From the NCBI RefSeq assembly GCF_000735135.1, contig NZ_JPLZ01000006.1:1240001-1304000 (forward strand): a stretch of DNA of 64,000 nt. Direction: 5' to 3'. Of this stretch, positions 1-64,000 are shown in pieces; positions within the stretch are counted from its first letter, which is position 1; every line of letters begins with the position of its first letter. The DNA is from Chryseobacterium sp. FH1. GTDB lineage: Bacteria; Bacteroidota; Bacteroidia; Flavobacteriales; Weeksellaceae. Made by a program: the position numbers and the translations under genes. The notes under the pieces were generated by a model. The model did not search any database. It was not told the DNA's origin and saw only the letters and a list, made by a program, of their open reading frames with translations.

Positions 1-332
1 AGGCCTTTGTAAGCTCCCAACATCCCAACAAACAAAATACAAACTGAGAAAATCCCGATGAACTTCGGAAGGTTCTGCTTTTTGCTTTCGTCTTCTGCAT
101 TCAGATTTAACATCATTAATATATAAAGGAACAAAACCATAATTGCTCCTGTGTAAACAATGATTTGAACTATACCTAAGAATTGCGCGTTAAGAAGAAT
201 GTACATTCCCGCAATGGAGAACATCGTCACGATCAAAGAAAGGATCGCATACATCGGATTTTTTGCAAAAACGAAGTAAACTGCGCTTGCAATCGCTAAA
301 AATGCTACGAAAAAAAATAAAAACTGATCCAT
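1..332 (-). CDS. nuoJ: NADH-quinone oxidoreductase subunit J (partial)
   Basis: This is the N-terminal 110 residues of the complex I membrane subunit J; the rest lies beyond the left edge. The protein starts MDQFLFFFVAFLAIASAVYF and shows four hydrophobic segments at about residues 2-20, 27-48, 53-77 and 90-108. The third contains the YTGAIMVLFLY signature that forms the pi-bulge helix of NuoJ in the proton-pumping arm. The ATG at 332 shares one base with the stop codon of nuoI (TAATG), which implies translational coupling. It is the last visible gene of the leftward nuo operon. The assignment rests on the signature, the hydrophobicity and the operon position. Confidence 0.93.
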   Translation of the reverse strand, partial: MDQFLFFFVAFLAIASAVYFVFAKNPMYAILSLIVTMFSIAGMYILLNAQFLGIVQIIVYTGAIMVLFLYILMMLNLNAEDESKKQNLPKFIGIFSVCILFVGMLGAYKG

Positions 333-889
333 TATTTTACTGCATTTTTTTGTTTCTCAGATTGTCTCGGCGTGATGTCAATCCTTGCATTAATTTTCTC
401 TACCAATTTATCTTTTCCGTAGATGAAAGAATTTCTGTTCATTTCAACATCAACCAACCTGTCTGTTAAGTAGATCGCAGATTTAGGACAAGCCTCTTCA
501 CACATACCGCAGAAGATGCATCTCAACATATTGATTTCGTAGATCTCTGCATATTTTTCCTCGCGGTACAGATCTTTCTCTTCTTTTTTTCTTTCGCCGG
601 CTGTCATTGTAATGGCTTCTGCAGGGCAAGCCACGGCACAAAGTCCACAAGCTGTACATCTTTCTCTACCTTCCTCATCACGTTTCAAAACGTGTAGCCC
701 ACGCCAAACTTGAGCGCGCGGTTTTTGAACCTCAGGATAAGAATAAACATTTGGAGCACCTTTTACAACGGTTCTCACAGCGTGTTTAAAAGTAATCCCC
801 ATCCCTTTGATAATCGCAGGCAAGTAGATCTTTTCGGCCAAGGTCATTTCTTTGTTCGAAACAACTTTTGATCTGTTAGTAAGTTTCAT
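332..889 (-). CDS. nuoI: NADH-quinone oxidoreductase subunit I
   Basis: This 185-residue protein is the 8Fe ferredoxin-like subunit that carries clusters N6a and N6b in the arm joining the peripheral and membrane parts of complex I. Two complete 4Fe-4S motifs are visible: Cys78, 81, 84 and 88 (CTACGLCAVACP) and Cys124, 127, 130 and 134 (CIFCGMCEEACP). The N-terminal amphipathic stretch (about residues 17-45) is typical of NuoI. The length is normal for the family. It follows nuoH after a 134-bp spacer and overlaps nuoJ by one base. Nothing in the gene looks damaged. Confidence 0.97.
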   Translation of the reverse strand: MKLTNRSKVVSNKEMTLAEKIYLPAIIKGMGITFKHAVRTVVKGAPNVYSYPEVQKPRAQVWRGLHVLKRDEEGRERCTACGLCAVACPAEAITMTAGERKKEEKDLYREEKYAEIYEINMLRCIFCGMCEEACPKSAIYLTDRLVDVEMNRNSFIYGKDKLVEKINARIDITPRQSEKQKNAVK

Positions 890-995
890 TATTTTTTATA
901 TTAAATGTTAGAAGATGGAAGCTTATTGAATGGAAGTTAATTCCTTCGTCGCTTTTCACATCAGCTCATTTTCAAATTTTCTATATTTTAACATC

Positions 996-1023
996 AGTCT
1001 CCCGACTTCTGACTTCCCACCTA
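996..1023. repeat. heptad-period tract, nuoI-nuoH spacer
   Basis: Four in-phase 7-nt units (AGTCTCC, CGACTTC, TGACTTC, CCACCTA) run up to the nuoH stop codon. Looser GGAAG-type units occur at 909-936 in the same spacer. This is a weaker member of the heptad class described in the findings. Confidence 0.45.
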
Positions 1024-2088
1024 TTAATTTCCAAATGCTAAAATCACAGCACCTGTTACAATTAGATTTACCAAAGCCAATGGAATCAAAGTTTTCCATC
1101 CAAGGTGCATCAATTGGTCATATCTAAATCTCGGAAGTGTCCATCTGATCCACATAAAGATCAAGATTCCAACTACTGTCTTTGTTAAGAATGCTACGAT
1201 GCTTAAGATTCCAGCCGCATTTTCTCCCCAATTCTGAGTTACCCAATCGATTCCAGGATAGTTGTAGCCTCCGAAGAAAAGAACTACGATGAATGCATTA
1301 GAAATGAACATATTCACATATTCCCCAAACATATACAATCCTAATTTCATTGATGAATATTCGGTAGAATATCCTGTAACCAATTCGGATTCACATTCTG
1401 GTAGATCGAACGGGTGACGGTTGGTCTCTGCCAAAGCTGCAACAAAGAATATTAAGAAAGCCAAAGGTTGATAAAGAATATTCCAGTTGATCCCAGAAAT
1501 AGCAGGAATGAATCCCCAGATTTTCCCAGTTGCCTGTACTTCAGAGATCATTTTAAGGTCAAGACTTCCTGTCATCATAATGATTGACAACAAAGACAAT
1601 CCCATTGCCAACTCGTAAGAGATCATTTGAGAAGAAGCTCTGATGGCGCCAAGCAATGAATATTTATTATTCGAAGCCCAACCTCCGATCATGATTCCGT
1701 AAACACCGATGGAAGCCATTCCGATGATGAACAACACGCCAACGTCGATATTTGCAACTTGCAGATCAAAAGAATTTCCGCCAATGTTTAATGTTTTTCC
1801 CCAAGGAATCACTGCGCCAGTGATCAATGAAATGAACATGACCAAAGAAGGTCCTAATATAAAAAGGAATTTCTCCGCGTGTTGTGGCGTAAAATCCTCT
1901 TTGAAGAAAAATTTACCACCATCTGCCAACGGTTGCAACAATCCGAAAGGTCCCGATCTGTTTGGTCCGATCCTGTCCTGCATAATAGCGGCCACTTTTC
2001 TTTCTGCCCAAGTAGAGTAGGCTGCGATTGTAAGCGCAAGAAGGAATAGAGCAAGTACCAATATGATTTTAAAAGTCAGTAATTCCAT
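1024..2088 (-). CDS. nuoH: NADH-quinone oxidoreductase subunit H
   Basis: This 354-residue polytopic protein is the complex I subunit that forms much of the quinone chamber. Diagnostic family segments are the early loop AERKVAAIMQDRIGPNRSG (from about residue 28) and the acidic loop PECESELVTGY at about 230-240, equivalent to the conserved ESE loop. About eight hydrophobic helices are spread over the length. The size is normal for NuoH. It lies between nuoG (42-bp gap upstream) and nuoI in the same operon. Long ORFs antisense to it are shadows. Confidence 0.97.
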   Translation of the reverse strand: MELLTFKIILVLALFLLALTIAAYSTWAERKVAAIMQDRIGPNRSGPFGLLQPLADGGKFFFKEDFTPQHAEKFLFILGPSLVMFISLITGAVIPWGKTLNIGGNSFDLQVANIDVGVLFIIGMASIGVYGIMIGGWASNNKYSLLGAIRASSQMISYELAMGLSLLSIIMMTGSLDLKMISEVQATGKIWGFIPAISGINWNILYQPLAFLIFFVAALAETNRHPFDLPECESELVTGYSTEYSSMKLGLYMFGEYVNMFISNAFIVVLFFGGYNYPGIDWVTQNWGENAAGILSIVAFLTKTVVGILIFMWIRWTLPRFRYDQLMHLGWKTLIPLALVNLIVTGAVILAFGN

Positions 2089-2129
2089 ATCAATTTATTT
2101 GAGTTTTGATTTTTGAGATGTTCTCAAAA

Positions 2130-3158
2130 TCAAATCGTCTCATTATCTAATTTTTCAATTTCTTTTTCGTCTGAAACACCAATTTCTTTGGCTTCAAAAT
2201 TTTCTAAAACATTGTAGCTGTCTGTTTTTTTCTCATAATGATTTAGAGAGATCACAGAATGTCTGTCGATGTGTCTTGGTCCTTCGATGTTCCAAAGTGC
2301 AGTGTCTTTTTTGTGGAAACGACACTCGTCACAGATCCATTCTTCAACTTCGCCGTATTGGTCTTTTCTAGCCGTTACTCTCACCACTTCATCACCCTTC
2401 ATCCAAACGACCGCTTTTCCGCTACATTTTGTACAAGAACAAGTTGCGTTGTAAGGTTTTGTGAACCAAACTCTGCTGGTGAATCTTGCCGTTCTGTCTG
2501 TCAATGCCCCAACTGGACAAACATCGATCACGTTTCCGATGAAATCGTTATCCAAAGCTTTGTTCAACATTGTAGAGATCTCTGCGTGGTCTCCTCTGTA
2601 AAGGATTCCGTGCTCTCTTTTCTCCGTCAACTGATTCGCTGCCAATACGCATCTTGCGCAAAGGATGCAACGGTTCATATTCAATTTGATGTTTGGACCG
2701 ATGTCGTCTGCATCATAGGTATTTCTTTCGAACTCAGTTCTGGTTTCGAGATTTCCGTGCTCGTAGCCAAGATCCTGAAGATGACATTCTCCCGCCTGAT
2801 CACAAACCGGGCAATCCAAAGGGTGATTGACCAAAAGGAATTCGGTCACCGCCTTTCTACCTTCCTGTGCTTTTTCAGAACTGAGGTTTTTCACTTCCAT
2901 TCCGTCCATCACGCCAGTCCTACAGCTTGCAACCAATTTAGGCATTGGTCTCGGGTCTGCTTCGGAACCTTTGGAAACTTCTACCAAACACGTTCTGCAT
3001 CGGCCTCCGCTGGTTTCCAGTTTGCTATAATAACACATAGCTGGCGGCACAGATTTTCCTCCGATTTGTCTTGCAGCTTCCAAAATAGAAGTGCCAGGCA
3101 AAACTTCAGTCGTTTGTCCGTCTATGGTAACTTTAAATTTTTTGACTTCTTCGCTCAT
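2130..3158 (-). CDS. nuoG: NADH-quinone oxidoreductase subunit G, short form (2Fe-2S/4Fe-4S protein)
   Basis: This is the iron-sulfur electron-wire subunit of complex I. The N-terminal 2Fe-2S ferredoxin fold has Cys42, 54, 57 and 79. A His112/Cys116/119/125 set fits cluster N5, Cys164/167/170/214 fits N4, and Cys240/242/245/276/279 begins the 4Fe-4S region that precedes the molybdopterin-oxidoreductase-like part in long NuoG. At 342 residues it lacks nearly all of that C-terminal domain, present in the roughly 700-900-residue versions. From family knowledge, flavobacteria commonly carry this short form, so it is probably not a truncation artefact. The stop is clean and nuoH follows. Confidence 0.92.
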   Translation of the reverse strand: MSEEVKKFKVTIDGQTTEVLPGTSILEAARQIGGKSVPPAMCYYSKLETSGGRCRTCLVEVSKGSEADPRPMPKLVASCRTGVMDGMEVKNLSSEKAQEGRKAVTEFLLVNHPLDCPVCDQAGECHLQDLGYEHGNLETRTEFERNTYDADDIGPNIKLNMNRCILCARCVLAANQLTEKREHGILYRGDHAEISTMLNKALDNDFIGNVIDVCPVGALTDRTARFTSRVWFTKPYNATCSCTKCSGKAVVWMKGDEVVRVTARKDQYGEVEEWICDECRFHKKDTALWNIEGPRHIDRHSVISLNHYEKKTDSYNVLENFEAKEIGVSDEKEIEKLDNETI

Positions 3159-3254
3159 ATTTCAAGGTTTTAGATTTTCGGATTTTAGATTAAATCTTTG
3201 TCCTAGATCTTTTGTCAATTCTATTTATATTTAAAATATAACTTGATGTATATT

Positions 3255-4127
3255 TTAGTTCTTTAATTTTCTATTAAAAACGTATCCGATTCCAAAATTA
3301 ACTTGGTAGAATACGAAGTCCTGACTCGCTTTATCAGGTTTATTGTTAAGCGTAGTTTTGATATCCGGCATATTGATGTAACCAAATTTTCCTTCTACTC
3401 TTGCCATCCAATGATTCCAGAAAACAAGATTGATGTTGGCTCTTGCGTCCAATCCAAATCCAGCCACGTGAAATCTGTCACTTCTTTCATTTCCAAAAAG
3501 TTTCACATTGCTTTTTGGAAAAAGAACACCTGCGCCAGCTCCGTAAGCCCAATGGATATCAAAGTTCTTTCTTGATAATATATTTTTATATTTCTCAATT
3601 CCTGCGTTCACGTAGTTTAGTCCGTCCGTGTGCTCAAAGGTAAGAAACTCAGCGCTACTTAAATCTACTTGGCCATTCTGAACCATTGCTGCATAAGTCG
3701 GGTCTGAGATGTTTCCATTGAACTTTGCCGTTTGATCTTGATCCATCACATATTTCATATGATCTGTTCCAACGACCAAAGCCAAATCATCTTTGAAAAA
3801 ATATCCAAATCTGAAATTGAACTGAGGCTTGGAAATCTGTCCTGGATTGATGTAATCCCAAGTCAATTCCGAAGGTCTGTCGTGTGCTTTTACATTTTGA
3901 AGCGTAAAATCATAGCCATTCCCCTTGAATCGAATATCAGAATCACTGAATCCCGCTCTGTTCCATCCCCAAAAGCCGAACATTGTTCCTTTAGTGAATG
4001 TTGATTTATTAATTGGAAGCAAGTCAACAGAACCACTTTCAATCAAAGAATCTTTTTTTATTTTCTGTCCTACTACAAGATTTAATCCTATGATAGTTAC
4101 AAAAAATGCATTTAATATCTTCTTCAT
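3255..4127 (-). CDS. Outer-membrane beta-barrel protein of unknown function inside the nuo operon
   Basis: The protein is about 290 residues from the ATG at 4127, chosen because it opens a clear signal peptide (MKKILNAFFVTIIGLNLVVG). An upstream in-frame start at 4184 would add 19 charged residues and is unlikely. The mature part has alternating aromatic strands (FGFWGWNRAG, FNFRFGYFF, FGYINMP, YQVNFGIGYVF), which suggests a porin-like or OmpA-like barrel. I do not recognise a specific family. It is co-directional with nuoF and nuoG and sits between them, an unusual place for an outer-membrane gene, since complex I is an inner-membrane machine. A role in respiration cannot be inferred from position alone. 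Confidence 0.8.
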   Translation of the reverse strand: MKKILNAFFVTIIGLNLVVGQKIKKDSLIESGSVDLLPINKSTFTKGTMFGFWGWNRAGFSDSDIRFKGNGYDFTLQNVKAHDRPSELTWDYINPGQISKPQFNFRFGYFFKDDLALVVGTDHMKYVMDQDQTAKFNGNISDPTYAAMVQNGQVDLSSAEFLTFEHTDGLNYVNAGIEKYKNILSRKNFDIHWAYGAGAGVLFPKSNVKLFGNERSDRFHVAGFGLDARANINLVFWNHWMARVEGKFGYINMPDIKTTLNNKPDKASQDFVFYQVNFGIGYVFNRKLKN

Positions 4128-4226
4128 TATTCTATTTGGATACCGATATCCATTTTTTATGAACGCTTCTCTCGTGCTTTGCACTATAAAAAATCTATTT
4201 TTTGAAAGTTTGTTCTTTGTGTTTTT

Positions 4227-5579
4227 TTATTTGGATACTGCTGGAATCGGGTCTGCATAATTTGCAATTCCATAATTTTGGGTTTGGCTCAACTCTGGGT
4301 TGTTCACGTGCCATTCAAACTCATCTCTGAAGTGTCTGATAGCAGCAGCAACCGGCCAGGCAGCAGCATCTCCCAAAGGACAAATGGTATTACCTTCAAT
4401 TTTTCTCTGGATATCCCAAAGCAAATCGATGTCTTCCATTTTGCCTTCCCCTTTTTCTATTTTTTTCAAGATTTTGTACATCCAGCCCGTTCCTTCACGA
4501 CAAGGTGTACATTGTCCACAACTCTCGTGGTTGTAGAATCTTGCTAATGTCATTGTATGATTTACCACACATTGGTCTTCATCCAAAACTATAAATCCAC
4601 CTGAACCCATCATTGTTCCGGTAGCAAAACCACCATCAGCAAGGGATTCATAATTCATATATCTTGGTTCACCATTGATGGTTTTCAGTAATAAGTTTGC
4701 AGGAACGATTGGAACAGAACTTCCACCAGGAATACAAGCTTTCAGCTTTTTACCGTTCGGGATGCCACCACAATATTCATCAGAATAAATAAATTCCTCA
4801 ACCGTAATGGTCATATCAATTTCGTAAACGCCTGGTTTGTTGATGTTTCCACAAGCTGAAATCAATTTGGTTCCAGTTGATTTTCCAACACCGATTTTAG
4901 CATATTCAGCGCCAGAAATTTCGATAATAGGAACAACAGCGGCGATAGATTCTACGTTATTTACAACCGTTGGTCTTTCCCAAAGTCCTTTTACCGCTGG
5001 GAAAGGTGGTTTTAGTCTTGGGTTTCCTCTTTTGCCTTCAAGAGATTCTAGCAAAGCAGTTTCTTCGCCACAGATGTAGGCACCGCCACCTCTCTGAACA
5101 TAAATTTCGCAATCGAAACCACTTCCCAAGATATTCTTCCCAAGAAAACCTGCTGCTTTCGCTTCTTCGATTGCCTCTTCCAAAATATCCGGAATCCAAG
5201 AATATTCTCCTCTGATGTAGATGTATGAAACATTGGAACCTAAAACAAAAGATGAAATCAACATTCCTTCAATTAGTAAATGAGGAAGAAACTCCATCAA
5301 ATATCGGTCTTTGAAAGTTCCCGGTTCAGACTCATCGGCATTTACGACCAAGTGTCTTGGAACGCCTTCTGGTTTTGCAAGGAAACTCCATTTAAGTCCT
5401 GTTGGGAAACCAGCGCCACCACGACCACGAAGTCCGGAGATTTTCACTTCCTCCAGGATTTCCTCAGGTTTCATTTTAAAGGCTTTTTCTGCCGACTCGT
5501 AACCACCGTGTTTGCGGTAAGTTTCGTAGTAGCGAATGCCTTCTATATGTGCGTTTTTAAGTAAAAGTTTTTTACTCAT
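4227..5579 (-). CDS. nuoF: NADH-quinone oxidoreductase subunit F
   Basis: This 450-residue protein is the flavoprotein that binds NADH and FMN and carries cluster N3. Visible motifs are the glycine-rich GRGGAGFPTG at about 52-61 (NADH/FMN site), GAYICGEETALLESLEG at 166-182 (FMN site), and the 4Fe-4S ligands Cys354, 357, 360 (SCGQCTPCREG) plus Cys400. The size is normal. It works with NuoE and NuoG to feed electrons from NADH into the iron-sulfur chain. The nuoE-nuoF spacer holds a heptad-repeat tract, and an outer-membrane protein gene follows downstream instead of nuoG. Confidence 0.97.
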   Translation of the reverse strand: MSKKLLLKNAHIEGIRYYETYRKHGGYESAEKAFKMKPEEILEEVKISGLRGRGGAGFPTGLKWSFLAKPEGVPRHLVVNADESEPGTFKDRYLMEFLPHLLIEGMLISSFVLGSNVSYIYIRGEYSWIPDILEEAIEEAKAAGFLGKNILGSGFDCEIYVQRGGGAYICGEETALLESLEGKRGNPRLKPPFPAVKGLWERPTVVNNVESIAAVVPIIEISGAEYAKIGVGKSTGTKLISACGNINKPGVYEIDMTITVEEFIYSDEYCGGIPNGKKLKACIPGGSSVPIVPANLLLKTINGEPRYMNYESLADGGFATGTMMGSGGFIVLDEDQCVVNHTMTLARFYNHESCGQCTPCREGTGWMYKILKKIEKGEGKMEDIDLLWDIQRKIEGNTICPLGDAAAWPVAAAIRHFRDEFEWHVNNPELSQTQNYGIANYADPIPAVSK

Positions 5580-5586
5580 TGTTATA

Positions 5587-5635
5587 TGCTTTTAGCGAAT
5601 GGCTTTTAGCTTTTGGCTATTTGCTGTACGCCTTT
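5587..5635. repeat. heptad-repeat tract, nuoE-nuoF spacer (GC every 7 nt)
   Basis: Seven consecutive 7-nt units are TGCTTTT, AGCGAAT, GGCTTTT, AGCTTTT, GGCTATT, TGCTGTA and CGCCTTT. GC stands at positions 2-3 of every unit while the other positions vary. The tract fills most of the 79-bp gap. No stem-loop or reading frame explains the strict 7-nt phase. Confidence 0.8.
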
Positions 5636-5658
5636 TTTAATTAATTTAAAATTTATTC

Positions 5659-6168
5659 TTAACCTAAATCGATTGCGCCTTGTCTGCAAAGGTCAATGAT
5701 TTCGTCAACTTTTTCGATGGTCAAATGCTCGTGGTAGAATTTTCCCAACTGCATCATCGGTGCATATCCGCAAGCGCCAAGACATTCTCCAGGTTTCAAA
5801 GTGAAAAGTCCGTCTGCTGTGGTTTCGCCGTCTTTGATATTCAATTTTGTTCTGATGTGGTCGAGAATGTTATCACTTCCATTCAGCATGCAAGGTCCGG
5901 TTCTGCAGACTTCCAAAACATATTTCCCCACCGGCTTCATATTGAACATAGTATAGAAAGTAGCAACTTCATATACTTCAATCGGCGTGATGCTCAATAA
6001 TTCTGCAACATAATCCATCACTGGAACAGCCAGCCAACCATCAAATTCTTTCTGTGCAATGTGCAAGACAGGAATCAACGCAGATTTTTGTCTGCCTTCC
6101 GGATATCTCGCTATAATTTTATGAACCTGCGCTAAGCTTTCAGGTTTAAAAGCAATTGTTTCGCTCAT
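5659..6168 (-). CDS. nuoE: NADH-quinone oxidoreductase subunit E
   Basis: This 169-residue protein has a thioredoxin-like 2Fe-2S fold and carries cluster N1a beside the NuoF flavin site. The four ligands are visible as Cys88 and Cys93 (CRTGPC) and Cys129 and Cys133 (CLGAC). The VYEVATFYTMFN segment at about 65-76 is a NuoE/24-kDa signature. The length matches the family. The gene lies between nuoD and nuoF, and both flanking spacers contain heptad-period repeats. Confidence 0.97.
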   Translation of the reverse strand: MSETIAFKPESLAQVHKIIARYPEGRQKSALIPVLHIAQKEFDGWLAVPVMDYVAELLSITPIEVYEVATFYTMFNMKPVGKYVLEVCRTGPCMLNGSDNILDHIRTKLNIKDGETTADGLFTLKPGECLGACGYAPMMQLGKFYHEHLTIEKVDEIIDLCRQGAIDLG

Positions 6169-6175
6169 CTTATTT

Positions 6176-6231
6176 AAGATTAAAGAATCAAGAACAAAGA
6201 GTCAAGACTCGTAATTCTATATTCTAAATTC
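6176..6231. repeat. heptad-repeat tract, nuoD-nuoE spacer
   Basis: Eight 7-nt units stay in phase: AAGATTA, AAGAATC, AAGAACA, AAGAGTC and AAGACTC, then GTAATTC, TATATTC and TAAATTC. The first five share AAGA and the last three share a TNAATTC-like pattern. The motif differs from the GC-type tract next door, but the period is the same. Confidence 0.78.
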
Positions 6232-6288
6232 AATTTTTATTTTGATATGAAAGTCTTTACTCTTTCATCTTTTTTCTTGTTGTCTTTG

Positions 6289-7512
6289 TTATGCGTCTAA
6301 TTCTCCCGCAATGATATTCATACTACACATCGTTACAATCGCATCAGATATTACTGCGCCCGTAATCATTTCCGGATAGGCTTGATAATAAATGAAACAA
6401 GGTCTTCTGAAGTGAAGTCTGTAAGGCGTTCTTCCGCCATCGCTCACAAGATAGAATCCTAATTCTCCGTTTCCACCTTCTACAGCGTGGTAAACTTCGC
6501 CTTTAGGAACATCTGTTTCTCCCATTACGATTTTGAAATGGTAAATCAAGGCTTCCATTTTGTTGTAAACATCTGCCTTTTCGGGAAGATAGAAATCCGG
6601 AACATCCGCGTGGAATGGTCCTTCTGGAAGGTTGTCGTAAGCTTGGTTGATGATTTTCAAAGATTCCCAAATCTCCTGCTGACGAACCATAAAACGGTCG
6701 TAAGTATCGCCCGCAGTTCCAACCGGAATGATGAAATCGAAGTCCTCGTAAGAAGAATAAGGCTGAGCAACTCTCACGTCATAATCAACGCCGGTCGCAC
6801 GTAGGTTCGGACCTGTGAAACCGTAGCTCAAAGCTCTCTCTGCTGAGATTGCGCCTGCGCCGATGGTTCTGTCCATAAAGATTCGGTTTCTTTCTAACAA
6901 TTGTCCAAATTCTGCGAATCTTGCTGGGAAAGTTTTCAGGAAGTCTTTCAACAACTCGTGGAACTTTGGTGTGAAGTCTCTTTCGAAACCGCCAATTCTT
7001 CCCATATTGGTCGTCATCCTTGCACCGCAAATCTGCTCGTACATATCATAAATACGTTCTCTTTCGATGAACATATAAGTCAATCCTGTGATTGCGCCGG
7101 CATCCATTCCTGTTACACCGTTGCATATCAAATGGTCACCAATTCTCGCCAACTCCATCAAAATCACACGCATATAATCGACACGTTTTGGAACTTTGAT
7201 TCCAAGTAATTTCTCAACTGTCATATGCCAACCCAAATTGTTGATGGGTGCAGAACAGTAGTTCATTCTATCAGTAAGCGTCGTGATTTGTGCAAAGTTT
7301 CTTCTCTCAGAGATTTTTTCAAATGCTCTGTGGATATAACCTACAGTTTGCTCAGCGTGAAGAATCCTTTCTCCGTCCATCGTAAGAACGTTCTGGAAAA
7401 TTCCGTGAGTTGCAGGGTGCGTAGGTCCAAGATTCAGGGTGTATAGTTGCCCGTCGATTTGTTCCTTGCTGTCGTATTGGTTAAGTATATTAGATAATGA
7501 GTTATCTTTCAT
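6289..7512 (-). CDS. nuoD: NADH-quinone oxidoreductase subunit D
   Basis: This 407-residue protein is the 49-kDa subunit that, with NuoB, builds the quinone-reduction site near cluster N2. The N-terminal GPTHPATHG (29-37) is the loop carrying the quinone-headgroup histidine, and HAEQTVGYIHRAFEK follows. The C-terminal part, with the RLHFRRPCF segment, is also family-typical. The product is full length, separate from NuoC (not a NuoCD fusion). The gap of 62 bp from nuoC is almost entirely a heptad tract. Confidence 0.97.
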   Translation of the reverse strand: MKDNSLSNILNQYDSKEQIDGQLYTLNLGPTHPATHGIFQNVLTMDGERILHAEQTVGYIHRAFEKISERRNFAQITTLTDRMNYCSAPINNLGWHMTVEKLLGIKVPKRVDYMRVILMELARIGDHLICNGVTGMDAGAITGLTYMFIERERIYDMYEQICGARMTTNMGRIGGFERDFTPKFHELLKDFLKTFPARFAEFGQLLERNRIFMDRTIGAGAISAERALSYGFTGPNLRATGVDYDVRVAQPYSSYEDFDFIIPVGTAGDTYDRFMVRQQEIWESLKIINQAYDNLPEGPFHADVPDFYLPEKADVYNKMEALIYHFKIVMGETDVPKGEVYHAVEGGNGELGFYLVSDGGRTPYRLHFRRPCFIYYQAYPEMITGAVISDAIVTMCSMNIIAGELDA

Positions 7513-7518
7513 AATATT

Positions 7519-7574
7519 TGCTTTTAGCTATTTGCTTCTGGCTATTGGCTAAGTGCCATTAGCCATATGCTATA
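7519..7574. repeat. heptad-repeat tract, nuoC-nuoD spacer (GC every 7 nt)
   Basis: Eight consecutive units run up to the nuoC stop codon: TGCTTTT, AGCTATT, TGCTTCT, GGCTATT, GGCTAAG, TGCCATT, AGCCATA and TGCTATA. All eight have GC at positions 2-3. This is the longest unbroken GC-type tract in the window. Confidence 0.82.
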
Positions 7575-8069
7575 CTATCTTCCGAACATACTATCGTTCT
7601 TGTCTGTTCTGGTTCCATCTTCCAAGCGATATTCTTTCAGCATTGGATGATAACCAAGGTCTTCCATATTAAGGATTGGTCTCAAATCTGGGTGACCTTT
7701 GAATTTGATTCCGTAGAAATCAAAAGTTTCTCTTTCCATCCAGTTGGCGCCGGCATATAATTCTGTCAAAGAATCAACTTCAACGTTTTCTCTCGTCATA
7801 AAAACTTTCATACGAATTCTGAAATTGGTCATCATATTATGCAAATGATAAATAACGCCGATTTCCTTTTCAGGTGTTTCAGGATAATGAATCCCACAAA
7901 CGTCCGTCAAAAAATTAATTTCTAAAGTTGAATCTTTCAAATAATGAATCACCTTTTTGATATCGTCTTTCTTGATTTCAACCGTCAGCATTCCGTAAGG
8001 TTCTGAACTTGAAATCACAGACTCAGGAAATTCTCTCGTGATAGCTTCTAATACAAATTCGTTCGTCAT
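7575..8069 (-). CDS. nuoC: NADH-quinone oxidoreductase subunit C
   Basis: This 164-residue protein is the 30-kDa scaffold subunit of the complex I peripheral arm. The family signature ERETFDFYGIKFKGHPDLR lies at about 112-130, followed by the conserved PILNMEDL stretch. It has no cofactor ligands, as expected. The start lies 5 bp after the nuoB stop, so the pair is tightly coupled. It is a separate polypeptide, not fused to NuoD. Confidence 0.96.
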   Translation of the reverse strand: MTNEFVLEAITREFPESVISSSEPYGMLTVEIKKDDIKKVIHYLKDSTLEINFLTDVCGIHYPETPEKEIGVIYHLHNMMTNFRIRMKVFMTRENVEVDSLTELYAGANWMERETFDFYGIKFKGHPDLRPILNMEDLGYHPMLKEYRLEDGTRTDKNDSMFGR

Positions 8070-8074
8070 CTTCC

Positions 8075-8635
8075 TTAGTTACTAATATTGTAAGAATCCA
8101 ATAAATGCTGATATTCCGGCATATCTCTTCTTCTGATGCTTTCGCTTTCTGCCAAAGCCTGCACCTGCATTACACCTTCGATGATTTGTTCCGGTCTTGG
8201 CGGACATCCTGGGACATAAACGTCAACAGGAATGATTTTGTCAATCCCTTGAAGAACCGAATAAGTATCAAAAATACCACCGCTGGAAGCACAAGCACCA
8301 ACAGCAACCACCCATTTTGGCTCAGCCATTTGGGTGTAAACTTCTTTCAAAACGGGACCTAATTTCTTAGCAATCGTTCCGCAAACCATCAACATATCTG
8401 CCTGTCTTGGAGAGAAAGAGTTTCTTTCCATCCCAAATCTTGACGCATCAAATGTTGGATTCAATGTCGCCATAAATTCGATTCCACAACAAGACGTCGC
8501 GAAAGGTAGAGGCCAAAGTGAAAACTTTCTTGCCATCCCAATCACACTGCTCAAGTTGGTTGCGAAAAATCCTTCTCCTTCAAATCCTGGAGGAGCGGGC
8601 GCATCTGTTTTTATTACTGGTTTATTATCTGACAT
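8075..8635 (-). CDS. nuoB: NADH-quinone oxidoreductase subunit B
   Basis: This 186-residue protein binds the terminal cluster N2 that reduces quinone. The unusual adjacent cysteines Cys49-Cys50 (TSCCGIEF), with Cys115 and Cys144 (VPGCPPRPEQ), form the complete N2 ligand set. The N-terminal 20 residues are a short extension rich in Pro and Asp. It sits between nuoA and nuoC with the usual gene order. Confidence 0.97.
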   Translation of the reverse strand: MSDNKPVIKTDAPAPPGFEGEGFFATNLSSVIGMARKFSLWPLPFATSCCGIEFMATLNPTFDASRFGMERNSFSPRQADMLMVCGTIAKKLGPVLKEVYTQMAEPKWVVAVGACASSGGIFDTYSVLQGIDKIIPVDVYVPGCPPRPEQIIEGVMQVQALAESESIRRRDMPEYQHLLDSYNISN

Positions 8636-8641
8636 TTTTTC

Positions 8642-8683
8642 TAGATTTTAAATTTTAGATTTTAATTGATTCAATTTTAAATC
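8642..8683. repeat. heptad-period tract, nuoA-nuoB spacer
   Basis: AT-rich units TAGATTT, TAAATTT, TAGATTT, TAATTGA, TTCAATT and TTAAATC can be read in phase at 7 nt. Low complexity makes this tract less certain than the GC-type ones. Confidence 0.5.
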
Positions 8684-8703
8684 CAAAACGTAATTAATTT
8701 AAT

Positions 8704-9075
8704 TTATTTGTCCCAATCTAATGCGCCTCTTTTCCAAACGTAGAAAAAAGCAACAAAGAAAATAGCAACAAACGTAAGTACGGCAACAAAGCCTTCCATT
8801 CCAAACTCTCTAAAGTTGACTGCGTACGGGTAGAAGAATACAATCTCGATATCGAACAATACGAACAAAACTGCAGTCAGGAAATATTTGATGGAGAATG
8901 GTGTTCTAGCGTTACCTTCACTAGGAATACCACATTCCCAAGCTTGGTTTTTTACAGAATTCCCTTTCTTCTGTTTAGGACCCAAATAATGAGCTCCCAA
9001 CAAAGAAATAAGTACGAATCCAAGACCGACTCCAGCCTGGATAAGTATCGGAATATAATTTTCGGGTAAATTCAT
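8704..9075 (-). CDS. nuoA: NADH-quinone oxidoreductase subunit A
   Basis: This 123-residue subunit has three membrane helices. The ECGIPSEG loop (Glu47-Cys48, between helices 1 and 2, lining the quinone channel) and the acidic pair in FDIEIVFFYPYAV (about Asp75 and Glu77) in helix 2 are the family hallmarks. It is the first gene of the nuo operon. A candidate -7 element lies just upstream at 9096-9103. Confidence 0.96.
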   Translation of the reverse strand: MNLPENYIPILIQAGVGLGFVLISLLGAHYLGPKQKKGNSVKNQAWECGIPSEGNARTPFSIKYFLTAVLFVLFDIEIVFFYPYAVNFREFGMEGFVAVLTFVAIFFVAFFYVWKRGALDWDK

Positions 9076-9095
9076 AAGATATAAATTAAACAGTG

Positions 9096-9103
9096 CAAAA
9101 ATA
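9096..9103 (-). promoter_or_regulatory. Candidate -7 element of the nuo operon
   Basis: The minus strand reads TATTTTTG, matching the Bacteroidota -7 consensus TANNTTTG, 21 bp ahead of the nuoA start. No TTG is found at the expected -33 distance, so this rests on the -7 box alone. Confidence 0.4.
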
Positions 9104-9195
9104 CTAAATAAAGATTTAATATATTAAATTATCGGCCTTAGCTGGACAAGAGAAAAGTCTGTTTTAGTAAATTTAGAACAGTTATAAATAAGGGC

Positions 9196-9381
9196 TTATT
9201 TGTCTTTCTTTCCAATCCGCTTCAGTACAAGATAAGCAATATAAGCGATGTAAAGAAACAACACGCTGGCAAACAATATGTTGATGATGGCGTCCATTCT
9301 TTCATCTTTCACAGGTTTGTAGAAGTTGTAAGCGACAAACAAAATGATGAGACCAGCGTAAACGTATAATTGCTTTTTCAA
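9196..9381 (-). CDS. Small two-helix membrane protein, unknown function
   Basis: This 61-residue protein has two hydrophobic segments (about residues 5-20 and 31-52) joined by a charged loop, and ends in a basic tail (KRIGKKDK). No family is recognised. It is co-directional with the GNAT gene to its right and ends 121 bp before nuoA starts. Codon use and a compact ORF filling the gap favour a real gene. It could be co-transcribed with the upstream acetyltransferase. Confidence 0.6.
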   Translation of the reverse strand: MKKQLYVYAGLIILFVAYNFYKPVKDERMDAIINILFASVLFLYIAYIAYLVLKRIGKKDK

Positions 9382-9445
9382 TTCAGTTTTGATTTTAAAG
9401 ATTTAAAAATATGATTCAGGATTTGTATTTTGTTAAACGATTGTT

Positions 9446-9480
9446 TGATAAATCATTTATCAACTATCACTTATCATTTA
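9446..9480. repeat. heptad-repeat tract at the 3' end of the GNAT gene
   Basis: Unit TGATAAA is followed by TCATTTA, TCAACTA, TCACTTA and TCATTTA, all in phase; the last four share TCA at the start and TA at the end. The final unit overlaps the stop codon of the leftward GNAT gene. The pattern is related, on the other strand, to the tract upstream of groES (GATNGTT). Confidence 0.7.
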
Positions 9481-10604
9481 TTTAGTTGTAGTGAATAAGT
9501 TCGTCTGCTTTTGTGATGCACCGGATGATAATCTTGCCAAAGAACCTGTACGCTCTTGTTTTCCTCCAATTCTGGATTGGTCTCGAGATATTTGATGCCT
9601 TTGTTTTTGAGGTTCATTTGAATCGCTTTAAAAATCATTGACGTCACGCCTCTTCTTTGATATTCTGGATGGATTCCAATCAAATAGAAATTCGCGCGCT
9701 CATTCTTCTTTCCAGCCTGTAAAAAGTGCCACCAGCCGAATGGGAAAAGTTTTCCGTTTGATTTCTGCAAAGCCTTGGAATAAGAAGGCATCGTAATCGC
9801 AAACGCCACCAACTGATTGTTCTCGTCAGCCACGCAGGTGATATAATCTTTGTCTATAAAGCCGAAATATTTCTCTTTGTAAGTCTTGATTTGCTCGTCA
9901 GAAATGGGAGTGTAAGTGGAAAGGTGCTTGTAAGTCTCATCCAACAATTTGAACATCGACTCTACGTAAGGCAAAATCTCTTTTTTATGTTTGAATTTTA
10001 AAGTCCTCAGCTTATATTTCTGAGCAATCAATGAACTGAATTTCTCCACCTTTTCAGGCAAAATTTCCGGGAATTGCAATTCAAATTCTACCCATTCTTT
10101 TTCTTTTACCAAACCAAGATTCTCCAGATGTTTTGGGTAATAATCGTTGTTGTAAAGTCCAATCATCGTTGCCAATTTATCAAACCCGAAAGTCAACATT
10201 CCAGCCTTGTCCAAGTTCGTAAATCCCATCGGACCTTCGATTTTATCGATTTGATTTTCCTTAGCATAATTGATGGCGATATCAATCAAAGCTTTGGAAA
10301 CTTCTGCATCATCAACAAAATCCAACCAGCCAAATCTCACCTTTTTGATGCCAAGTTCTTTCTCTTCTTTTCTATTAATCAAAACAGCAATTCTACCAAC
10401 GATCTTATCATTTTCTAAAGCTAAAAATTGTTTCGCTTCCGAATAGTTGAGTGCTGGATTTTCTTTCGGATTCCAGATGTTTTTTTCTTCATTAATGAGA
10501 GGCGGAACGTAATTTGGGTTGTCTTGGTACAGATTCATCGGGAATTTGATAAAGTCCATCAATTCTTTTTCCGTCGTAACTTGTTTTATATCGATATTTC
10601 CCAT
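9474..10604 (-). CDS. GNAT-fold N-acetyltransferase family protein
   Basis: The protein has 376 residues. The acetyl-CoA-binding signature of GNAT enzymes is visible near the C-terminus: YLIGIHPEYQRRGVTSMIF at about 308-326, with QRRGVT matching the Q/R-x-x-G-x-G/A loop. The N-terminal half begins with a second GNAT-like region (about 1-120, with ALENDKIVGRIAVLINRK). The substrate is unknown. It stands alone behind a well-matched promoter, divergent from the Zn peptidase. The stop codon lies inside a heptad tract. Confidence 0.8.
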   Translation of the reverse strand: MGNIDIKQVTTEKELMDFIKFPMNLYQDNPNYVPPLINEEKNIWNPKENPALNYSEAKQFLALENDKIVGRIAVLINRKEEKELGIKKVRFGWLDFVDDAEVSKALIDIAINYAKENQIDKIEGPMGFTNLDKAGMLTFGFDKLATMIGLYNNDYYPKHLENLGLVKEKEWVEFELQFPEILPEKVEKFSSLIAQKYKLRTLKFKHKKEILPYVESMFKLLDETYKHLSTYTPISDEQIKTYKEKYFGFIDKDYITCVADENNQLVAFAITMPSYSKALQKSNGKLFPFGWWHFLQAGKKNERANFYLIGIHPEYQRRGVTSMIFKAIQMNLKNKGIKYLETNPELEENKSVQVLWQDYHPVHHKSRRTYSLQLNK

Positions 10605-10625
10605 ATTCTTGTTTTATAGATAAGA

Positions 10626-10655
10626 CAAAGATAGTTTTTAAGGCAAAAAAAGCAA
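10626..10655 (-). promoter_or_regulatory. Bacteroidota-type promoter for the GNAT gene
   Basis: On the minus strand TTG (10655-10653), a 19-bp spacer and TATCTTTG (10633-10626) match the -33/-7 consensus TTG-N19-TANNTTTG exactly. The predicted start of transcription falls about 15 bp before the ATG at 10604. Confidence 0.72.
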
Positions 10656-10728
10656 ATCTTTGGCATCATTTTTACAGCAAAAGATGTGATTTATTCAATT
10701 TAAAATTCAAATATATTTTCATAATAAA

Positions 10729-11415
10729 ATGAGTGGTTACTATTTAATTATTGGGATTTCGATGTTGTTCAGCTGGATTGTCTCTTCCAGATTGAAATCC
10801 AAATTCGAACATTACTCCAAAGTTCATCTTAGAAATGGGCTTTCTGGGAAAGAGATTGCAGAAAAAATGTTGAGAGATAATGGGATTAATGACGTTCAGG
10901 TTGTATCTGTTCCAGGACAATTGACCGATCATTACAATCCTGAGACTAAGACTGTCAATCTGTCAGAAGCGGTTTACATGCAAAGAAATGCGGCGGCGGC
11001 GGCGGTTGCAGCTCACGAGTGTGGACACGCGGTTCAACATGCGGTTGGCTATTCAATGTTGCAATTGAGATCCAAAATGGTCCCTATTGTCAACATCAGT
11101 TCCAACCTTCTTCAATTTGTATTGATGGGTGGGATTGTTGTAATGGCGATGAGTGGAAGCAAAACGATTCTTGCGGTTGGCGTTGTGTTATTTGCAATTA
11201 CAACATTATTCGCATTTATCACATTGCCAGTTGAATATGACGCGAGCAATCGCGCTTTGAAATGGTTAGAGAGCACAGGAACTGTTTCTCGCGAAGAATA
11301 TACGGGCGCAGAAGATTCCTTGAAATGGGCAGCAAGAACTTATGTCGTTGCGGCTTTAGGTTCTCTCGCTCAGCTGATGTATTTTGCGTCGCTACTAATG
11401 GGCAGTCGAAGGTAA
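10729..11415 (+). CDS. Neutral zinc metallopeptidase, YugP family
   Basis: This 228-residue membrane protein has the zinc-binding motif HECGH at residues 96-100 (AAHECGHAVQH). An N-terminal helix (4-20) and two C-terminal helices (about 119-160) anchor it. The layout matches YugP-type predicted Zn proteases. LPVEYDASNRAL at about 166-177 is a second conserved block that probably supplies the third zinc ligand. The substrate is unknown. It was ancestrally convergent with yigZ, whose 3'-end copy now begins 5 bp past the stop codon. Confidence 0.87.
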   Translation: MSGYYLIIGISMLFSWIVSSRLKSKFEHYSKVHLRNGLSGKEIAEKMLRDNGINDVQVVSVPGQLTDHYNPETKTVNLSEAVYMQRNAAAAAVAAHECGHAVQHAVGYSMLQLRSKMVPIVNISSNLLQFVLMGGIVVMAMSGSKTILAVGVVLFAITTLFAFITLPVEYDASNRALKWLESTGTVSREEYTGAEDSLKWAARTYVVAALGSLAQLMYFASLLMGSRR

Positions 11416-11420
11416 AAGTT

Positions 11421-11471
11421 ATATAAAATTAAATTCCAAAAGCATCTCTGACAATTCTTCTGAGATGCTTT
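11421..11471. repeat. Left copy of duplicated yigZ 3' end (flanks toxin-antitoxin cassette)
   Basis: About 50 bp match 12228-12278 with only two differences. Read on the minus strand it encodes the same last 16 residues and stop as YigZ (SISEELSEMLLEFNFI). Both differences fall in third positions of serine codons (TCA here, TCC in the intact gene). An 8-bp inverted repeat (AGCATCTC/GAGATGCT) followed by T-rich sequence may also act as a terminator for the Zn peptidase gene. Confidence 0.85.
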
Positions 11472-11495
11472 TTTATTTTAAATTAGAAAAAAAAC

Positions 11496-11533
11496 ACACG
11501 TGTTGCATAGTCTAAACAAAACACGTATTTTTG
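11496..11533 (+). promoter_or_regulatory. Promoter and possible operator of the PIN toxin-antitoxin operon
   Basis: TTG at 11503-11505, a 20-bp spacer and TATTTTTG at 11526-11533 fit the Bacteroidota consensus. The palindrome ACACGTGT (11496-11503) overlaps the -33 end and a second ACACGT lies at 11521-11526 next to the -7 box. Such paired half-sites suggest autoregulation by the ribbon-helix-helix antitoxin (inference). Confidence 0.6.
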
Positions 11534-11548
11534 TTAAAATGAATTGAA

Positions 11549-11803
11549 ATGAATACCAAACTAACCTTGACAATTGAAAAAGAAGTAATAGAAATTGCAA
11601 AGGAATATGCAAAGGAAAAAGGACAAAGCTTATCTGAGATGGTTGAGAATTATTTTAAATTCGTAACTGTCAACCGAAAAAAGATGAAAGAAAAACAACT
11701 TTCGCCAAAGGTTAGAAAACTAAGAGGAATTATCAAAACGGACGATGCTTTTGACTACAAACAAATTTTAACCGAAGAACTTTCAAAGAAGTATGGCGTA
11801 TAA
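11549..11803 (+). CDS. Antitoxin of a VapBC-like pair (ribbon-helix-helix, DUF6364-like)
   Basis: This 84-residue protein starts MNTKLTLTIEKEVIEIAKEY, a beta strand followed by a helix, typical of MetJ/Arc ribbon-helix-helix DNA-binding antitoxins. The basic and acidic C-terminal half would wrap the toxin. It precedes the PIN gene and overlaps it by 11 bp, the standard antitoxin-first arrangement. It probably neutralises the toxin and represses the operon. The module lies between two copies of the yigZ 3' end, which marks it as an insertion. Confidence 0.85.
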   Translation: MNTKLTLTIEKEVIEIAKEYAKEKGQSLSEMVENYFKFVTVNRKKMKEKQLSPKVRKLRGIIKTDDAFDYKQILTEELSKKYGV

Positions 11804-12224
11804 GCTTTTTATAGATTCTGATGTGGTGATAGACTTTTTCACGGATAGAGAACCTCATGCAAATCCTGCCAGTGAAATTTTTGAACTCAGCGAACAAGGA
11901 AGTGTGGAACTTTATCTTTCTGCTTTGAGTATCAATAATATTTACTACATAGTAAGAAAATTTTTAGGACACAAGAAAACATTGGAAATTGTTGAAACCT
12001 TGGTAGAAATGACCGAGGTAATAGGAACTTCTAAAGCAGAAATATTACAAGCTTTGAAAAATGATTTTTCTGATTTTGAAGATTCTGTACAATATTCTTC
12101 CGCATTGACCATTACAGGTTTAGACGCAATTATAACAAGGAACGTCAAAGATTATAGGAATTCTTCTATTGCTGTCATGACTCCTTTGAATTTTCTGAAA
12201 ATGATAGAAAAGAATGGCAATTAA
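11793..12224 (+). CDS. PIN-domain ribonuclease toxin (VapC-like)
   Basis: This 143-residue protein has the PIN acidic residues at the N-terminus (FIDSDVVIDFF: Asp8, Asp10, Asp14), a central acidic helix (DFSDFEDSVQYSSA) and the late LDAIITRNVKDY segment, which together form the metal-dependent RNase site. In VapBC systems such toxins cleave tRNA or rRNA; the target here is unknown. It overlaps the antitoxin by 11 bp. The stop lies 3 bp before the right-hand copy of the yigZ end. Confidence 0.88.
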   Translation: MAYKLFIDSDVVIDFFTDREPHANPASEIFELSEQGSVELYLSALSINNIYYIVRKFLGHKKTLEIVETLVEMTEVIGTSKAEILQALKNDFSDFEDSVQYSSALTITGLDAIITRNVKDYRNSSIAVMTPLNFLKMIEKNGN

Positions 12225-12225
12225 A

Positions 12226-12822
12226 TCATATAAAATTAAATTCCAAAAGCATCTCGGACAATTCTTCGGAGATGCTTTCTTTTTTTGAGGTTTTGATGTT
12301 TGCGATGATGGTGCAAATATCTTCTGCCTCGAAGGAAAGAATCTTTCCATCATATTTATTTAGTAAAGTGAAAATCAGATTTTGTTGGGAGAATTTAAAC
12401 TTTAGTTCGATTTTAGATTCAAGTTCTTTGGTGATGATTTCTGCTTGCTCCAAAGTATATTTTGCAGATTCCTTGTAAGCTTTAACCAATCCGCCAACGC
12501 CCAATTTGGTTCCGCCATAATATCTGATGACAACCACTAGGACATTTGTGATTTGATGGGCTAGAAGCTGATTGTAAATCGGTAAACCTGCACTTCCGGA
12601 AGGTTCTCCGTCATCATTCGCGCGATAATTTTCTCCATTGATTCCTAATCGATAAGCATAGCAATGATGCGTGGCTTTTGGATGGATTGATTTTAACTCG
12701 TTTAAAGAATCCTTGATTTCAGATTCAGAATTGACGGGATATGCGAAACCGATGAACTTGCTTCCTTTTTCTTTTAGAAGAATTTCTTCAATTTTCTTGT
12801 TGATGGTTTGGAATTCAAACAT
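12226..12822 (-). CDS. YigZ/IMPACT family protein
   Basis: This 198-residue protein has the UPF0029 (IMPACT N-terminal) core: KFIGFAYPVNSESEIKDSL, HHCYAYRLG, NDDGEPSGSAGLPI and VVVIRYYGGTKLGVGGLV at about 19-118, then a smaller C-terminal ferredoxin-like domain. Its biochemical role is unsettled; IMPACT relatives act in translational control. The final ~50 bp are duplicated at 11421-11471 beyond the toxin-antitoxin pair, so the reading frame here is intact while the left copy is an orphan 3' end. Confidence 0.9.
   Translation of the reverse strand: MFEFQTINKKIEEILLKEKGSKFIGFAYPVNSESEIKDSLNELKSIHPKATHHCYAYRLGINGENYRANDDGEPSGSAGLPIYNQLLAHQITNVLVVVIRYYGGTKLGVGGLVKAYKESAKYTLEQAEIITKELESKIELKFKFSQQNLIFTLLNKYDGKILSFEAEDICTIIANIKTSKKESISEELSEMLLEFNFI
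12228..12278. repeat. Right copy of the yigZ 3'-end direct repeat
   Basis: This is the coding 3' end of yigZ, matching 11421-11471 over about 50 bp with two synonymous differences. Together the two copies bracket about 755 bp containing only the PIN toxin-antitoxin operon. Confidence 0.85.
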
Positions 12823-12860
12823 TCTCCAAAAATAGAAATTTCCGTTAAAAAAATTAAAAT

Positions 12861-12977
12861 TTGTCAGTCAGAAAGCAAGTATATTTGCTTATAATTCAGA
12901 TTAACAATCGATTAATTATAAGAGTCTTAAAAAATCACAAAATAAAAATTCCAACTATTAAATTTTATGTAATTTTG
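12861..12977 (+). promoter_or_regulatory. Possible promoters ahead of the KAS III gene
   Basis: Two TANNTTTG boxes lie here: TATATTTG at 12880-12887, with a TTG 16 bp upstream (short spacing), and TAATTTTG at 12970-12977, 24 bp ahead of the ATG but without a -33 TTG. The second is the more likely -7 box because of its distance. Confidence 0.35.
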
Positions 12978-13000
12978 CATACTAAATTTTATTCAAATCA

Positions 13001-14080
13001 ATGCCTAATACATTAATCATTGGATCCGGATGTTACATTCCGGAAAACGTAATAGAGGGTTCCCATTTCAAGGATTCTGTTTTCTATGATGATAATAATC
13101 AACTGATTGAGAAGCCGACAGACGAGATTATTCAGAAGTTTGTGGATATTACAGAGATAGAAAGAAGAAGATATTTGAGTCCGGAAGATTTCAACTCAGA
13201 TCTTGGGCTTAGAGCGTCTTTGGAGGCTATTGAGGATGCTGGCATTGACAAAGAAGAGATAGATTACATTATCTATGCGACCAATTTTGGTGAAGTGGAT
13301 GTGGATGGGATTCCTAATTTTATGCCTTCTCTATCAGCGAGATTGAAAAATAAATTGGATATCAAAAACAGATCTTGCGTCAATTATGATATGATCTTCG
13401 GCTGTCCAGGTTGGGTAGAATCATTGATTCTTGCAGACACATTGATCAAATCCAAAAAAGCGACGACCATTTTGGTTGTTGGTGGCGAAACGCTAAGCCG
13501 TGTAACCGATGAATTTGACAGAAATAAAATGATTTTTGCAGATGGCGCAGGAGCTGTCGTAGTAAAAGCAACAGAAGATTCAACAGTTGGGGTTTTGGCT
13601 GACAGCACGCTTTGCGATAATGGCGAAGAATTGAATTATCTTGCTAATGGACCAAGTTTGAACCTTGAATCCAAAGAAGCAAGACAATACATCCAAATGA
13701 AAGGCCGTAAGATTTACGAATATGCCTTGAAAAATGTTCCGGATGCCATCAAAGCAACGATTGAAAAGGCTGGGCTAGATATTTCCGACATCAGCAAGAT
13801 ATTGATCCACCAAGCCAATGCAAAAATGGATTATGCGATGATCGACAGACTTTTCAAATTGTATGGTCAAAAAGATTACGACCACGCGATTTCTCCGATG
13901 ACGATTCAGGAATTTGGAAATTCTTCTGTTGCAACGGTTCCGACTTTGTTTGATTTGATCAGAAAAGGGAAAATGGAAGGTCAGGAGTTTACGCCAGGTT
14001 CCCACATTCTTTTCACGTCTGTTGGCGCAGGAATGAATATCAACTGTGTGATCTACAAATTCCCAGAAGGGAAAATTTAA
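13001..14080 (+). CDS. 3-oxoacyl-ACP synthase III family protein
   Basis: This 359-residue thiolase-fold enzyme has the KAS III catalytic triad in order: Cys135 (IFGCPGW), His270 (LIHQANAK) and Asn307 (EFGNSSV). Enzymes of this group join an acyl-CoA primer to malonyl-ACP by Claisen condensation. The GCPGW context and length of about 360 differ from housekeeping FabH (about 320-335), so it could serve a specialised lipid or secondary product. No biosynthetic neighbours help decide. A strong hairpin terminator follows directly. Confidence 0.87.
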   Translation: MPNTLIIGSGCYIPENVIEGSHFKDSVFYDDNNQLIEKPTDEIIQKFVDITEIERRRYLSPEDFNSDLGLRASLEAIEDAGIDKEEIDYIIYATNFGEVDVDGIPNFMPSLSARLKNKLDIKNRSCVNYDMIFGCPGWVESLILADTLIKSKKATTILVVGGETLSRVTDEFDRNKMIFADGAGAVVVKATEDSTVGVLADSTLCDNGEELNYLANGPSLNLESKEARQYIQMKGRKIYEYALKNVPDAIKATIEKAGLDISDISKILIHQANAKMDYAMIDRLFKLYGQKDYDHAISPMTIQEFGNSSVATVPTLFDLIRKGKMEGQEFTPGSHILFTSVGAGMNINCVIYKFPEGKI

Positions 14081-14109
14081 AGTAAAACAAGATTTTAAAC
14101 GTCAATAAC

Positions 14110-14148
14110 ACAAAAGGAATGAATGATTTGTTCCTTTTGTTTTTTTTT
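14110..14148 (+). terminator. Intrinsic terminator after the KAS III gene
   Basis: A perfect 10-bp stem (14110-14119 with 14131-14140) is followed by a run of eight or nine T. It ends only 8 bp before the next gene starts. Confidence 0.88.
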
Positions 14149-14156
14149 ATGAAAGT

Positions 14157-15362
14157 ATGCAGAAAAATATTTTAATTCTCTTAGTGGTGTTTTTGGTTTT
14201 GGAAGTTTATGTCTATCAGGCTTTTAAAACTTTGTACTCCAATCAAAATGCGAAATTTGTCTATTGGATTCCAACGGTTCTGATCTACGGATTTCTAATC
14301 TATTCCGTAGTGACTTTTAACCGAGCTTCCCACGAATATCTCAGATTTCAAATCGTGTTTTCAACTGTTTTGATTTTTGTGTTGCCAAAGATCTTGGTTG
14401 CCATTTTCCTTTTGGTTGAAGATGTTTTTAGATTGCTTAATTTCGGTTATAATTACGTAGCTACAGAAAACCACAACTATCCATCAAGACGCAAATTTGT
14501 GAGCTTGGTTGGGTTGGGTTCGGCGGCATTGTTATCTGGGATCGTGGTAGATGGGATTATCTTTGGGAAATACCGTCACAGAGCGAGAATTGTCAGATTA
14601 AAATTAAAAAATCTACCAGCAAGTTTCAAAGGTTACAAGATTGTTCAGATTTCCGACGTTCACAGCGGGAGTTTCCAAAATCCAAAGAAATTACAACACG
14701 CTATTGATTTGATTAATGAGCAAAATGCTGATTTGGTGCTTTTTACAGGCGATATGGTAAATAATTATGCCGACGAGTTTGTCCCATTTATCGATTTGTT
14801 TTCACAAATAAAAAGCCGTGATGGGAAATTTTCTGTCTTAGGAAATCACGATTACGGTGATTACGGCGATTGGAAAACCAAAGAAGAAAAAGCGCTAAAC
14901 ATTCCACAATTAATTGAATATCAAAAGAAAGCAGGCTTCGAAATGCTAAGGAATGAAAATCGGATCATTGAGAAAAATGGAGAAAAGCTTTATATCCTTG
15001 GCGTAGAAAACTGGGGAATTGCACCGTTTCCACAATTCGGCGACTTGGACAAAGCTAGTCGAGATGTGCCTGCAGATGCCGTTAAAATCCTGATGTCACA
15101 CGATCCTTCACACTTTGATGCCGTAGTTCAAAAACATCCAAAAAACATCCAACTTACGCTTTCTGGCCACACGCACGGAATGCAGTTTGGTATCGACCTT
15201 AAGAATTACCGTTGGTCACCTGTAAAATTCAAGTATAAAAAATGGGCAGATTTGTATCAGGTAGAAGACAAATATCTCTATGTCAATCGTGGTTTCGGAG
15301 TGATTGGCTATCCTGGAAGAGTAGGCGTTTTTCCTGAGATTACCGTTTTCGAATTGAGTTAA
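14157..15362 (+). CDS. Membrane-anchored metallophosphoesterase, YkuE/YaeI type
   Basis: This 401-residue protein has several N-terminal membrane helices (about 4-20, 36-55, 66-90 and 118-136), then a calcineurin-like phosphoesterase domain. Metal-binding motifs are all present: QISDVHSG (Asp167, His169), FTGDMVNN (Asp199), LGNHDYGDY (Asn230, His231) and LSGHTHGMQFG near 338-348. Relatives act on lipid-A precursors or other phosphoesters at the membrane; the substrate here is unknown. The start is forced because an ATG at 14149 runs into a stop. Confidence 0.88.
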   Translation: MQKNILILLVVFLVLEVYVYQAFKTLYSNQNAKFVYWIPTVLIYGFLIYSVVTFNRASHEYLRFQIVFSTVLIFVLPKILVAIFLLVEDVFRLLNFGYNYVATENHNYPSRRKFVSLVGLGSAALLSGIVVDGIIFGKYRHRARIVRLKLKNLPASFKGYKIVQISDVHSGSFQNPKKLQHAIDLINEQNADLVLFTGDMVNNYADEFVPFIDLFSQIKSRDGKFSVLGNHDYGDYGDWKTKEEKALNIPQLIEYQKKAGFEMLRNENRIIEKNGEKLYILGVENWGIAPFPQFGDLDKASRDVPADAVKILMSHDPSHFDAVVQKHPKNIQLTLSGHTHGMQFGIDLKNYRWSPVKFKYKKWADLYQVEDKYLYVNRGFGVIGYPGRVGVFPEITVFELS

Positions 15363-15382
15363 GAGTAAGATATCTAAAAATG

Positions 15383-15413
15383 AAAACCAATAGTGCAAAC
15401 TATTGGTTTTTTT
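15383..15413. terminator. Bidirectional terminator
   Basis: A 12-bp perfect stem (15383-15394 with 15399-15410) has a 4-nt loop and a T run. It lies between the convergent metallophosphoesterase and deacetylase-like genes. Confidence 0.85.
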
Positions 15414-15440
15414 GTTGTTAAATCGAGTTGTTAGTACTTT

Positions 15441-16193
15441 TTAAAACAGGTAATCTTTCATTCTCGAAACCGCGATTTCCTGCTCATCAATAAACTGAAA
15501 TAGGTTTTCTAATCGATCTTCAAAACGTCTACCAAGATTCATCTTTTTATAAAAAGGCAAATAGAATGGGAGGTTTTCTTTCTCATAAATCTGCCAGGCG
15601 TTGGCGTAGATCATCACGTATTCTTCTCGTTTCAGACTTTCCAAAAGCATATTCTCATAGTACTTCATCGGCGTCATTTGAAGAACGTAATCATTGAACG
15701 GAAGTTGTGAATAGGGCGACTGACTTTCGGGTACAATCGTCAACTCGTTTTCAGTATAGATTTCTGTCTTTTCAGTCAGTTTTCGCCACAGGAAATTGAT
15801 GGTGGATTCTTCGATATTGGAGACGTAGATGAACTCCATTTTCTTGATGTCGGAGTAGGGGAGACGATGCGATTTTTGTCTCATTCCACGGATTGGTTTC
15901 TCTAAAGTTTCTTCAAGATTTTGCTTTGTTTTTACAATCGTTTCCATGTCAGAATTGACATTGTAAAGCGCAATTTCGTGACCAGAAAGTGAGATGGTTT
16001 TTAGCAATTTATGTACGCGATTTGCAATGGAAACTTCCACGAAAAACGTTGCTAAAAATCCGTGCAATTCCAAAAGTAGCAAGATGATTTTAGTATTTTT
16101 TTCAATAGACAATATCAATTCATTATCAGAATAATTATTTTTGATTTTGTCATTATTTTCTGGAATCGATATGTTGAATGTTAATAAAATCAC
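15441..16193 (-). CDS. Degenerate polysaccharide-deacetylase (NodB-fold) family protein
   Basis: This 250-residue protein keeps the scaffold of short polysaccharide deacetylases: LLTFNISI at the N-terminus, ATFFVEVS at about 48-55, SGHEIALYN at about 70-78, and RGMRQKSHRLPYSD at about 101-114. The catalytic positions look lost: the TFDD/FDIE aspartates are TFNI, and the expected His after GHEIA is replaced (ALYN). It may therefore be a pseudoenzyme or bind glycans without hydrolysis. No signal peptide is evident. It is transcribed alone or with the epimerase-type gene upstream, 83 bp away. Confidence 0.65.
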   Translation of the reverse strand: MILLTFNISIPENNDKIKNNYSDNELILSIEKNTKIILLLLELHGFLATFFVEVSIANRVHKLLKTISLSGHEIALYNVNSDMETIVKTKQNLEETLEKPIRGMRQKSHRLPYSDIKKMEFIYVSNIEESTINFLWRKLTEKTEIYTENELTIVPESQSPYSQLPFNDYVLQMTPMKYYENMLLESLKREEYVMIYANAWQIYEKENLPFYLPFYKKMNLGRRFEDRLENLFQFIDEQEIAVSRMKDYLF

Positions 16194-16276
16194 TTAAAGT
16201 TAATTTTAGATTTTTATTTTAAATATGTAAAAATCAGATGTTAAAAACTATTTGATTTAAATTTTTACTTTTAGAT

Positions 16277-17242
16277 TTAATTTTTTCCTAGTTTCTTCTT
16301 AAGATTATTTATCATATCTATCGACATTGATGAAATATCAAATTTATAATCCAATCCCCAATCGCTTTTTGCATACGAATCATCAATGCTGGCTGGCCAA
16401 GAATCTGCAATCTCCTGACGGAAATCTGGCTCGTATTTTATCTCGAAATTTGGAATCGTTTTTTTGATTTCATCTGCCAATTCTTTCGGCGTAAATCTCA
16501 TCCCGCCTAGGTTGTAAGAATAGCGAATTTTCACCTGCTCTTTGGGCGCTGTCATCAGCTTGATTGTCGCATCAATTGCATCATCCATATACAGCATTGG
16601 CATCGCCGTATCTTCCTTGATGAAACTGGTATATTTTCCATTTTCCACAGCCTCGTAAAAAATCTCAACGGCGTAATCTGTGGTGCCTCCACCTGCCGGC
16701 GCTTTCCAAGAAATCAGACCAGGATAGCGGATACTTCTAATGTCAACACCATACTTTTCGAAGTAATATTCGCACCATTTTTCGCCAGCCATTTTGGAAA
16801 TTCCGTAAACAGTAGTCGGATTGAGAACCACTTCTTGTCCCACATTTTCTTTCGGAATTCCTTTTCCAAACACAGCGATAGAACTTGGCCAGAATATCTT
16901 TTTAAGCGTTCCTGCCTTTGCCAATTCGCAAAGATGGATCAATGGGTCAAGATTCAGTTTCCAAGCGAAGAGAGGCTGTTTTTCCGACGTTCCAGAAAGT
17001 AATGACGCTAGATGATAAACTGTAGTGATGTTGTGTTCCTTAATCACGTCTGTAACTGCTTGAAAATTAGTCACATCAAGTCTTTCATAATAGCCAGCTT
17101 CCGTGATGCCTTCTTTCCATTTGTCGAGTCCGGAGGCGATGACGTTTTCTTTGCCGTAGATTTCCGACAATCTTACCGTCAGTTCCGTTCCGATTTGTCC
17201 GAGTGCGCCCGTGATTAGGATTTTTTCTTTAGGTGTTTCCAT
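16277..17242 (-). CDS. tdh: L-threonine 3-dehydrogenase, SDR/epimerase type
   Basis: This 321-residue extended short-chain dehydrogenase has the NAD-binding GALGQIG (12-18) and catalytic Tyr146-x3-Lys150 (YGISK). The blocks YHLASLLSGTSE, RYPGLISWKAPAGGGTTDYA and the C-terminal PDFRQEIADSWPASIDD are typical of the epimerase-like threonine dehydrogenases described from Flavobacterium. It oxidises threonine to 2-amino-3-ketobutyrate. A TAGATTTG -7 box is seen on the minus strand at 17262-17269. No KBL partner is adjacent. Other sugar-epimerase functions are less likely given these blocks. Confidence 0.85.
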   Translation of the reverse strand: METPKEKILITGALGQIGTELTVRLSEIYGKENVIASGLDKWKEGITEAGYYERLDVTNFQAVTDVIKEHNITTVYHLASLLSGTSEKQPLFAWKLNLDPLIHLCELAKAGTLKKIFWPSSIAVFGKGIPKENVGQEVVLNPTTVYGISKMAGEKWCEYYFEKYGVDIRSIRYPGLISWKAPAGGGTTDYAVEIFYEAVENGKYTSFIKEDTAMPMLYMDDAIDATIKLMTAPKEQVKIRYSYNLGGMRFTPKELADEIKKTIPNFEIKYEPDFRQEIADSWPASIDDSYAKSDWGLDYKFDISSMSIDMINNLKKKLGKN

Positions 17243-17339
17243 TTTTATTTTTATTGATTCGCAAATCTAATTAATTTAAATATTTGGTTAAAATTTTTTC
17301 AACAGCAAAAGATTTTTAATAATGATAGAATAGAATTTG

Positions 17340-17450
17340 AACCACATAGACACATAGGTTTTTATTAAAATCAGGTCGAATAGATTTCAATTCTTTCTAT
17401 TTTACTTTTTAACCAAAATAAAAAGAATGTTTCTCTGTGTCTATTTGGTT
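17340..17450. repeat. Imperfect palindromic element
   Basis: The arm AACCACATAGACACATA (17340-17356) pairs with TCTGTGTCTATTTGGTT (17434-17450) at 15 of 17 positions, separated by 77 bp of AT-rich sequence. It occupies most of the 276-bp gap between divergent genes. It resembles a small non-coding palindromic repeat; other genomic copies would be needed to call a MITE. Confidence 0.5.
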
Positions 17451-17518
17451 TTTTTAATATTTTTAGATTGTTTTAATGCTTTACAATTTCAGTTCCAAAT
17501 ATCATTAATGAAATCTTT

Positions 17519-18340
17519 ATGAAAACAAATCCAATTATCAATATCGATGAGCTTCTTCAAATTTCAAACCACCCACAACTCCGAATTTTCGATGTGAGAA
17601 CTGGTCCAAATGCAAAAGAGGATTATCAGAAAAAACATTTGAAGCACGCCATTTTTGTGGATTTGAATACTGATTTAGCAGAAATTGAAGACCCGAAAAT
17701 CGGCGGACGACATCCACTTCCCGCGTTTTCAAATTTCATTAAAACCTTAGGAAAGTTTGGGATTGATAAAGATTCAGAAGTTGTGATTTACGATGATAAG
17801 AACGGAGCAAATGCCGGCGCGAGATTTTGGTGGATGCTGAAAGCAGTTGGTCATAAGAATGTGCGGGTCTTGAATGGAGGCTTACAATTTGCTGAAAATC
17901 AGAATTATCCATTGAGTTCGGGAAATGAAAATTATCCCGGAACAGACTATGTTTCTGATTTTAATGATTGGCAATTACCGCAAGTTTGGATTGATGATGT
18001 AAAAACCGCAACCGAAAATTCAGATAATTTGATTGTCGATGTTCGTGAAGCTCAACGTTATCAAGGGATTACAGAACCAATTGATTTGGTAGCTGGACAT
18101 ATTCCAAACGCTGAGAATTTTCCTTTTTCAGAAAACTTGGATGAAAACGGATTGTTCAAATCGCCTGAAATTCTGAAAGAAAAATATACCGAGTTTTTCA
18201 AAAACAAAGATTCAAAGGAAATCATTTTCCATTGTGGAAGTGGCGTGACGGCTTGTCATTCTTTGTTAGCTTTGGATTATGCTGGCTTCGAAATTCCCAA
18301 TTTGTATGTTGGAAGTTGGAGCGAGTGGAGCAGGAATTGA
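17519..18340 (+). CDS. 3-mercaptopyruvate/thiosulfate sulfurtransferase (two rhodanese domains)
   Basis: This 273-residue protein has two rhodanese domains: the N-terminal inactive one (about 8-130, with IFDVRTGP and HAIFVDLN) and a catalytic one (about 155-273). The active-site loop is HCGSGVTAC with Cys239; the CG(S/T)GVT form is typical of mercaptopyruvate sulfurtransferases, whereas thiosulfate enzymes have CRKGVT. It moves sulfur from 3-mercaptopyruvate to a thiol or cyanide acceptor in the cytoplasm. It is a single gene convergent with the large outer-membrane protein gene. Confidence 0.88.
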   Translation: MKTNPIINIDELLQISNHPQLRIFDVRTGPNAKEDYQKKHLKHAIFVDLNTDLAEIEDPKIGGRHPLPAFSNFIKTLGKFGIDKDSEVVIYDDKNGANAGARFWWMLKAVGHKNVRVLNGGLQFAENQNYPLSSGNENYPGTDYVSDFNDWQLPQVWIDDVKTATENSDNLIVDVREAQRYQGITEPIDLVAGHIPNAENFPFSENLDENGLFKSPEILKEKYTEFFKNKDSKEIIFHCGSGVTACHSLLALDYAGFEIPNLYVGSWSEWSRN

Positions 18341-18423
18341 GTGGGAGAGTTTGAGAAAGTAATGTTTTTTTGATTTCAGATTGGAGAGTTTTGAAGTTTT
18401 AAATTGACGTAGTTTTGATATTC

Positions 18424-18548
18424 TAGCTCCATAGAAGCAAAATGTTTGTTGGTGCTTGTCAGAATGATAATTTATAGTGTCGCTCCTACGGAGCTTTAAA
18501 AGAATGGAGCTTTTTTTTCTACAAACATCTCGCTCTTACAGAGCTATA
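18424..18548. repeat. Palindromic repeat element with inner GCTCC-TA-CGGAGC hairpin
   Basis: The left arm (18424 onward, TAGCTCCATAGAAGC then TGTTTGT) is the imperfect complement of the right arm ending at 18548 (ACAAACAT then CTTACAGAGCTA). Between them GCTCCTACGGAGC forms its own hairpin. Such GCTCCTACGGAGCT elements are known to recur in flavobacterial intergenic regions (recollection, not checked here). Confidence 0.6.
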
Positions 18549-18575
18549 ACGCTTCCCATCCACCAACATATTCAC

Positions 18576-18625
18576 TCTCCAATCCTCCCACTCCCAAACC
18601 CTCAAAATCTCCAATCCTCCCACTC
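18576..18625. repeat. 18-bp direct repeat next to the large OMP gene
   Basis: TCTCCAATCCTCCCACTC occurs at 18576-18593 and again at 18608-18625, 32 bp apart. The complementary motif GAGTGGGAGAGTTTGAG appears at 18339-18355 on the other side of the gap. Much of the segment can be read in 7-nt steps, so it may be another heptad-type tract. Confidence 0.5.
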
Positions 18626-21600
18626 TAAAAACTCGCCCGAATCTGCATACTTCCAATATGAATCGTTCTTTCACCGGAATTTCTGCCTTCGTAATTCACA
18701 TTGAGTTGAATGAAAGAGTTGATGGATTGCTGGATGAACAAGGACCAGACTTGGTTTTTCCCAACCTTCAAACCTTCCAGCATTTGATTTCCGACGATGC
18801 TGAAGTTATTTCCGGTAAAGTCATTATTAATGAAAGAGAAATTCGCTCGCACAGACGTTTTTACTTTTTCCCATTGAAGCGTTCCGGAGATTTCGTAAGT
18901 TTTCAAAAGTTCCTCGCCATCCGTTCTTTTCTTTTGACGAAGTGCGCTGAAAAGTTCTGTTTGCAAAGTTTCAGTAAGTTTGTAAGTCGCTTTTGGTTTC
19001 GTTTCCCAGTTTTGAAGGAGGTAATTTCTAGAGTCGTAAACCTGCGAACTGTTCGAAATGTTATGGTAAGAGTTTTCCCAATCGGTACGGAACGTTTTCG
19101 TGAAAGAATAACCGATATTCAAATAATGCGAGTTCTGGCTGTGCGCTTCATTGCTGAAATTGGCGTTGATGAGATTGTCATTGTCTGTGTATCGATAACT
19201 TCCGTTCCAACCGGATTTTGCGCTGGAATTGAACAAAGCCGAAGCTAAAATATTCTGCGTTCTCAGTAATTGGTCCGCTTGTTTTTCGAATGGATTCCAA
19301 ACGAGAACCTGGTCATTTTTAAGATAAGAATTCTGCGAAAGCAATGATAGATTGAAATTCCAACGTTTCAAAAACTCATTTTGAGAACTGATGATGACGG
19401 ACGGATTCACGAACAAAGCCAATTGCAATTTGTTTTTGTTGGAAGCGAGATAATTCACGCTATTCGTGTAAACCCTGATGTATTGGGCTAAATCTGCATA
19501 TTCTGCAATTTCAAACTCATCAATTTGCTGAACGCCGTCGTTGTTGTAATCCGTCCATTTGTAAACGCCTTGTCCATCAGTAACTTTGATGTATTGAAAT
19601 TCCCGTTGTGCTTCCTGTCCATTTCCAAGTTCGTAGAAAAACTGCAACCTCATTCCGTTTTTGAAAAGCTGTTGATTGTACAGAATATTTCCTACCACAA
19701 AGTCCTGATTCTGGTCATTTGCCAAACTTTGATTCTCATAAAAGAACTTTCTATAATGAACTAATGTCGATAATTGCGTGGTTTCGGTTTTGATGATTTG
19801 GCTTTCCGCCATTATCCCGAGAATGTTGTTCATCTTCTGCAAACGGTTGTCCTGCACGGAATCGTTGCTTCTGTAGTAGAGTTTTGTCAATAGTTTCGTT
19901 CTCGTAGAATCGGCGATTTTTTTCTGAACGAATAATTCCTTCCAACTGAAACTCGTCACATCCAGATTTTGTGTCAAGTTGTACTTTTTCTCGTTGTGTT
20001 CCATCGAGCCACCCAACATCCAACTTCCTTTTTTGCCAGCCAATTCCGTAGAAACTGCACCACGGATGAAGGTTGTGTTGAGGTCAGTCGATTTGGTGTC
20101 AAGGTAGGAAACCGACGCTAGGTTTTCGAACTTTCCGATTTTCAAAAGTGCATCGAGGTCGTTTTTGATTCCTTTGTAAGTATCGCTTTCTTCGAGGTAA
20201 TTCAGTTTGTAATTGATTTTCGACGTTTTATTGAAATCATTAAGGAAAGAGAATATGAAACGGTTTTGTGTGATTTGGTTAAACTCATTGGTCAAATTGA
20301 AATCCCGCCAAAAATCGACATTGTTTATACGGTCCAGAATATGAAAGTTCTTTTGGATGACTTGATATTCTAGCATCGGTGTTCCAGTCCAAGTGTTTTT
20401 TCGGAAGGTCTTGTTGGCATAAATCCTTGTCGCATAACCAATATTTTGCTCGTTATCTCTTGACGAAAACATATTGAGGTCATAATTGCTCAGAGAAACA
20501 TCAGTTCCAATCACGCCTTCATTCAAGGCATATTCCACATTGGCAGAATAAACTTGGGATTTTTCCGGCGCCGGCAATTTCCGAACGGCCAAATAATCGC
20601 CCAATCCAGTTCCGACGTATTGAAAAACCCGACCGTTGTTGGTGCTTTGTTGCAATTGATAATCGCCTTTTCCACTTCCAAAATAGGTGAAAGCGACTTG
20701 GTAAAGCGTTTGCGTTTGGTCTGTAGAAAATTCGTAATAGAAAGAACTGCCTGAGAAAATTCTTTTATACAGGATTTTATTGACATCATATTCCGTTTCC
20801 ACGCCGGATTGAGAGTACATCAAATTCGGGTCGTTTCCTGCATTCACCAATTGTTGCTGGTCTTCTTCGCTTAGGTTGAGGGAAAGTGGCGCATTCTTAT
20901 TGTCATTTTCCATAAACCAACTGAAACTTGCTCTTAGTTTTTCACGTTGATGCTTGATGTTTCCGGTGACGAGAAATCTGGTGTAATTTCGATTGGTGTA
21001 ATTGTAGGAAACGTTGATGAAATTCTGTTTGTAAATCGGACGGAAACTCGTGAATGTGATTTCGCCGGTGTTATAATTAATAATGTAATCCTGATTTTCG
21101 CCACGCTTCATCAATATCCCATCAATGAAAACCTGTTCCGAACCTGAGATAATTGTAATGAAAAGTTCGCCGTTTTTCCCCGTCAATCGATAAGGACCTT
21201 GATTTCCCTCAATCCCTTGAAAACGCATTCGGAAGAATTCGCTTCTGGCAACACCACCGGAAACATCTACCGAAGTTTTGTTTCCATTTTTCTCCCAATT
21301 CGTGAGAAATTGCAAACCCATGCTTCTTCTTTGATAACGTCCGAAATAGGTGGTTTCATCGTTCAAATCCAAATGTCCGGCTCTTATGATGCTGTGATTT
21401 TTGATATTAAGCTGAAGGTAGATTTTGTCAAATTCCTGCAAAGTCTGCGTGTAACCATCCGCCTGAACGGGAAGATTGTGATCAGAAATCGAAGCCAAAA
21501 TAGAAACATCAGGACTCAGCTTTCCTGAGATTTGCATATCCATCGAACTCTGAACCGACGATCCTTGGTTGTTCCCAAAAGTAATTCCTCGGATGATGGA

Positions 21601-21867
21601 GCCTTTTGAATTGAGTTCTCCGAGGATTCTTTTTTTGTCATTTTTTACGAGCACTTCTTCGTCATAAATGATTTTATTTTGTTTTTTGATGAAGTCGAGC
21701 GTGTCTTTGGTGAAAAAATCGCGATTGATTTTTGAGATGAGAATGCTGTCTTTTTTAAGGGAATCTTGCGGAATATTTGGGTTTTTCCAACTGAATATCT
21801 GTGCATTAACCGAGATTAAGGCACAAAAAGTCAGTATTAACGATAAAATTTTGTTTATCTTTGGCAC
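18625..21867 (-). CDS. Large outer-membrane beta-barrel protein, unknown function
   Basis: This 1080-residue protein has a signal peptide (about residues 1-22, ending SVNAQ). The body is almost entirely alternating polar/aromatic strands with many Tyr, Asn and Phe, as in Bacteroidota outer-membrane barrels. Near residue 772 there is DYNNDGVQQIDEF, an EF-hand/dockerin-like calcium loop (D-x-N-x-D-G). It ends in a strand closing with Phe (MQIRASF), the usual barrel C-terminus. No TonB plug or carboxypeptidase-like domain is visible. The role is unknown; it may belong to surface assembly or secretion. Confidence 0.75.
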   Translation of the reverse strand: MPKINKILSLILTFCALISVNAQIFSWKNPNIPQDSLKKDSILISKINRDFFTKDTLDFIKKQNKIIYDEEVLVKNDKKRILGELNSKGSIIRGITFGNNQGSSVQSSMDMQISGKLSPDVSILASISDHNLPVQADGYTQTLQEFDKIYLQLNIKNHSIIRAGHLDLNDETTYFGRYQRRSMGLQFLTNWEKNGNKTSVDVSGGVARSEFFRMRFQGIEGNQGPYRLTGKNGELFITIISGSEQVFIDGILMKRGENQDYIINYNTGEITFTSFRPIYKQNFINVSYNYTNRNYTRFLVTGNIKHQREKLRASFSWFMENDNKNAPLSLNLSEEDQQQLVNAGNDPNLMYSQSGVETEYDVNKILYKRIFSGSSFYYEFSTDQTQTLYQVAFTYFGSGKGDYQLQQSTNNGRVFQYVGTGLGDYLAVRKLPAPEKSQVYSANVEYALNEGVIGTDVSLSNYDLNMFSSRDNEQNIGYATRIYANKTFRKNTWTGTPMLEYQVIQKNFHILDRINNVDFWRDFNLTNEFNQITQNRFIFSFLNDFNKTSKINYKLNYLEESDTYKGIKNDLDALLKIGKFENLASVSYLDTKSTDLNTTFIRGAVSTELAGKKGSWMLGGSMEHNEKKYNLTQNLDVTSFSWKELFVQKKIADSTRTKLLTKLYYRSNDSVQDNRLQKMNNILGIMAESQIIKTETTQLSTLVHYRKFFYENQSLANDQNQDFVVGNILYNQQLFKNGMRLQFFYELGNGQEAQREFQYIKVTDGQGVYKWTDYNNDGVQQIDEFEIAEYADLAQYIRVYTNSVNYLASNKNKLQLALFVNPSVIISSQNEFLKRWNFNLSLLSQNSYLKNDQVLVWNPFEKQADQLLRTQNILASALFNSSAKSGWNGSYRYTDNDNLINANFSNEAHSQNSHYLNIGYSFTKTFRTDWENSYHNISNSSQVYDSRNYLLQNWETKPKATYKLTETLQTELFSALRQKKRTDGEELLKTYEISGTLQWEKVKTSVRANFSFINNDFTGNNFSIVGNQMLEGLKVGKNQVWSLFIQQSINSFIQLNVNYEGRNSGERTIHIGSMQIRASF

Positions 21868-21952
21868 CCTTTGTTATGATGTTGTAAAAGTACTAATAAT
21901 AGGCTTTGGAACGAATTAACAATTATTTAAAACGGGAAAGGGCCTCTGAAAA

Positions 21953-21981
21953 TTGTAGCCCAAGATAAAATTTTATATTTG
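21953..21981 (+). promoter_or_regulatory. Promoter of the first T9SS cargo gene
   Basis: TTG (21953-21955), an 18-bp spacer and TATATTTG (21974-21981) match the Bacteroidota consensus, 52 bp ahead of the ATG at 22033. Confidence 0.68.
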
Positions 21982-22032
21982 CGACAGACAAAACGAAAAC
22001 AAAAAACAATAACAATTTTAAATTTTTATATT

Positions 22033-22815
22033 ATGAAAAAATTCTATTCTTTATTAGCAGTTGTAGCTTTGACTGCAACCTTAAATGCACAAGCTTATAG
22101 CACGGGATTCGAATCAACCGACGGATTTGTTGCAGGTAATGTTTATAACAATACAGATGTTGCTTTTTCTGGTGCAACTGGAAAACAGTGGGGTACTTTT
22201 TTTGGAACGCCTTCTACGACATCAGCTTTGACAGGAAATCAGTCTATGCAAATGAGATGGTATACATCTTCTGCTACAAGTAGAGCATATACTTATACTA
22301 ACTTCAATTCAACTGGTATTTCTACTGTAACATTTAATGCAGCTAATACTAATGGGATCAATGTAATTGTATCTTATTCTACAGATGGTGGGACAACTTG
22401 GGTTAATCCACAGACATTTGTTTTAACAACTTCAAGCACTGGATATACTTATAGCATACCGACTTCAGAAACTGGTACTTCTTTCAGATTCAAATTTGAA
22501 TTAACTTATGCAACTGCTCCTACAGCAACTTCAAGATTATATCTTGACGACGTTAAATTTAATGTTCCTACAATGGCAGTTGTAGATGCTACAAAAGGAA
22601 AAGCTAACTTGGTGAAAAATACAATCGTTTCAAACGAATTGATCTTTGGTGCTTCTGCAAAAGTATCTGTTGTAAATATGAATGGTCAAGTAGTAAAAAC
22701 TGCTGAGGTTTCTGAAAACTCAAGATTGGATGTTTCTAATTTGGTGAAAGGAACTTACGTAGTAACAGCTGTTGTAAACGGACAAACTGTTTCTCAGAAA
22801 ATTATCAAAAAATAA
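22033..22815 (+). CDS. Secreted protein with T9SS type A sorting domain
   Basis: The protein has 260 residues from the ATG at 22033, chosen because it opens the signal peptide MKKFYSLLAVVALTATLNAQ; the longer in-frame start adds a basic, unlikely leader. The middle part has a jelly-roll-like beta-rich stretch (FSGATGKQWGTFFGT, SRLYLDDVKFNVP), similar to carbohydrate-binding/MAM-like modules. The last ~70 residues (VSVVNMNGQVVKTAEV, LVKGTYVVTAVVNGQTVSQKIIKK) form a type IX C-terminal sorting domain. It is probably exported and cell-surface attached. Function is unknown. Confidence 0.85.
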   Translation: MKKFYSLLAVVALTATLNAQAYSTGFESTDGFVAGNVYNNTDVAFSGATGKQWGTFFGTPSTTSALTGNQSMQMRWYTSSATSRAYTYTNFNSTGISTVTFNAANTNGINVIVSYSTDGGTTWVNPQTFVLTTSSTGYTYSIPTSETGTSFRFKFELTYATAPTATSRLYLDDVKFNVPTMAVVDATKGKANLVKNTIVSNELIFGASAKVSVVNMNGQVVKTAEVSENSRLDVSNLVKGTYVVTAVVNGQTVSQKIIKK

Positions 22816-22837
22816 TTATTTGGTAACTAAAATATTT

Positions 22838-22877
22838 AATAGCGCATTCTTTAAAAGGAGTGCGTTATTTTTTTTTA
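22838..22877 (+). terminator. Terminator after first T9SS cargo gene
   Basis: The imperfect stem AATAGCGCA...TGCGTTATT is followed by about nine T, 23 bp after the stop. Confidence 0.75.
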
Positions 22878-23077
22878 TAATTAAAACAGGCTTAACATAT
22901 AAGAGTATAAATATCTATACTTTTGTGCGGAGAAAAAAGAGATGAATGTTCTGGATAAATACAGTAAATAATCTACAGAATGTTAAAAAATAAATAATAT
23001 TTTGGCGTATGCATTTTTTGATTAACTTAGCATCCCTTTATAAAATATAAAAAAGAAACAATTTAAACTTTAATAAA

Positions 23078-23851
23078 ATGAAAAAAATCTTTACAATTTT
23101 AAGCATTACAGCTATCGGACTAATGTCTGCACAAAACACAATTCCAAACAGTAGTTTCGAAACTTGGACAGACGGAAAACCAGATGGTTGGTTTATCCCA
23201 ACTGGAGCAAATATGGTACAATCATCAACTGCTAAAAGTGGTTCTTTCTCTGCAGGTTTTCCTTCTCCAGCAACAGGAAACAGAACAATGAGCCCAACTG
23301 CTGATACACCAGTGGTAGCAGGGACAACTTATGTTTTTTCAGGATGGTATTTGGATAACACTCCTACAGCTAGATTTAGATATTGGAACCAATTTAGAAC
23401 AGCTTCAGGTGATACAGGAGCAAATAATATGCAAGGAGCTGACTATTCTACAGATTCTCCAGAATGGAAATTCTTCTCAGCAGAAGCTCAGCCAACTGCA
23501 GGTGCTACTTTAGCTAGACCAGGCGTGAGAGTATACCCAGAAAATAATACAGGAGATGGTGTGATCTTATTTGATGATATCGCTTTCTACGTGAAAGGAT
23601 CTATGGCGGTTTCTGATGTTGCAGGTTTTGACAAAGCAGTTCAGTTCAATACAATCGTGAAAGATCAAATTACTTTCAAACTTCCTGCTAAATCTACAGT
23701 AAACATCTATTCAGTAGAAGGAAAATTAGTATCTTCAAACAGAGTTGATAACGGTGGATCTGTAAACACTCAATCTTTGGTTAAAGGTGCTTACATCGTA
23801 ACTGTTGATAACGGTGCTGACAAAATCTCTAGAAAAGTGATCAAAAACTAA
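23078..23851 (+). CDS. Secreted protein with T9SS type A sorting domain (second)
   Basis: This 257-residue protein has signal peptide MKKIFTILSITAIGLMSAQ, then NTIPNSSFETWTDGKPDGW, the start of a carbohydrate-binding-like galactose-binding fold, with the closing strand ILFDDIAFYV at about 169-178. The C-terminal ~70 residues (FNTIVKDQITFKL, VNIYSVEGKLVSSNR, KGAYIVTVDNG, SRKVIKN) are a type A sorting domain. It is related in architecture, but not clearly in the central sequence, to the neighbouring cargo protein. It is probably displayed on the cell surface. Confidence 0.86.
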   Translation: MKKIFTILSITAIGLMSAQNTIPNSSFETWTDGKPDGWFIPTGANMVQSSTAKSGSFSAGFPSPATGNRTMSPTADTPVVAGTTYVFSGWYLDNTPTARFRYWNQFRTASGDTGANNMQGADYSTDSPEWKFFSAEAQPTAGATLARPGVRVYPENNTGDGVILFDDIAFYVKGSMAVSDVAGFDKAVQFNTIVKDQITFKLPAKSTVNIYSVEGKLVSSNRVDNGGSVNTQSLVKGAYIVTVDNGADKISRKVIKN

Positions 23852-23871
23852 TATAAGTTTTTCTTAAAAAT

Positions 23872-23904
23872 AAAAGGCTCCCTAATTTTAGGGAGCCTTT
23901 TTTG
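23872..23904. terminator. Bidirectional terminator
   Basis: A strong stem AAAAGGCTCCCT/AGGGAGCCTTTT with a 6-nt loop and flanking A/T runs lies between the convergent cargo and glycosyltransferase genes. Confidence 0.9.
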
Positions 23905-23913
23905 TTTGGCAAT

Positions 23914-25266
23914 TTAGTGGGTTTCCAACTTATAAACAAATAAATAATATCCAGAATATAGTGGATAGATTTTAGTTGGGCTTTTCAGATCCATACATTC
24001 GTGCACAAGTTTCTCTGTGCCAACTCTTGGTCTGAATTCTTTACGAGAGGAGGATCCTAATGTTATGTAGTTGATTCTTTTTCTTACCAAGTAATCTTTG
24101 TATTTTTCACAATCTCTATTTTTTGCCGCCAAAAGAAGGGTGGCATCATTCAAACCTAATCCATCATAGCAAACAGCATTTGTAAAATAAGCGGTGTAAC
24201 CTGCGTCAAAAACCAAAATACGATCCTTGGCTGTCGTGTATTCTGCTATCTTTCCGTAACTGTTTTTAAAACCCTGATTGTCATCAATTATACCTAATGT
24301 ATGTTCATGAAAATTAAAACTCAAATCACACATTCTCAACATAGATAGTACCATCAGAATCCTCATTATCAATGCTTTTTCTATTACAATGAAGAAAAAA
24401 TAAATAGTCAATGGGAATAGATATCTGATGTAAATTCCGGAAGAATAACTGTTGATGTTGAAGGTGTAGTAGAATATTAAGAAAACCAGTGGCGATAATT
24501 GTAAGTATTTTTTATTTCTAAAAAATTGATAGATGATGGGTGAAAAAACAACAATATAGCCTACGAAAACCTTGACTCCAGCCAATGTATAACTGCTTAA
24601 GCTAGACTTCAACAATAAAGGTAATGGAAGATAAAAGTCAAAAAACACCAAATAATACACCGCAAATATTAAAAATCCGGATAGAGAAATCCCCGCTTTC
24701 AGAAAAAAATCTCTAGAAAAAAACTTTGAACTTAATATCCAAAATATATTAAAAATAGCAAATTCTGGTCTTACCAAAACAAGCAATATGGCATAATAGT
24801 TTTTAGGGTTTTTCCAATTGGAGAAAAAAAGATATAATAAGACAGTTGCCAAAATAGTTTCTAACCCGTGACTTGCGTTCAAAGCAAGCCAATACGTGAA
24901 AAAACAAATCATTGAGAGGTAGAAAATACTCCCAATTATATCTTTCTTATTTACAAAAAATGTCGATTTGATGAAACGATATAAAAGCAAGCAACCAAGA
25001 ATTGCATTTATAAAATAAAAGGAGATTTCTGGCTTGATACCTATGAATTGAAATAATGCTAAAATCCACATCCAGAGTAAGCTGGTTTGACCATTGCCTT
25101 GAAATTCTGAGTCTAAATTGTACCAAGGTTTGAAATATGTTGCGAAGTTTTTTGCATAGTTAAAAGTGATATAAGAATCGTCTAGAATTAAGCCTTGAGA
25201 CGTATAAAGTAAACATATAAAAAAACAGCAAAATAGTACTGTGAAAAAATAGTTGTTAAATTTCAT
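23914..25266 (-). CDS. GT-C type integral-membrane glycosyltransferase (GT39-like)
   Basis: The protein has about 450 residues from the ATG at 25266 (a GTG two codons earlier is possible). About ten hydrophobic helices are present. The first luminal loop has the paired acidic residues LILDDSYITFNY (about residues 27-38) that mark GT-C enzymes using polyprenyl-phosphate sugars. The C-terminal soluble part (RILVFDAGYTAYF, RVGTEKLVHECM) resembles that of other bacterial GT-C proteins. It probably adds a sugar to a lipid or surface glycan. No other glycan genes are nearby, so the acceptor is unknown. Confidence 0.68.
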   Translation of the reverse strand: MKFNNYFFTVLFCCFFICLLYTSQGLILDDSYITFNYAKNFATYFKPWYNLDSEFQGNGQTSLLWMWILALFQFIGIKPEISFYFINAILGCLLLYRFIKSTFFVNKKDIIGSIFYLSMICFFTYWLALNASHGLETILATVLLYLFFSNWKNPKNYYAILLVLVRPEFAIFNIFWILSSKFFSRDFFLKAGISLSGFLIFAVYYLVFFDFYLPLPLLLKSSLSSYTLAGVKVFVGYIVVFSPIIYQFFRNKKYLQLSPLVFLIFYYTFNINSYSSGIYIRYLFPLTIYFFFIVIEKALIMRILMVLSMLRMCDLSFNFHEHTLGIIDDNQGFKNSYGKIAEYTTAKDRILVFDAGYTAYFTNAVCYDGLGLNDATLLLAAKNRDCEKYKDYLVRKRINYITLGSSSRKEFRPRVGTEKLVHECMDLKSPTKIYPLYSGYYLFVYKLETH

Positions 25267-25356
25267 AGGCACAAATTAATTATTAAAATGTTTAGATAAA
25301 AGTTAATTGAGATTTTTTAAAGAATAAATGAAATTCTCGGAATAAATAATAGATTC

Positions 25357-28173
25357 CTAAAAAACACCACGTCTCAGATTATTGATCAATGCCCCAAGAT
25401 TAAGAACTAAGGTGTAACGGATTCTATAACCGTAATCCTTGAATCCAGGTTCGAAGCCTAAACTGGATGCAATAGGGAAGTACACCTCCAAGAAATCCGG
25501 AATCACTTTCACCTTCACACCAGAATCCCAAATGAATTTTGCAGAATGGTTTTTGTTTTTGTAAACGCCGGCATCAGCATAAAGATTGAACCACTTCCAA
25601 AGATGAGAATCCACATTGAAACTGGTGATAAACTGATTGACAGATGTGTTGAAATAAGATTTGAAACCACCTTCAGCCAATATAAACTGTTGAGAAAGAA
25701 TCCCCGAAGTTGCACTTTGCCCCAACAATCCGTAAGAAAATGAATAGTTGGAAACTCTGGAAATTCCGTAATTGAACAATGCATTTTTAGTTTCATTTTT
25801 TACAAAATATCCAGCAAACCAACGAAAACTAATCTTCTTGTCTTTCGCAAACTCCCAACGGTAGAATGCTTCCGCAGAAATCTTCTGAAAATCCTCCATC
25901 CATTGTACGTTTCCACTGATATATTGCTCGTGGATCATACGATTGTCGGAGTAGGCGTAACCAAGATTCCAAAGATTATATTTTGAATAGTCGTTATTCG
26001 CGATCATCAACGGTGAGAGGTCTCTCTCGTAATAATTGTAGCCCAGATACAATGTTCTTCCAATCGCACTTCTCGGGTTTTTATTAAAGTTTAATGATGT
26101 TGATGCTCCAAATTTCTTGTATGCCAAATCATTATCATAATGAAAGTACGATCCCGAAACACCAAAATTCCAACTTCTAAAGAAACTGTCGGGAGGCAAA
26201 ATAGAGTAGCCTAATCCAGCCGAACCTGTCAGTTTTCCTGTTCCAGAACTGTAATATGGTGTTGCAGAATAATTAAATTTCTGATCAAAAATTCCCTGAT
26301 TTTTGAAATTCATCCCGAATAGAACCTTGTCATAAGCGTTAAAAGTCAATCTCGGCGTGATGAAAATCTCATTGTATTCCGGATTCTGAATGTCTTTGAT
26401 CAACTTGAATCTGATCTTTTTCATATTAGAAAAAATCCCCTTTGTATAAAGATAATTGTCTCTAAAATTGGCTTCAGGAAATATGTAATCGTCATTCAGG
26501 ACAATTTTGTTAGTTTGATTTTCCGGAACAGAAATCGTGTCATTTTTCTGCAAATTTCCATCTTTCCAAAAGGTGGTTTTTTCCCCCGATTTCTTTTCAG
26601 TTTCGATTTTTAAAGGAATGATCTCCGAATTGTTTTTATGGATTTTAACAAAATAATCATTGTCTGCTTCATCAAAACTTTTCAGATTAAAGTTGAGACG
26701 GTGCTTTTCTGCCATCATTTTTTTCAGGAAAGCAGATTTTCCATTAGAATGATTTTCAAGATTACTTAAGAAATCATCGCCTACAACTTCACTTTGGTAA
26801 TGCTCAGAAAAGTATTGTTTTAAAAAATAATCAAAAGATTCATTGCCTTGATATTCAGAGAGGTAATTTAGTAAACTTCCTGTTTCGAACTGGCTGATCG
26901 CAGTCGTATTGAAATTGCTTAATTCGTAAAAAGGCGTATCTATTTTCTGATCCAGATTCTGAGTGTAAATATAATGATACGCCAATCCGTAGCGTTCATT
27001 CAATTTCAACTTCGAAGCGTGGAATATTTTCAACGGTTTGATTCCAAAAATATTGGCATTGTCCGCCAGATTTCCAATCAATTTATGATTTGGATAATTT
27101 TGCTTCAAATATTGAATTTCGAGATAAGACTTCAAACCGTTTTTGAGCCAGTGGTCTTTGGTTTTATTACTGATGAAATATTCGTCCATCACTTTTTTGG
27201 AAATGGTGCTGAAGTAATCAAGATCTGTCTTCTCATAATCCGTGAACATCTGGAATTTGAATTTCCAAAACTTGATGTCATCAATCCCAATAAACTCTTC
27301 CTTCTTCATAAATTTATCAGTAATGAAAAGCTTTTCAGGAAGATTTCCAGTTCTTGATTTTATGAATTTTAGATGATTCGTCAGAACTGAACTTAATATT
27401 TGTCGTTGATATTCATTAGTTTGATAACCCAGATCCACTTTTACATTTTGCCCATCAACAGTGAGAGAAAACTCAGGATAGATTTCTTTCGAGATTTGAA
27501 ACTCAGGATCATTGATCGATTTTCCTTCAAACTCAAAATCATTATTTTGAATCAGATTAGAATAGATTTTCCAGTTTTTGGGAATTTCAAAATTCACTCT
27601 CCAAAATGAGCCAGCATTTGCGGTTTCTTCCGTATCGCGATAGAAAGAATTGCTCTGGCTTTCATCTTCGAAAGTCTCTGGAACGAGGAAAAAATATTTA
27701 AGCAAAATATGATTCACATTGATTCCATAACCGGTAAAACGTGCATCTGGAAGTTTGATCTTATACTTTAAATTAATGGTAACACTTTCGCCCGGCTTCA
27801 AAGCTTCAGAAAGTGGAACGAAAATCTTTTCCTGTTTCGTGTTAAGGATTTCGGATGTTGTATTGTTATAAGAATACTGAAGACTTTCCAATTTTCCCAG
27901 TTGCTCGTCTTTAGCAAAATACAAATCATTCTTCCGGTCTTCAATTTTCCTTTTGAGAAGTGGCGTTTTCCTTTTCTGATAAGCCGAAACCCAATTCAAA
28001 AGTTTGATCTGATTAAGGGATTTCCGATGCGGATTGTGATACACCAAAGTCTGCTCCACAGAAATGGATTTTTGGTCATCATTTAGTTTCACATTCAACC
28101 GAATACTGTCTTGCTGAGCAACCGCCCAGAAATTAAAGGAAAACGAAACCAAGACACAAAAAAGACGCTTCAT
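25357..28173 (-). CDS. M1-aminopeptidase-like protein without HExxH, with C-terminal barrel
   Basis: The protein has about 938 residues from the ATG at 28173, which opens the signal peptide MKRLFCVLVSFSFNFWAVAQ (a TTG start at 28182 is less likely). The N-terminal half follows the M1 gluzincin plan: beta domain with FVPLSEALKPGESVTINLKY, and a helical region with DHWLKNGLKSYLEIQYL in place of the usual NEGFA segment. Where HExxH should stand the sequence reads SKKVMDEYF, so zinc catalysis is not expected. The C-terminal third (from about 600) is rich in outer-membrane barrel strands and ends LINNLRRGVF. The function is unknown; it may be a surface-anchored pseudo-peptidase. Confidence 0.75.
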   Translation of the reverse strand: MKRLFCVLVSFSFNFWAVAQQDSIRLNVKLNDDQKSISVEQTLVYHNPHRKSLNQIKLLNWVSAYQKRKTPLLKRKIEDRKNDLYFAKDEQLGKLESLQYSYNNTTSEILNTKQEKIFVPLSEALKPGESVTINLKYKIKLPDARFTGYGINVNHILLKYFFLVPETFEDESQSNSFYRDTEETANAGSFWRVNFEIPKNWKIYSNLIQNNDFEFEGKSINDPEFQISKEIYPEFSLTVDGQNVKVDLGYQTNEYQRQILSSVLTNHLKFIKSRTGNLPEKLFITDKFMKKEEFIGIDDIKFWKFKFQMFTDYEKTDLDYFSTISKKVMDEYFISNKTKDHWLKNGLKSYLEIQYLKQNYPNHKLIGNLADNANIFGIKPLKIFHASKLKLNERYGLAYHYIYTQNLDQKIDTPFYELSNFNTTAISQFETGSLLNYLSEYQGNESFDYFLKQYFSEHYQSEVVGDDFLSNLENHSNGKSAFLKKMMAEKHRLNFNLKSFDEADNDYFVKIHKNNSEIIPLKIETEKKSGEKTTFWKDGNLQKNDTISVPENQTNKIVLNDDYIFPEANFRDNYLYTKGIFSNMKKIRFKLIKDIQNPEYNEIFITPRLTFNAYDKVLFGMNFKNQGIFDQKFNYSATPYYSSGTGKLTGSAGLGYSILPPDSFFRSWNFGVSGSYFHYDNDLAYKKFGASTSLNFNKNPRSAIGRTLYLGYNYYERDLSPLMIANNDYSKYNLWNLGYAYSDNRMIHEQYISGNVQWMEDFQKISAEAFYRWEFAKDKKISFRWFAGYFVKNETKNALFNYGISRVSNYSFSYGLLGQSATSGILSQQFILAEGGFKSYFNTSVNQFITSFNVDSHLWKWFNLYADAGVYKNKNHSAKFIWDSGVKVKVIPDFLEVYFPIASSLGFEPGFKDYGYRIRYTLVLNLGALINNLRRGVF

Positions 28174-28259
28174 CAGGAACAATCAGTACTTATCAAAACT
28201 ACTAATTTTTTCTGATGAAGTGTGGGTTATGTTTGTTAAAGTTTTTGCTGAAGCCCAAC

Positions 28260-28426
28260 GTTGCCAGTCTGAGGCTCTAGAAGGCATGTAAAAACTTAAA
28301 GCAAAGCTTTTCCTTATAAATTTTGAAGTAAGAATGTTTTTGCAAATATCCAATCCTACAATTGTCAGTCTGAAGCTCTCGAAAACCGTCACGGATTGTC
28401 AGTCTGAGGCTCTCGAAGACCAATAA
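28260..28426. repeat. Three copies of a dispersed GTCAGTCTGAGGCTCTCGAA-type repeat
   Basis: Related units lie at 28260-28283 (diverged), 28361-28386 (one mismatch type, GAAGCTCTCG) and 28395-28420 (the form repeated exactly at 28821-28846 and 30489-30514). They fill the 306-bp gap left of the GIY-YIG gene. No gene is seen in this gap. Confidence 0.75.
28395..28426. repeat. Left arm of 32-bp inverted repeat around the GIY-YIG gene
   Basis: These 32 bp are the exact reverse complement of 28815-28846. Weaker complementarity continues inward for about 25 bp on both sides. Confidence 0.88.
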
Positions 28427-28479
28427 AAAATTCAAAAGCTCCGCTTTTTCCAATTTTAATTAACTTTGATTAAAACACA

Positions 28480-28779
28480 ATGATGATAAGATACTACGTT
28501 TACATCTTGCTTTGCACAGATAATACCTATTACACAGGAGTGACAAATGATTTAGAAACACGTTTTCTTTATCACCAAAATGGACAAAACCCGAATTCTT
28601 ACACTTATACAAGACGACCTGTCGAAATAGTTTATTATACAGAATTCAATGATGTGAATCAGGCGATAGCTTTTGAGAAACAAGTGAAAGGCTGGAGCAG
28701 AGCGAAAAAGGAAGCAATCATAAATGATGAATGGGAGAAATTACCTAATCTCGCAAAGAGAAAATTTCCGAATCGGTAA
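28480..28779 (+). CDS. GIY-YIG nuclease-fold protein (UPF0213/YhbQ-like)
   Basis: This 99-residue protein is a single-domain GIY-YIG protein: YYVYILLCTDNTYYTGVTND at 5-24 contains the two tyrosine motifs (YVYIL and YYTGV), followed by the conserved Arg (ETRFLYHQNG), the Glu in AIAFEKQVKGWSRAKKEAII, and a basic C-terminus. This core nicks DNA in homing endonucleases and in the SLX1/UvrC families; the role of stand-alone forms is poorly understood. The gene is alone and enclosed by an exact 32-bp inverted repeat that belongs to the local dispersed-repeat family. Confidence 0.88.
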   Translation: MMIRYYVYILLCTDNTYYTGVTNDLETRFLYHQNGQNPNSYTYTRRPVEIVYYTEFNDVNQAIAFEKQVKGWSRAKKEAIINDEWEKLPNLAKRKFPNR

Positions 28780-28814
28780 CTTTATATGGAAAAGATCTGA
28801 AGATTTTTGAAGTA

Positions 28815-28846
28815 TTATTGGTCTTCGAGAGCCTCAGACTGACAAT
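28815..28846. repeat. Right arm of 32-bp inverted repeat around the GIY-YIG gene
   Basis: This is the exact reverse complement of 28395-28426. A second, diverged copy of the flanking block (GGAAAAAATCTGAAGATTTT then TTATTGGT) follows at about 28918-28955, next to a CTTCGACAAGCTCAGGG unit near 28962-28978. Confidence 0.88.
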
Positions 28847-29009
28847 GCTTATAGTTCGGCGACAGGCTGACATTAAAATTAGTTTCGAAATAAAATATCC
28901 GTTTTGTTAGATTTAAATGGAAAAAATCTGAAGATTTTTGAGTTTTTTTATTGGTTTTCCCTTCGACAAGCTCAGGGATAAACTACACCTCAGACTGACA
29001 GAAATTAAA

Positions 29010-29042
29010 AACCCTTTCAGAGTTTTGAACTCTGAAAAGGTT
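29010..29042. terminator. Hairpin downstream of pyrE-pyrF fusion
   Basis: A 15-bp stem with one mismatch (29010-29024 with 29028-29042) lies 20 bp past the stop of the leftward gene. The core TTCAGAGTTTT...ACTCTGAA is shared with the hairpin at 32825-32859. Confidence 0.7.
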
Positions 29043-29062
29043 ATAATAATATTTATATTTTT

Positions 29063-30421
29063 TTACAGCGTTTCCAAATACGCCTTCCAACCTTCAGTTT
29101 TATAACGCAAAGCTTCCTGTTCTGGTTCTTCGGATCTGTAAATGCCACGTCCAACGATGATGAAATCGGTTCCGTAATTTTTGATCACGTGTTCAGGCGA
29201 ATTATACTGTTGACCTTTGTCGTCGCCAGTTTCACCAAGATTGACGCCAGGTGTAAACAATAAAAGTTGGTCAGATATTTCGTTTTGAGCGACGCAACCG
29301 ATAATGCTTGGATGAGTTTCAATTACTTTAAGCGCTTCTTCGCGGTAATGAGAATCGGTCAAAGTTCCTTTGGAAGACATTCCTAAGATTGCTACGACGC
29401 CAACATTAATAAAGCAGTCCAAACTCTTGCTTCCGCCGATAACATGAGAAGTTACGAGGTCTGCCCAATTGGAGATCTTGTAGGTTCCGTAAGAAAATTG
29501 AAGTTCCTGCGTGTTGCCGATGTCAGCAAACTTGCGGTCTTCCATCAAGAGGAAGTTGTGTTTAGTTGCCAGATCTTTCAATGGAAGAATCGTTTCGTCG
29601 GCATCAAAATCATTCAGAATATCGATGTGCGTTTTCAAGGCCACAATGTGAGGGCCAACAAAATCAGCAAATTCCAGCAATTCCTTGGTCGTGATAAAAT
29701 CTGCAGACGCAATGAGATTTGACCTTTTTTCAATGGCAATTTCGAGGATTTTCTTGGCGAAAGAATGTTCTGCGGATTCCAATTTTTGCTCGTAAGACAG
29801 ACGTTTTTTCTCTTCGAAAACAACCTGATTTCCACTCACAAAATCCTGGATTCTAGCCACTTCATGTTCATCAATGTAATTCACTTCTCTCAAGATTTCC
29901 ACAACTTCAGAAATGTTGAACAACGAATGAACTTTGTAACCTTTGGCTTCCAATTTTTCTTTTCCGCCTTGTTGTCTGTCCAAAACCACAACGATGTCGG
30001 AAACTTTGATGCCTTCATTTTCTACTTCATCAATCGTTTCAACCAAAGATTTTCCGGAAGTAATTACATCTTCTACCAATAAGCAGTTTTGTCCTTTCTC
30101 ATAAATGCCTTCAATCAGTTTTTTGGTGCCATAGGCTTTAGCTTCTTTTCTTTTGATAATCAATGGAAGATAGCTTTCCAAAGACATCGCGGTTGCCATC
30201 GGAAGTGCCGCATATGGAACACCACAAATGATATCGAAATTATCCAAAGGAAGCATTTCCAAAAGATAATTGGCCAATTTTTTCAAGATCTTTGGGTCAG
30301 AAGCGAGCGGACGAAGATCCACGTAAAACGGACTTTCAATCCCGCTTTTCAGGGTGAAACGCCCAAATTTGATGATCCCAAGTTTGTAACACTCGAGGAA
30401 GAATTCTTTTTTACTTTCCAT
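29063..30421 (-). CDS. pyrEF: Bifunctional orotate phosphoribosyltransferase / OMP decarboxylase
   Basis: This 452-residue fusion catalyses the last two steps of UMP synthesis. Residues about 1-200 are PyrE, with the PRPP loop CLLVEDVITSGKSL (113-126). Residues about 215-452 are PyrF, with LASADFITTKE, ALKTHIDIL and the catalytic LMEDRKFADIGNT (Asp295, Lys297, Asp300), and the phosphate-binding end IIVGRGIYR. The domain order (OPRT then ODC) is that of eukaryotic UMP synthase. The fused enzyme is intact and occurs as a single gene here. Confidence 0.93.
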   Translation of the reverse strand: MESKKEFFLECYKLGIIKFGRFTLKSGIESPFYVDLRPLASDPKILKKLANYLLEMLPLDNFDIICGVPYAALPMATAMSLESYLPLIIKRKEAKAYGTKKLIEGIYEKGQNCLLVEDVITSGKSLVETIDEVENEGIKVSDIVVVLDRQQGGKEKLEAKGYKVHSLFNISEVVEILREVNYIDEHEVARIQDFVSGNQVVFEEKKRLSYEQKLESAEHSFAKKILEIAIEKRSNLIASADFITTKELLEFADFVGPHIVALKTHIDILNDFDADETILPLKDLATKHNFLLMEDRKFADIGNTQELQFSYGTYKISNWADLVTSHVIGGSKSLDCFINVGVVAILGMSSKGTLTDSHYREEALKVIETHPSIIGCVAQNEISDQLLLFTPGVNLGETGDDKGQQYNSPEHVIKNYGTDFIIVGRGIYRSEEPEQEALRYKTEGWKAYLETL

Positions 30422-30488
30422 TTACTTTTCTTAGATTTCTACAAATTTAAGGCGAATTTTTCAGACTGAAAAAATGAGAAATAAGAAA

Positions 30489-30604
30489 GTCTTCGAGAGC
30501 CTCAGACTGACAATGCTGAAAAAGTCCTCGACTCCGCTCAGACTGACAATCCATTCCTATGCGATTATCATTAGGGATGTCACACTGAGCGGAGTCGAAG
30601 TGTC
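30489..30604. repeat. Cluster of three dispersed-repeat units
   Basis: The unit at 30489-30514 is identical over 26 bp to 28821-28846. The unit at 30524-30550 has the CTCGACTCCGCTCAGACTGA variant. The unit at 30578-30604 is inverted (CACTGAGCGGAGTCGAAG). The last two could pair as a long hairpin between the two leftward genes pyrEF and tag. Confidence 0.78.
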
Positions 30605-30612
30605 TTTAATTG

Positions 30613-31164
30613 TTAAATTTCCTTCCACTTCGGATTCGCAGCAAAAATCTTTTCATTGATTTTACAACTTTCAGAATGTGCACCTTTTAGAAACCCAATG
30701 CTCATCAGGAATTCTCCAACAATTTCTCCACCTGTAAACTTGAAAGTTTTCTTGAACAATTTCACCCATTCTTCCTTGGTTTTCGGATGGTGATGTTCCA
30801 GCCATTTTTCGAAAGATCCAAATTCCTTTTTCAGGTCCAAAATGGTTTTCGCATTTTCAATCGCAGCGTTTACTTTTAATTTATTTCGGATGATTCCAGG
30901 GTCGGACAACAATCTTTCGCGGTCTTTTTCCGTGTAAGCCGCAATTTTTTCGATACTGAAATTGCTGTAAGCTTTTCGGAAAGAATCTTCCTTTTTCAAA
31001 ATCGTTTCCCAGCTCAAACCCGCTTGGTTGATTTCCATGATCAATCTTCCGAAAAGCTCATTATCATTATGAATCGGAAAACCGTAGTGGTTGTCGTGGT
31101 AATTTTTGTGCAATGCTTTTCTTTCTTCAGCTTGCATTGTTTCTATGGCGGCGCAGTATGACAT
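30613..31164 (-). CDS. tag: DNA-3-methyladenine glycosylase I
   Basis: This 183-residue helix-hairpin-helix-type glycosylase removes 3-methyladenine from alkylated DNA. Tag family blocks are visible: HKNYHDNHYGFPIHNDNELF (18-37), LIMEINQAGLSWETILKKE (41-59) and the YTEKDRERLLSDPGIIRNKLK region with conserved aromatic and Glu/Asp residues. The zinc-ligand pattern (N-terminal Cys4 and His residues, C-terminal Cys170) is plausibly present although spacing was not verified. The length is normal. Confidence 0.88.
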   Translation of the reverse strand: MSYCAAIETMQAEERKALHKNYHDNHYGFPIHNDNELFGRLIMEINQAGLSWETILKKEDSFRKAYSNFSIEKIAAYTEKDRERLLSDPGIIRNKLKVNAAIENAKTILDLKKEFGSFEKWLEHHHPKTKEEWVKLFKKTFKFTGGEIVGEFLMSIGFLKGAHSESCKINEKIFAANPKWKEI

Positions 31165-31273
31165 AAATTTCTTGTATTAGTTTTATTTAATTTTATAATG
31201 TAAAGATAATTAACCATAGACAATTAATGATTAGAATCTACAATTTCTTATCTTCGTCCAAAGCTTTTTTAAA

Positions 31274-32809
31274 ATGTACAAATCACTATTTTCTTCCCTT
31301 TTCCTTTTCTCTTTCGTCTTGTTCAATGCACAGATCGAGGAGAAAAAACTCGACGAACTGATTCAAAACTCTCTTAAAACATTTGATGTTCCTGGAATGT
31401 CGGTTGGGATTGTGAAAGATGGAAAAGTGATTTATGCCAAAGGTTTCGGTGTTCGTTCGCTTAAAAATAATCAGCCAATGGATGAGAATACTTTGGTTGG
31501 AATTGCTTCTAATAGCAAAGGTTTCACTTGCACCGCTTTGGCGATTCTGGCTGATGAAGGCAAGATCAACTGGGACGATAAAGTCAGCAAATATATTCCG
31601 GAGTTTCAAATGGCGGATCCTTACGTTTCTCAAAATGTGACCATCAAAGATCTGGTGACGCACAGAGCTGGATTAGGTTTAGGGCAAGGCGATCTGATGT
31701 TTTTTCCGGAAGGCGGCAATTTGACCGTGAATGACATCGTCCATAATGTTCGATATTTGAAACCTGAAAATCCGTTCAGAACGACTTTGGATTATAACAA
31801 TATTATGTTCATCGTTGCGGGCGAAGTGATTCACAGAGTTTCTGGTTTGCAATGGGCAGATTTCATCGAGCAAAAAATTATGAAACCTGTCGGAATGACG
31901 GCAAGTTTCGGCTCTTACAACCGAGCAAAAAATTCCCAAAACATCATCGATGCGCACGCGCCAGTGGATGGAAAAGCGATTGCGGTTCCACACGATTGGA
32001 ACGAAACTGCAAACGCGGCAGGTGGCATTATGAGTAACATCAAAGACATGACTACCTGGGCAGATTTCCTTCTGAATGGATTCGTGACCAAAGATGGAAA
32101 ACACTTGGTTTCTGAAAAAAATGCGCACGAACTTTGGAGCCTACAGATTGCTGACAAAGTTGGAGCGACTTCGCCTTACGATACGAGGTTTTACGGATAT
32201 GGATTGGGTTGGTTTCTGAGCGATGTGAAAGGCCATTTGCAAGTTCAGCACAGCGGTGGTTTGATTGGAACGGTAACACATTTTACCTTGATTCCCGATA
32301 TGAAACTTGGAATTGTAGTTTTGACCAATCAACAATCTGGCGCTGCTTTTTCCACAATTACAAACTCGGTGAAAGACGCATATTTGAAAGTTGAAAACCG
32401 TGATTGGCTGAAGCTTTATGGCGAGAGAAGCAAGAAAAATGATGAGCGTTTTGCAAAGCAGAAGAAAGAGATTTACGATAAAGCTTCAAAATTCAAATCT
32501 GAGTTGAAAGATGACCAGTTCATCGGTTGGTACAAAGACGAATGGTTTGGGATTGTGGAGATTTCCAAAGTTGGAAAAGGCTACAGAATTATTTCTAAAT
32601 CTTCTCCAAGACTGAAAGGCGATTTGATTCCATATTCTGCCAATTCTTTTGTGGTGAAGTGGGATGACAGAAGTTATGACGCCGATTCTTTTTTCATTTT
32701 AAATTTTGATGAAAATGGAAAAGCCGTTTCTGCGAAGATGAAACCAATCTCTGATGTGACGGATTTTAGTTTTGATTTTGAGGATTTGGATTTGAAGAAG
32801 ATTAATTAG
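31274..32809 (+). CDS. Serine hydrolase, class C beta-lactamase family with DUF3471-like domain
   Basis: This 511-residue protein has signal peptide MYKSLFSSLFLFSFVLFNAQ. The penicillin-binding-fold motifs are Ser79-x-x-Lys82 (SNSK in GIASNSKGF), YNN (about 178-180, LDYNNIMF) and HSGG near 334 (QVQHSGGLIGT). The C-terminal ~130 residues match the DUF3471-type extension found in periplasmic or secreted D-aminopeptidase/esterase-like serine hydrolases. Many relatives are annotated as beta-lactamase, but substrate and resistance phenotype cannot be inferred. Confidence 0.87.
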   Translation: MYKSLFSSLFLFSFVLFNAQIEEKKLDELIQNSLKTFDVPGMSVGIVKDGKVIYAKGFGVRSLKNNQPMDENTLVGIASNSKGFTCTALAILADEGKINWDDKVSKYIPEFQMADPYVSQNVTIKDLVTHRAGLGLGQGDLMFFPEGGNLTVNDIVHNVRYLKPENPFRTTLDYNNIMFIVAGEVIHRVSGLQWADFIEQKIMKPVGMTASFGSYNRAKNSQNIIDAHAPVDGKAIAVPHDWNETANAAGGIMSNIKDMTTWADFLLNGFVTKDGKHLVSEKNAHELWSLQIADKVGATSPYDTRFYGYGLGWFLSDVKGHLQVQHSGGLIGTVTHFTLIPDMKLGIVVLTNQQSGAAFSTITNSVKDAYLKVENRDWLKLYGERSKKNDERFAKQKKEIYDKASKFKSELKDDQFIGWYKDEWFGIVEISKVGKGYRIISKSSPRLKGDLIPYSANSFVVKWDDRSYDADSFFILNFDENGKAVSAKMKPISDVTDFSFDFEDLDLKKIN

Positions 32810-32824
32810 GAATTATTGCCACAA

Positions 32825-32859
32825 AAACCCCTTCAGAGTTTAAAACTCTGAAGGGGTTT
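32825..32859. terminator. Perfect 17-bp hairpin after the serine hydrolase gene
   Basis: 32825-32841 pairs without mismatch with 32843-32859. The T run is short. The inner sequence is shared with the hairpin at 29010-29042. Confidence 0.8.
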
Positions 32860-32895
32860 CCATCTCTAGTTTAGGTATTTTATTAATATTAATTT

Positions 32896-33609
32896 ATGTT
32901 TACAGCAAACCATAAAACCGAAATCTCAGACAAAGGATTCACAATCATCAACGACGTTTTTTCTGAGCAAGAAATCAATCAAATCATTAATGTCATTGAT
33001 TCCATCGATACTTCAAAGGAAACTTTCAGGAAATCAGAAGACCTTTTTGCGATTAGACAATTTTTGAAAGAAGTTCCGGAAAGTCATCGATTTATCTTTA
33101 ATGATAACATTAGGAAAATCATTAATGAAATTTTTGGGACTGATTATTTCGTGGTCAAAAGTATCTATTTTGATAAACCTGAAAAATCAAACTGGTACGT
33201 TTCCTATCATCAGGATTTGACGATTTCGGTCGATAAGAAATTAGAATTAAATGGTTTTGGACCTTGGACAACGAAGCAGAATCAATTTGCTGTTCAGCCT
33301 CCGATTGATTATTTGAAAAATATCTTCACGATTAGAATTCATCTGGATGATACTGATGAGAATAACGGCGCGTTGAAAGTCGTTCCAAATTCCCACAGCA
33401 AAGAAATCTACCGACCGGAAACCATCGATTGGAATGTGGAAACCGAGGAAATCTGCTCCGTAAACAAAGGCGGAATTATGATTATGAAACCACTAATTCT
33501 TCACGGCTCAAACAGAACCACCAACAATCAAAAACGCAGAGTCATCCACATTGAGTTTTCTAATATGGAATTGCCTGAGGAAATCAATTGGTCGGAAAGA
33601 TTGAACTAA
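32896..33609 (+). CDS. Phytanoyl-CoA dioxygenase family protein (Fe(II)/2-oxoglutarate)
   Basis: This 237-residue protein has the double-stranded beta-helix of PhyH-type dioxygenases. Probable iron ligands are His105 and Asp107 (SYHQDLT) and His203 (LILHGSNRTT), with Arg214 nearby as a 2-oxoglutarate anchor candidate. FTIRIHLDDTDENNGALKVVPNSH (144-167) is a strong family block. It probably hydroxylates a small molecule; the substrate is unknown. It is a lone gene that ends in a hairpin. Confidence 0.85.
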   Translation: MFTANHKTEISDKGFTIINDVFSEQEINQIINVIDSIDTSKETFRKSEDLFAIRQFLKEVPESHRFIFNDNIRKIINEIFGTDYFVVKSIYFDKPEKSNWYVSYHQDLTISVDKKLELNGFGPWTTKQNQFAVQPPIDYLKNIFTIRIHLDDTDENNGALKVVPNSHSKEIYRPETIDWNVETEEICSVNKGGIMIMKPLILHGSNRTTNNQKRRVIHIEFSNMELPEEINWSERLN

Positions 33610-33611
33610 AA

Positions 33612-33640
33612 AACGCCTAAACTTTAATTGTTTAGGCGTT
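33612..33640. terminator. Bidirectional terminator
   Basis: An 11-bp stem AACGCCTAAAC/GTTTAGGCGTT lies between the convergent dioxygenase and PLP-enzyme genes. Confidence 0.87.
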
Positions 33641-33664
33641 TGTATATTTATTTAAAATCGAATT

Positions 33665-34936
33665 TTAAATCTCTTTAAACTGCAAGTTCTGCTCTTTAAT
33701 TTGTTGCGCTTCCAACTCTTTATAATAACCAGTTTCTAGCTTTTTATAAATTGATTCGAAAGCTTCAAGCGTTTCGTTGATCTCTGCATCTGTGTGAGAA
33801 GCTGTTGGAATCAATCTTAATAAGATCATTCCTTTTGGAATTACCGGATAAGAAACAACAGATGTAAAAATGCCGTAGTTTTCTCTAAGGTCTCTCGCCA
33901 AAAGCATTGCCTCAACAGGATTTCCCTGGATGAAAACTGGTGTTACACAAGTGTTTGTGTCACCAAGATTGTATCCGATCTTCTTAAGTCCACCTTGAAG
34001 TTTTTCAACATTTTCCCAAAGTTTAGCTTTGATCTCTGGTCTCGATCTTAGAAGTTCCAATCTCTTCAAACCTCCGATTACCATTGGCATTGTCAAAGAT
34101 TTTGCGAAGATCTGAGATCTAAGGTTGAATTTCAGATAACGGATGATCTCTTTGTTTCCTGCTAAAAACGCTCCGAAACCAGCCATAGATTTTGCGAAAG
34201 TAGAGAAATAAACATCGATTTCATCTTGGCAACCTTGCTCTTCTCCAGCACCAGCGCCAGTTGCGCCAAGTGTCCCGAATCCGTGCGCATCATCCACCAA
34301 AATTCTGAAACCATATTTTTCTTTAAGTGCAATGATCTCTTTCAATTTCCCTTGCTGTCCTCTCATTCCGAAAACACCTTCTGTGATTACTAGAATTCCA
34401 CCTCCAGTTTCTTCGGTCACTTTTTGAGCTCTTTGAAGGTTTTTTTCAAGACTAGCGATGTCGTTGTGTCTGTAAGTGAATCGTTTTCCAGAGTGCAATC
34501 TTACACCATCTACGATACAAGCGTGAGAATCTACATCGTAAACAATCACGTCATTTCTGGAAACCAACGCATCGATGCAAGACACCATTCCCTGGTAACC
34601 GAAATTCAAAAGATAAGCTGATTCTTTTTGAACAAATTCTGCCAATTCTCTTTCCAGTTGAAGGTGTTGCTCAGTTTCTCCGGACATTGCTCTTGCGCCC
34701 ATTGGATAAAACATGCCGTACTCTGCAGCGGCTTTCGCATCGGCTTCAAGAACTTCTGGATGGTTGCAAAGTCCTAAATAATCATTCGCGCTCCAAAAGA
34801 TCACTTCTTTTCCCTGGAACTTCATTCTCGGCCCAATTGGCCCTTCCAATCGTGGGAAAATATAATAGCCTTCTGCATAATCTGCAAATTGTCCTAGTGG
34901 ACCTGGGTTTTGTTTTATTCTTTCAAAAATGTCCAT
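33665..34936 (-). CDS. PLP-dependent alpha-oxoamine synthase, probable cysteate fatty-acyltransferase (CapB/SPT type)
   Basis: This 423-residue fold-type I enzyme belongs to the alpha-oxoamine synthase family. His138 (DSHACIVDG) stacks on PLP, Asp215 and His218 (VDDAHGFGTLG) hold the ring, and Lys249 (STFAKSMAGFG) forms the Schiff base. It condenses an amino acid with an acyl thioester. The GYYIFPRLEGPIGPRM start is of the serine-palmitoyltransferase-like group of Bacteroidota rather than KBL or BioF. The adjacent cysteine-synthase-like gene argues that the amino acid is cysteate, giving the sulfonolipid capnine precursor. Serine palmitoyltransferase remains the main alternative. Confidence 0.7.
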   Translation of the reverse strand: MDIFERIKQNPGPLGQFADYAEGYYIFPRLEGPIGPRMKFQGKEVIFWSANDYLGLCNHPEVLEADAKAAAEYGMFYPMGARAMSGETEQHLQLERELAEFVQKESAYLLNFGYQGMVSCIDALVSRNDVIVYDVDSHACIVDGVRLHSGKRFTYRHNDIASLEKNLQRAQKVTEETGGGILVITEGVFGMRGQQGKLKEIIALKEKYGFRILVDDAHGFGTLGATGAGAGEEQGCQDEIDVYFSTFAKSMAGFGAFLAGNKEIIRYLKFNLRSQIFAKSLTMPMVIGGLKRLELLRSRPEIKAKLWENVEKLQGGLKKIGYNLGDTNTCVTPVFIQGNPVEAMLLARDLRENYGIFTSVVSYPVIPKGMILLRLIPTASHTDAEINETLEAFESIYKKLETGYYKELEAQQIKEQNLQFKEI

Positions 34937-35011
34937 TTTTCTAACTGATATTTTTTATTGATTGAAAAAACCTTTTGCTTGACAAAAGGTTATGAATTTT
35001 GTGATTAAATT

Positions 35012-36049
35012 TTACTTGATGATTTCTGTTTTGAAGATTTCATCATAGTTGTGAAAACAATTGTTGATGAATCCTTGCTCTTCCATCCATTTGTCGCTGT
35101 AAACTTTGGTGATGTAGCGAGAGCCGTGGTCTGGGAAAATCAAGACAACCAGATCGTCTTCTTTGAATTCGTGAGAATTCGCATATTGAATCAAAGCTTG
35201 AGTAACGGCTCCAGTAGTGTAACCGCCCATTATTGCTTCTTTCAATGCAATTTCGCGGGTTCTGTAAGCGGACATTTCGTCATTTACTCTGATGTATTCA
35301 TCAATTTTATCGAACAAAAGCGCACCTGGAATCAAGTTTTTTCCAAGACCTTCGATTTGATAAGGATGAATTTCAGTTTTATTGATTTTTCCGGTCTCGT
35401 GGTAAGTTTTCAAGATGGATCCGTCTGCATCTACACCAATTACTTTGATATCAGGATTTTGTTCTTTCAAGAATTTTGCAGTTCCGGAAAGTGTGCCTCC
35501 GGTTCCTGTGCAAGCGAAAACGTGCGTTATTTTTCCTTCGGTTTGTTTCCAGATTTCGGGACCAGTTGTTTGATAATGTGCATCAATATTCAGTTCGTTG
35601 AAATATTGATTGATATAAACGGAATTCGGCGTTTCTTTCGCCACTCTTTTTGCAACTTCGTAGTACGATCTTGGATCATCTGCCGGAACAGAAGCTGGAC
35701 AAACATAAACTGTTGCGCCTAAGGCTTTTAAATAAGCTATTTTCTCCGCTTTCGTTTTGTCACTAACGGCCAGAATGCATTTGTAACCTTTTACGATGCA
35801 AACCATTGCGATGGAAAATCCTGTGTTTCCGGAAGTGGTTTCTACAATGACTGAATCTGGTTTCAGAATTCCTTTTTTCTCCGCATTTTCTATGATGTGT
35901 AGAGCGATTCTGTCTTTCGTAGAATGACCTGGATTGTAAGATTCCAACTTAGCATAAATAGTTGCAGGAATATCCTTGGTAACGTGATTTAATTTGACCA
36001 ACGGTGTGTTGCCAATCAAACCAAGAATATTATCGAATACATTCGTCAT
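35012..36049 (-). CDS. PLP-dependent cysteine-synthase-like enzyme, probable cysteate synthase (CapA type)
   Basis: This 345-residue fold-type II enzyme has PLP Lys45 in ESYNPGHSTKDRIA, the substrate loop TSGNTG (72-77) and the phosphate loop ACTGTGGTLSG. Its STKDR differs from the SVKDR usual in CysK, and the protein has a C-terminal extension of about 30 residues (EEQGFINNCFHNYDEIFK). It is transcribed 75 bp ahead of the alpha-oxoamine synthase. Work on gliding flavobacteria assigned such a pair to cysteate formation from phosphoserine and sulfite and then acylation. Ordinary cysteine synthase is the alternative. Confidence 0.68.
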   Translation of the reverse strand: MTNVFDNILGLIGNTPLVKLNHVTKDIPATIYAKLESYNPGHSTKDRIALHIIENAEKKGILKPDSVIVETTSGNTGFSIAMVCIVKGYKCILAVSDKTKAEKIAYLKALGATVYVCPASVPADDPRSYYEVAKRVAKETPNSVYINQYFNELNIDAHYQTTGPEIWKQTEGKITHVFACTGTGGTLSGTAKFLKEQNPDIKVIGVDADGSILKTYHETGKINKTEIHPYQIEGLGKNLIPGALLFDKIDEYIRVNDEMSAYRTREIALKEAIMGGYTTGAVTQALIQYANSHEFKEDDLVVLIFPDHGSRYITKVYSDKWMEEQGFINNCFHNYDEIFKTEIIK

Positions 36050-36266
36050 TTTTATATCATTTTTCTCTCCAAAACTGTCTGCAAAAATAAATAAAAAATT
36101 GCAATGTTTTTCAGTTTTGACATATTAATATAGTACAAGGCTGATATATTGCAACTTAATTAATGAAAATTCTTTATTTTTTATCAGTTTCTAAATTTTA
36201 AATTTTGTTAAAAACACCGATAACTAAATGAAAAATGCTAATTTCGCCGATATTCTTATTTATAAT

Positions 36267-39200
36267 ATGAAGAACTGGACTTTTAAACAATGGAACACCA
36301 TTCTCGGATGGGTTGTTTTTGCAATTGCATTCCTTACTTATTTATCAACCATAGAACCTAATTTCAGTTTTTGGGATTGTGGAGAATATATTTCTTCAGC
36401 TGTAAAACTGGAGGTAACTCACGCGCCAGGAGCCGCACTTTTCCAATTGATTGGGGCTGTTGTAGCTTTGTTTGCCTTTGGTGATGGACAAAATTATTCA
36501 TTGGTCATCAATGCAATGTCAGCGTTGTGTAGCGCATTCACCATTCTGTTTTTGTTCTGGACGATCACCCATTTAGTAAGAAGATTATTAAATAAAGAAT
36601 TCGAAAATATTACGGTAGCAGAAGAGATAGCTACTTTGTTTGCAGGTGGAGTTGGTGCTTTGTGTTTTACTTTTTCCGACTCATTCTGGTTTTCCGCTGT
36701 TGAAGGTGAGGTTTATGCGATGGCGAGTATGTTTATCGCATTGATTGTTTGGCTCATCACAAAATGGGAAAACGAATATCTTGAAAAAGACAACGAACGC
36801 TGGATCATCCTTTTGTTTTTCATCGTTGGGCTTTCTGTCGGTGTGCATATGATGTGTATGTTGGCTTTGCCAGCGGTTTGTTTGATTTATTACACCAGAA
36901 ATTACAAGTTCACTTGGAAATCATTTTTGATCGCCAATGCTGTTACTTTATTAATATTAGTTATCGTCTTCAAAATTATTTTCCCGGTCATTATGACTTT
37001 GTTCGGGAAATCGGAGGTGTTCTTTGTCAATGGTTTAGGGTTACCTTTCCATTCTGGGACAGTTTTCGCCTTTGTGATTTTGATCGTACTTTGTTATTTA
37101 TTTATTACTTATACGAGAAAAACAGGAAAATCACTTTATCAAACCATAGCACTTTCGGTGGTTTATATGATGATCGGATTCTCTTGCTGGTTGGTGATTC
37201 CAATCCGTGCGATTGCAAATCCACCAATGAACTTGAATGATCCAGACAATGCTTTGGGAATGTTGGATTACTACAACCGTGAGCAATACGGCGATTGGCC
37301 AACTTTGTACGGTCAAAACTACACCGCTTATCTGGATCCAAACGGAATACAAAAAAATGAGGACGGAAGTTACAAGACTGTAAAAACGGGCGATACCTAC
37401 GAGAAAGATCCTGCGACAGGAAGATATCGTTTGGTAGGAGAGAAATTCAACTATGTTTACAATCCGGAACACGTAAGTTTGTTTCCAAGAATGTTTAGTG
37501 AAGATAAATCCGTGATGCCCAATTACATTTCGATGTACGGCGCGCCAGATTTTACTTTCAATTACGGAAATGAGCAAGTTTCAGAAAGTCCAGAAGCAAA
37601 ACAGTTTTTCGATGAACTTCGTCAAAAATATGAGAACGGAACCATCAAAATGGATGATTATCTGAAGGCGAAACAATTCGGTTTGATCAATGTTCAGCGT
37701 CCGACTTTGGCTCAAAATCTTGATTATTTCATCACATTTCAGAATTATTTCTACTTTGTGAGATATTTGCTTTGGAACTATTCCGGAAGGCAGAATGATG
37801 TCGAAGGTCATATGGAAAATACCAATGGAAACTTCATTACCGGAATTCCTTTCATCGATAATAATCTTTGGGGCGATCAATCTGAAATGCCTGCAAAATT
37901 CCAAAATGCAAGTACCGTCAAGTTCTTTATGCTTCCATTGATTTTAGGATTAATCGGGTTTTTCTTCCAGCTAAATAGAGATTTCGGACGATTCTATTCT
38001 ATATTATCATTGTTCATATTAACAAGTGTAATGATTGTCTTCTACACCGGAATGAAACCTTTCGAACCGCGTGAAAGAGATTACGCGATGGTCGGTTCTT
38101 TCTACGCTTTTGCGATTTGGATTGGATTGGGCGTTGCGGCAATCTATTGGTTTCTTCAGAAAAAAGTACAAAGTAAAGGTGCCCAGGTTTTGGTTGGTGC
38201 TGCATTGATGGGCATTCCATTGATGATGGCATTCCAAAACTACAATGTTCACGATAGAAGCAATAGATATGCGGCCTACGATTACGCTTATTCATCATTA
38301 AAGTCATTACCGAAAGATGGGATCATGTTTGTTTATGGTGACAATGATACCTATCCGGTTTGGGCGATCCAGGAAACTGAGGAGTTCCGTTCGGATGTGA
38401 AAGTGGTGAACTTTACCTTATTATCAACGCCTTGGAATATCGATCAAGTTAAAAGAAGAACCTACAATGCGATGGGCGTTCCATCTACTTTGGTGCACGA
38501 AGATTATCGTGAAGGCTCCAATGATCAAATCTATATGATGTCAAAAGATGATTGGTCCAATATCTTTGCAAATCTTAAAGATCAGGGCGTTCCAGATACA
38601 GAATTTGCACAGTTCAGAAAGTTTGCGACGCAGGATTCTATCACTTTGAAAGAAGCGATCAGTTTCCTAAAAATGAAATCGCCTGAAAAGGATGAAATCG
38701 TAAAAATGATTTTTGGAGAAGAGCGTTATCAAAAATTTAATTTCCTTCCTGTTACCAAGTTTGTACTTCCTGTAAACGTTAATAATGCCGTTAAAGCAGG
38801 AATCATCACACCAGCAGAAGCTCAGAAAGCGGAGAAACAAATCGTGATCAATTATAAAGGAACAAGTATGTTCAAAAATAATTTGTTGATGATGGACATT
38901 CTCGCCAATTTCGATTGGAAACGTTCGATCAACTTCTCGAGCGGTGGAATCTACGATCCAAGCAATCTGTTTTTCCTTTCCAATTATTTGAAATATGATG
39001 GCCACAGCTATAGACTAGTTCCAATCAAAACGGAAGAATCTGTGGATGGTGAATTGGGAATGGTAAATGCAGACGAACTTTACAACACTGTTAAAAATTA
39101 CAAATGGGGTAATTTCAAAGATTTAAATACCCATTTCGATGAGACCTGTACACAAAACATTGTGAGCTACAGATCGTCTGCAAGTCGCGTGGCAGAAGCA

Positions 39201-39752
39201 TTGGTTTTGAAAGGTGAAAAGAATAAAGCCATCGAAATTCTGGATCTTGCCAACCGCGAAATTCCAGTTTCAAAATACAACGACCCAAGATCTCTAAGTT
39301 CCATTGTTTACGCATACATCGTTGCAGGACAAGAGCAAAAGGGTCTTGAGCTGGCAGAAGATCTCAAAAAAGGCATCTTTGCAGAATATGATTATTATAC
39401 AAGACTATCGCCGAAATTCCAAGTGTATGCAGGCAGACAAATGAAAACCAAGCCTATGGAATATTCACTGGTGGTTGGCGCCGTTGCAGATGCTTACAAC
39501 AAGATTGGACAGAAAGACAAAGGTTATCAGTATCTTGTCAATTCGTTGAATGTGATTGATAAAAGATTCGATGTGTTCATCAAAGATCTTCAGGAGATGG
39601 GTAAGGAAAAAGCTTTTAAAAAGGCAGATGACGTGCAGAAGGTGACTTCTTTCTATTCTTATCTATTCGATATCATGAAAGATTACGATACAACTTACGA
39701 AGCAGAAAAGATGGATCAAATCACCAAAAAATTGATGAAGGTGACTCAATAA
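36267..39752 (+). CDS. DUF2723 family membrane protein (protein O-mannosyltransferase-like)
   Basis: The protein has 1161 residues from the ATG at 36267 (MKNWTFKQWNTILGW); an in-frame ATG at 36228 would add 13 residues. The first ~330 residues contain multiple helices and the GT-C-like loop TIEPNFSFWDCGEYISSAVKL with an acidic centre, as in TMEM260/DUF2723 proteins. More helices follow at about 560-680. The C-terminal ~400 residues are soluble, with possible TPR-like helical repeats (ALVLKGEKNKAIEIL, YIVAGQEQKGLELAEDL, DAYNKIGQKDKGYQYL). It is probably a periplasmic-facing glycosyltransferase. Confidence 0.85.
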   Translation: MKNWTFKQWNTILGWVVFAIAFLTYLSTIEPNFSFWDCGEYISSAVKLEVTHAPGAALFQLIGAVVALFAFGDGQNYSLVINAMSALCSAFTILFLFWTITHLVRRLLNKEFENITVAEEIATLFAGGVGALCFTFSDSFWFSAVEGEVYAMASMFIALIVWLITKWENEYLEKDNERWIILLFFIVGLSVGVHMMCMLALPAVCLIYYTRNYKFTWKSFLIANAVTLLILVIVFKIIFPVIMTLFGKSEVFFVNGLGLPFHSGTVFAFVILIVLCYLFITYTRKTGKSLYQTIALSVVYMMIGFSCWLVIPIRAIANPPMNLNDPDNALGMLDYYNREQYGDWPTLYGQNYTAYLDPNGIQKNEDGSYKTVKTGDTYEKDPATGRYRLVGEKFNYVYNPEHVSLFPRMFSEDKSVMPNYISMYGAPDFTFNYGNEQVSESPEAKQFFDELRQKYENGTIKMDDYLKAKQFGLINVQRPTLAQNLDYFITFQNYFYFVRYLLWNYSGRQNDVEGHMENTNGNFITGIPFIDNNLWGDQSEMPAKFQNASTVKFFMLPLILGLIGFFFQLNRDFGRFYSILSLFILTSVMIVFYTGMKPFEPRERDYAMVGSFYAFAIWIGLGVAAIYWFLQKKVQSKGAQVLVGAALMGIPLMMAFQNYNVHDRSNRYAAYDYAYSSLKSLPKDGIMFVYGDNDTYPVWAIQETEEFRSDVKVVNFTLLSTPWNIDQVKRRTYNAMGVPSTLVHEDYREGSNDQIYMMSKDDWSNIFANLKDQGVPDTEFAQFRKFATQDSITLKEAISFLKMKSPEKDEIVKMIFGEERYQKFNFLPVTKFVLPVNVNNAVKAGIITPAEAQKAEKQIVINYKGTSMFKNNLLMMDILANFDWKRSINFSSGGIYDPSNLFFLSNYLKYDGHSYRLVPIKTEESVDGELGMVNADELYNTVKNYKWGNFKDLNTHFDETCTQNIVSYRSSASRVAEALVLKGEKNKAIEILDLANREIPVSKYNDPRSLSSIVYAYIVAGQEQKGLELAEDLKKGIFAEYDYYTRLSPKFQVYAGRQMKTKPMEYSLVVGAVADAYNKIGQKDKGYQYLVNSLNVIDKRFDVFIKDLQEMGKEKAFKKADDVQKVTSFYSYLFDIMKDYDTTYEAEKMDQITKKLMKVTQ

Positions 39753-39787
39753 TTGATTGCTCAATAGAACGATTATCAAATGATATT

Positions 39788-39820
39788 AAAAACGGACAAA
39801 TTTATTTTGTCCGTTTTTTT
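39788..39820 (+). terminator. Terminator after DUF2723 gene
   Basis: The stem AAAACGGACAAA/TTTGTCCGTTTT with a 5-nt loop is followed by a T run. Confidence 0.9.
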
Positions 39821-40373
39821 TTATTTAAATCTTTGAGAAGTTTTCATTTAATGATATTTTATGAAGTTTTGCTGAGCCTATTCGAAGATGAATCTGATGG
39901 TTTACTAAAAAGTACTAACCTAAATCTATCGGTCAAAAATTATTTTCTGTTAAAATTTTGACGGTTTTAATTTAATATGTTGATATTCAATTATTTAATA
40001 AAATATTTAGATTCTGTAATCGCGTATTAATTAAATTATTATTAATTCGATATTAAATAATTTATTTGACAACCTTAATTAACAATATTATGATTTATTG
40101 TTAGTTTATTTTAGCTAAAAAACTCTTGAAATTATTGAATGTGTAATTTAATAAAAAGATTAGTTATATTTAATGTGTTGGTTATCAGTTGTATTGTATT
40201 TTAGCTAAATTGATTGTAATGTTATTTAATTAACAAAAATCAAATTAAATTAACGTTTTTTAACAAATTCTGTGGTTTCCTATGGTTAGGTAATCGAGAA
40301 GGGTTGGAATTTTGATTTAGTCCCAATTAGAGCGCGGTAAGGCTCAAAGTTTAGTTCGGGAGGTGTTTCGAAG

Positions 40374-40381
40374 TATCTTTG
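40374..40381 (+). promoter_or_regulatory. Candidate -7 box of the RlpA-like gene
   Basis: TATCTTTG fits TANNTTTG, 28 bp before the ATG. No exact TTG occurs at the -33 distance. Confidence 0.45.
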
Positions 40382-40408
40382 CGGAGTCAAAACCAATAAA
40401 TATTCAAC

Positions 40409-40777
40409 ATGATAAAAAGAATTTTTCTTGTAGTCATAATGATGATTTCCACACTTGGTATTTATTCTTTCAAGAGTTATGCCACAGATGCTAAAACAAG
40501 TTTTGCATCGTTCTACCACGATAAGTTTAACGGTAGAAAAACAGCAAGCGGAGAAATTTTCAGTAACAAAGAACTTACCGCTGCAAATAAAACACTTCCT
40601 TTTGGGACAGAAGTAAAAATAACAAATTTGATCTCTGGGAAAAGTGTTGTAGTTAGAGTTAACGACAGAGGACCATACCATTCATCTAGAGCCTTTGATC
40701 TCTCTAAAGCTGCATTTGATTCGATAGGCGACCTAAGAAAAGGTACTATCGCAATCGAATATGAAATTATCGACTAA
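40409..40777 (+). CDS. RlpA-like double-psi beta-barrel protein
   Basis: This 122-residue protein has an N-terminal signal peptide or anchor (IKRIFLVVIMMISTLGIYS). The rest is one DPBB domain of the RlpA family: SFASFYHDKFNGRKTASGE at about 31-49, LPFGTEVKITNL, VRVNDRGPYHSSRAFDLS at about 82-99. The Asp in NDRGP is the conserved residue in RlpA lytic transglycosylases that cut glycan strands lacking stem peptides. It has no SPOR domain. It is a single gene with a long AT-rich upstream region and its own terminator. Confidence 0.87.
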   Translation: MIKRIFLVVIMMISTLGIYSFKSYATDAKTSFASFYHDKFNGRKTASGEIFSNKELTAANKTLPFGTEVKITNLISGKSVVVRVNDRGPYHSSRAFDLSKAAFDSIGDLRKGTIAIEYEIID

Positions 40778-40799
40778 GATTCAACTTATTTTAAAGTTT

Positions 40800-40829
40800 A
40801 AAAGCCATCCGATCTGGATGGCTTTTTTT
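40800..40829. terminator. Terminator between RlpA-like and antiporter genes
   Basis: The stem AAAGCCATCC/GGATGGCTTT and T run separate the convergent genes. Confidence 0.9.
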
Positions 40830-40849
40830 GTTTTAGTTTATCTCAAAGC

Positions 40850-42970
40850 TTATCGGAAAATTTTCTTGATGATATTTCCAATCTCGACAAAATCATCGTG
40901 GTTGCGAACAGATCGGATTTCTGTATTGTCTTTGTCCGTTTTTGAGTAAGGATAAATCAAAAGATAATTCTTATTTGGAAGTTTCGTATTCAGAAAATCT
41001 GGAATGTAGCGCATCTTTGGGAAGTAGGATGTCATGCCGCGTTTGGCCAAAATCAAGATCAAGCCTTCATTATCCTTTATCTTTTCTGCTTTCTGCTCAG
41101 CATCTAACCAAGAATTGATCACAATGAAGTCAGCTTCAATATTGACTTTCTTGATGATTTTCTTTAATACCTTAATGATATTTTCAGGTGCATAAAAACT
41201 GATCACAGCGCCAGAATTTTTTCCAATGTTCCAAACTCTTGCCAAAGAATGGAAAAATCCAGATTCCAAATGCGCATTTTCCGGAATCATCACCAAATAA
41301 CGTTTAACCGTCGAAAGTGGCTGTGCCGCATGGTAAACGAAGATATTGATGTCATCATTCTGCAAATAACCATTATACAAATTATCAGCGAATGACGCGG
41401 AAAAACCTTTCTCATCTTCCAATCCGATGATCAGGTCGGTGATTTTCTGTTCTTTCACCACATTGTTGATTCCGTTGATCACGTCGTTGTCATAGCGTGT
41501 CAGTGGTTTTAATTTGACATCTGCTGCAGAAGCGGTGTTGACGGCATAGCTTAGGATCTTTTCTGCATTCTTGATAGACGATTCATTTTTATCTTCATTA
41601 ATGACATTCAGGCCGAACATATTTTCTGTGTTTGCATGGTTTTTCACCAATAATCCAAGATTTACGGTCTTATCAACCATTCCCTCATAATTTAGCGCCA
41701 AAAGGATATTTTCCTGCTCGTGATTGTTTCCGGTGAGTGTATCCTCATTTTCTGCTTCTGCGATCTTTTCCGCGCTTGCCATCGAGATGAAGGATGAAAT
41801 GGTACAAGAAATCAATATTAATAAAATACTTCCGTTCAGAACGTGTTCGTTCAATAATCGGACAGGTTCGCCAGCTTCATTCTCAGAGAGGATAATGTTG
41901 TAACCAACCATTACTGCGGCCAGAGTTGCTGCCGCGGAGGCAGAACTTAATCCAAAAATCAATTTTCCTTCATGTTTTGTCAATCGAAAAGTTTTCTGGG
42001 TCAGAACGGCCGCAACGTATTTTCCTAAAATGGAAGCCACCAACATTACAGATGCGACTTGCAAAGTTTCCCAACTTTTGAAAAAGACTTTGAAATCGAT
42101 CAACATTCCAACGCTGATCAAAAAGAAAGGAATGAAAATCGCGTTCCCGACAAACTCGACCCGATTCATCAATGAAGAAGTATGCGGAATCAATCGGTTC
42201 AAAGCCAATCCTGCCAAGAATGCGCCGATAATGGCTTCAACGCCGGCTAATTCTGCCAAAAGTGCGGCCAAGTAGATCATTACCAATACAAAAATATACT
42301 GCGAGATCTTATCATCCACTTTCTTGAAAAACCATCTGCCGATGATTGGAAATATTAATAAAACCACCAATCCAAAAGCTAAAACCGAAGCGGAAAGCTT
42401 GATCCAAAATTCGCTCCCAACTTCACCCTGCGACATTCCGACCACGACCGCCAAAACCAATAGGGCAAGCACATCGGTGATCATCGTTCCGCCAACAGTG
42501 ATGTTTACAGAGAGATTCTTCGCAACACCCAACTTGCTGACAAGTGGGTAAGCAATCAAAGTGTGTGATGAGAAAAGACTGGCAAAAAGGACTGAAGTTA
42601 AAAGTGAAAATCCTAAAATATAATAGCCACCTAAAAAGCCAAGGGCAAAGGGAACAACGAAGGTGTAAAGTCCAAAGGTCAAACTTTTCCATTTGTTCCT
42701 TTTGAAATCGCCCATATCGATTTCCAGACCGGCGAGAAACATAATATATAGCAAGCCTGTTGTTCCCGTAACTACAATGCTGCTATCTCTCGAGAGAACA
42801 TTGAAACCATTTGGTCCAATGATAGCACCAGCGATAATCAATCCGAGAAGATGTGGAACTTTGATTTTATTGAGCAGTAATGGCGCACCAAGAATGATGA
42901 TTAGAACCACTAAAAACTTCAGTACAGGATCCTCCAACGGAAGGCTGAGGTTGTGAATACTTAATAGCAT
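40850..42970 (-). CDS. Cation:proton antiporter, CPA2 (KefB/NapA-like) with cytoplasmic domain
   Basis: This 706-residue protein has residues about 1-410 forming about twelve membrane helices of the Na+/H+ exchanger fold, with IIAGAIIGPNGF near 46 and the discontinuous-helix region TSVLFASLFSSHTLIAYPLV and GAFLAGLALNRLIP. The C-terminal ~280 residues are soluble and resemble tandem universal-stress-protein-like folds (ENILLALNYEGMVDKTVNLGLL; KRYLVMIPENAHLESGF), a likely sensor. It exchanges Na+ or K+ for H+ across the inner membrane; which ion cannot be told. It may be co-transcribed with the small lipoprotein gene upstream. Confidence 0.87.
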   Translation of the reverse strand: MLLSIHNLSLPLEDPVLKFLVVLIIILGAPLLLNKIKVPHLLGLIIAGAIIGPNGFNVLSRDSSIVVTGTTGLLYIMFLAGLEIDMGDFKRNKWKSLTFGLYTFVVPFALGFLGGYYILGFSLLTSVLFASLFSSHTLIAYPLVSKLGVAKNLSVNITVGGTMITDVLALLVLAVVVGMSQGEVGSEFWIKLSASVLAFGLVVLLIFPIIGRWFFKKVDDKISQYIFVLVMIYLAALLAELAGVEAIIGAFLAGLALNRLIPHTSSLMNRVEFVGNAIFIPFFLISVGMLIDFKVFFKSWETLQVASVMLVASILGKYVAAVLTQKTFRLTKHEGKLIFGLSSASAAATLAAVMVGYNIILSENEAGEPVRLLNEHVLNGSILLILISCTISSFISMASAEKIAEAENEDTLTGNNHEQENILLALNYEGMVDKTVNLGLLVKNHANTENMFGLNVINEDKNESSIKNAEKILSYAVNTASAADVKLKPLTRYDNDVINGINNVVKEQKITDLIIGLEDEKGFSASFADNLYNGYLQNDDINIFVYHAAQPLSTVKRYLVMIPENAHLESGFFHSLARVWNIGKNSGAVISFYAPENIIKVLKKIIKKVNIEADFIVINSWLDAEQKAEKIKDNEGLILILAKRGMTSYFPKMRYIPDFLNTKLPNKNYLLIYPYSKTDKDNTEIRSVRNHDDFVEIGNIIKKIFR

Positions 42971-42982
42971 TTTTGTGTTTTT

Positions 42983-43555
42983 TTATTTTGATGAACGTAA
43001 CAATTCTACAGAAAATACAGCAGAACAGTTGTTGTTGACAGTGATCGTTCTCTTTCCGCGAATCTTTTCGGCCGAGATCTCATTGAGCAGAATGTTCATA
43101 TCAACCAGTTTGGAAGAAGTAGAATCGGTTTTGAAATTGAGTTTGATCTCGTTGTTTTCCAGCTTTCCGGCGTAGGTTCGCACGAGATTGTTTTTGCTGT
43201 ACACATTGACCGAAGTTTGCAAAGAATCATTCACGAATTCCCAGATGTCCGTTCTCTGGTCACCGATCACGTAGTCGGAGCAGTTGGACTCTGTGCAGAT
43301 CACCTTTCCGGTCCATTTCCCGAGAATGTCTTCCGGCCAAGTCGGAATAACTACAGAATCTGTTTTTTTTGCGTAGAGGCTGTCTCTCATTTTCAAAAGC
43401 GCATCAAATTCTGCTTCCTTTTGAGAGAAGATATTTTCTTTTTCAGACAAGAGTTTTTCCCTTGCGTCTAGCTGTTTTTCGCGTTCGTTCTCCTTGCAGG
43501 AAAATAGAAATAGGGATACACAGCATAACAATAGGATTTTCGTACTTCTCGGCAT
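42983..43555 (-). CDS. Lipoprotein with coiled coil, unknown function
   Basis: The 190-residue protein begins MPRSTKILLLCCVSLFLFSC, a lipoprotein signal with lipobox LFSC (Cys20). The following KENERE resembles the acidic export tag of surface lipoproteins in Bacteroidota. Residues about 22-62 are a heptad-patterned coiled coil rich in Glu, Lys and Leu. The C-terminal part (ILGKWTGKVICTES, IWEFVNDSL, EIKLNFKTDS) is a beta-rich lipocalin-like fold with a Cys pair that could be disulfide-bonded. It lies 12 bp ahead of the antiporter gene. Confidence 0.78.
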   Translation of the reverse strand: MPRSTKILLLCCVSLFLFSCKENEREKQLDAREKLLSEKENIFSQKEAEFDALLKMRDSLYAKKTDSVVIPTWPEDILGKWTGKVICTESNCSDYVIGDQRTDIWEFVNDSLQTSVNVYSKNNLVRTYAGKLENNEIKLNFKTDSTSSKLVDMNILLNEISAEKIRGKRTITVNNNCSAVFSVELLRSSK

Positions 43556-43819
43556 AATTTGATTTATTTTTGAATCTCAATATAACAAAAAATATGCAAA
43601 CCCACAACTGTAGAAAACGCTGGATTGGTATTTTTGATTAAATATTTTCTTTCAAAACACTAGAATATTGGAAGTTGTGATGGTTTTTTAAAATTAAAAA
43701 TTGTATTTTTTAATTTGTGATTATTTGTTTTTTAAGACGTTTTTCAGATTTTCAAAATCACTTTTTCAGTATGATTAATTTTAAATATCAAGAAAGTTTC
43801 ACCAATCTCACGATCTGAT

Positions 43820-43847
43820 AAACCGCGTGATTTAAACCGCGTGATTT
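43820..43847. repeat. 14-bp tandem duplication at a gene end
   Basis: AAACCGCGTGATTT occurs twice without a gap. The junction creates the stop codon of the small leftward ORF; with a single copy the frame would continue for ten more codons. Confidence 0.85.
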
Positions 43848-44068
43848 TTCAGAGACAATGATCTTGTAATTTCCGGAATCGCCTGCAGGTTGGCCTCGCA
43901 CAAATATCCAAATTCCAGCTCTTTGATGACTTTGCAATGTTCAGAAATTATTTTCTTCAGCTTTTTGTCCGCTTTGTAAAGCTCGACGTAAACGAGATAT
44001 TTGCTGTCAGAATATTCGTTTGGATTACCAATATTCTTAATGTATTTTTCCAGATCTTTCTTTTTCAT
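43832..44068 (-). CDS. Small hypothetical protein
   Basis: The protein has 78 residues from the ATG at 44068 (a TTG three codons earlier is possible). It is Lys- and Glu-rich and predicted helical (MKKKDLEKYIKNIG, ELYKADKKLKKIISEHCK). No family is recognised. It follows the Pr6Pr-family gene by about 20 bp and is probably co-transcribed. The C-terminus appears recently shortened by a 14-bp tandem duplication: removing one copy would give the ending NHAVYQIVRLVKLS. Confidence 0.6.
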   Translation of the reverse strand: MKKKDLEKYIKNIGNPNEYSDSKYLVYVELYKADKKLKKIISEHCKVIKELEFGYLCEANLQAIPEITRSLSLKNHAV

Positions 44069-44088
44069 TTTGATCAAATTTAAATTAA

Positions 44089-44694
44089 TTAATGCTTTTC
44101 AAATCTATTATTAATAGCAATGAGTGCTGATCCGCTGGCTAAAAATACGAAAAGCATCAACACGATATTTATCCTGACCTGCTCATATCCAAGTTTCTGA
44201 GCATCCAAAAAAGGGTAGGGGTACCAATGCACGATGGCGCCACGGATCAGAGAATAGACCAAATAAATTAGTGGAAAGATCAACCAGAAAAATCCGTTCT
44301 TCCAACTCAATTTTTCTTTTTTGACAAAGAATATCCAATACAAAATATAAGAAACCGGAATGACGACGTGCAACATATTATCCAAGAACAATTGCCAGCC
44401 GGTGGGTTTCCAAATGCCACGCAAAACGATATTATAAACTACAAAAACTACAAAAATGTAGAGCGCGATCGCTGTTTTGACGGAAAGGCTGGCGAAAAAA
44501 TTTCCCAGTTTCGTTCCGTTGAGAAATGTTGAAAAAGTCAAACTAAGCGCAACTAAGAGATTGCTTAGAATTGTAAAATAACTTAGCACATTCGAAAAAG
44601 TTCCTTCTGTGATGTAGAACTGAAGGATCACGCAAAACCAAGCTAGCAAAGCGATTGTGGAAGCGAATATGGTTTTGGTTTTTAGGCTTTTCAT
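44089..44694 (-). CDS. Pr6Pr family membrane protein (FAR-17a/AIG1-like)
   Basis: This 201-residue protein has six hydrophobic helices across the full length. Family features are the FTILSNLLVALSL segment in helix 2, the RGIWKPTGWQLFLDNMLHVVIPV stretch with a conserved His, and LIRGAIVHWYPYPFLD between helices 5 and 6. In eukaryotes this superfamily includes hydrolases of fatty-acid esters of hydroxy fatty acids; the bacterial role is unknown. It ends 21 bp before the start of the small hypothetical gene. Confidence 0.8.
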   Translation of the reverse strand: MKSLKTKTIFASTIALLAWFCVILQFYITEGTFSNVLSYFTILSNLLVALSLTFSTFLNGTKLGNFFASLSVKTAIALYIFVVFVVYNIVLRGIWKPTGWQLFLDNMLHVVIPVSYILYWIFFVKKEKLSWKNGFFWLIFPLIYLVYSLIRGAIVHWYPYPFLDAQKLGYEQVRINIVLMLFVFLASGSALIAINNRFEKH

Positions 44695-44827
44695 TAATGT
44701 CAGTATTTAGATCAATGAATTTTTGGCTACCGAACAAAATAAACTTTTCGTTTGCTCATCTTTATTTTTAATTTAATCAATAATAATTCTAAAATTATCA
44801 TTTTTATTTCAGAGAGAAAAATCTATT

Positions 44828-44859
44828 AAAAAACCGCTCACGAAAATTGAACGGTTTTT
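44828..44859 (-). terminator. Terminator of the M48 peptidase gene
   Basis: The stem AAAAAACCGCTCA/TGAACGGTTTTT (one mismatch), with a U run for leftward transcripts, lies 5 bp past the stop. It resembles the groEL terminator family at 47024 and 47696. Confidence 0.85.
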
Positions 44860-44863
44860 AAAA

Positions 44864-46927
44864 TTATGAAACTTGAGATTGAACTTTGTTTTTTTCCAAA
44901 CTGGACATTTGATCCAAAAGTCTTTTCTTCAGAAGGAAATAATTTCTTGCAATGTAGTATTGATAACTGTTGATGGCGAAAAACAATTGTTGCAGATTTT
45001 TGTCAAAATACTCGTTGTGGCTAAAATATATCATCGTATAATTCGCATAATAATCCAAATCCTTTCTGTTTTGCTCGTCGATTTCGTTTTCAAGAAGTGG
45101 ATTTTTAAGAATGCTTTTCAATGCTTCTTTCAGTTTGGCTTCTATAGGAATGTTGTTTTTGAAATTTTTCGCAATCTGTTCAAAAGGCGTCGTCACACTC
45201 ACGAAGGCAAACGCGTTGCTAAGATCAATATAAAATTGGAATTGATTTTCGTAAGTCACATCGCACTCTGCAAAATCGGAATAGGTTTTTCTAAAGTCGG
45301 TTTCCAGATTTTGGGTTTTGGCAAGATTCAGGAAATAATGGTAGATGTTGATGTCGTTTTCTGTCACTTCTTTTTCCAAACTTTTGATTTCATTTTCCAA
45401 GGTTGGAATCAGTTTTTTCGCGTCGGAAGCTTTGTATTTGGTTCCGTCGTAATCAAAAGTTTTGATGTCCAATTCCTTTTTGGAAATCGCTTCGATGGTA
45501 CTTTTATCATTTTGAAGCGCGATCAGATTGTAGGTGGTCTCGATTTTTTCCTTACCAAATAGTTCGTCAAAACTCAGGTTTTCATTGGTTGGCGAAGCAT
45601 TTTCAATATCGAATTTATCCGGATTTTTGTTGTCGTAATAATTGTTGAATATTTTGTCAAAAGTATCTTTGTTGTAATTGGCTTCGAATTCTTCTTTGAA
45701 ATGATCAAATTCCAAATTGGATTTTTCACTTTCGTATTGAACATTCGAAAACAATTTGGTGGTCAGCTTTTCTTCTGTTTCTTCAAAATTTTTGAAAAGG
45801 AATTTTGCAGGCTGATTGTCCGCATTTTTTTGAATATTCAATTGTCTCAGGCGATTGACTCTCTCCTCGGTTGACGGATGCGACGCCCATTGATTTTCGA
45901 TGACCAATTTTGATTTGTTGAAAAGTCCAGCTTCTTCCAATTTTACAACTGGCAAATCATTTTTGTTTTCCAAATCGCTTTCCTTCGCCAAAAATCCCAT
46001 CACGTAGGATTGTTCTCTATAGATATTTTTGCTGGCTTTGTTTTCCTTGATTTTATTTTCATAGAAACTGAGGACATTGTTATACGAATTATCTGCCAAG
46101 TCCAGCCTCAAAAGTGATTCTTCCAAAGCCAGCGATCCAGCGATATTAGCAGAAACTTCATCTGCGTGAAACTCCATTTCCCTGGAAAGTGCAAGATGCC
46201 GAATGTTCACAAACGAATACATTTTCCCAAGAATCCACTGGATTCCCGATGTAAATTTGAGCGCCAATTCCGCAAAGAATGCAAAATAACCACTTGCGTT
46301 GGACCAGCTTTGAATCGTGTTTCTGTAGGATTCGTCGTCATTCACCAAATTGAAAATAATCTGATTCACGTTGTAAACATAACTTCCCACTTTCATCGAT
46401 CTTTGGGAAAAATGTCCGAACTCGTGTGCGAGAATCGCCTTCAGCTCCTGTTTTGTACAAACGTTTACGAGTCCAACTCCGATCGTCAGATTCTTTTTGA
46501 TTGGCAAAAACATACTCCAAAACGTGGAATCGTAGAAAACACTCGCGTTGACATCGTAGCTCAGATAAACTTTTTTAGGAAAATCCGTTCCGGTTTCTTT
46601 TACCAGTTCATTTATCATTGCGAAAAGTTCGGGTTCGTCTTTTTGTTGGATTTCCGTGAGGTAACTTCTGTCGTTGATATGTTTTTTGAAAATAAATTTA
46701 ATCAAAAAGTAAAAGATCAAAATCCCAAAAATTGCCAGCCCAAGACCGATCATCACTGTAAAAAACATCGGCTTTGCGGCAATTAGGAAAATTCCTCCTG
46801 CGATGCAAGCAACCGTCAATGCAATGGCGGCAATGAAAAGTAAAATATAAACGATGATAAATGAGATGATGGAAAAAATAGCGGCTTTGCTTTTCTTCCT
46901 GAAGTCTGCCGAGGTTTGGATTAGCAT
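44864..46927 (-). CDS. M48 family metallopeptidase with extended C-terminal region
   Basis: The 687-residue protein has two N-terminal membrane hairpins (about 17-50 and 54-80), then an HtpX/Ste24-like protease domain with zinc motif HEFGH at 168-172 (ILAHEFGHFSQR) and third-ligand region REMEFHADEVSA near 244-255. Residues about 380-687 are a long helical extension without recognised domains. It is probably a membrane-protein quality-control protease, consistent with (but not proven by) its neighbourhood near groEL. No truncation is seen. Confidence 0.86.
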   Translation of the reverse strand: MLIQTSADFRKKSKAAIFSIISFIIVYILLFIAAIALTVACIAGGIFLIAAKPMFFTVMIGLGLAIFGILIFYFLIKFIFKKHINDRSYLTEIQQKDEPELFAMINELVKETGTDFPKKVYLSYDVNASVFYDSTFWSMFLPIKKNLTIGVGLVNVCTKQELKAILAHEFGHFSQRSMKVGSYVYNVNQIIFNLVNDDESYRNTIQSWSNASGYFAFFAELALKFTSGIQWILGKMYSFVNIRHLALSREMEFHADEVSANIAGSLALEESLLRLDLADNSYNNVLSFYENKIKENKASKNIYREQSYVMGFLAKESDLENKNDLPVVKLEEAGLFNKSKLVIENQWASHPSTEERVNRLRQLNIQKNADNQPAKFLFKNFEETEEKLTTKLFSNVQYESEKSNLEFDHFKEEFEANYNKDTFDKIFNNYYDNKNPDKFDIENASPTNENLSFDELFGKEKIETTYNLIALQNDKSTIEAISKKELDIKTFDYDGTKYKASDAKKLIPTLENEIKSLEKEVTENDINIYHYFLNLAKTQNLETDFRKTYSDFAECDVTYENQFQFYIDLSNAFAFVSVTTPFEQIAKNFKNNIPIEAKLKEALKSILKNPLLENEIDEQNRKDLDYYANYTMIYFSHNEYFDKNLQQLFFAINSYQYYIARNYFLLKKRLLDQMSSLEKNKVQSQVS

Positions 46928-47023
46928 AAATCTAGTTGGTTGTTAATTTTGAATTAAAAATATAAAATCATTTTAAAATTTCCGAATCATTTGATATTAA
47001 TTTTAATAAAAAGTAGAATTCAT

Positions 47024-47053
47024 AAAAAAACCGCTCAGAAAAAATCTGAACGG
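47024..47053. repeat. Copy A of the groEL terminator (downstream of HEPN-like gene)
   Basis: These 30 bp (AAAAAAACCG, CTCAGAAAAA, ATCTGAACGG in order) are identical to 47696-47725. This copy lacks the TTT that completes the right arm of the groEL terminator, so it looks like a duplicated end. Confidence 0.85.
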
Positions 47054-47144
47054 ATAATGTAGATTATGCTTTCTAATTAGTTATAGCAGATTTTTCATAC
47101 TTAGAAAATCGTTGTTTATTTAATCTATGTTTATCATTAAATAT

Positions 47145-47681
47145 TTAATCTAATGAATAATCTAAAAAATTAAGTTCATTTATTCTATTAACAATACCTT
47201 GTCGGATTAATTCTCTTAGACTAAGATTTTTTTCCAAATTTATATTTTCAAACATATATCTAACTTTTACAAAAACATCAGATAATTCAAAAAGCGTTTC
47301 TTCAAATGAGATTATTTCGATTTGATTATCAATGAAAATATTTTCATGCTGTTTTATATATTTCTCCTTATTATTTTCGAAATAATCCTTAACAGATATC
47401 TTAGACTCATAATCCAAAGAATCAAACAATTCTTTTAAATGATGACCATGTAAAGGTTTTTTATATATAAAATAAAATATTCCCTTTATATATAATTCTA
47501 GTGAAAATCCAAACAGCGAGAATGCAGGTTCAAGGTTATGATTAAGACTTTGCTTATCAAAATATAAAGTTCTATTATTAACATTATTTTGATTTTCCTC
47601 GATAGTTTTCTGTTCTAGAATCACACTTGCATTTTCAAATTTTTTTCCTTGATAAACAATATCTTTTGCTGAATACTTCAT
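47145..47681 (-). CDS. Hypothetical protein, HEPN-like
   Basis: The protein has 178 residues from the ATG at 47681 (a TTG at 47696 gives five more). It is mostly helical, with FSLFGFSLELYIKGIFYFIY near the middle, HGHHLKELFDSL, and an acidic C-terminal half with KVRYMFEN. The first block and the His-rich turn recall HEPN-superfamily proteins, but no Rx4-6H RNase motif is seen, so function is not assigned. It is AT-richer than its neighbours and sits exactly between two identical 30-bp terminator copies, which marks it as an inserted gene. Confidence 0.62.
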   Translation of the reverse strand: MKYSAKDIVYQGKKFENASVILEQKTIEENQNNVNNRTLYFDKQSLNHNLEPAFSLFGFSLELYIKGIFYFIYKKPLHGHHLKELFDSLDYESKISVKDYFENNKEKYIKQHENIFIDNQIEIISFEETLFELSDVFVKVRYMFENINLEKNLSLRELIRQGIVNRINELNFLDYSLD

Positions 47682-47695
47682 ATTATAAAAATACA

Positions 47696-47728
47696 AAAAA
47701 AACCGCTCAGAAAAAATCTGAACGGTTT
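47696..47728 (-). terminator. groEL terminator (copy B of the 30-bp repeat)
   Basis: The stem AACCGCTCAGA/TCTGAACGGTT with one mismatch and flanking A/T runs lies 25 bp past the groEL stop. The first 30 bp are repeated at 47024-47053. Confidence 0.85.
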
Positions 47729-47752
47729 AATATATTTAGTTGTCGTTGACTT

Positions 47753-49430
<1,678 letters not shown>

Positions 49431-49441
49431 TTAATTTTATT

Positions 49442-49798
49442 TTAATTTCCGTTTAACCTGTTCCAAAGCGTCACAAGTTTCTTTTTTAGTATAATTAACT
49501 CTTCTAAAATATTTTGATAATCACTTTCATTAATGTAATCTAAATCTTTAGCAAGAATTAGTTGGTTTTCAGCTTCGTTTGACGAGCCTAATGCGATGTT
49601 AATAAAATTAGCAAATTCTTTATCAGAATTTCTTCCATTTCCCTCATAAATGTTATAACCAATGGAAGCAAATGATCTTCTAATTTGAGATGTCAATCCA
49701 AATAGTTCTTCTTTGGGAAAACTTTTGGTTGAAGTGTAAATTTTTAAAGTCAATTGATGACTCAATTGCCAAACTTCAAATTTTTTAAAATCTCTCAT
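49442..49798 (-). CDS. Four-helix-bundle protein (23S rRNA intervening-sequence protein family)
   Basis: This 118-residue protein of the four-helix-bundle/S23 family starts MRDFKKFEVWQLSHQLTLKI, with the typical FPKEELFGLTSQIRRSFASIGYNIYEG (about 28-54) and LGSSNEAENQLILAKDLDYI (about 70-89). Relatives are encoded in intervening sequences of 23S rRNA and beside mobile elements; they bind nucleic acid, but the exact role is unknown. It lies between groES and groEL and is flanked by GC-type heptad tracts in opposite orientation, so it is probably an insertion into the chaperonin operon. Confidence 0.88.
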   Translation of the reverse strand: MRDFKKFEVWQLSHQLTLKIYTSTKSFPKEELFGLTSQIRRSFASIGYNIYEGNGRNSDKEFANFINIALGSSNEAENQLILAKDLDYINESDYQNILEELIILKKKLVTLWNRLNGN

Positions 49799-49816
49799 TG
49801 CTAATTTTCAATACAG

Positions 49817-49851
49817 AAGCTAGTAGCCAGAAGCTAAAAGCTATTAGCCAG
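49817..49851. repeat. heptad-repeat tract between the four-helix-bundle gene and groES
   Basis: Units AAGCTAG, TAGCCAG, AAGCTAA, AAGCTAT and TAGCCAG carry GC at 7-nt spacing in all five. On the minus strand it reads like the tract on the other side of the four-helix-bundle gene, so the two are inverted relative to each other. Confidence 0.75.
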
Positions 49852-50125
49852 TTATTATTCCTAAAAGATCGCCTTCTTTTACGATAAGATAATCTTTCCC
49901 TTCAAACTTAAGTTCTGTTCCTGAATATTTTCCATAAAGCACTTTGTCTCCAACTTTTACAGTGGTTGGCTCATCTACTTTTCCTGGACCAACTGCTACA
50001 ACGGTTCCTTCCTGAGGTTTTTCTTTTGCAGTGTCTGGGATGATGATTCCTGATGCTGTTTTAGTTTCTGCAGGTGTTGGTTCTACCAAAACTCTGTCCG
50101 CTAATGGTTTGAAATTTACTGACAT
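49844..50125 (-). CDS. groES: Co-chaperonin GroES (10 kDa)
   Basis: The protein has 93 residues from the ATG at 50125 ([16 protein letters not shown]), the standard GroES N-terminus; a longer in-frame start at 50158 is not supported by the family. The mobile loop ([21 protein letters not shown], about 15-35) and the end [13 protein letters not shown] are typical. It caps GroEL during folding. It precedes the four-helix-bundle gene and groEL on the same strand. Upstream lie a TTGGCAC motif (50177-50183, minus strand) and a heptad tract. Confidence 0.97.
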
Positions 50126-50190
50126 AATTATATTTGATTTTTTAATATTTATTCTCATTCCTACATCTCCAAGAATGTGCCAAGGTTGTC

Positions 50191-50225
50191 GATGGTTGAT
50201 AGTTGATGATTGATTGTTCGATTTG
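50191..50225. repeat. heptad-repeat tract upstream of groES
   Basis: Units GATGGTT, GATAGTT, GATGATT and GATTGTT are in perfect phase (GAT at 1-3, TT at 6-7), followed by CGATTTG. On the other strand this is an AACNATC series, similar to the tract at 9446-9480. Confidence 0.72.
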
Positions 50226-50261
50226 GCAGATTTTTATTTTGGAACTGAAATTTTGGCAGAA

Positions 50262-50290
50262 AAAAAAGTCATTCGATTTGAATGACTTTT
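50262..50290 (-). terminator. Terminator of the ParE-type toxin-antitoxin operon
   Basis: The stem AAAAGTCATTC/GAATGACTTTT with a U run for leftward transcripts overlaps the toxin stop region. Confidence 0.8.
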
Positions 50291-50591
50291 AGAGTTTATT
50301 TAACTTGTTTGGATCTTTTCTTACAATGAAAAAATCGAAAACGAATATCAAATTTTCTTCGGGATATATTTTGAAGTACATCTTGACGTTCTTTTTACCC
50401 ATTAATGCAAACTGAATTTTATGCTTTTTAGAATAATACGGATATGAAACCAATTTTATTTTTACATTCTCAATAACATTCTCATATTCAGTAATGAAAA
50501 CTTTGATTTCTTTTTCAGTCCATTTTTCCGAAAGCTTGACTAATATTTCGTTATAGTGAAAGTCTGCTACTTTTGAGAATACAACTCGCAT
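50289..50591 (-). CDS. ParE/RelE-superfamily toxin
   Basis: This 100-residue protein has the RelE/ParE fold pattern: N-terminal RVVFSKVADFHYNEILVKLSEKW with a helical hairpin, then strands YPYYSKKHKIQFALMGKKNVKMYFKIY and the closing ENLIFVFDFFIVRKDPNKL. It is probably a type II toxin acting on gyrase (ParE) or mRNA (RelE); residues do not decide which. It follows and overlaps the antitoxin gene by 25 bp. It lies just upstream of the groES region on the same strand but has its own terminator. Confidence 0.8.
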   Translation of the reverse strand: MRVVFSKVADFHYNEILVKLSEKWTEKEIKVFITEYENVIENVKIKLVSYPYYSKKHKIQFALMGKKNVKMYFKIYPEENLIFVFDFFIVRKDPNKLNKL

Positions 50592-50797
50592 ACTTTATTC
50601 TCAATGTTTTTTTTAAAATCCTCTTCAGAAATGGTTTCTAATTTTCCATTAAGAAATCTGTTTTCCATTTCTAAAAAATTTTCCAGCAACTCATCTGTTT
50701 CCTCAACATTCACAATTCCTTTTATGTTTTCAAGAAATTTTTTGACCAATGGAAAACTTGCCTTTTCTATTTCTATATTTAATTTTATAGTTTCCAT
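50567..50797 (-). CDS. Antitoxin partner of the ParE/RelE-type toxin
   Basis: This 76-residue acidic, helical protein starts METIKLNIEIEKASFPLVKKF, a short strand and helix, followed by LLENFLEMENRFLNGKLETISEEDFKK, a toxin-binding tail. No named family is certain. The gene order (antitoxin first), the 25-bp overlap with the toxin gene and the size make the assignment reasonable. Confidence 0.72.
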   Translation of the reverse strand: METIKLNIEIEKASFPLVKKFLENIKGIVNVEETDELLENFLEMENRFLNGKLETISEEDFKKNIENKVCELYSQK

Positions 50798-50881
50798 TTT
50801 TTTAAATTTTAGTAAAATTAAGCAAAAAAAATATTAGATATTAATTAATAAATCATAGAAAAGTTACATTTGAAACATATT

Positions 50882-51595
50882 TTATTCCATTATCATCTTT
50901 CTTCCACCAGCATTAATTTCTTGTTTAATGACTTTCCTTGAAACCGAATCAATGTAATAAAGGCTTTCCGTTTTTCTATCCTGAATATCATCCGTAGTTT
51001 TCACGATCCAAATATCCTTTCCATTATAGTCACTTTTTTCAACCTTTTCAATATAAGCTTTGATAACACCTTTTTTTGCTGTTGGATTGTAATCGAAAAT
51101 TGAAATTTCAGCTGTATAATTTTCCTGTAAAGGCAAAAACCGAATTAATGCCGGATAACTATTACTGTCAAAGTAAGCTGAACTTGTAACTTCATCAATC
51201 AAATCTTTTTTCTGAGTTTTCTTATCAAGATAATATCCGGTCGCTTTATTTTTATCAAACTTAAGCGACATATTTCTCATCGAATTGAATGAAGAATGAT
51301 AAACTGGCTGGAAATTCGAAATCTTAATAATTGTAGAATCAACCCAAGCTTCAGGAGCTTGCTTCATTTTAACAGTCGTTTTTATCAGAAGTTCTTTCTT
51401 GCTTAATTTTTTCTGTTCCGTTGTTACTTTGCCGATTTCTATTTTCTGACCTGCATTTTCTATCGTCCAACTTACTTCTGAAGATTCTTCCTGAATGTAT
51501 TTTGAATTAAGTTTGACATTCGAAGGCGAAAGTAGAGTTTGAGAAGAAACAAAATTGGCACTACCAATTATTAAAAGGATAAGAAATGTTCTCAT
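50882..51595 (-). CDS. Secreted protein of unknown function, DUF3108-like
   Basis: The protein has 237 residues with signal peptide MRTFLILLIIGSANFVSSQ. The body is predicted beta-rich, with SWTIENAGQKIEIGKVTTEQ, VYHSSFNSMRNMSLKFDKNKA and a C-terminal ESLYYIDSVSRKVIKQEINAGGRKMIM; the last segment resembles the end of DUF3108 periplasmic proteins and lipoprotein-localisation-like folds. It follows the M1 peptidase gene (54 bp gap, same strand) and may be co-expressed. No catalytic motif is seen. Confidence 0.72.
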   Translation of the reverse strand: MRTFLILLIIGSANFVSSQTLLSPSNVKLNSKYIQEESSEVSWTIENAGQKIEIGKVTTEQKKLSKKELLIKTTVKMKQAPEAWVDSTIIKISNFQPVYHSSFNSMRNMSLKFDKNKATGYYLDKKTQKKDLIDEVTSSAYFDSNSYPALIRFLPLQENYTAEISIFDYNPTAKKGVIKAYIEKVEKSDYNGKDIWIVKTTDDIQDRKTESLYYIDSVSRKVIKQEINAGGRKMIME

Positions 51596-51649
51596 ATTTT
51601 TTTAATAATAAGTAATGCCGGATATTATAAAGTTACAGCAGAATCAAAT

Positions 51650-54028
51650 TTATTTTTTCCCGGAAGCCTGCATCGGATTCACCTTCCCGCTCGCGCCACC
51701 ACGCACGGCATCTTGTTGTGATTGTTTGAAAATCTGAAACTTCGAAGGCGCTTCTGTCGCAGAATTGGCTGTCCAAAGATTATTGGAAGTGTCAATGTCT
51801 GCTGTTTCTTTCATCGGATCGAGTTGGACAGATTTTAATTTTTTGTCGAAATAATAAGTTTTGGAAACCTTTTGCTCGTTCTGTCTCCAGATTTGAACAT
51901 TGATCTTGTCTTTCAATTTACTTCCATCCTCAAAAGTGAATTCCAAGATAATTGGCATCACCAATCCACCTTTGTTCGTAAAATCGATTTGATAGGCGGT
52001 GATGTTTTTATTGATACCTTGGGTTTTGTCTTGAGCCGATAATTTTTCAGTAGATCCGGATTTTAAAACATATTCTTTATTAGTGTCAATTTTTTCTTGT
52101 CCACGGTCGTACTTATAATAGAAATCCTGAACATCTTTGTCTCCATCCACATAGAATTTAATGTTCTCATCTCTGTTTCTGATTTTCGAAATATCTTCGA
52201 ATTCATTCAGAAGTGGAGCGTCAGCTTTGTATTTTGTTTCTTTTGCTTCTCTTGGGAGGGCATCGAAATCTGGAATCGCGACAGTCACTTTATCAATCGC
52301 AATATCTACAGGATCTGTCTGGTAAAACCAACCTCTCCAAAACCAATCCAGATCTTCGCCACTCGCATCTTCCATTGTTCTGAAAAAATCCGCCGGTTCT
52401 GGATGACGAAATGCCCAACGTTGAGAATAAGTTTTAAAAGCTTTGTCAAAAAGTTCTCTTCCCATGATGGTTTCACGCAAAATATTCAATCCAGTTGCTG
52501 GTTTCGAATAAGCATTAGGTCCAAATTTGGCAATATTCTCAGAATTGGTCATGATCGGTTCCAGATCGTCTTTCGGAAGTTTCATATAATCGACGATTGT
52601 CCAGGCAGGTCCACGTTTCGAAGGGAATTTATTATCCCATTTCTCTTCGGTCAGATATTCTACAAAGGTGTTCAAACCTTCATCCATCCAAGACCATTGT
52701 CTCTCGTCTGAGTTGATGATCATGGGGAAAAAGTTGTGTCCAACTTCGTGGATGATCACGCCCAACATTCCATTTTTAATGGCTTCAGAATAAGTACCGT
52801 CTTTTTCAGTTCGTCCGTAATTGAAACAGATCATCGGATATTCCATTCCGTTGGAAGCTTCTACGGATTGTGCCACGGGATATGGATATGGAATCGTAAA
52901 TTCTGAATAAGTTTTGATGGTGTGAGCTACCGCTTTTGTAGAGAATTTTCTGTAAAGTCCGTAAGCTTCTTTTCCGTAGAAACTCATCGCCATCACTTTA
53001 TTGTTGTTTTCAGGAATCAAAACTTTCATTCCGTCCCAAACAAATTTTCTTGATGATCCCCAAGCAAAATCACGTACATTTTCTGCCTCGAATTTCCAGA
53101 TTTTTCTTTCCTTAGATTTAGATTTTTCTGCTTTTTTAGCTTCGTCGAGCGTTACAATTTCTATCGGTTCGTTCGAGTTTTCAGCTTGTCTGTATCTTGC
53201 GAATTGAGCCGGAGTCAAAACTTGGTCATAATTTTTGCAAACACCAGTTCCGCCAATGATGTGATCAGCAGGAACATTGAGAGAAACTTTGTAATTTCCG
53301 AAGACCAAAGCAAATTCGCCACGACCTGTGAACTGGTGGTTTTGCCAGCCTTGAAAATCACTGTAAACGCACATTCTCGGGAACCATTGTGCTATCGTAT
53401 ATATGTCGTTTCCATCTTCTGCAAAGTTTTCGTAACCGCCACGTCCGCCTTTTTCGATTCGGTTTGGGATGTTGTAATTCCAATCGATTTTGAACGTGAA
53501 TTTCTCCCCAGCTTTCAGTGGTTTTGCCAAATCGATTCTCATCATCGTTTTATTCACGACATATTTCAGAGCTTTTCCGCTGGCATCAGTCACTTTTTCT
53601 AGATTGACACCATAACCGTTGTCTTTTACGGGAATTTCGGATGGACTTAATTTATCAATATTCGAACTTTTTGGAAGGATAGAGGATGATGGATAATCTG
53701 CATTTTTAACAGAAGATTGCTGGTTTTCATCCAATTGAAGCCAAAGATATTCCAACTCATCTGGCGAATTATTATAGTAAGTGATAGTTTCGGAACCTTT
53801 CAAATTTCTTTTTTCTTCGTCCAAATATGCGTAAATATCATAATCAGCTTTTTGTTGCCAATACTGAGTTCCTGGCGCACCAGAAGCGGTTCTGTAAGTG
53901 TTTGGAGTAGGGAGAATCGTCCCAAGTTGTTCAAATTTGTTACCGTGATTGCTCCCGGGATTGTTTTGAATATTTTGAGCACTTAGAAAAACACAAGCGA
54001 ACAATAAGGCTAAAACTTTTAATTTCAT
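51650..54028 (-). CDS. M1 family zinc metallopeptidase, secreted
   Basis: The protein has 792 residues from the ATG at 54028, which opens the signal peptide MKLKVLALLFACVFLSAQ (a TTG 24 bp earlier is unlikely). It has the full M1 catalytic set: the exopeptidase-like SNGMEYPM (GxMEN position), zinc motif HEVGHNFF, and WMDEGLNTFVEYL with the third ligand Glu. It probably trims peptides from the amino end in the periplasm or outside. Unlike the M1-like protein at 25357, this one keeps HExxH. The C-terminal ~220 residues are an additional beta-rich domain. Confidence 0.88.
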   Translation of the reverse strand: MKLKVLALLFACVFLSAQNIQNNPGSNHGNKFEQLGTILPTPNTYRTASGAPGTQYWQQKADYDIYAYLDEEKRNLKGSETITYYNNSPDELEYLWLQLDENQQSSVKNADYPSSSILPKSSNIDKLSPSEIPVKDNGYGVNLEKVTDASGKALKYVVNKTMMRIDLAKPLKAGEKFTFKIDWNYNIPNRIEKGGRGGYENFAEDGNDIYTIAQWFPRMCVYSDFQGWQNHQFTGRGEFALVFGNYKVSLNVPADHIIGGTGVCKNYDQVLTPAQFARYRQAENSNEPIEIVTLDEAKKAEKSKSKERKIWKFEAENVRDFAWGSSRKFVWDGMKVLIPENNNKVMAMSFYGKEAYGLYRKFSTKAVAHTIKTYSEFTIPYPYPVAQSVEASNGMEYPMICFNYGRTEKDGTYSEAIKNGMLGVIIHEVGHNFFPMIINSDERQWSWMDEGLNTFVEYLTEEKWDNKFPSKRGPAWTIVDYMKLPKDDLEPIMTNSENIAKFGPNAYSKPATGLNILRETIMGRELFDKAFKTYSQRWAFRHPEPADFFRTMEDASGEDLDWFWRGWFYQTDPVDIAIDKVTVAIPDFDALPREAKETKYKADAPLLNEFEDISKIRNRDENIKFYVDGDKDVQDFYYKYDRGQEKIDTNKEYVLKSGSTEKLSAQDKTQGINKNITAYQIDFTNKGGLVMPIILEFTFEDGSKLKDKINVQIWRQNEQKVSKTYYFDKKLKSVQLDPMKETADIDTSNNLWTANSATEAPSKFQIFKQSQQDAVRGGASGKVNPMQASGKK

Positions 54029-54117
54029 TTCCGAAAAATTATTGACTGACAAAGTTATACGTCATCAAAGTTAGGAAATAGTTACTAAACAATTATAATT
54101 GTTTTTTGAGTAAAAAG

Positions 54118-55125
54118 TTAATTTTCATACCAAAGATTTTCTCCTTTTAAAGCTAAAGGACTTGGGAAATTATTGGTGAATAAACTTCCGGTGCCCAATC
54201 CTTGTGGCATCGGATTTTTTTTGTTGTACGTGTATTGTGCAAGGGCGTTCAAACCGATATTGCTTTCCAAAGCAGAAGTGATCCACCAGCCGATATTATT
54301 TTTTTCTGCCAAACTGATCCATTCATCAGAACCGGAAAATCCGCCAACTAAACTTGGTTTTAAAATAATATATTGAGGTTTGATTTGTCTCAGAAGTTCT
54401 TTTTTCGATTCAAAATTCAAAACACCGATTAATTCTTCGTCCAGTGCAATTGGCGTTGGCGTGTTTTTGCAAAGTTCTGCCATCGCTTCCCAATTTCCTG
54501 CTTCTATCGGCTGTTCGATGGAATGAATGTCTAATTCTTCCAGTTCCTGCAAAACAATTTTGGCTTGTTCAGGGGAAAATGCACCGTTCGCATCTACGCG
54601 AAGTTCTATTTTATCTTTCGGGAATTTTTGTCTCAAGGATTTGATAACTTGTTTTTCAGAATCCCAATCAACACCAATTTTCAGTTTGATGCAAGTGAAG
54701 TTATCCTTGATTTTTTCCTCGATTTGGGATTGCATAAATTCCGCATTTCCCATCCAGATCAAACCATTGATTTTAATCGAATCCTTTCCATCCGTAAAAT
54801 CACTGGGGAAATAAAGATCGCCTTGATATTTCAAATTGGCAAGAGCTTGTTCGATTCCAAAAATAATCGATGGATGATTCACCAATTCTTCCTGCAAATC
54901 CTCAAAACTCAAATTGATATTACGACAAGCCCATTCGAGAGCGCTTTCATAATCGTCATCGTCATCAAAACTCAATCCTCGGAAAAGCGCGCATTCACCA
55001 ATTCCTTTTTTTTCGTCTTCGTGGATTTCGATGAAATAAGTTTCTTTCGTATTCAAGACACCTCGTGAGGTTCCACTTGGTTGTTTGAAATTGAGAATGT
55101 ATTGGTTGAATGTTGCCGTTTTCAT
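54118..55125 (-). CDS. menC: o-Succinylbenzoate synthase (enolase superfamily)
   Basis: This 335-residue enzyme has the muconate-lactonizing/OSBS active site in order: KLKIGVDWD (KxK motif, about 147-155), LRVDANGAFS (Asp ligand), IEQPIEAGNW (Glu ligand), ALDEELIG (Asp-Glu) and ILKPSLVGGFSG (acceptor Lys). OSBS dehydrates SHCHC in menaquinone synthesis, which fits an organism with complex I and menaquinone respiration. Dipeptide epimerases share this layout, so the assignment rests on the TSALESNIGLNALAQ context and family size. Confidence 0.82.
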   Translation of the reverse strand: MKTATFNQYILNFKQPSGTSRGVLNTKETYFIEIHEDEKKGIGECALFRGLSFDDDDDYESALEWACRNINLSFEDLQEELVNHPSIIFGIEQALANLKYQGDLYFPSDFTDGKDSIKINGLIWMGNAEFMQSQIEEKIKDNFTCIKLKIGVDWDSEKQVIKSLRQKFPKDKIELRVDANGAFSPEQAKIVLQELEELDIHSIEQPIEAGNWEAMAELCKNTPTPIALDEELIGVLNFESKKELLRQIKPQYIILKPSLVGGFSGSDEWISLAEKNNIGWWITSALESNIGLNALAQYTYNKKNPMPQGLGTGSLFTNNFPSPLALKGENLWYEN

Positions 55126-55139
55126 TCTACAAAAATAAA

Positions 55140-55165
55140 AAAAGACCGAACAAATCGGCCTTTAA
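55140..55165 (-). terminator. Hairpin between fbp and menC
   Basis: The stem AAAGACCGA/TCGGCCTTT with one mismatch and a U run on the minus strand lies between the two leftward genes. Confidence 0.65.
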
Positions 55166-55187
55166 TATCATTTTAAAATCGTAAAAT

Positions 55188-56207
55188 TTAATTTTTACTC
55201 ACAGCTTTCGCCATAAATTCTTCTGCTTTGGTCACCATCGCCGCGCTTCCGCAGAAAAAAGGAACACGCTGATGAAGTTCGGTCGGCTCGATTTCCATAA
55301 TTCTTTTGAAACCATCACTACATTTTCCGCCAGCTTGCTCTGCTAAAAATGCCATAGGATTTGCCTCATAAAGCAATCTCAATTTTCCGTTTGGAGAATG
55401 TGAAGTCTGAGGATAGATGTAAACACCACCTTTCAACATGTTTCTGTGGAAATCTGAAACCAAAGATCCGATGTATCTGGATGTGTAAGGTCGTTCCTCC
55501 GCTTCTGCCTGACAGTATTTGATATAATCTTTTACGCCTTGAGGGAATTTGGCATAATTTCCTTCATTAATAGAATATATTTTTCCCAAAGTCGGGAATT
55601 TGATATTTTCGTGAGATAAGTAGTAGGTTCCGATCGATGGATCTAATGTAAATCCATTCACTCCATTTCCTGTCGTGTAAACAATCATTGTTGATGAACC
55701 GTAAACCACATATCCGGCTGCCACTTGATTCACTCCTTTTTGCAAGAAATCTCTCAATTCAACTGGACTTCCGGGATCCGAAACTCTTCTGTATATAGAG
55801 AAGATAGTTCCCACAGAGACATTAACATCAATGTTAGAAGAGCCATCCAAAGGATCAATCAACACAACATATTTGCTAAGGTGTGCATTTTCCGTGCATT
55901 TAACTTCTATGAAATCATCGCTTTCCTCCGATGCAATTCCACAAACAACTTCTCTTTGAGAAAGTGCGGCGATGAAAATATCATTGGCCAAAACATCCAG
56001 TTTTTGCTGATCTTCACCTTGGATATTCATATTTCCAACGTTTCCGATGATGTCTGCGATTCCGGCTTTGTTTACTTCTCTGTTTACGATTTTTGTAGCG
56101 ATTCTTATCGAGCTGATGAGGCGGGAAAGTTCTCCAGTAGAATATTTGAAATCATCCTGTTTATCGATGATGAATTCTCCTAAAGTCTGTAAAGCTTGTT
56201 TTGACAT
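55188..56207 (-). CDS. fbp: Fructose-1,6-bisphosphatase, class I
   Basis: The protein has 339 residues from the ATG at 56207 ([15 protein letters not shown]); an upstream start adds 18 residues without family support. The metal- and sugar-phosphate sites are visible: [52 protein letters not shown] and the C-terminal [16 protein letters not shown]. It hydrolyses fructose-1,6-bisphosphate in gluconeogenesis. A TAGTTTTG -7 box on the minus strand (56228-56235) precedes it. The length and motifs are normal. Confidence 0.94.
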
Positions 56208-56447
56208 GGGTGTAATTTTCAGATTTACAAAACTATCATATTTTTTAATTAAATGAAACAAAATTTATCACTATTTGATGATACTTATCATATTCCTATT
56301 AATATGGTTTAATGTTTCATTTTGAGTCATTAAAAAAAGCCATGTCCAATTTTCATATTTCGTTCATTATTAATATTTTTGGGGGTTAATAATAAATTAA
56401 CGATGTTGTCATATTAAAATCAACTGTTTTAAGTCTTAAAAAATCTA

Positions 56448-57686
56448 ATGAAAATCTACAAATTTGGTGGTGCATCTGTAAAGGATGCGGAAGGTGTGAA
56501 AAATGTGGCCTTGGTTCTGGAAACGCAAGGGTTTGAAAAATGTCTGCTGGTGGTTTCCGCAATGGGGAAAACCACGAATGCTTTGGAAAAGGTGGTGGAA
56601 TATTATTTCAAGAAACAGGATTATCAGCAAGAAATTGAATTGATAAAGAAAAATCACATCGATATTGCCAAGGGTTTGTTTTCAGAGAATCATCCGGTTT
56701 TCGGAGAGATTTCTTTGTTTTTTGATGACATCGATTCTTTTTTAAGAAGAAACAAGTCTCCAAATTACAACTTTGTTTACGATCAAGTTGTAAGTTGTGG
56801 CGAGATGATTTCTTCCAAAATTCTTAGCGAATATCTTAATGAAATTCAGTTTTTCAACCATTGGTTGGATGCTAGAGATTACATCAAAACTGATAGCAAT
56901 TACAGAGAAGGGATCGTAAACTGGCAAGAAACGGAACAGAATATTTCCAAATTGGATAAAATCAATTGTTACGTTACTCAAGGATTTATCGGTTCTGAAA
57001 CCAATAATTTCACGGTAACTTTAGGAAGAGAAGGTTCAGATTACACCGCGGCGATTTTCGCTTATTGCTTAAATGCGGACGAAATGACTATCTGGAAAGA
57101 CGTTCCAGGCGTGATGACTGGCGATCCTAGGAAATTTGATAACGTGGAATTGTTGTCGTTCATTTCTTACGAAGAGGCAATTGAGATGGCTTATTACGGC
57201 GCGTCCGTCATTCACCCAAAAACTTTGCAGCCACTTAAACAAAAGAACATTCCGTTTTTTGTAAAATCTTTTGTAGAACCGAAAGAACCGGGAACCAAAG
57301 TCGGAAACTCCACAGAAAACGAATCTATTGAAAGTTACATCCTAAAAGAAAATCAAACTTTGTTGAATGTTGAAACCCGCGATTTCTCTTTCATAGCCGA
57401 GGATCATATCAGTCTGATCTTTACACTTTTGGCAAAATATAAAATTAAAGTTTCTTTGATGCAGAATTCGGCAATTTCATTAGCTTTATGTTTGGAAGAC
57501 AAATTTGGAATGGCGAATGAATTCAATGAGGAACTGCAACAAAGTTTCATCACGCAAATGACGAAGAATGTATCTTTGTTTACCGTTAGAAATGCAGAAC
57601 TGGACAAGCTGGAAAAATTCTACAAAGACAAAAAAGTACTTCTGGAGCAGATTTCAAAAAAAACCTTCCAAATGGTAACCATGTAA
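56448..57686 (+). CDS. Aspartate kinase
   Basis: This 412-residue amino-acid kinase-fold protein has the N-terminal ATP-site signature MKIYKFGGASVKDAEGVKN, VVSAMGKTTNALE and the aspartate-binding TLGREGSDYTAAIFAYCL, followed by an ACT-type regulatory tail (residues about 300-412, HISLIFTLLAKYKIKVSLMQNSAISLALCLE). It phosphorylates aspartate at the head of lysine, threonine and methionine synthesis. It is monofunctional, with no homoserine dehydrogenase fusion. The next gene starts 7 bp downstream. Confidence 0.93.
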   Translation: MKIYKFGGASVKDAEGVKNVALVLETQGFEKCLLVVSAMGKTTNALEKVVEYYFKKQDYQQEIELIKKNHIDIAKGLFSENHPVFGEISLFFDDIDSFLRRNKSPNYNFVYDQVVSCGEMISSKILSEYLNEIQFFNHWLDARDYIKTDSNYREGIVNWQETEQNISKLDKINCYVTQGFIGSETNNFTVTLGREGSDYTAAIFAYCLNADEMTIWKDVPGVMTGDPRKFDNVELLSFISYEEAIEMAYYGASVIHPKTLQPLKQKNIPFFVKSFVEPKEPGTKVGNSTENESIESYILKENQTLLNVETRDFSFIAEDHISLIFTLLAKYKIKVSLMQNSAISLALCLEDKFGMANEFNEELQQSFITQMTKNVSLFTVRNAELDKLEKFYKDKKVLLEQISKKTFQMVTM

Positions 57687-57693
57687 AAAAACT

Positions 57694-59538
57694 ATGAGCT
57701 TAATTTCCAAAGAAGACTTGATAAAAGCAGCCGGACTCGACAAAATTGGTTTTCTAAAGAGACCAGTTGCCTCGGTAATCATGAATCTTACCAAGATAAA
57801 TGAAGTCAATGCGCTTTATAATAAATTGATTCATACAAAAGGTGTGGAGTTTTTTGACGAGTTCGTGAGAGAACAAGAACTGAGCTATATCGTCTTTGAA
57901 GAAGATCTGGCGAAGATTCCTAAAACCGGGCCATTCATCATTGTTTCCAATCACCCACTTGGTGCATTGGATGGGATATTGATGTGTAAGATCATTTTGC
58001 GCGTTCGTCCGGATTTCAAGGTGATGGGAAATTTTCTCTTATCCAAGATAAAACCGATGGATCCTTTTGTGATTTCCGTCAATCCATTCGAAGAAAGGAA
58101 AGATGCTTTCAGCAGTTCATCTGGAATGAGAGAAACTTTCAGACATTTGTCGGAAGGTGGATGTCTGGGTATTTTCCCCGCTGGCGAAGTTTCCAATAAA
58201 AATAATGAATACGGCGAAGTTCTGGATAGACCTTGGGGCAAAACGGCTCTTAAAATCATTAAGAAAGCAAAGGTTCCCGTGGTTCCAATGTACTTCCACG
58301 CAACCAATAGTAAGATTTTTTATAACGTTGCCAAGTTGCATCCGGATTTGCAAACCCTGATGTTGCCAACTGAAATGATGCGCAAGAGAGATCATCCAAT
58401 CCGTATCCGAATTGGGAAAGCTATCTCTGTAAAACAAATGCAGGAAGAGGAAAGTATCGAGGAATTGGGCGATTATCTTTATAATAAGGTTTATATGCTG
58501 AAGTCTTATTATGAAAGACGAAAAAGCATCACCGAAAAACTGAAGCTACCCAATATGTCACTCAAGAATCCTTTGGTAAAGCAGAACAATATTGTCCAAA
58601 ATATTATTGATGCAACGCCAACAGAGGATATTGAAACCGAAATAAACACGCTAAAAAATACTGAAAACAAAAAGCTTTTCTCTCACGGCGATTACGATGT
58701 GTTTTTCACGACGTCAGCCGAGATTCCTTTTATAATGAGGGAAATCGGACGACAAAGAGAATTGACCTTCCGTGCGATAGGCGAGGGGACGAATCTGCCA
58801 TTTGATCTTGATGAATATGACAACCATTATCACCACCTTTTCATGTGGGACAATGCTGGCAAAAAGCTCGTTGGTGCCTACAGAATGGCTTTGGGTTCAG
58901 AAGTGATGAAAAAATTCGGGATCGATGGATTCTATACCAGTTCGCTCTTCGAATACGATCCGGAATTGCAACCATTTTTCCGAAAGGTGATAGAAATGGG
59001 ACGCGCGTACATCTCGATTGAATATCAACAGAAACCATTTCCTTTGTTTTTACTTTGGAGAGGAATTGTCCACGTTTGCCTTCGAAATCCGGAACACAAA
59101 TTCCTGATGGGAGGCGTGAGTATTAGCAACAAGTTTTCAGAATTTTCAAAATCTTTGATGATCGAGTTTATGCGTTCTCATTATTATGATTCTGCTGTTG
59201 CTCAATACATTCATCCTAAAAATGAATTTAAGGTTGTGATGAAGGAACGTGATAAAGCGTTGTTTTTCGAAGATATTGATGCCGATCTTAATAAATTGGA
59301 TAAAATTATTGATGATCTAGAGCCTGAACTTAGATTGCCGGTTTTGATCAAAAAATACATCAAACAGAATGCGAAAATGATCGCCTTCAACGTAGATCCA
59401 AACTTCAATGATGCGATTGATGGATTGATGTACATCCGAATCAGCGATTTGCCAGAAGATACGATTAAACCGGTTTTGGAGGAATTAAGTGATTTTTTCA
59501 AAGCACAAACTGAAAAAAAATCCTCTGAAAATCAGTAA
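57694..59538 (+). CDS. Bifunctional acyltransferase: PlsC-like plus GNAT/OlsB-like (OlsF type)
   Basis: This 614-residue two-domain protein has an N-terminal glycerolipid acyltransferase (about 60-290) with VSNHPLGALDG (His87, Asp93, spacing H-x5-D as in this subfamily), PFEERKDAFSSSSGMRE and LGIFPAGEVSNK, and a C-terminal hemolysin/OlsB-like acyl-ACP N-acyltransferase (about 330-520, RELTFRAIGEGTNLPFDLDEYDNHYHHLFMW, VGAYRMALG). The architecture equals OlsF of Flavobacterium johnsoniae, which makes ornithine lipid by N- and then O-acylation. The substrate is inferred by family; glycine lipids are an alternative. Confidence 0.82.
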   Translation: MSLISKEDLIKAAGLDKIGFLKRPVASVIMNLTKINEVNALYNKLIHTKGVEFFDEFVREQELSYIVFEEDLAKIPKTGPFIIVSNHPLGALDGILMCKIILRVRPDFKVMGNFLLSKIKPMDPFVISVNPFEERKDAFSSSSGMRETFRHLSEGGCLGIFPAGEVSNKNNEYGEVLDRPWGKTALKIIKKAKVPVVPMYFHATNSKIFYNVAKLHPDLQTLMLPTEMMRKRDHPIRIRIGKAISVKQMQEEESIEELGDYLYNKVYMLKSYYERRKSITEKLKLPNMSLKNPLVKQNNIVQNIIDATPTEDIETEINTLKNTENKKLFSHGDYDVFFTTSAEIPFIMREIGRQRELTFRAIGEGTNLPFDLDEYDNHYHHLFMWDNAGKKLVGAYRMALGSEVMKKFGIDGFYTSSLFEYDPELQPFFRKVIEMGRAYISIEYQQKPFPLFLLWRGIVHVCLRNPEHKFLMGGVSISNKFSEFSKSLMIEFMRSHYYDSAVAQYIHPKNEFKVVMKERDKALFFEDIDADLNKLDKIIDDLEPELRLPVLIKKYIKQNAKMIAFNVDPNFNDAIDGLMYIRISDLPEDTIKPVLEELSDFFKAQTEKKSSENQ

Positions 59539-59573
59539 TTTTCACATAAATATTGACTAATTTTCAATATAAT

Positions 59574-59604
59574 TTGCATTGTAAGGATAAAGACTATATT
59601 TTTG
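59574..59604 (+). promoter_or_regulatory. Promoter of the tRNA-Phe pair
   Basis: TTG (59574-59576), a 20-bp spacer and TATTTTTG (59597-59604) match the Bacteroidota promoter consensus, 29 bp ahead of the first tRNA. Confidence 0.65.
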
Positions 59605-59632
59605 CACCACTCAAAATAACAATGCGAGTGAT

Positions 59633-59705
59633 GGTTTCTTAGCTCAGTTGGTAGAGCAATGGATTGAAAATCCATGTGTCCCTGGTTCGATCCCTGGAGA
59701 AACCA
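59633..59705 (+). tRNA. tRNA-Phe (GAA), copy 1
   Basis: A 73-nt cloverleaf: acceptor stem GGTTTCT/AGAAACC with discriminator A, D-arm TAGCTCAGTTGGTAGAGCA, anticodon stem ATGGA/TCCAT with loop TTGAAAA (anticodon GAA), T-arm CCTGGTTCGATCCCTGG. CCA is not fully encoded. It is identical to copy 2, 141 bp downstream. Confidence 0.96.
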
Positions 59706-59773
59706 CAATTAAATATTGATTTACTATTAATATTTTAAAACTAATTAATGAATTCATTGCTCAAAAAAACAAT

Positions 59774-59846
59774 GGTTTCTTAGCTCAGTTGGTAGAGCAA
59801 TGGATTGAAAATCCATGTGTCCCTGGTTCGATCCCTGGAGAAACCA
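59774..59846 (+). tRNA. tRNA-Phe (GAA), copy 2
   Basis: It is identical over the 73-nt body to copy 1. The 15 bp upstream (CTCAAAAAAACAATG) resemble those of copy 1, so the duplication included a little 5' flank. A terminator hairpin follows at once. Confidence 0.96.
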
Positions 59847-59849
59847 CTT

Positions 59850-59878
59850 AAAACCGCCTAACTTTAGGCGGTTTTTTT
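59850..59878 (+). terminator. Terminator of the tRNA-Phe operon
   Basis: The stem AAACCGCCTA/TTAGGCGGTTT (3-nt loop) and T run lie 4 bp after the second tRNA. Confidence 0.92.
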
Positions 59879-59928
59879 ATTTGTATTTTTGATCAATTAG
59901 TATTCTTTTCACAAATCAGTCTCGTCAA

Positions 59929-60735
59929 ATGAAATTTGAATTTTACAAACCAAAAAATGAACTTTTGAGAAAGTACATTGAAGGATATTATTTCATTTCG
60001 CCAGATGAGAACGCAGAACCATTGCATTACTGGACGTTCCCAAACAATTTCTTCATCTTCTCCATAAATCAAAATGCAGATATTGAAATTAATAACCTTC
60101 AAATAATCGTCAAGCAATCCAAAAATCATAATATCATTTCAGATTTTGTGGCAAAATACACCAAGCCGATTGAGGTTATCTATGAAGGAGCAGTAGCAGA
60201 AGTCACAATTTATTTCAAACCTTTGGGTATTAATCAATTTGTGAAAAATCCGGAAGTTTTCTTTAAAAATATTCTTGGCTTGGATTTTAGTCCTTTTGAA
60301 GATTTGAATGATTCGATGGAAAGTATCTTCAAAATCAAGGATAGAGAAATTCAAAGAAAAAAATTAGAGGAATTTTGGCTTTCAAAGTTGGAAGAGAAGG
60401 ATTTTTCAGATTTAGAAAATATAATTTCCGACATCGAATCAGATTTTAGAATTGATGATATTGCCATCAAAAATAATTTCTCAAGACAATATCTAAACAG
60501 ACTTTTTTCTAAGACAATCGGAAAATCGCCGTCGGAATATCGCAAGATTCATCGTTTTAGAAATGCGATCATCAATCAAAAAAATCAGAGAAATTTAACT
60601 GATTTGTCACTTGAAAGTTCTTTTTACGACCAATCGCATTTAATTAAGGATTTCAAACAACTTACGAATGTAAGTCCGAATTCTTTCTTTAAAACCGTCA
60701 ATACGGAAAAGGAAAATGTCTGGCTTTTTATTTAA
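59929..60735 (+). CDS. AraC family transcriptional regulator
   Basis: The protein has 268 residues. The C-terminal ~100 residues are the double helix-turn-helix of AraC/XylS regulators: IDDIAIKNNFSRQYLNRLFSK and LTDLSLESSFYDQSHLIKDFKQLTNVSPNSFF, the latter the family signature. The N-terminal ~150 residues (starting MKFEFYKPKNELLRKYIEGYYF) are a cupin-like ligand domain of the DUF6597 type. The S41 peptidase gene 66 bp downstream on the same strand is the obvious candidate partner, but the target and ligand are unknown. Confidence 0.87.
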   Translation: MKFEFYKPKNELLRKYIEGYYFISPDENAEPLHYWTFPNNFFIFSINQNADIEINNLQIIVKQSKNHNIISDFVAKYTKPIEVIYEGAVAEVTIYFKPLGINQFVKNPEVFFKNILGLDFSPFEDLNDSMESIFKIKDREIQRKKLEEFWLSKLEEKDFSDLENIISDIESDFRIDDIAIKNNFSRQYLNRLFSKTIGKSPSEYRKIHRFRNAIINQKNQRNLTDLSLESSFYDQSHLIKDFKQLTNVSPNSFFKTVNTEKENVWLFI

Positions 60736-60773
60736 GGTTTCCATTTTTACAATCTCAGGTAGTCTTCTCAATC

Positions 60774-60781
60774 TATCTTTG
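60774..60781 (+). promoter_or_regulatory. Candidate -7 box of the S41 peptidase gene
   Basis: TATCTTTG fits the Bacteroidota -7 consensus, 20 bp before the ATG. No -33 TTG is seen at the right distance. Confidence 0.42.
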
Positions 60782-60801
60782 CATTATAACATTTAGATAT
60801 A

Positions 60802-62202
60802 ATGAAACGATTACTTTTTTTAACGGCAGTCTTGTTCGCAAATTTCACTTTTGCTCAAGAAACCACATGCAACTGCAGTCAGGCATTAAATCAATTGATT
60901 AACAAGATAGAGAACAATTATCCAGGTTTTGAAGATAAAACCAAGGACAAAGAATCTTACAATGATTTTGAAACCAACCTAATTAATCAATCCAAAAGTT
61001 CGGATGATCTGGCTTGTCAAAAAACAATGAAGAAGTACACCGATTTTTTCAAAGATCCGCATCTTTGGGTAGGAATGAACAATCGGCCTTTTGCAAATGC
61101 AAATAATAGTTCTGCTGAAAAACTAAATATTGACATTAAAGATTTTCAGAAAAAAATAGTTAAGTCTAACGATGACTTGGAAGGTGTTTGGTCAACAGAC
61201 GGTTATAAAATCGGAATTAAGAAAACAAATGCGAATGAATATGTCGGTTTTATCATTGAATCTGCTTCTAATTCCTGGAAAGCTGGCGATGTTAAATTTA
61301 AAATATTCTCCGATCAAAAATTTGAATATTTGTTAGGAGATAAATCCAAAAAATATGGAAAATATAAGTTCTTCGATAAAAACATTTTGTTCTTCGATGA
61401 GATAGATGTCGTATTAGCAAAGGAGATTTCCAAACCAAGTGTCGCTTTTGAACAGCAGGAGAAAAGATTGAAAGACTTGATAGGTTTTAGTTTTAAAAAA
61501 GTGTCGGAGCAAACTTCAATTCTGAAATTACCAAGTTTTGAACACCATCTTGTAAAAGAAATCGACAAACTGATTGATGACAATAAAGCTTTGCTAGAAA
61601 ACAGCGAAAATCTCATCATCGATATTAGAGGAAATGGCGGTGGAACAACGGATGCATATCAAAAACTATTGCCTTACATTTCTGGAAAATCAATCCAACA
61701 TACTGGCGTTGAGTTCTTAGCGAGTCAGACTTTCCTCAATAGTTTGGAAAAATATAAAAAGAACCTTGGTAAAGATGAATCAACAGAAGTGGTTGATAAT
61801 CAAATTGCTAAAGTGAAAGAAAACCTGGGACGTTATTTTAATTATGATGAAAAAGGCGGATTGAATCGAATCCAAAAAATAGATATCGCACCAAAAAGTC
61901 CAAAAAATATCGTCATTCTTGCCAACAAATGGACAGGAAGTTCCGCGGAATATTTGCTTTATATTGCCAAGCAAAGCAAGAAGGTAAAAATTATGGGAAT
62001 CCCAAGTTACGGCGCTTTGGACTATGGAAATGCAATTTATACAGACTTTGGATGTCAGGATTATCAGCTTCTACTGCCAACTTACAAGGCGATGCGCTTG
62101 CCGGAATATCCAATTGATAACATCGGAATTCAACCCGATATTTATCTGGATCAATCGGTGGAAGATTGGACACAATTTGCAACCGATTATTTAGAAAATT
62201 AG
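60802..62202 (+). CDS. S41 family peptidase, secreted
   Basis: The protein has 466 residues with signal peptide MKRLLFLTAVLFANFTFAQ. The C-terminal half is a C-terminal-processing-protease (S41) domain: LIIDIRGNGGGTTDAY (271-286) and ILANKWTGSSAEYLLYIAKQSKKVKIMG, where Ser380 is the probable nucleophile. No PDZ domain is evident; the N-terminal half has a CNCSQAL motif and a DUF-like module with strands ANEYVGFIIES and KFEYLLGDKSKKYGKYKFF. It probably degrades or trims periplasmic proteins. It may be controlled by the preceding AraC gene. Confidence 0.85.
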   Translation: MKRLLFLTAVLFANFTFAQETTCNCSQALNQLINKIENNYPGFEDKTKDKESYNDFETNLINQSKSSDDLACQKTMKKYTDFFKDPHLWVGMNNRPFANANNSSAEKLNIDIKDFQKKIVKSNDDLEGVWSTDGYKIGIKKTNANEYVGFIIESASNSWKAGDVKFKIFSDQKFEYLLGDKSKKYGKYKFFDKNILFFDEIDVVLAKEISKPSVAFEQQEKRLKDLIGFSFKKVSEQTSILKLPSFEHHLVKEIDKLIDDNKALLENSENLIIDIRGNGGGTTDAYQKLLPYISGKSIQHTGVEFLASQTFLNSLEKYKKNLGKDESTEVVDNQIAKVKENLGRYFNYDEKGGLNRIQKIDIAPKSPKNIVILANKWTGSSAEYLLYIAKQSKKVKIMGIPSYGALDYGNAIYTDFGCQDYQLLLPTYKAMRLPEYPIDNIGIQPDIYLDQSVEDWTQFATDYLEN

Positions 62203-62219
62203 TTTTATATAAAAACAAA

Positions 62220-62248
62220 AAATCCTGAATCGTAAATATTCAGGATTT
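62220..62248. terminator. Bidirectional terminator
   Basis: The stem AAATCCTGAAT/ATTCAGGATTT with a 7-nt loop lies between the S41 gene and the convergent coaD remnant. Confidence 0.88.
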
Positions 62249-62252
62249 TCTT

Positions 62253-62640
62253 TTATATTTTTTTCTCAACTCTCACTGCATCCGGAACCATAATCTCATA
62301 GTTTCCGCCATAAGAGATGATTTCCCGCACAATACTACTGCTGATGTACGATTTGCCAGAAGACGTCAAAAGGAAGATTGTTTCAATCGTGTTTTCTCTT
62401 GTCAAAGCTCGGTTGGTTTGGGCAATTGACTTTTCAAATTCAAAATCGGCTGGATTTCGTAAGCCTCTCAAAATGAAATTCACGTTTTTACTTTTACAGT
62501 AATCGATGGTCAATCCTTCAAAATCATCTACTTCCACATTAGGGAATTTTTCGAAGGTTTTTCTGATGAATTCTTTGCGTTGCTCGAGAGAGAACATATT
62601 TTTTTCTGCGAATCCTTTCCAATGGCGATGATGATTTTCC
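62253..62640 (-). pseudogene. coaD: Truncated phosphopantetheine adenylyltransferase (coaD) remnant
   Basis: The last ~115 codons match CoaD: MFSLEQRKEFIRKTFEKF, FILRGLRNPADFEFE, NRALTRENTIETIFLLTSS and SYISSSIVREI. The N-terminal ~30 residues with the nucleotide-binding GSFDP...TxGH motif are missing. The KIIIAIGKDSQK stretch can be read in another frame just upstream (about 62640-62600), so one A seems lost in the run at about 62600. Before that the sequence turns into unrelated AT-rich DNA. CoaD is essential, so another copy must exist or the assembly is broken here. Confidence 0.75.
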
Positions 62641-62642
62641 AA

Positions 62643-62896
62643 TATTTGTTTTTTTATTTATTTTATTGTATAATTGCATACCAATTCTAGTCAATCTATG
62701 AAAGGTAAACAAACAAATGATTTCGAAATATTCTCAAATTCCTCGCATTTTTGCTTGGGATATCTTTTTTTTTATACTACTACACATATATCTAATTTTC
62801 TACCTCCTTGATAACATTATGTCTCAATGAGTAGAGTTGATCTCATTATCGTTTAGGCAATTTTTTTATAATTTAACTTAACACAAACAAACACAG
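62643..62896. other. 254-bp AT-rich junction region
   Basis: No gene, RNA or clear repeat is seen between the coaD break and the next ORF. It has runs of T and no good promoter match to the local consensus. The left end marks where homology to coaD stops. Confidence 0.55.
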
Positions 62897-64000
62897 ATGA
62901 TTAATTTTTATTTTAAACATTTTAAACATTTTAAACATTTTAAATGTTTAACACTAAAACTATGTAAGGTAATTCCTATGTTGCTATTAGGAATTAATTT
63001 TTATGCCCAAGTAGATATTGGGACTAATCTGATAGGACCACTAAGTATTGAACCAGGATCGCCCCTTAGCTATACATTGTTGGTCACAAATAATGGATCG
63101 ACCACTGCATCTAATGTAAACATAAAGTTTCCTGTAGCATCTAACTTTACAGCCACGGGTATAACCTGTACAGCGGGCGCGGGAACTGGAGGATCAGCAT
63201 CTTGTCCAAATAGCTTAACGTTAACTGGATTACAGGGGACAGGTCTTGTCATCCCAATACTTCCAGAAGGTAGCGGTATCACGTTTACAATTAGCGGAAC
63301 ATCAGGCAATACACCTGAAACGATTGTTACAAATACCGCAACAGTAGAGCATCCTGGAGATTCTAATACGACTAACAACAATTCTTCAATCAGTACGGGC
63401 ATCTTTGTAACACCCTGTGCTACCACTACATATAAGCTAGATGTTAATGCTACATTGGCATTGCCAAGCAATGTGGTAGGAATCAATGGCGGTAACGTAA
63501 ACCTAGTCTATGCACTTGCAAGTGGAGTGGCAATACCTGGTATAGGGAATTCTTTTACATTACCTCTAGCTTACTCTGACCTCAACAATCAATACGGAGT
63601 TGATAACCGCTGGCAGGCACTTACCCAAGGTAGTAGTTCGACCTTAGGCAGATCAGGTTTGATGCTGGTTCCAAGAACTGATGGTGTCGGTAGTCTTTAC
63701 AACTCGCTCCCCGCAAATAATTCTACCAGCGAAACTGATTTAAGTTTTAATAATACCGATAATGTATTCACAACAAAAATAGAAGATGGTAGCCTAAATC
63801 AATTAGGGAGGTTCGCTATTGAAATAGGGAATTACCCCACTGCACCTGGAGTTTCAAAGATCGTGTCACACCAATATGTAAATTGGAACACCGGTAATCT
63901 AAGACCCGTTACTTCAGGTTGGTGGTTAAAACCACATGGCAATACGCAGATTTTCACCTCCAGTGCCGGATCTCCAACGGTACCAATTGGCATGCAACCA
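62897..64000 (+). CDS. Large secreted/surface protein with DUF11-like repeats (partial)
   Basis: A reading frame open from the ATG at 62897 to the right edge gives at least 368 residues. An unusually long basic N-terminus made of FKH repeats precedes a hydrophobic core (KVIPMLLLGINFYAQ) that acts as signal peptide. The mature part starts VDIGTNLIGPLSIEPGSPLSYTL and continues with NNGSTTASNVNIKFPVASNF, the DUF11/isopeptide-like conserved repeat found in surface adhesins, then Asn/Thr/Ser-rich sequence with few charged residues. Codon use (many GTA, CTA, GGG, ACC) differs from the neighbours. Surface display, perhaps by T9SS, is inferred. Confidence 0.75.
   Translation, partial: MINFYFKHFKHFKHFKCLTLKLCKVIPMLLLGINFYAQVDIGTNLIGPLSIEPGSPLSYTLLVTNNGSTTASNVNIKFPVASNFTATGITCTAGAGTGGSASCPNSLTLTGLQGTGLVIPILPEGSGITFTISGTSGNTPETIVTNTATVEHPGDSNTTNNNSSISTGIFVTPCATTTYKLDVNATLALPSNVVGINGGNVNLVYALASGVAIPGIGNSFTLPLAYSDLNNQYGVDNRWQALTQGSSSTLGRSGLMLVPRTDGVGSLYNSLPANNSTSETDLSFNNTDNVFTTKIEDGSLNQLGRFAIEIGNYPTAPGVSKIVSHQYVNWNTGNLRPVTSGWWLKPHGNTQIFTSSAGSPTVPIGMQP
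62911..62946. repeat. 9-bp tandem repeat in the signal-peptide region of the DUF11-like gene
   Basis: TTTTAAACA occurs three times in a row (62911-62937), followed by the partial copy TTTTAAATG. Each unit encodes Phe-Lys-His in frame, so copy-number change would lengthen or shorten the n-region without a frameshift. Confidence 0.85.

Follow-up and report, generated by a model that had tools for sequence, protein, structure and literature searches.

STRR heptads of cyanobacteria are arrays of 7-nt units lying outside genes and thus resemble the heptad spacers described here; we know of no confinement of STRR or LSSR arrays to spacers between co-directional genes and of no inverted arms in them, unlike the heptad spacers. 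Heptanucleotide LSSRs are likewise extragenic heptad arrays (cited in PMC4679880). TAACTGA heptamer direct repeats occur in Beggiatoaceae, cyanobacteria and five Bacteroidetes and, like the heptad spacers, are intergenic 7-nt direct repeats often placed just 5' of start codons, which in two flavobacteria stand alongside other heptamers; they have, however, one fixed unit with no particular RNA structure predicted in the accessible part of that paper, whereas the heptad spacers have variable units, inverted arms and exchange (PMC4679880). The first-pass annotation of the DNA studied here had taken its heptads for a class undescribed in flavobacteria, which does not hold, since heptamer direct repeats had already been reported there, including Gramella forsetii (MacGregor 2015, PMC4679880, accessible part). 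The kinship with known heptad repeats that it suggested is supported; tandem TAACTGA itself was absent from the tracts and spacers listed.

The P6b stem-loop of the Nostoc tRNA-Leu(UAA) group I intron consists of heptads of Class I (TDNGATT) and Class II (NNTGAGT). As far as the available text of that report goes, it resembles the heptad spacers in being a stem of pairing degenerate 7-nt repeats, in having two unrelated repeat classes of similar structure, and in having the whole region replaced repeatedly against phylogeny, but it is a single cyanobacterial intron locus, whereas the heptad spacers occupy many intercistronic sites with many families in flavobacteria (PMC4476775). No group I intron match was found in the window by Rfam, and the heptad spacers separate protein genes. 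Switched intergenic regions, or horizontal regulatory transfer, are known from E. coli and S. aureus, where the regions concerned lie upstream of genes (Piggy, PMC5890482, accessible part); there too unrelated sequences replace each other between conserved genes, incongruently with the gene tree, while the heptad spacers are operon-internal and differ across species. Among the literature matches listed, which cover few subscription papers, there was no account of degenerate heptad hairpins or of operon spacer exchange in the Chryseobacterium group.

Heptad tracts in the nuo operon and across the genome

The window, the whole stretch of 64,000 nt that was analyzed, comes from an Epilithonimonas; its NuoD is identical to that of E. 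lactis. Reading the sequence confirmed coordinates and units of all six period-7 tracts noted at first. On the minus strand, the nuoC-nuoD spacer (7513..7574) carries AGC-type heptads, with GC at positions 2-3 in 8/8 units at 7519-7574 (lag-7 z 5.5; all z values by spacer were scored against dinucleotide shuffles). The nuoD-nuoE spacer (6169..6288, minus strand; z 5.7) has AAGA/TCTT-type heptads with the 5' arm inverted, AAGA opening the first five of eight units at 6176-6231, and the nuoE-nuoF spacer (5580..5658, minus strand; z 3.6) a single start-proximal AGC-type arm at 5587-5635, with GC at positions 2-3 in all seven units. A GAAGT-type 5' arm (996-1023) and a CTTCC-type 3' arm (about 905-940) make up the nuoH-nuoI spacer (890..1023, minus strand; z 4.1). 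The signal of the nuoA-nuoB spacer (8636..8703, minus strand), with its TAAAATC-type 3' arm at 8642-8683, is not significant alone (z 1.8), and the nuoG-nuoH spacer (2089..2129, minus strand), with short inverted heptads TTTGAG and CTCAAA, scores z 0.6 alone.

Most of these tracts do lie in nuo spacers, as first described, but the tract at 9453-9480 (TCA--TA in 4/4 units) lies upstream of the operon, outside the nuo spacers, and extends into the 3' end of an acetyltransferase-like gene (9474-10604); the spacer past this gene (9381..9480, minus strand; z 2.9 for 9381-9473) has a TGATAAA-type 5' arm running over the gene's stop codon. Outside nuo, heptad spacers lie on the minus strand at 49376..49441 (AGC type; z 2.5) and 49799..49843 (z 4.1), and a co-directional spacer at 50126..50288, same strand, holds a period-7 tract (50191-50218) with arms that are not inverted. 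The repeats had been called strict, which overstates their regularity: Tandem Repeats Finder gave 68-86% matches in the nuo-spacer tracts it detected and, at score 30, no array at 5587-5635 or 996-1023.

Spacer lag-7 in the window exceeds shuffled controls (z 5.1). The same signal was found in 13 stretches of the genome away from the window (260 kb; lag-7 z 5.8, lag-14 z 5.6), so that it is not restricted to the nuo operon, and in the relatives, with lag-7 z 41 across spacers of 34 Chryseobacterium/Epilithonimonas nuo loci. The heptad phenomenon is real and wider than the earlier description had it. The 13 stretches and the window contain 16 period-7 tracts (1.4 in shuffled sequences) and 15 period-14 tracts (0.5). 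Coding DNA is almost without tracts (5 in 279 kb from the own genome and 2 in 641 kb from relatives). The view that these are not decayed coding repeats holds, and as in STRR-like repeats the period of seven is non-coding and stronger than both chance and neighboring periods. The period is common to spacers with differing units, as had been noted, and the same unit families recur at many sites.

Of 727 co-directional spacers, 183 had period-7 tracts, as against none of the 169 convergent or divergent spacers that were scored (out of 171, two convergent spacers of one set being too few to score; the Fisher test used 171); divergent exceptions occurred in other sets, where 1/12 and 1/39 spacers of at most 600 nt had a tract. 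Gene calling relied on a simple script based on codon usage, so some starts and spacer limits are wrong, among them those of the nuoD-nuoE spacers of L039 and L050 and of the short nuoC-nuoD spacers in L037 and L056, the latter typed 'none' by motif counts. Own-genome rates refer to the window and the 13 stretches, which were not picked for repeats. Seven extra stretches (six picked for pattern hits, one adjoining the window) are excluded from these rates and included in the tract list, the convergent-folding comparison and the analyses of arm similarity, end pairing, polarity, mismatches, phases, promoter motif and start-side regularity.

Inverted arms and pairing of spacer ends

The stop-side and start-side arrays tend toward inverted copies (reverse complements) of each other, and spacer ends can therefore pair. 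These arms, like the near-confinement to co-directional spacers and the exchange between species, had been missing from the first-pass annotation. The expected number of pairs between the first and last 30 nt of heptad spacers is 7.70, versus 3.85 after dinucleotide shuffling (p 1e-4) and 3.89 with heptads permuted (p 1.5e-5), and in 60 sampled non-heptad co-directional spacers it is 2.55 versus 3.23 and 3.68 in the controls. Inverted similarity of spacer halves exceeds direct similarity in 39 of 53 heptad spacers (null 61%) and lies above the cross-spacer null (p 4e-5); direct similarity likewise exceeds its null (p 0.003). A heptad spacer can fold into an imperfect hairpin, whose alternative registers are offset by 7 nt. 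Repeats pair across both sides, as in the Nostoc P6b stem, but as a tendency: one-armed heptad spacers occur, and 21 of 87 nonredundant ones contain no complementary segment with a score of at least 8.

The two sides differ in composition, with 283 G and 124 C on the stop side and 142 G and 314 C on the start side of heptad spacers, a polarity that is weak in 160 other spacers (599 G and 629 C; 563 G and 739 C, respectively). Start-side arrays are also more regular (lag-7 0.566 vs 0.478; 32/52 spacers, p 0.007). Tract edges are not nearer to the stop (p 0.53) or start (p 0.11) codon than under random placement, because the tracts fill the spacers.

An excess of G.U among arm mismatches was looked for, and the opposite sign was found in heptad spacers (74 A.C, 42 G.U; in other spacers 81 A.C, 84 G.U), which counts against selection for pairing in the mRNA, since such selection would favor G.U. 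Covariation within spacer families is little (0-1 two-sided pairs per family), so we do not claim conserved RNA structure on this ground, and neither covariation nor mismatch counts revealed the compensatory change keeping the pairing that characterizes Nostoc P6b. Convergent spacers exceed heptad spacers in arm complementarity and folding, presumably as terminators.

Exchange of whole spacers between species

The nuoC-nuoD spacer is swapped cleanly between close relatives, being AGC-type in the window and of an unrelated ATCA type in E. lactis, while the surrounding genes nuoB-nuoF are 96-98% identical. Orthologous spacers switch whole, from stop codon to start codon, between unrelated heptad families at a given gene pair, and related species have four motif types at nuoC-nuoD and four at nuoD-nuoE. 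The types, assigned by motif counts, change 17 times on the gene tree of the window and 36 of 80 loci (minimum 4, shuffled mean 19.7). With types assigned by identity (window and 34 loci), which gives differing numbers, the changes in 4 of 6 spacers equal the lowest of 200 shuffles. Spacer type follows the gene tree only loosely; as in switched intergenic regions, unrelated spacers lie between one conserved gene pair incongruently with the genes, though some tree signal remains. Flanking third-position identity is about equal in same-type and different-type pairs, in counts that hold some species repeatedly (L035/L116; L037/L123, with the same spacer; L067/L131/L132), and in the control 0 of 8680 long coding windows were at least 95% alike. 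Linkage of types between two neighboring spacers gave p 0.088, and we make no claim of it.

Close comparisons, covering those window spacers (many had none) with a counterpart in five close genomes, showed identity below 0.6 in 12/31 comparisons of heptad spacers versus 3/45 of others; these comparisons are not independent, the 12 counting the nuoC-nuoD difference five times along with two long insertions and one absence, and the Fisher test omitted one convergent and one divergent spacer of which some version has a tract (4/4 and 3/4 comparisons below 0.6). In several congeners the nuoE-nuoF spacer is 10-11 nt long. A 7-nt indel separates the nuoH-nuoI spacers of the window and E. lactis, and 14-nt gaps occur in the AGC-A family; other indels have lengths not divisible by 7.

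Possible origin and role of the heptad spacers

Operon spacers are usually taken as filler, yet those of a core respiratory complex (nuo) keep one architecture while their sequence changes wholesale, and are shared across species more readily than the adjoining genes. Heptad linkers occupy co-directional spacers without promoter motif, with 7-nt units differing from spacer to spacer. Our tentative reading, with a probability of about 0.4, is that they are operon-internal hairpin linkers that arise through slippage, spread through allelic exchange and possibly couple translation. Replication slippage in steps of 7 nt would lengthen and shorten the arrays, the likeness of the arms would be either produced by template switching or maintained by selection, and species would acquire one another's spacers through homologous recombination over short tracts, with the conserved gene ends as anchors. 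The putative coupling role is the weaker part. Bacteria of this phylum lack functional Shine-Dalgarno pairing, and the start-side arm, which is poor in G, might be the entry region for translating the downstream gene; the stop-side arm would mask it until a ribosome terminating at the upstream stop codon opened it, and any heptad family might serve provided its ends pair. It is a more doubtful extension that operon-internal spacers of the Chryseobacterium group are transmissible, sequence-agnostic RNA linkers, any family being suitable whose ends zip in multiple registers; if true, species trading whole linkers would retune protein ratios inside operons with the genes untouched. Such spacers offer natural allelic series with which to ask what determines protein stoichiometry within operons when, as apparently in these bacteria, Shine-Dalgarno pairing is not used. 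They also offer a case in which to examine the effects of slippage, recombination and palindrome correction on non-coding DNA.

The arrays could well be without function, a reading that we take seriously at somewhat below even odds. They would then be 7-nt polymerase slippage arrays whose arms owe their complementarity to template switching at quasi-palindromes; species would exchange them passively by recombination, and they would persist only inside operons, where they disrupt neither promoters nor terminators. Heptamer excess in many genomes has been put down to slippage (Mrazek 2007, cited in PMC4679880), and the 7- and 14-nt indels between relatives, the one-armed and absent alleles, the missing G.U signature and the scarce covariation all agree with this, as does the own-genome count, in which heptads occur in 1/44 spacers that have a T6 run or a promoter motif and in 9/45 that have neither. 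A strand-blind process, however, would not be expected to yield the G/C polarity by arm and the more regular start-side arm, the whole-spacer differences concentrate in heptad spacers (in the non-independent comparisons above), and mismatches slightly avoid some phases (3.37 invariant phases vs 2.87).

TAnnTTTG is the flavobacterial promoter box. It was found in 0/53 heptad spacers (shuffled 3.4) and in 44 of 160 other co-directional spacers (shuffled 13.8). That the tracts are ordinary promoters, known structured RNAs or intrinsic terminators is very improbable, even though some form hairpins and a loose test gave a T-rich flank in 12/53; the other co-directional spacers are terminator-like more often (63/160), and the Rfam scan of the window returned two tRNAs only. 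Selfish small mobile repeats inserting between genes would explain a nuoE-nuoF array that is present or nearly absent by species and unit families common to many sites. We consider them improbable, as full-length spacer alleles were seen only at their own gene pair: in a search of the window, 20 stretches of its genome and 80 loci, full-length matches of five Chryseobacterium-group nuo spacers fall at the same gene pair (including seven that the script classed as 'elsewhere', where the gene caller had overlooked the start or the gene), and different sites match each other only in part. Across the entire own genome, one further match to 31 nt of the AGC-type allele turned up, and it contains 3 mismatches. 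Conserved ends or target duplications were not noticed in passing. Transposition of spacers is thus unsupported. It is also unlikely, if less so, that the repeats are bound by a protein reading the mRNA in 7-nt steps, such as an S1, cold-shock or RRM protein. The operon-internal position near start codons and the more regular start-side arm would suit such a protein, an S1 model of initiation without Shine-Dalgarno sequences exists for Bacteroidetes (PMC3155529, accessible part), and S1, Csp or Csr was suggested for TAACTGA arrays (PMC4679880); four motif types in each of two spacers, however, are a poor fit to one sequence-reading protein. Phase-specific constraint is weak, with invariant phases above expectation in 47/75 arrays and conservation similar at G/C (0.761) and A/T (0.784) phases.

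Distribution of period-7 tracts

Reading of the window sequence bears out the six period-7 tracts that the first-pass annotation had reported for spacers of the nuo operon, both in position and in unit sequence, and in five of the six tract-bearing spacers the excess of matching at 7-nt spacing (lag-7 z) over dinucleotide shuffles is at least 2.9, the spacer at 8636-8703 having a z of 1.8. The minus strand at 332-9075 matches models of NuoA-F, NuoH, NuoI and the beginning of NuoG; an extra gene (3255-4127, minus strand) with no NCBIfam or Pfam family match lies between nuoF and nuoG and is also present in E. lactis (97% identical). Since NuoD of the window is identical to E. lactis NuoD and the two share 97% identity over five nuo genes, the window genome, 4.0 Mb in 12 contigs, is taken to be an Epilithonimonas.

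The periodicity exceeds chance. The lag-7 excess over shuffled controls, by which that annotation had proposed to check its claim, was found in the window spacers (z 5.1; 2.8 at the harmonic lag 14), in 260 kb of the same genome, sampled as 13 stretches without regard to repeats (5.8 and 5.6), and in 405 co-directional spacers from 34 nuo loci of Chryseobacterium and Epilithonimonas (41 and 31). Tracts with periods of 5, 6, 8 or 9 are rarer.

Among co-directional spacers of 40-400 nt, period-7 tracts occur in 13 of 112 in the window's own genome (shuffled mean 0.70), 139 of 369 in Chryseobacterium and Epilithonimonas (1.55), 22 of 158 in other genera of the family (1.05), 4 of 18 in another family of the order (0.20) and 5 of 70 in other families of the class (0.15), counts that are not independent events because orthologous spacers are related. 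None of the 169 convergent and divergent spacers of this length that were scored in these five sets carries such a tract; a separate survey of more distant sets found one in 1/12 and 1/39 divergent spacers. All 21 listed tracts scoring at least 13 are in co-directional spacers. Coding DNA of the same sets contains five tracts in 279 kb, two in 641 kb, two in 371 kb, none in 54 kb and one in 276 kb, respectively.

Structure of heptad spacers

In the mRNA sense, the arrays near the upstream stop codon and the downstream start codon tend to be reverse complements (TGATAAA ... TTATCA; GTACAAA ... TTTGTAC; CAGATTT ... AAATCTG; GGCAATT ... AATTGCC). Inverted similarity of spacer halves exceeds direct similarity in 39 of 53 nonredundant heptad spacers (null 61%) and lies above the cross-spacer null (p 4e-5), as, more weakly, does direct similarity (p 0.003). 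Expected pairing of the first with the last 30 nt is double the value obtained after shuffling dinucleotides or permuting heptads, whereas in 60 other co-directional spacers it is below their own shuffles. Hairpins are not exclusive to heptad spacers: arm complementarity is higher, and folding better still, in convergent spacers.

A larger set gave a complementary segment scoring at least 8 in 66 of 87 nonredundant heptad spacers. The arms could pair in alternative registers, offset by 7 (67 registers), 14 (48) or 21 nt (27), with at most 6 registers at any other offset. The stop-side arm is rich in G; the start-side arm is rich in C and the more regular of the two.

The promoter box TAnnTTTG is found in none of the 53 heptad spacers and is common in other co-directional spacers, so that heptad spacers look operon-internal. 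Among nonredundant co-directional spacers of the window's own genome, heptad spacers make up 9 of the 45 that lack both a promoter motif and a T6 run, as against 1 of the 44 that have either.

Apparent exchange of spacers between related genomes

From nuoB to nuoF the genes of the window and E. lactis are 96-98% identical. Their spacers agree at 98 of 115 positions in nuoD-nuoE and at 78 of 78 in nuoE-nuoF, but their nuoC-nuoD spacers belong to unrelated heptad families (AGC-type versus ATCA-type; 28/62 identical in a forced alignment). The break points are the stop codon (TAG versus TAA) and the start codon, and third positions within 60 nt on each side are identical. When the window is compared with five close genomes, the identity of heptad co-directional spacers is below 0.6 in 12 of 31 cases, involving six of seven spacers (one nuoC-nuoD difference is counted five times, and the 12 include two spacers that have grown, to 586 and 697 nt, and another that has shrunk to 10 nt), compared with 2/28 for other co-directional, 0/13 for divergent and 1/4 for convergent spacers (Fisher p 8e-4). 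One convergent and one divergent spacer with a tract in some version were kept apart (below 0.6 in 4/4 and 3/4 comparisons).

Combinations of the nuoC-nuoD, nuoD-nuoE and nuoE-nuoF spacers vary among congeners, linkage of nuoC-nuoD with nuoD-nuoE types being non-significant (p 0.088). In a tree built from five nuo genes of the window and 36 loci, 17 changes are needed to explain the nuoC-nuoD motif types (minimum 4; shuffles average 19.7, and 19 of 200 are as low) and 14 to explain the nuoD-nuoE types. Six spacers typed by identity show 9, 11, 17, 11, 9 and 14 changes (minima 5, 4, 6, 3, 5 and 6; shuffled means 9.6, 10.4, 20.9, 14.4, 10.7 and 18.6), equal to the lowest of 200 shuffles in four of them, so some tree signal is left.

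Identical spacers stand beside diverged genes in the locus pairs L053/L057 (62/62; flanking third-position identity 0.69) and L123/L134 (138/138; 0.65). Spacers at least 95% identical with flanks below 75% were found in 14/1205 nuoC-nuoD and 42/1325 nuoD-nuoE pairs, a few of which count one species more than once. For coding windows of 46 third positions, 95% is reached in 0/8680 cases (sliding scan, 2/1240 pairs), and for windows of 21 in 32/21080 (167/1240), so that only the longer spacer shows a clear contrast. Same-type and different-type pairs have about equal flanking identity; most values differ by no more than a few points, also over the 30 nt closest to the spacer. The most diverged class forms the main exception, on the downstream side of nuoD-nuoE (0.79 versus 0.67 nearest, and higher throughout). 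Full-length matches fall at the same gene pair, so each allele appears tied to its site and movement by transposition is improbable. The nuoH-nuoI spacers of five loci (L044, L051, L054, L058, L067) have a nearly common start-side array and differing stop-side parts, which suggests recombination within spacers too.

Possible origin and role, and other elements

The data show where the tracts lie, their period and polarity, the tendency of the arms to be inverted, the alternative registers and the switching of spacers; the processes behind them are inferred. Arrays may be born and resized through slippage, since 7- and 14-nt indels separate related spacers, alongside other indels whose length is not a multiple of 7. 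Arms could be made alike by template switching at quasi-palindromes (excerpts of PMC7202029, PMC8604942), and spacers could be moved by short-tract recombination with conserved gene ends as anchors, a process that part of PMC5890482 discusses for switched intergenic regions.

Co-directional confinement, polarity, the start-side arm and a phylum in which Shine-Dalgarno pairing apparently does not work (excerpt of PMC3155529) fit a role in translation. Against it count the arm mismatches (A.C 74 over G.U 42; 81 versus 84 in other spacers), scarce covariation in heptad spacer families, and the existence of one-armed and armless alleles; a purely mutational explanation is almost as probable.

The nearest known system is the Nostoc trnL P6b stem, where, according to part of PMC4476775, unrelated heptad classes likewise form similar stems and are repeatedly replaced whole. 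TAACTGA arrays, known from two flavobacteria, share the 7-nt unit and the place before starts (excerpt of PMC4679880). The joining of variable units, inverted arms and cross-species exchange in operon spacers is absent from the available parts of both accounts.

A dispersed long inverted repeat of another class, with CTGAGCGGAGTCGAAG in its arms, lies in spacers of L017, L023, L026, L029 and L033 (matched exactly in 8 of 201 loci, some of which overlap), with a close variant at 30422-30612 of the window. A similar fragment (CACTGA.CTTGTCGAAGTG) lies within the AGC-type nuoE-nuoF array of L117, L118 and L137; L120 and L122 have the array without it. An overlapping pair at 11549-12224 (plus strand), matching a DUF6364 small protein and a PIN_3 domain protein, is perhaps a toxin-antitoxin pair. 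Positions 62910-62944 hold 3.9 copies of a perfect 9-nt tandem repeat, ATTTTAAAC.
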